From a candidate division SR1 bacterium CG_4_9_14_3_um_filter_40_9 (GTDB taxonomy: Bacteria > Patescibacteriota > Gracilibacteria > Absconditabacterales > Absconditicoccaceae), in contig PFWQ01000005.1 in NCBI GenBank assembly GCA_002791215.1, forward strand, positions 2,331 to 15,075: 12,745 nucleotides of DNA. The letters are read 5' to 3'. Positions 1 through 12,745 of this stretch are shown here, one piece after another (the first letter of the stretch is position 1; every line of letters starts with the position of its first letter). The position numbers and the translations under genes are program-made. The notes beneath the pieces were generated by a model. The model searched no databases, was not told where the DNA came from, and saw nothing but the letters and a program-made list of their open reading frames with translations.

Positions 1-736
1 TCGCAGACGCAAAATTACTCAGCATCAGCATAGTGCTTACGGGGCTGAGTTTGTGTAGTATACCTCGGATATGCTTGTATGATTTTTTGATATAATAGTC
101 ATGAGTGGCAATCTTTTTTTCTACATGAACTGAGACGGTTTCTTCTGGCGTGATGAATAACAAGAGCCATGCAAAGATCAAAATCATTGCGATGATAACT
201 CCGATAAATACCGCCGGCAATGGTATGATAAATGCCAATATCGCACTCGCAAGCACGATTCCGACTGATTGAAAGGTTTCCTTGAACGAGATGAATTTTC
301 CTGCATCTGCTTTTGGCGCTTCTGATAAGGTATAGGCGTTTGCTCCGGGGCCGAAAAATAATCGTCAGAAGCTGGAGAATATCAAAGTCAAAATGAATGT
401 GACGGATGTGAATTCAAACATCAGGCAGAATGCTGCGACGATGAATGCTATGGTCGTGAGTTTCAACATCCTCACATATCCATATTTATCGAGCAGATAT
501 CACGCGGGGATGTCGAATATCAATTGTACCATAGAACCAAGTCCGATCAAAATACCCACGATCCAAAGCGGCATCACTTGTTCTCCCAAAGGAGCAAGCA
601 AGGTGTAATGTAATCCTGCACCGAATTTGAACATCGCCAAAAATATCCGGAATGGCCGATAGGCTTTGAATAATTTATAGAGTCTGTTATTTGGGTCTAT
701 GCGAAGCATAACTAATATTTTCTGCATAACTAACAT
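1..736 (-). CDS. MFS-type membrane transporter, N-terminal part (cut by window edge)
   Basis: This gene encodes the first ~245 residues of a probable major facilitator superfamily transporter in the cytoplasmic membrane; the substrate cannot be told. Read with UGA=Gly (residues 79 and 124), the frame is open from the ATG at 736 to the left edge. Hydrophobic helices alternate with short loops. After the second helix comes IPAGYLLDKYGYVRMLKL, which fits the MFS loop 2-3 motif (G-x-x-x-D-K/R-x-G-x-R). Then come GRLFFGPGANAYTLSEAPK, which resembles the helix 4-5 region, a hydrophobic pair ending near FAWLLFITPEE, and a basic cytoplasmic segment (HDYYIKKSYKH) that would be the central loop between the two six-helix halves. 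A second ATG at 727 is an alternative start. With UGA recoded the frame also stays open further upstream into the palindromic repeat, but the first conserved features follow 736. It is co-directional with nusB but separated from it by that repeat. Confidence 0.75.
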
Positions 737-781
737 TCAATGTGTGGATAAAAATACTATGGTTCGTCATCGTGCTGTCAT

Positions 782-856
782 GTCATTGCGAACCCCGAAC
801 GGTCGGGGTGAAGCAATCTAATTTGATTGCCACGTCGCCATGCTCCTCGCAATGAC
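782..856. repeat. Palindromic interspersed repeat (GTCATTGCGA...TCGCAATGAC)
   Basis: The ends GTCATTGCGA (782-791) and TCGCAATGAC (847-856) are exact inverted repeats. Inside are two smaller hairpins: ACCCCGA/TCGGGGT with loop ACGG (792-809), and GCAATC/GATTGC around 813-830. The sequence resembles a palindromic intergenic repeat I recall from many unrelated bacteria (GTCATTGCGAGGAGC...-type); that is from memory and unchecked. It fills the spacer between nusB and the MFS gene, so transcribed from the minus strand it could fold and act as a terminator or mRNA-stabilising element, although no U-run follows directly. Confidence 0.8.
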
Positions 857-881
857 TAACCAATGACAAGGGGCATAAATA

Positions 882-1430
882 TTATGAGATGTTGTTCACA
901 ATCTTATGCATGATACCATTGAGCAATTTCGGTGAACCATCGTCAGAATATCTTTTTGCGAGTTCTATCATTTCGTTGATAAGGATTTCTTTGGGCGTCT
1001 CAAGCTCTATCCGCTCGGTATATCCCAGAATGAATAATGCCTGATCTATCGTGTCCATCTGATCAAATTTGAAGCTTTCCGTAAGGGCATTCACCTTGTC
1101 AGTGATTTCTGGAATATGTTTTACAAAGGTAAGGCCTATCTTGGCCATATAATCGAAATCAATGTCTTCCTTATCTCGCTCATTAAAAAAAAGATCTACG
1201 AATGCAAGCAAATCTTCCTCTGTCTCAGGACCTTTTAGGTATGCTTTGATATCTTTGAGATAATCTTTTTTTGCTGTATCAAATCTTTCATTGTCTGTTT
1301 TGAAGATATTGCCGATGAATAATGATTCTACCGCTACCAGGTCTTGACTTTGCAGATTATTGAAAAAGCAATACTGATAGATGTATGATAAAATCACTTT
1401 TCTAGCATTGATCCTCTGTTTTACATTCAT
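882..1430 (-). CDS. nusB: Transcription antitermination factor NusB
   Basis: NusB is a small helical RNA-binding protein. In characterised bacteria it pairs with NusE (ribosomal S10) on boxA of rRNA operons and keeps RNA polymerase processive through rRNA genes. The 182-residue product has the family's N-terminal signature (INARKVILSYIYQYCF, compare RRxARxxALQxLYQ) and a strongly conserved C-terminal stretch in which ETPKEILINEMIELAKRY, then DDGSPKLLNGIMHKI, matches the VINEAIELAK...SPKFVNGVLD block. It is longer than the ~140 residues usual for NusB. The extra length lies in the middle (about residues 45-100), which is rich in Lys, Asp and Glu. It contains no UGA codons. The ATG at 1430 aligns with the family start; no Shine-Dalgarno sequence precedes it. 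It is the last gene of the rpmA-rpmF-nusB run. Confidence 0.92.
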   Translation of the reverse strand: MNVKQRINARKVILSYIYQYCFFNNLQSQDLVAVESLFIGNIFKTDNERFDTAKKDYLKDIKAYLKGPETEEDLLAFVDLFFNERDKEDIDFDYMAKIGLTFVKHIPEITDKVNALTESFKFDQMDTIDQALFILGYTERIELETPKEILINEMIELAKRYSDDGSPKLLNGIMHKIVNNIS

Positions 1431-1467
1431 GAATAATCAAATAAACACTAAAGACCGGCAAGGGGTC

Positions 1468-1495
1468 GCGTTACGCGTTACGCGGTTCGCGGTAC
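1468..1495. repeat. Heptad tandem repeat, GCGTTAC type (4 units)
   Basis: Four abutting 7-bp units: GCGTTAC twice, then GCGGTTC and GCGGTAC. The array sits in the 69-bp spacer between the rpmF stop (1500) and the nusB start (1430). It is much more GC-rich than the other heptad families in this window but keeps the same 7-bp period. Confidence 0.8.
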
Positions 1496-1499
1496 TTTC

Positions 1500-1730
1500 T
1501 TATGCGTCTATCACTTTGCCCTTCGATTTTGACTTTATGGTGATCACTTGTTTCCCTTTGTAATATCCGCATACAGAACATACGTGATGAGCTAATTTAG
1601 TAGCGCCGCAATTCTTGCATTTTGCAACAGGATAAGAATCTGACATTCTCACGAGATTGAGTCTCTGCCATGTCGCATGCCTGGTATTTCATTTGGTTTT
1701 GGAAATCTTTTTCTTTGGGCCGATAGTCAT
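1500..1730 (-). CDS. rpmF: Large ribosomal subunit protein bL32
   Basis: bL32 is a small protein of the 50S subunit. The 76-residue product starts MTIGPKKKISKTKGNTRHATW, like the family's M-x-x-P-K-[KR]-K-x-S-x-x-[KR]...R-x-x-W opening. It carries the zinc ribbon C38-x2-C41 ... C51-x2-C54 in KCKNCGATKLAHHVCSVCGYY, with the KLxHxVCxxCGYYKG core of bL32. One UGA codon (Gly14) lies inside, so with a standard code the gene would be cut to 13 residues and look absent. The ATG at 1730 is the natural family start; no Shine-Dalgarno sequence is visible. It lies 149 bp downstream of rpmA, across a decamer repeat region, and 69 bp upstream of nusB. Confidence 0.95.
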
Positions 1731-1789
1731 GGCTGTTTGCTATTAAAGTTTAAAATTGTTGTTGAACAGATTGTCTTGAAATGTACGTT

Positions 1790-1878
1790 GATAAAAATCG
1801 ATAAAAGTGGATTAAGATGGATAAAAATCGTAGGGACAATTTTCATTAAGTTTTAACAATTTTCATCAATTTTTATCC
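1790..1878. repeat. Decamer repeat block with inverted halves (rpmA-rpmF spacer)
   Basis: The left half is four 10-bp units (GATAAAAATC, GATAAAAGTG, GATTAAGATG, GATAAAAATC; 1790-1829). The right half (1837-1876) is four 10-bp units of the complementary flavour (CAATTTTCAT twice, TAAGTTTTAA, CAATTTTTAT). GGATAAAAAT (1819-1828) and ATTTTTATCC (1869-1878) form an exact 10-bp inverted repeat, so the transcript can fold into an A/U-rich hairpin just after the rpmA stop codon. Confidence 0.75.
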
Positions 1879-1879
1879 A

Positions 1880-2152
1880 TTATTTCACATCTACAACCGT
1901 CTTGAGGTATTTTCTACCATCAAATCTGGTGAATTTCTTGGTCTTGAAAACGACTGTGCCCGCTTTTTCCGCATGTACAGTGAAATCTTTCCCTGTGTAA
2001 GTATTTTTTCCGCATTCAAATTTGGAACCTTTTTGTCTGATGACGATATCACCAGCTTTTACTGTTTCTCATCCAAATGCTTTTACCCCACGATATTTTG
2101 GATTTGAATCTCTGAGGTTTTTTGCCGATCAACCGGCCTTTTTGTGTGCCAT
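1880..2152 (-). CDS. rpmA: Large ribosomal subunit protein bL27
   Basis: bL27 sits near the peptidyl transferase centre of the 50S subunit, with its N-terminus reaching the tRNA acceptor ends. The 90-residue product begins directly MAHKKAGGSAKNLRDSNPKY, the mature-type N-terminus, without the cleaved leader that Firmicutes bL27 carries. It continues RGVKAFGGETVKAGDIVIRQ and KGSKFECGKNTYTGKDFTVH, all family hallmarks. UGA encodes Gly8 and Gly28, both near-invariant glycines, which makes this one of the cleanest proofs of the recoding in the window. It is the first gene after a strong promoter at 2209-2236, and an AATGTTA heptad array occupies most of its leader. AGAAG just before the ATG is the nearest thing to a ribosome-binding site. 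Confidence 0.97.
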
Positions 2153-2161
2153 CTTCTAATA

Positions 2162-2196
2162 AATGTTAAATGTTAAATGCTAAGTGTTAAGTAAAT
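2162..2196. repeat. Heptad tandem repeat, AATGTTA type (5 units), in the rpmA leader
   Basis: Units are AATGTTA twice, AATGCTA, AGTGTTA and AGTAAAT, each 7 bp and abutting. The array ends 9 bp before the rpmA start codon and lies downstream of the promoter, so it should be transcribed as the 5' untranslated leader. A nearly identical array precedes rpmH at 10268. Confidence 0.85.
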
Positions 2197-2208
2197 TTCG
2201 TGGTGATG

Positions 2209-2236
2209 AATATAGGAATTCTCGACGTGTTGTCAA
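2209..2236 (-). promoter_or_regulatory. Sigma-70-type promoter for rpmA-rpmF-nusB
   Basis: On the minus strand there is a perfect -35 TTGACA (2231-2236), a 16-bp spacer and a -10 TATATT (2209-2214, one mismatch to TATAAT). Transcription would start near 2202, about 50 bases before the rpmA ATG, with the heptad array in the leader. The position, after the rpoC stop and before rpmA, separates rpoBC from the rpmA unit. This is the only spacer where I see both hexamers at good spacing. Confidence 0.65.
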
Positions 2237-2256
2237 TATGAATGCCTTGTGTTCAA

Positions 2257-2290
2257 TACTCGGTACTCGGTACTTTGTACTCGATACTAA
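2257..2290. repeat. Heptad tandem repeat, TACTCGG type (4.9 units), after rpoC
   Basis: Abutting 7-bp units TACTCGG twice, TACTTTG, TACTCGA and a partial TACTAA, beginning 6 bp beyond the rpoC stop codon. The same family recurs at 11877-11932 inside the end of the membrane protein gene. Confidence 0.85.
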
Positions 2291-2295
2291 ACAGT

Positions 2296-6099
<3,804 letters not shown>

Positions 6100-6133
6100 G
6101 AACGTAAAGATAAGAAATTAAAATCATGATAGC

Positions 6134-6161
6134 CACTAGTCGCTAGCTGCTAGTCTCTAGC
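6134..6161. repeat. Heptad tandem repeat, CTAG type (4 units), rpoB-rpoC spacer
   Basis: Four abutting 7-bp units CACTAGT, CGCTAGC, TGCTAGT and CTCTAGC. The palindromic CTAG core recurs every 7 bp, so a TAG triplet appears in all three frames on both strands within three units. It lies upstream of rpoC. Confidence 0.85.
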
Positions 6162-6171
6162 CAAATTCACA

Positions 6172-6205
6172 TTACTAGAAGCTAGAAGCAAGTAGCTAGA
6201 AGCTA

Positions 6206-6206
<1 letters not shown>
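6172..6206. repeat. Second CTAG-type heptad array (5 units), abutting the rpoB stop
   Basis: Units TTACTAG, AAGCTAG, AAGCAAG, TAGCTAG and AAGCTAT, period 7. The array reaches into the rpoB stop codon and supplies a second in-frame stop (TAA then TAG). With the array at 6134 it makes up most of the 106-bp spacer. Confidence 0.8.
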
Positions 6207-9979
<3,773 letters not shown>

Positions 9980-10017
9980 AACAAAAGTTTAATTAAGAAA
10001 ATAAACGAAATCAACTC

Positions 10018-10073
10018 AGTCTTTGGTCCTTAGTCATTAGTTGTTAACTAAAGACTGATATTAAGGACTATTC
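10018..10073. repeat. Heptad repeat with interleaved inverted repeats in the rpoB leader
   Basis: Degenerate 7-bp units (AGTCTTT, GGTCCTT, AGTCATT, AGTTGTT, AACTAAA, GACTGAT, ATTAAGG, ACTATTC) fill the rpmH-rpoB spacer. Two exact 7-bp inverted pairs interleave: AGTCTTT (10018-10024) with AAAGACT (10050-10056), and GTCCTTA (10026-10032) with TAAGGAC (10062-10068). In the transcript the two stems compete or could form a pseudoknot-like fold ahead of rpoB. The rest of this 124-bp spacer is A/T-rich with nothing I recognise. Confidence 0.65.
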
Positions 10074-10103
10074 TTAAATTTTAAAAAATGCACAATGCGA
10101 AAA

Positions 10104-10259
10104 TTACGCTTTTTGAACTGTTAATTCGCTTCTTCATTTTGCTCTTCTTTTTGCTAATACTTTTCTTCCGGAAGTGGTAAGCATTCTGCTTCTGAACCCA
10201 TGCGTATGTAGCCTTTTGTGTCGTGAATACTTTCTGATTCTTCTTAATTTACTAGCCAT
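10104..10259 (-). CDS. rpmH: Large ribosomal subunit protein bL34
   Basis: bL34 is a very short, highly basic 50S protein. The 51-residue product contains THGFRSRMLTTSGRKVLAKR followed by RAKGR, which is the bL34 signature (HGFRxRMxTxxGRKVLxxRRxKGR). Gly42 of AKGR is a UGA codon; with a standard code the protein would stop at residue 41. The N-terminus MASKLRRIRKYSRHKRLH is a little longer and more basic than the usual MKRTYQPS-type start. The ATG at 10259 is preceded by AGGG with almost no spacing. In most bacteria rpmH lies beside dnaA/rnpA near the origin; here it sits between rpsF-rpsR and rpoB. A heptad array occupies its leader. Confidence 0.95.
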
Positions 10260-10267
10260 CCCTATAT

Positions 10268-10309
10268 AATGTTAAATGTTAAATGTTAAGTGTTAAGTGC
10301 TAAATAAAA
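10268..10309. repeat. Heptad tandem repeat, AATGTTA type (6 units), in the rpmH leader
   Basis: Units AATGTTA three times, AGTGTTA, AGTGCTA and AATAAAA, period 7, ending 8 bp before the rpmH start. It is nearly the same array as the one before rpmA (2162-2196), in the same position relative to the start codon. Confidence 0.85.
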
Positions 10310-10319
10310 AGTACCGACT

Positions 10320-10347
10320 ACTTAAAACTTAGAACTTAAAAGTTAAA
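10320..10347. repeat. Heptad tandem repeat, ACTTAAA type (4 units)
   Basis: Units ACTTAAA, ACTTAGA, ACTTAAA and AGTTAAA, immediately downstream of the stop codon of the S6-S18 fusion gene. Together with the AATGTTA array it fills almost all of the 93-bp spacer before rpmH. Confidence 0.8.
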
Positions 10348-10352
10348 ACCAT

Positions 10353-10919
10353 TTATTTTATGTATTCAAGCAGGCCGAGTTCTCTGGCTCTATGGATGCA
10401 TTCTTTCACTTTCTTCTGGGTCAAAACCGGATTCTTTGTATATTTCCTCGGCTTGATACTGCCAAATCTTGTCATGTATTTCTTCAAGATAGTAATCGCT
10501 TTCCAAGTAAGATATTTCTTGTTTTCTTTATTCATAAAGAAGCTGACTTTCTGACCTGTCTTTTTCTCTTCTGATTCTTCAAGGAATTTGCTGAGTTTGG
10601 TCTGTAATTCATCGAACATAAAAAATTCATCAGTACTGTTCATCTTGAAAATGAAATATCTCGCTATCGCCTTGTTGTAGAGCAATTGCTTTTTGATGAC
10701 ATCCAAATCTTTATTTTCCGCCTGGATATAATAAGAATGAATATAGAAGTTGTTGTGTCCTCTGACTCTGTGAAAATCGTACATCGTCTTTCTGAGTCCC
10801 ATGTCATCTTTCTTGAGAATGCAGTCTTTGATTTCGTTTTCCAATGAAGAAACAGTGTTTTGACGCTCTTTTTCCTGCAAAGACGCATCAAGCATTAATA
10901 CTAATTCATACTTTTGCAT
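10353..10919 (-). CDS. rpsF-rpsR: Fused small ribosomal subunit proteins bS6-bS18
   Basis: One 188-residue frame carries two ribosomal proteins that are normally separate. Residues 1 to about 97 are bS6: MQKYELVLMLDASLQEKE opening, RGHNNFYIHSYYIQ strand, and the YNKAIARYFIFKMN helix-strand that matches the family's N-[ED]-x-[VI]-[IL]-R. Residues about 98-134 are a charged linker (FLEESEEKKTGQK). Residues about 135-187 are the bS18 core: KYLTWKAITILKKYMTRFGS, then IKPRKYTKN and QKKVKECIHRARELGLLEYI, matching IDYKD...L..YI...GKI.PSR.TG...K.QR.L..AIKRAR.L.LLPY. In known ribosomes S6 and S18 bind each other on the 30S platform, so a tether is structurally sensible. Most bacteria have rpsF-ssb-rpsR; here ssb is missing between them. 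No UGA, stop or frameshift lies at the junction. tsf lies 74 bp upstream. Confidence 0.92.
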   Translation of the reverse strand: MQKYELVLMLDASLQEKERQNTVSSLENEIKDCILKKDDMGLRKTMYDFHRVRGHNNFYIHSYYIQAENKDLDVIKKQLLYNKAIARYFIFKMNSTDEFFMFDELQTKLSKFLEESEEKKTGQKVSFFMNKENKKYLTWKAITILKKYMTRFGSIKPRKYTKNPVLTQKKVKECIHRARELGLLEYIK

Positions 10920-10947
10920 AACGATAGATTGAATAGATTAAAATGGC

Positions 10948-10989
10948 TTCTAGCGACTAGCTTCTAGCTACTAGCTTCTAGCGACTAGT
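10948..10989. repeat. Heptad tandem repeat, CTAG type (6 units), tsf-rpsF spacer
   Basis: Units TTCTAGC and GACTAGC/TACTAGC/GACTAGT alternate, six abutting 7-bp copies making up 42 of the 74 bp between tsf and the S6-S18 gene. It is the same family as the arrays between rpoB and rpoC. The self-complementary CTAG cores allow many local hairpins in the transcript and give an in-frame TAG shortly after the tsf TAA. Confidence 0.9.
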
Positions 10990-10993
10990 AGCT

Positions 10994-11794
10994 TTAACGA
11001 ACAGATATTCTTGTGTATCCCTTCACCACCATATCGGCTGGGACAATCTCTTTTGTCTTTTTTGCCGCATCTCTGATATATTCTTGTTCCATCAATACTA
11101 ATTCAGCTAATGCTTTTCTCAATTTCCCTTCAAGAATCTGATCAATGATATTTTGTGGTTTGTTGCTTCCTTCCATCTCTTTGCGGAATTCTACCATAAG
11201 CGAATCACGATAGTCAGCAGGGACAGAATCAAAATCAAGATATGTCGGGCTCATAGCGGTAACCTGCAATGCTAATTCTTTTGCAATATATTCGTTTCCG
11301 CCTTCGTAATAAATCACGGAAGCGACTTTGTTCCCTGGATGATTATAGACATATGCATTTTCATTTTCTACGAGCACCTCAGTAAGCTTCATATTTTCTC
11401 AGATCTTACCTACAAATGCGGCTACCATCTCATTGAGTTCCGCCAGAAATTTTGCATCGACTTCTTCCAGTGATTTGGTAACTTTTTTGGATGCCAATAA
11501 TCTGTCAAGCAAATTGTTTGACAGTTTAATGAAATCCTCGTTTTTTGCAACGAAATCTGTTTCGCACAATAATTTAAGTCAAGCAAGTCGTCCATCTTTT
11601 TGTGCGACTTTCACTATTCCCTCATTTGTTGCTCTATCTGCTTTGTTTCATACTTTCATGATTCACTTTTTTTTCAGTATCTCCTCTGCTTTCTCAAGGT
11701 CTCCATTCGCCTCTACTAAGGCATCTTTACAGTCCTTCATAGGCGCGAATGTAGCATTTCTGAGCTGTTTCAAAAGATTTATATCTACGGACAT
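10994..11794 (-). CDS. tsf: Elongation factor Ts
   Basis: EF-Ts exchanges GDP for GTP on EF-Tu in the cytoplasm. The 266-residue product (UGA=Gly) opens with the UBA-like domain, [20 protein letters not shown] then [20 protein letters not shown], matching the family's L..LRE.TGA.MMDCKKAL.E..GD...A...LR.KG. The TDFVAKN signature follows in [14 protein letters not shown], and the core domain includes [10 protein letters not shown] near the usual H.A...P.YL position. UGA encodes the Gly after KKK, that of KVGNK, that in LAGLK and that in KIGEN, so a standard code would leave only the C-terminal 132 residues. TFAP replaces the more common TGAG/TGAP at the start of the EF-Tu-contacting region. The ATG at 11794 matches the family N-terminus. 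rpsB is normally adjacent but here is separated by a membrane protein gene. Confidence 0.95.
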
Positions 11795-11809
11795 TATATA
11801 TCAGTTTAT

Positions 11810-11837
11810 AAAGTTAAAAGTGGAAAGTATAAAGTTT
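11810..11837. repeat. Heptad tandem repeat, AAAGTTA type (4 units), upstream of tsf
   Basis: Units AAAGTTA, AAAGTGG, AAAGTAT and AAAGTTT, period 7, in the 62-bp spacer between the membrane protein stop (11857) and the tsf start. More degenerate 7-bp periodicity (TTAGTGA, ACTAAGA, TCTAAGG) continues to about 11870 and into the end of the upstream gene. Confidence 0.8.
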
Positions 11838-11856
11838 ATGGTTAGTGAACTAAGAT

Positions 11857-12435
11857 CTAAGGGTTAGGATTTGATTGCTCGGCGCTCGGTACTTGAGACT
11901 CGGTACTTGGTACTTGAGACTCGGTACTGGTGATTTGATCGATGTTTGTCGTAGTTGCGACATTTTCCTGTATCGAAGTAGGAATAGCAACCGGTTCTTG
12001 AGGTTTCTCCGGTGATATGTCGAAGATATTCACGACCCATCCTCCCAATGCAGGGAAAAATCACCATGTATATCATTTCAATTCTGCACGATATTTCCCG
12101 CCCCATGCCTGTTTGACCAGGATGATGAAGAAAATGACCATGAAAAACAATGCTATAAGACCCAGATATTTGATGCCGGGCACCAACATCAATCCTACCG
12201 ATGCTACTAGCACAACAATAAAACATAGCCACCGTCACATAGATTGTTTGAGGTGAAAATATTCGAAGACATTCACTTTCTTACTGGAAAGTGTTATGAT
12301 TATCCCGAACAGCATATACATCATCACCGCCTTCTTTTTTTCTATGCTGCTAGGAACATATGCTCATCCCTGGTCAGTTTCAGTGGTGATGATCCTGTTT
12401 TCGATATTTTCTGGAGTTATGATGGTTTCAGACAT
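11857..12435 (-). CDS. Small membrane protein of unknown function between rpsB and tsf
   Basis: I do not recognise a characterised family. With UGA=Gly the frame gives 192 residues. A polar N-terminus (1-36, MSETIITPENIENRI) is followed by hydrophobic segments at about 37-50, 69-86 and 89-108 (LGLIALFFMVIFFIILVKQA), and possibly 125-138 (WGFFPALGGWVV). The cytosolic-looking linker FEYFHLKQSMGRWL resembles the RFHAKQ turn of small DUF4870/Tic20-like membrane proteins, but that is a weak likeness. The last 50 residues are a Pro/Ser/Thr/Gln-rich tail ending in two STESQVP repeats, which are encoded by the heptad DNA array at 11877-11932. The ATG at 12435 is 22 bp after the rpsB stop, so the two are probably co-transcribed. 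Glycines 23, 67, 121 region and 125 region include UGA codons. Confidence 0.75.
11877..11932. repeat. Heptad tandem repeat, TACTCGG type (8 units), within a coding 3' end
   Basis: Eight abutting 7-bp units (GCTCGGC, GCTCGGT, ACTTGAG, ACTCGGT, ACTTGGT, ACTTGAG, ACTCGGT, ACTGGTG). Three units make 21 bp, which read in frame gives the 7-residue repeat STESQVP at the C-terminus of the membrane protein. It is the same family as the array after rpoC (2257-2290), where it is non-coding. Confidence 0.88.
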
Positions 12436-12457
12436 ACGATAATGTCTAGAATAAAAA

Positions 12458-12745
12458 CTATGATAATATGTTTCTGAGGACGAAATCGATGCTCTTGTAG
12501 CTTAGCACATTTGCAATGATCAAACTATCTTCTTTCCGCCATCTAGAAAAATTAGTATTACAGATTAGAATATTATCGACCTTAGTTTTTTGGAGTTCAT
12601 CTGCGAACTTAGATTGCATTTCTCCATCGACGACGATGATGAGATCAGGCTTAGTGACTAAGTCTTTCACTCCGCCATAGACGTTCTGCACTCTGGCTAG
12701 TTTTCTTTTGTAGACTAATTGCTCTTTCTTGGTCAAGGTGCGATA
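12458..12745 (-). CDS. rpsB: Small ribosomal subunit protein uS2, C-terminal part (cut by window edge)
   Basis: uS2 binds the 30S subunit late in assembly, near S1 and the mRNA exit. The visible 95 residues open with YRTLTKKEQLVYKRKLARVQ, then NVYGGVKDLVTKPDLIIVVD, matching the family's LTKKE...REL.KLE...GGIK.M...PD.LFVID. KVDNILICNTNF matches the GIP..A.VDTN segment, and the end, IIANVLSYKSIDFVLRNILS, replaces the usual IP.NDDA.RAI.L. The start codon lies beyond the right edge. The final segment is diverged: the DTNCDP aspartate is Asn and the IPGNDDA loop is changed, so alignment there is loose. It ends with TAG at 12458, and the membrane protein gene starts 22 bp later. Confidence 0.88.
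   Translation of the reverse strand, partial: YRTLTKKEQLVYKRKLARVQNVYGGVKDLVTKPDLIIVVDGEMQSKFADELQKTKVDNILICNTNFSRWRKEDSLIIANVLSYKSIDFVLRNILS

Follow-up and report, generated by a model that had tools for sequence, protein, structure and literature searches.

Bacterial ribosomal proteins are, to our knowledge, nearly always separate chains. The end of one of them, S18, is acetylated. In eukaryotic ubiquitin-ribosomal protein fusions, a ribosomal protein forms part of a longer chain from which the non-ribosomal partner is cut off. The closest bacterial system to the locus described here is the pair of separate rpsF and rpsR genes, with ssb or priB between them, which encode bS6 and bS18. According to two reports, S6 and S18 heterodimerise prior to binding the rRNA-S15 complex, and the S6:S18 heterodimer represses rpsF translation in E. 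coli, so that the heterodimer is the unit both in assembly and in feedback on the rpsF mRNA (PMC4647458; PMC10931766). The second report also describes the modification of E. coli bS6 by a glutamate ligase (PMC10931766). The bS6-bS18-bS21 pocket of the Bacteroidia platform, as presented in PMC9976891, lies at the same place on the 30S subunit as the partners considered here.

The locus analysed in this work is found in a stretch of 12,745 nucleotides (the window) from a candidate division SR1 bacterium, and encodes S6 and S18 in a single polypeptide. Both domains, their order and the operon neighbourhood are as in the separate system. In comparison with separate bS6 and bS18, the fusion is one chain, the linked ssb is gone, there is no free S6 C-terminus or S18 N-terminus, and no Rfam ribosomal-protein leader is matched in the window at E up to 1. 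The sole Rfam match was to a microRNA model (27.3 bits against a gathering score of 74) and was taken as chance. As in the ubiquitin fusions, a ribosomal protein sits within a longer chain; unlike them, each half is a ribosomal protein and the two are binding partners. With respect to the Bacteroidia pocket, bS21 was undetected in 35 of the 36 genomes of the window's family, the single match being in G015, an assembly of about 240 contigs, and no pocket of that type is therefore claimed. Since bS21 is undetected in fused and split genomes alike, its loss was rejected as the partner of the fusion, and its absence is treated as background and not as a cause.

The most likely reading is that the fusion serves the 30S platform as a covalent S6:S18 heterodimer. 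The fused rpsF-rpsR gene would alone supply the cell with bS6 and bS18; the S6 C-terminal helix would run via a short flexible joint into the S18 N-terminus; the heterodimer would be made pre-joined, rendering the first assembly step intramolecular and fixing the ratio at 1:1; and the pre-joined pair would enter the 30S platform as one unit. PMC12641178 puts the ribosome biogenesis factors of this phylum at about half the usual number, and a simplified assembly route would fit such a complement. We infer that the chain remains uncut in the ribosome, that docking of S6 and S18 follows the usual pattern, and that pre-assembly is the benefit. The initial annotation had likewise expected the fusion to impose a 1:1 ratio and pre-assembly, which would follow from the known biology of S6 and S18 (PMC4647458; PMC10931766), and had seen in it a possible fit with a streamlined genome. 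For the whole explanation, including a stepwise origin via loss of ssb and repeated fusion, we estimate a probability of about 0.82. The features that bear on it are the following.

Positions 10356 to 10919, minus strand: rpsF-rpsR fusion gene, 188 codons, ATG at 10919, TAA stop at 10353-10355.
Positions 10644 to 10913, minus strand: bS6 domain, residues 3-92, Pfam Ribosomal_S6 match.
Positions 10572 to 10616, minus strand: predicted helix, residues 102-116, after the S6 domain in the first part of the linker (AlphaFold2 model); by eye it corresponds to the S6 C-terminus of unfused relatives.
Positions 10536 to 10565, minus strand: junction, residues 119-128, by eye like the N-terminus of the relatives' free S18.
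Positions 10368 to 10523, minus strand: bS18 domain, residues 133-184, PF01084 match of 43.4 bits; residues 123-187 align with bS18 from solved ribosome structures.
Positions 6206 to 9979, minus strand: rpoB, directly downstream of the fusion, whole only with TGA read as glycine (20 such steps).
Positions 10994 to 11794, minus strand: tsf (EF-Ts), upstream of the fusion, named by reading.

The fusion frame contains no TGA and is consequently open under both translation table 11 and table 25. Within it, the Pfam models for Ribosomal_S6 (profile positions 1-90 of 90; 31.3 bits, cut-off 27) and Ribosomal_S18 (profile positions 1-52 of 52; cut-off 21) both pass their thresholds over their full length. 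The HMM comparison proposed in the initial annotation thus confirmed its reading of S6 and S18 in one 188-codon polypeptide. The stricter NCBIfam equivalog models fall on the same stretches below their cut-offs, narrowly for S18 (TIGR00165, 37.5 bits against 38.75) and clearly for S6 (TIGR00166, 27.1 bits against 42.9). When the fusion protein was used as a single-sequence query against PDB chains, only S18 was matched (45 sequences); S6 chains were matched as well once a profile of 20 sequences was used, so the S6 half is divergent in sequence. Both halves are divergent yet complete. Sixty of the 120 PDB profile matches were examined, each named S6 or S18 alone; no fused chain, and hence no experimental precedent, is found among those 60.

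The one-frame gene is conserved in nineteen more genomes of the window's family, their proteins being 32-54% identical to that of the window, and 55 of 65 relatives retrieved from 5.8 billion proteins carry both Pfam domains (one of the 65 being approximately the window's own protein). Because the both-domain gene is kept so widely, a chance origin of the frame is excluded by these comparisons. Most of the database relatives bear the name "candidate division SR1", "Candidatus Absconditabacteria" or "-bacterales", "Patescibacteria group" or "uncultured bacterium", with some "Candidatus Gracilibacteria" and "Candidatus Peribacteria".

That the fusion would be the only source of both proteins is consistent with the searches for other copies. 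The window's genome comprises 922,604 bases in 95 contigs and is 88.5% complete; in it, both domains lie in one frame, and the single S6 match and single S18 match are both in the fusion. No second rpsR or rpsF was found elsewhere in that genome at E up to 0.001; one extra S18 fragment is below the cut-off, at E 0.23. The S18 model finds one match over its cut-off in each of the 20 fused family genomes, at the fusion, and the whole fusion protein used as a query gives one match per genome in 20 of 20; S6 copy number by its own model refers to the window's genome. Ten further S18 matches at E up to 1, across 24 genomes, are all below the cut-off (E 0.02-0.34, over 17-35 positions of the profile); eight of these come from the 20 fused genomes and two from G024. 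The separate rpsR that, according to the initial annotation, would have refuted its reading was not found in these searches.

In addition to rpoB, rpoC is whole only when TGA is read as glycine (24 such steps), and the tsf, L27 and L32 genes in the window, named by reading, require the same code, which is named for SR1 and Gracilibacteria. In 33 of the 36 family genomes (the exceptions being G002, G016 and G021), rpoB shares a contig with the rpsF/rpsR locus and is separated from it by no more than about 0.6 kb. Since the matched stretch of 13 of the 20 fused genes contains a TGA codon, gene calling with the standard code would break those genes. An S6 or S18 reported as missing from a TGA=Gly genome can therefore reflect a translation-table error combined with a fusion. 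RpoB itself carries an N-terminal Lys/Ala-rich extension of about 80 residues (9730-9979, minus strand) that resembles a histone-H1-type tail; the alignments of some RpoB relatives begin at residues 1-20, those of others not before about residue 77-88.

Across the 36 family genomes, 20 from 11 genera carry the fused one-frame gene (G000, G001, G006, G012, G013, G014, G016, G018, G020-G023, G026, G027, G029-G033 and G035). Nine have adjacent, separate rpsF and rpsR with a stop between them (G005, G007-G011, G017, G025 and G034), five have the order rpsF-ssb-rpsR (G003, G004, G015, G019 and G028), one has a frame break and one is without the locus. The last of these, G002, has no rpsF/rpsR match, and its rpoB begins at a contig end. 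A stop or frameshift at the junction, a possibility raised in the initial annotation, occurs in none of the 20 fused genomes, and one further genome, G024, has a frame break there. This break (L056, minus strand, 4125-4152 in reversed coordinates) lies inside the fusion in a genome of about 220 contigs, and the genes of its genus-mates G014 and G033 are intact. Assuming that S18 starts at the Met beside the conserved start, the spacers of the nine adjacent pairs measure 25-66 bases; in four of the nine (G007, G017, G025 and G034, all one clade) the two genes are in the same frame.

These intermediates bear on the strongest alternative, according to which the fusion is a neutral by-product of deletion-biased genome reduction, tolerated because the partners adjoin and bringing no gain in assembly or stoichiometry. 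The short spacers in nine genomes, including four in frame that represent one clade, speak for it, and the low number of biogenesis factors (PMC12641178) may mean that the constraint on assembly is itself altered. This reading is compatible with the same gene anatomy and history as the covalent heterodimer. Against it stands the fact that the very pair that binds before joining the ribosome has been fused repeatedly, in 11 genera here and in five of another family. We regard neutrality as a serious possibility that is nevertheless the less probable one, and continue with the covalent heterodimer as the preferred reading.

The order of events was examined through gene order and two trees. Of the 18 class-mates outside the family with S18 coordinates (out of 23), 11 have ssb no further than 1.2 kb from S18, and on this basis rpsF-ssb-rpsR is likely to be the ancestral order. 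In the RpoB tree (37 rows, 1,146 columns; G009, with adjacent genes and a very long branch, was left out), the lineages form a ladder in which those with ssb between the genes branch first, adjacent pairs next and fused genomes last, with 99/99 support for the main fused clade. In the SSB tree, built with a simple model from 40 rows of a short protein and including 15 fused genomes, the ssb genes linked to rpsF group in a single clade (98/93), which also takes in the linked copy of G037, a genome of another family. The ssb copies of the fused genomes in the tree fall outside this clade, which the program flags as a meeting of long branches, a kind of grouping that is often false. The rpsF-linked ssb is thus a paralog distinct from the unlinked ssb that fused genomes keep; the linked gene was therefore lost rather than moved, and before the fusion took place. 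The initial annotation had proposed "loss or relocation of ssb"; loss stands, with its timing before fusion and the paralogy of the linked gene added, and relocation falls. In the quick tree, G009, with its adjacent genes, sits at an unresolved fork among ssb-keeping lineages, so there may have been more than one loss of the linked ssb.

The proposed path would start from an ancestor with rpsF-ssb-rpsR and a second, unlinked ssb; deletion of the linked ssb would make rpsF and rpsR neighbours, and in a final step the loss of the S6 stop and the intergenic spacer would yield the fused frame. How often this last step occurred within the family depends on G027. In RpoB tree tests run with G002 and G024 counted as fused and with groups named after the quick tree had been seen, holding the main fused clade and G006 together was not rejected (p-AU 0.496), and holding all fused rows including G027 as one clade was (p-AU 0.00011). 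The positions between G027 and the main fused clade are taken by the split lineages G005 and G008/G010/G011, which calls for either two fusions or a single fusion followed by two re-splittings. The second option, a single family fusion later re-split in those two lineages, accounts for the position of fused G027 below them, and the counts cannot separate gain from loss. It nevertheless requires three changes instead of two, it sits poorly with the rejection of a single fused clade, and the G027 joint differs in sequence from that of the main clade. That joint is without the main clade's glycine and phenylalanines; the joint of G006 is also without the glycine. A database search with the G027 protein returned the query itself twice, plus 17 further proteins with 66-80% identity that carry both Pfam domains and form a set of their own; the other full-length matches are far lower, at 34-41%, apart from two short S6-only pieces at 69 and 79%. 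Re-splitting is accordingly considered unlikely, and the G027 lineage probably represents a further fusion origin within the window's family, in line with the repeated fusion of the preferred reading.

A second family of the phylum (f26; L157, L158 and L159), from another class and using the standard code, has its own S6-S18 fusion, with 57.7-75.6 bits per domain and both domains over their cut-offs in the three genomes scanned. The fusion occurs without internal stop in five of its six genomes, from five genera, the sixth having no S18 match, and all 58 database relatives listed for it carry both Pfam domains. This is a separate origin in any case. The surveys covered this phylum, plus 14 control genomes for S18 presence. 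With the S18 model, 145 of 153 genomes gave a match over the cut-off, four of them in frames longer than 150 aa, namely that of G000 and three from the second family; two matches below the cut-off in long frames (G098 and G177) were set aside. The remaining eight genomes are without an S18 match, and some of these are 93-100% complete. A profile search (A3) of 314 genomes at E 1e-25 matched five second-family genomes and missed the window's own fusion, so it is uninformative about other kinds of fusion. In the 379-genome S18 survey, among the matches listed, only G065, of the second family, lies in a frame above 150 aa; since TGA breaks the frame-length count in TGA=Gly genomes, fusions in such genomes can be missed by these surveys. 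A broader proposal, that covalent pre-assembly of the 30S platform has arisen three or more times in Patescibacteria with few biogenesis factors and, in the window's family, no detectable bS21, S6 being repeatedly welded to S18 and surviving intermediates (rpsF-ssb-rpsR, adjacent pairs, and same-frame pairs parted by a stop) recording the steps, seems to us about evenly balanced between true and false.

The joint between the halves can be compared with the ends of unfused relatives. The initial annotation had described a charged linker of about 35 residues. A linker of 38 residues (94-131) does exist, with six K/R and eight D/E, whereas its description as a separate spacer is not retained: by eye, it looks like mostly S6's own C-terminal extension and helix together with S18's own K-rich N-terminus, with no new spacer. 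Fused proteins measure 183-188 aa (20 aligned), against 186-210 aa for the sum of free S6 and free S18 in eight measured of 14 split relatives. What was lost on fusion, by eye, is the intergenic spacer and a portion of the S6 tail, which is acidic in five of the eight measured relatives. The mean share of the commonest residue is 0.59 in the joint (residues 118-131), 0.56 in the S6 domain and 0.75 in S18, so that conservation of the joint is close to that of S6 and lower than that of S18.

The AlphaFold2 model of the window protein has a pLDDT of 90.1 and a pTM of 0.85, and the model of the second-family fusion a pLDDT of 93.4 and a pTM of 0.87. These pTM values, an indirect measure of docking, suggest a fixed arrangement of S6 and S18. 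In fold searches, the modelled fold matches S6: the best 50 rows of each search cover the S6 half, and S6 of Porphyromonas gingivalis supplies the top two structural hits; for the S18 half, the matches come from sequence.

One feature of the model bears on whether the chain, once translated, is cut into free S6 and S18, as in the eukaryotic ubiquitin fusions. Residues 119-122 are the sole stretch of three or more with pLDDT under 50, and they lie beside G122, K124 and F127, each kept in at least 90% of the 20 fused proteins, a combination that would speak for cleavage. The joint of the second family, however, differs in sequence and is without any stretch under pLDDT 50, the joint glycine is missing from G027 and G006, and an unsystematic look at the joints revealed no common cleavage motif. 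Processing is for these reasons judged improbable, and the intact, pre-joined chain is preferred. Still less credence is given to free S18 being made in addition to the fusion from an internal start at the joint. The window does have an in-frame ATG at residue 129, and 14 of the 20 fused genes have an ATG, GTG or TTG within the scanned 40-codon stretch (joint and S18 N-terminus); the position is, however, unconserved, six of the 20 genes have no such codon there, and a Shine-Dalgarno-like word precedes one in only one of 20 genes, all by a crude scan. An assembly or binning artefact can be dismissed, even though many of the genomes are metagenome assemblies and G024 shows a frame break, since 20 genomes agree, the complete genome of SR1 bacterium RAAC1_SR1_1 (CP006913.1) also holds a match to the fusion, and both-domain relatives occur on many other public contigs.

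The initial annotation knew of no described S6-S18 fusion, and none was found among the matches listed in the open-access literature, the scope of our search. In PMC1175954, the term "fusions" refers to concatenated alignments. JGI names some fusion proteins "ribosomal protein S18/ribosomal protein S6", so the composite is already visible to machines. The S6-S18 fusion offers a natural case for testing whether partner finding limits assembly, and whether the free ends of S6 and S18 matter. The intermediates kept by the window's family make the evolutionary path readable, and the repeated joining of S6 and S18 suggests that fusing neighbouring proteins is a way to simplify ribosome assembly.

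Two further observations concern the surroundings of the gene. Imperfect short direct repeats flank it at 10265-10305 and 10945-10990, with GTTAAAT- and TAGCTTCTAGC-like units recognised by eye. Between rpsB and tsf, which are usually adjacent, the window contains a small hypothetical gene (11857-12435, minus strand), by reading apparently encoding a membrane protein.
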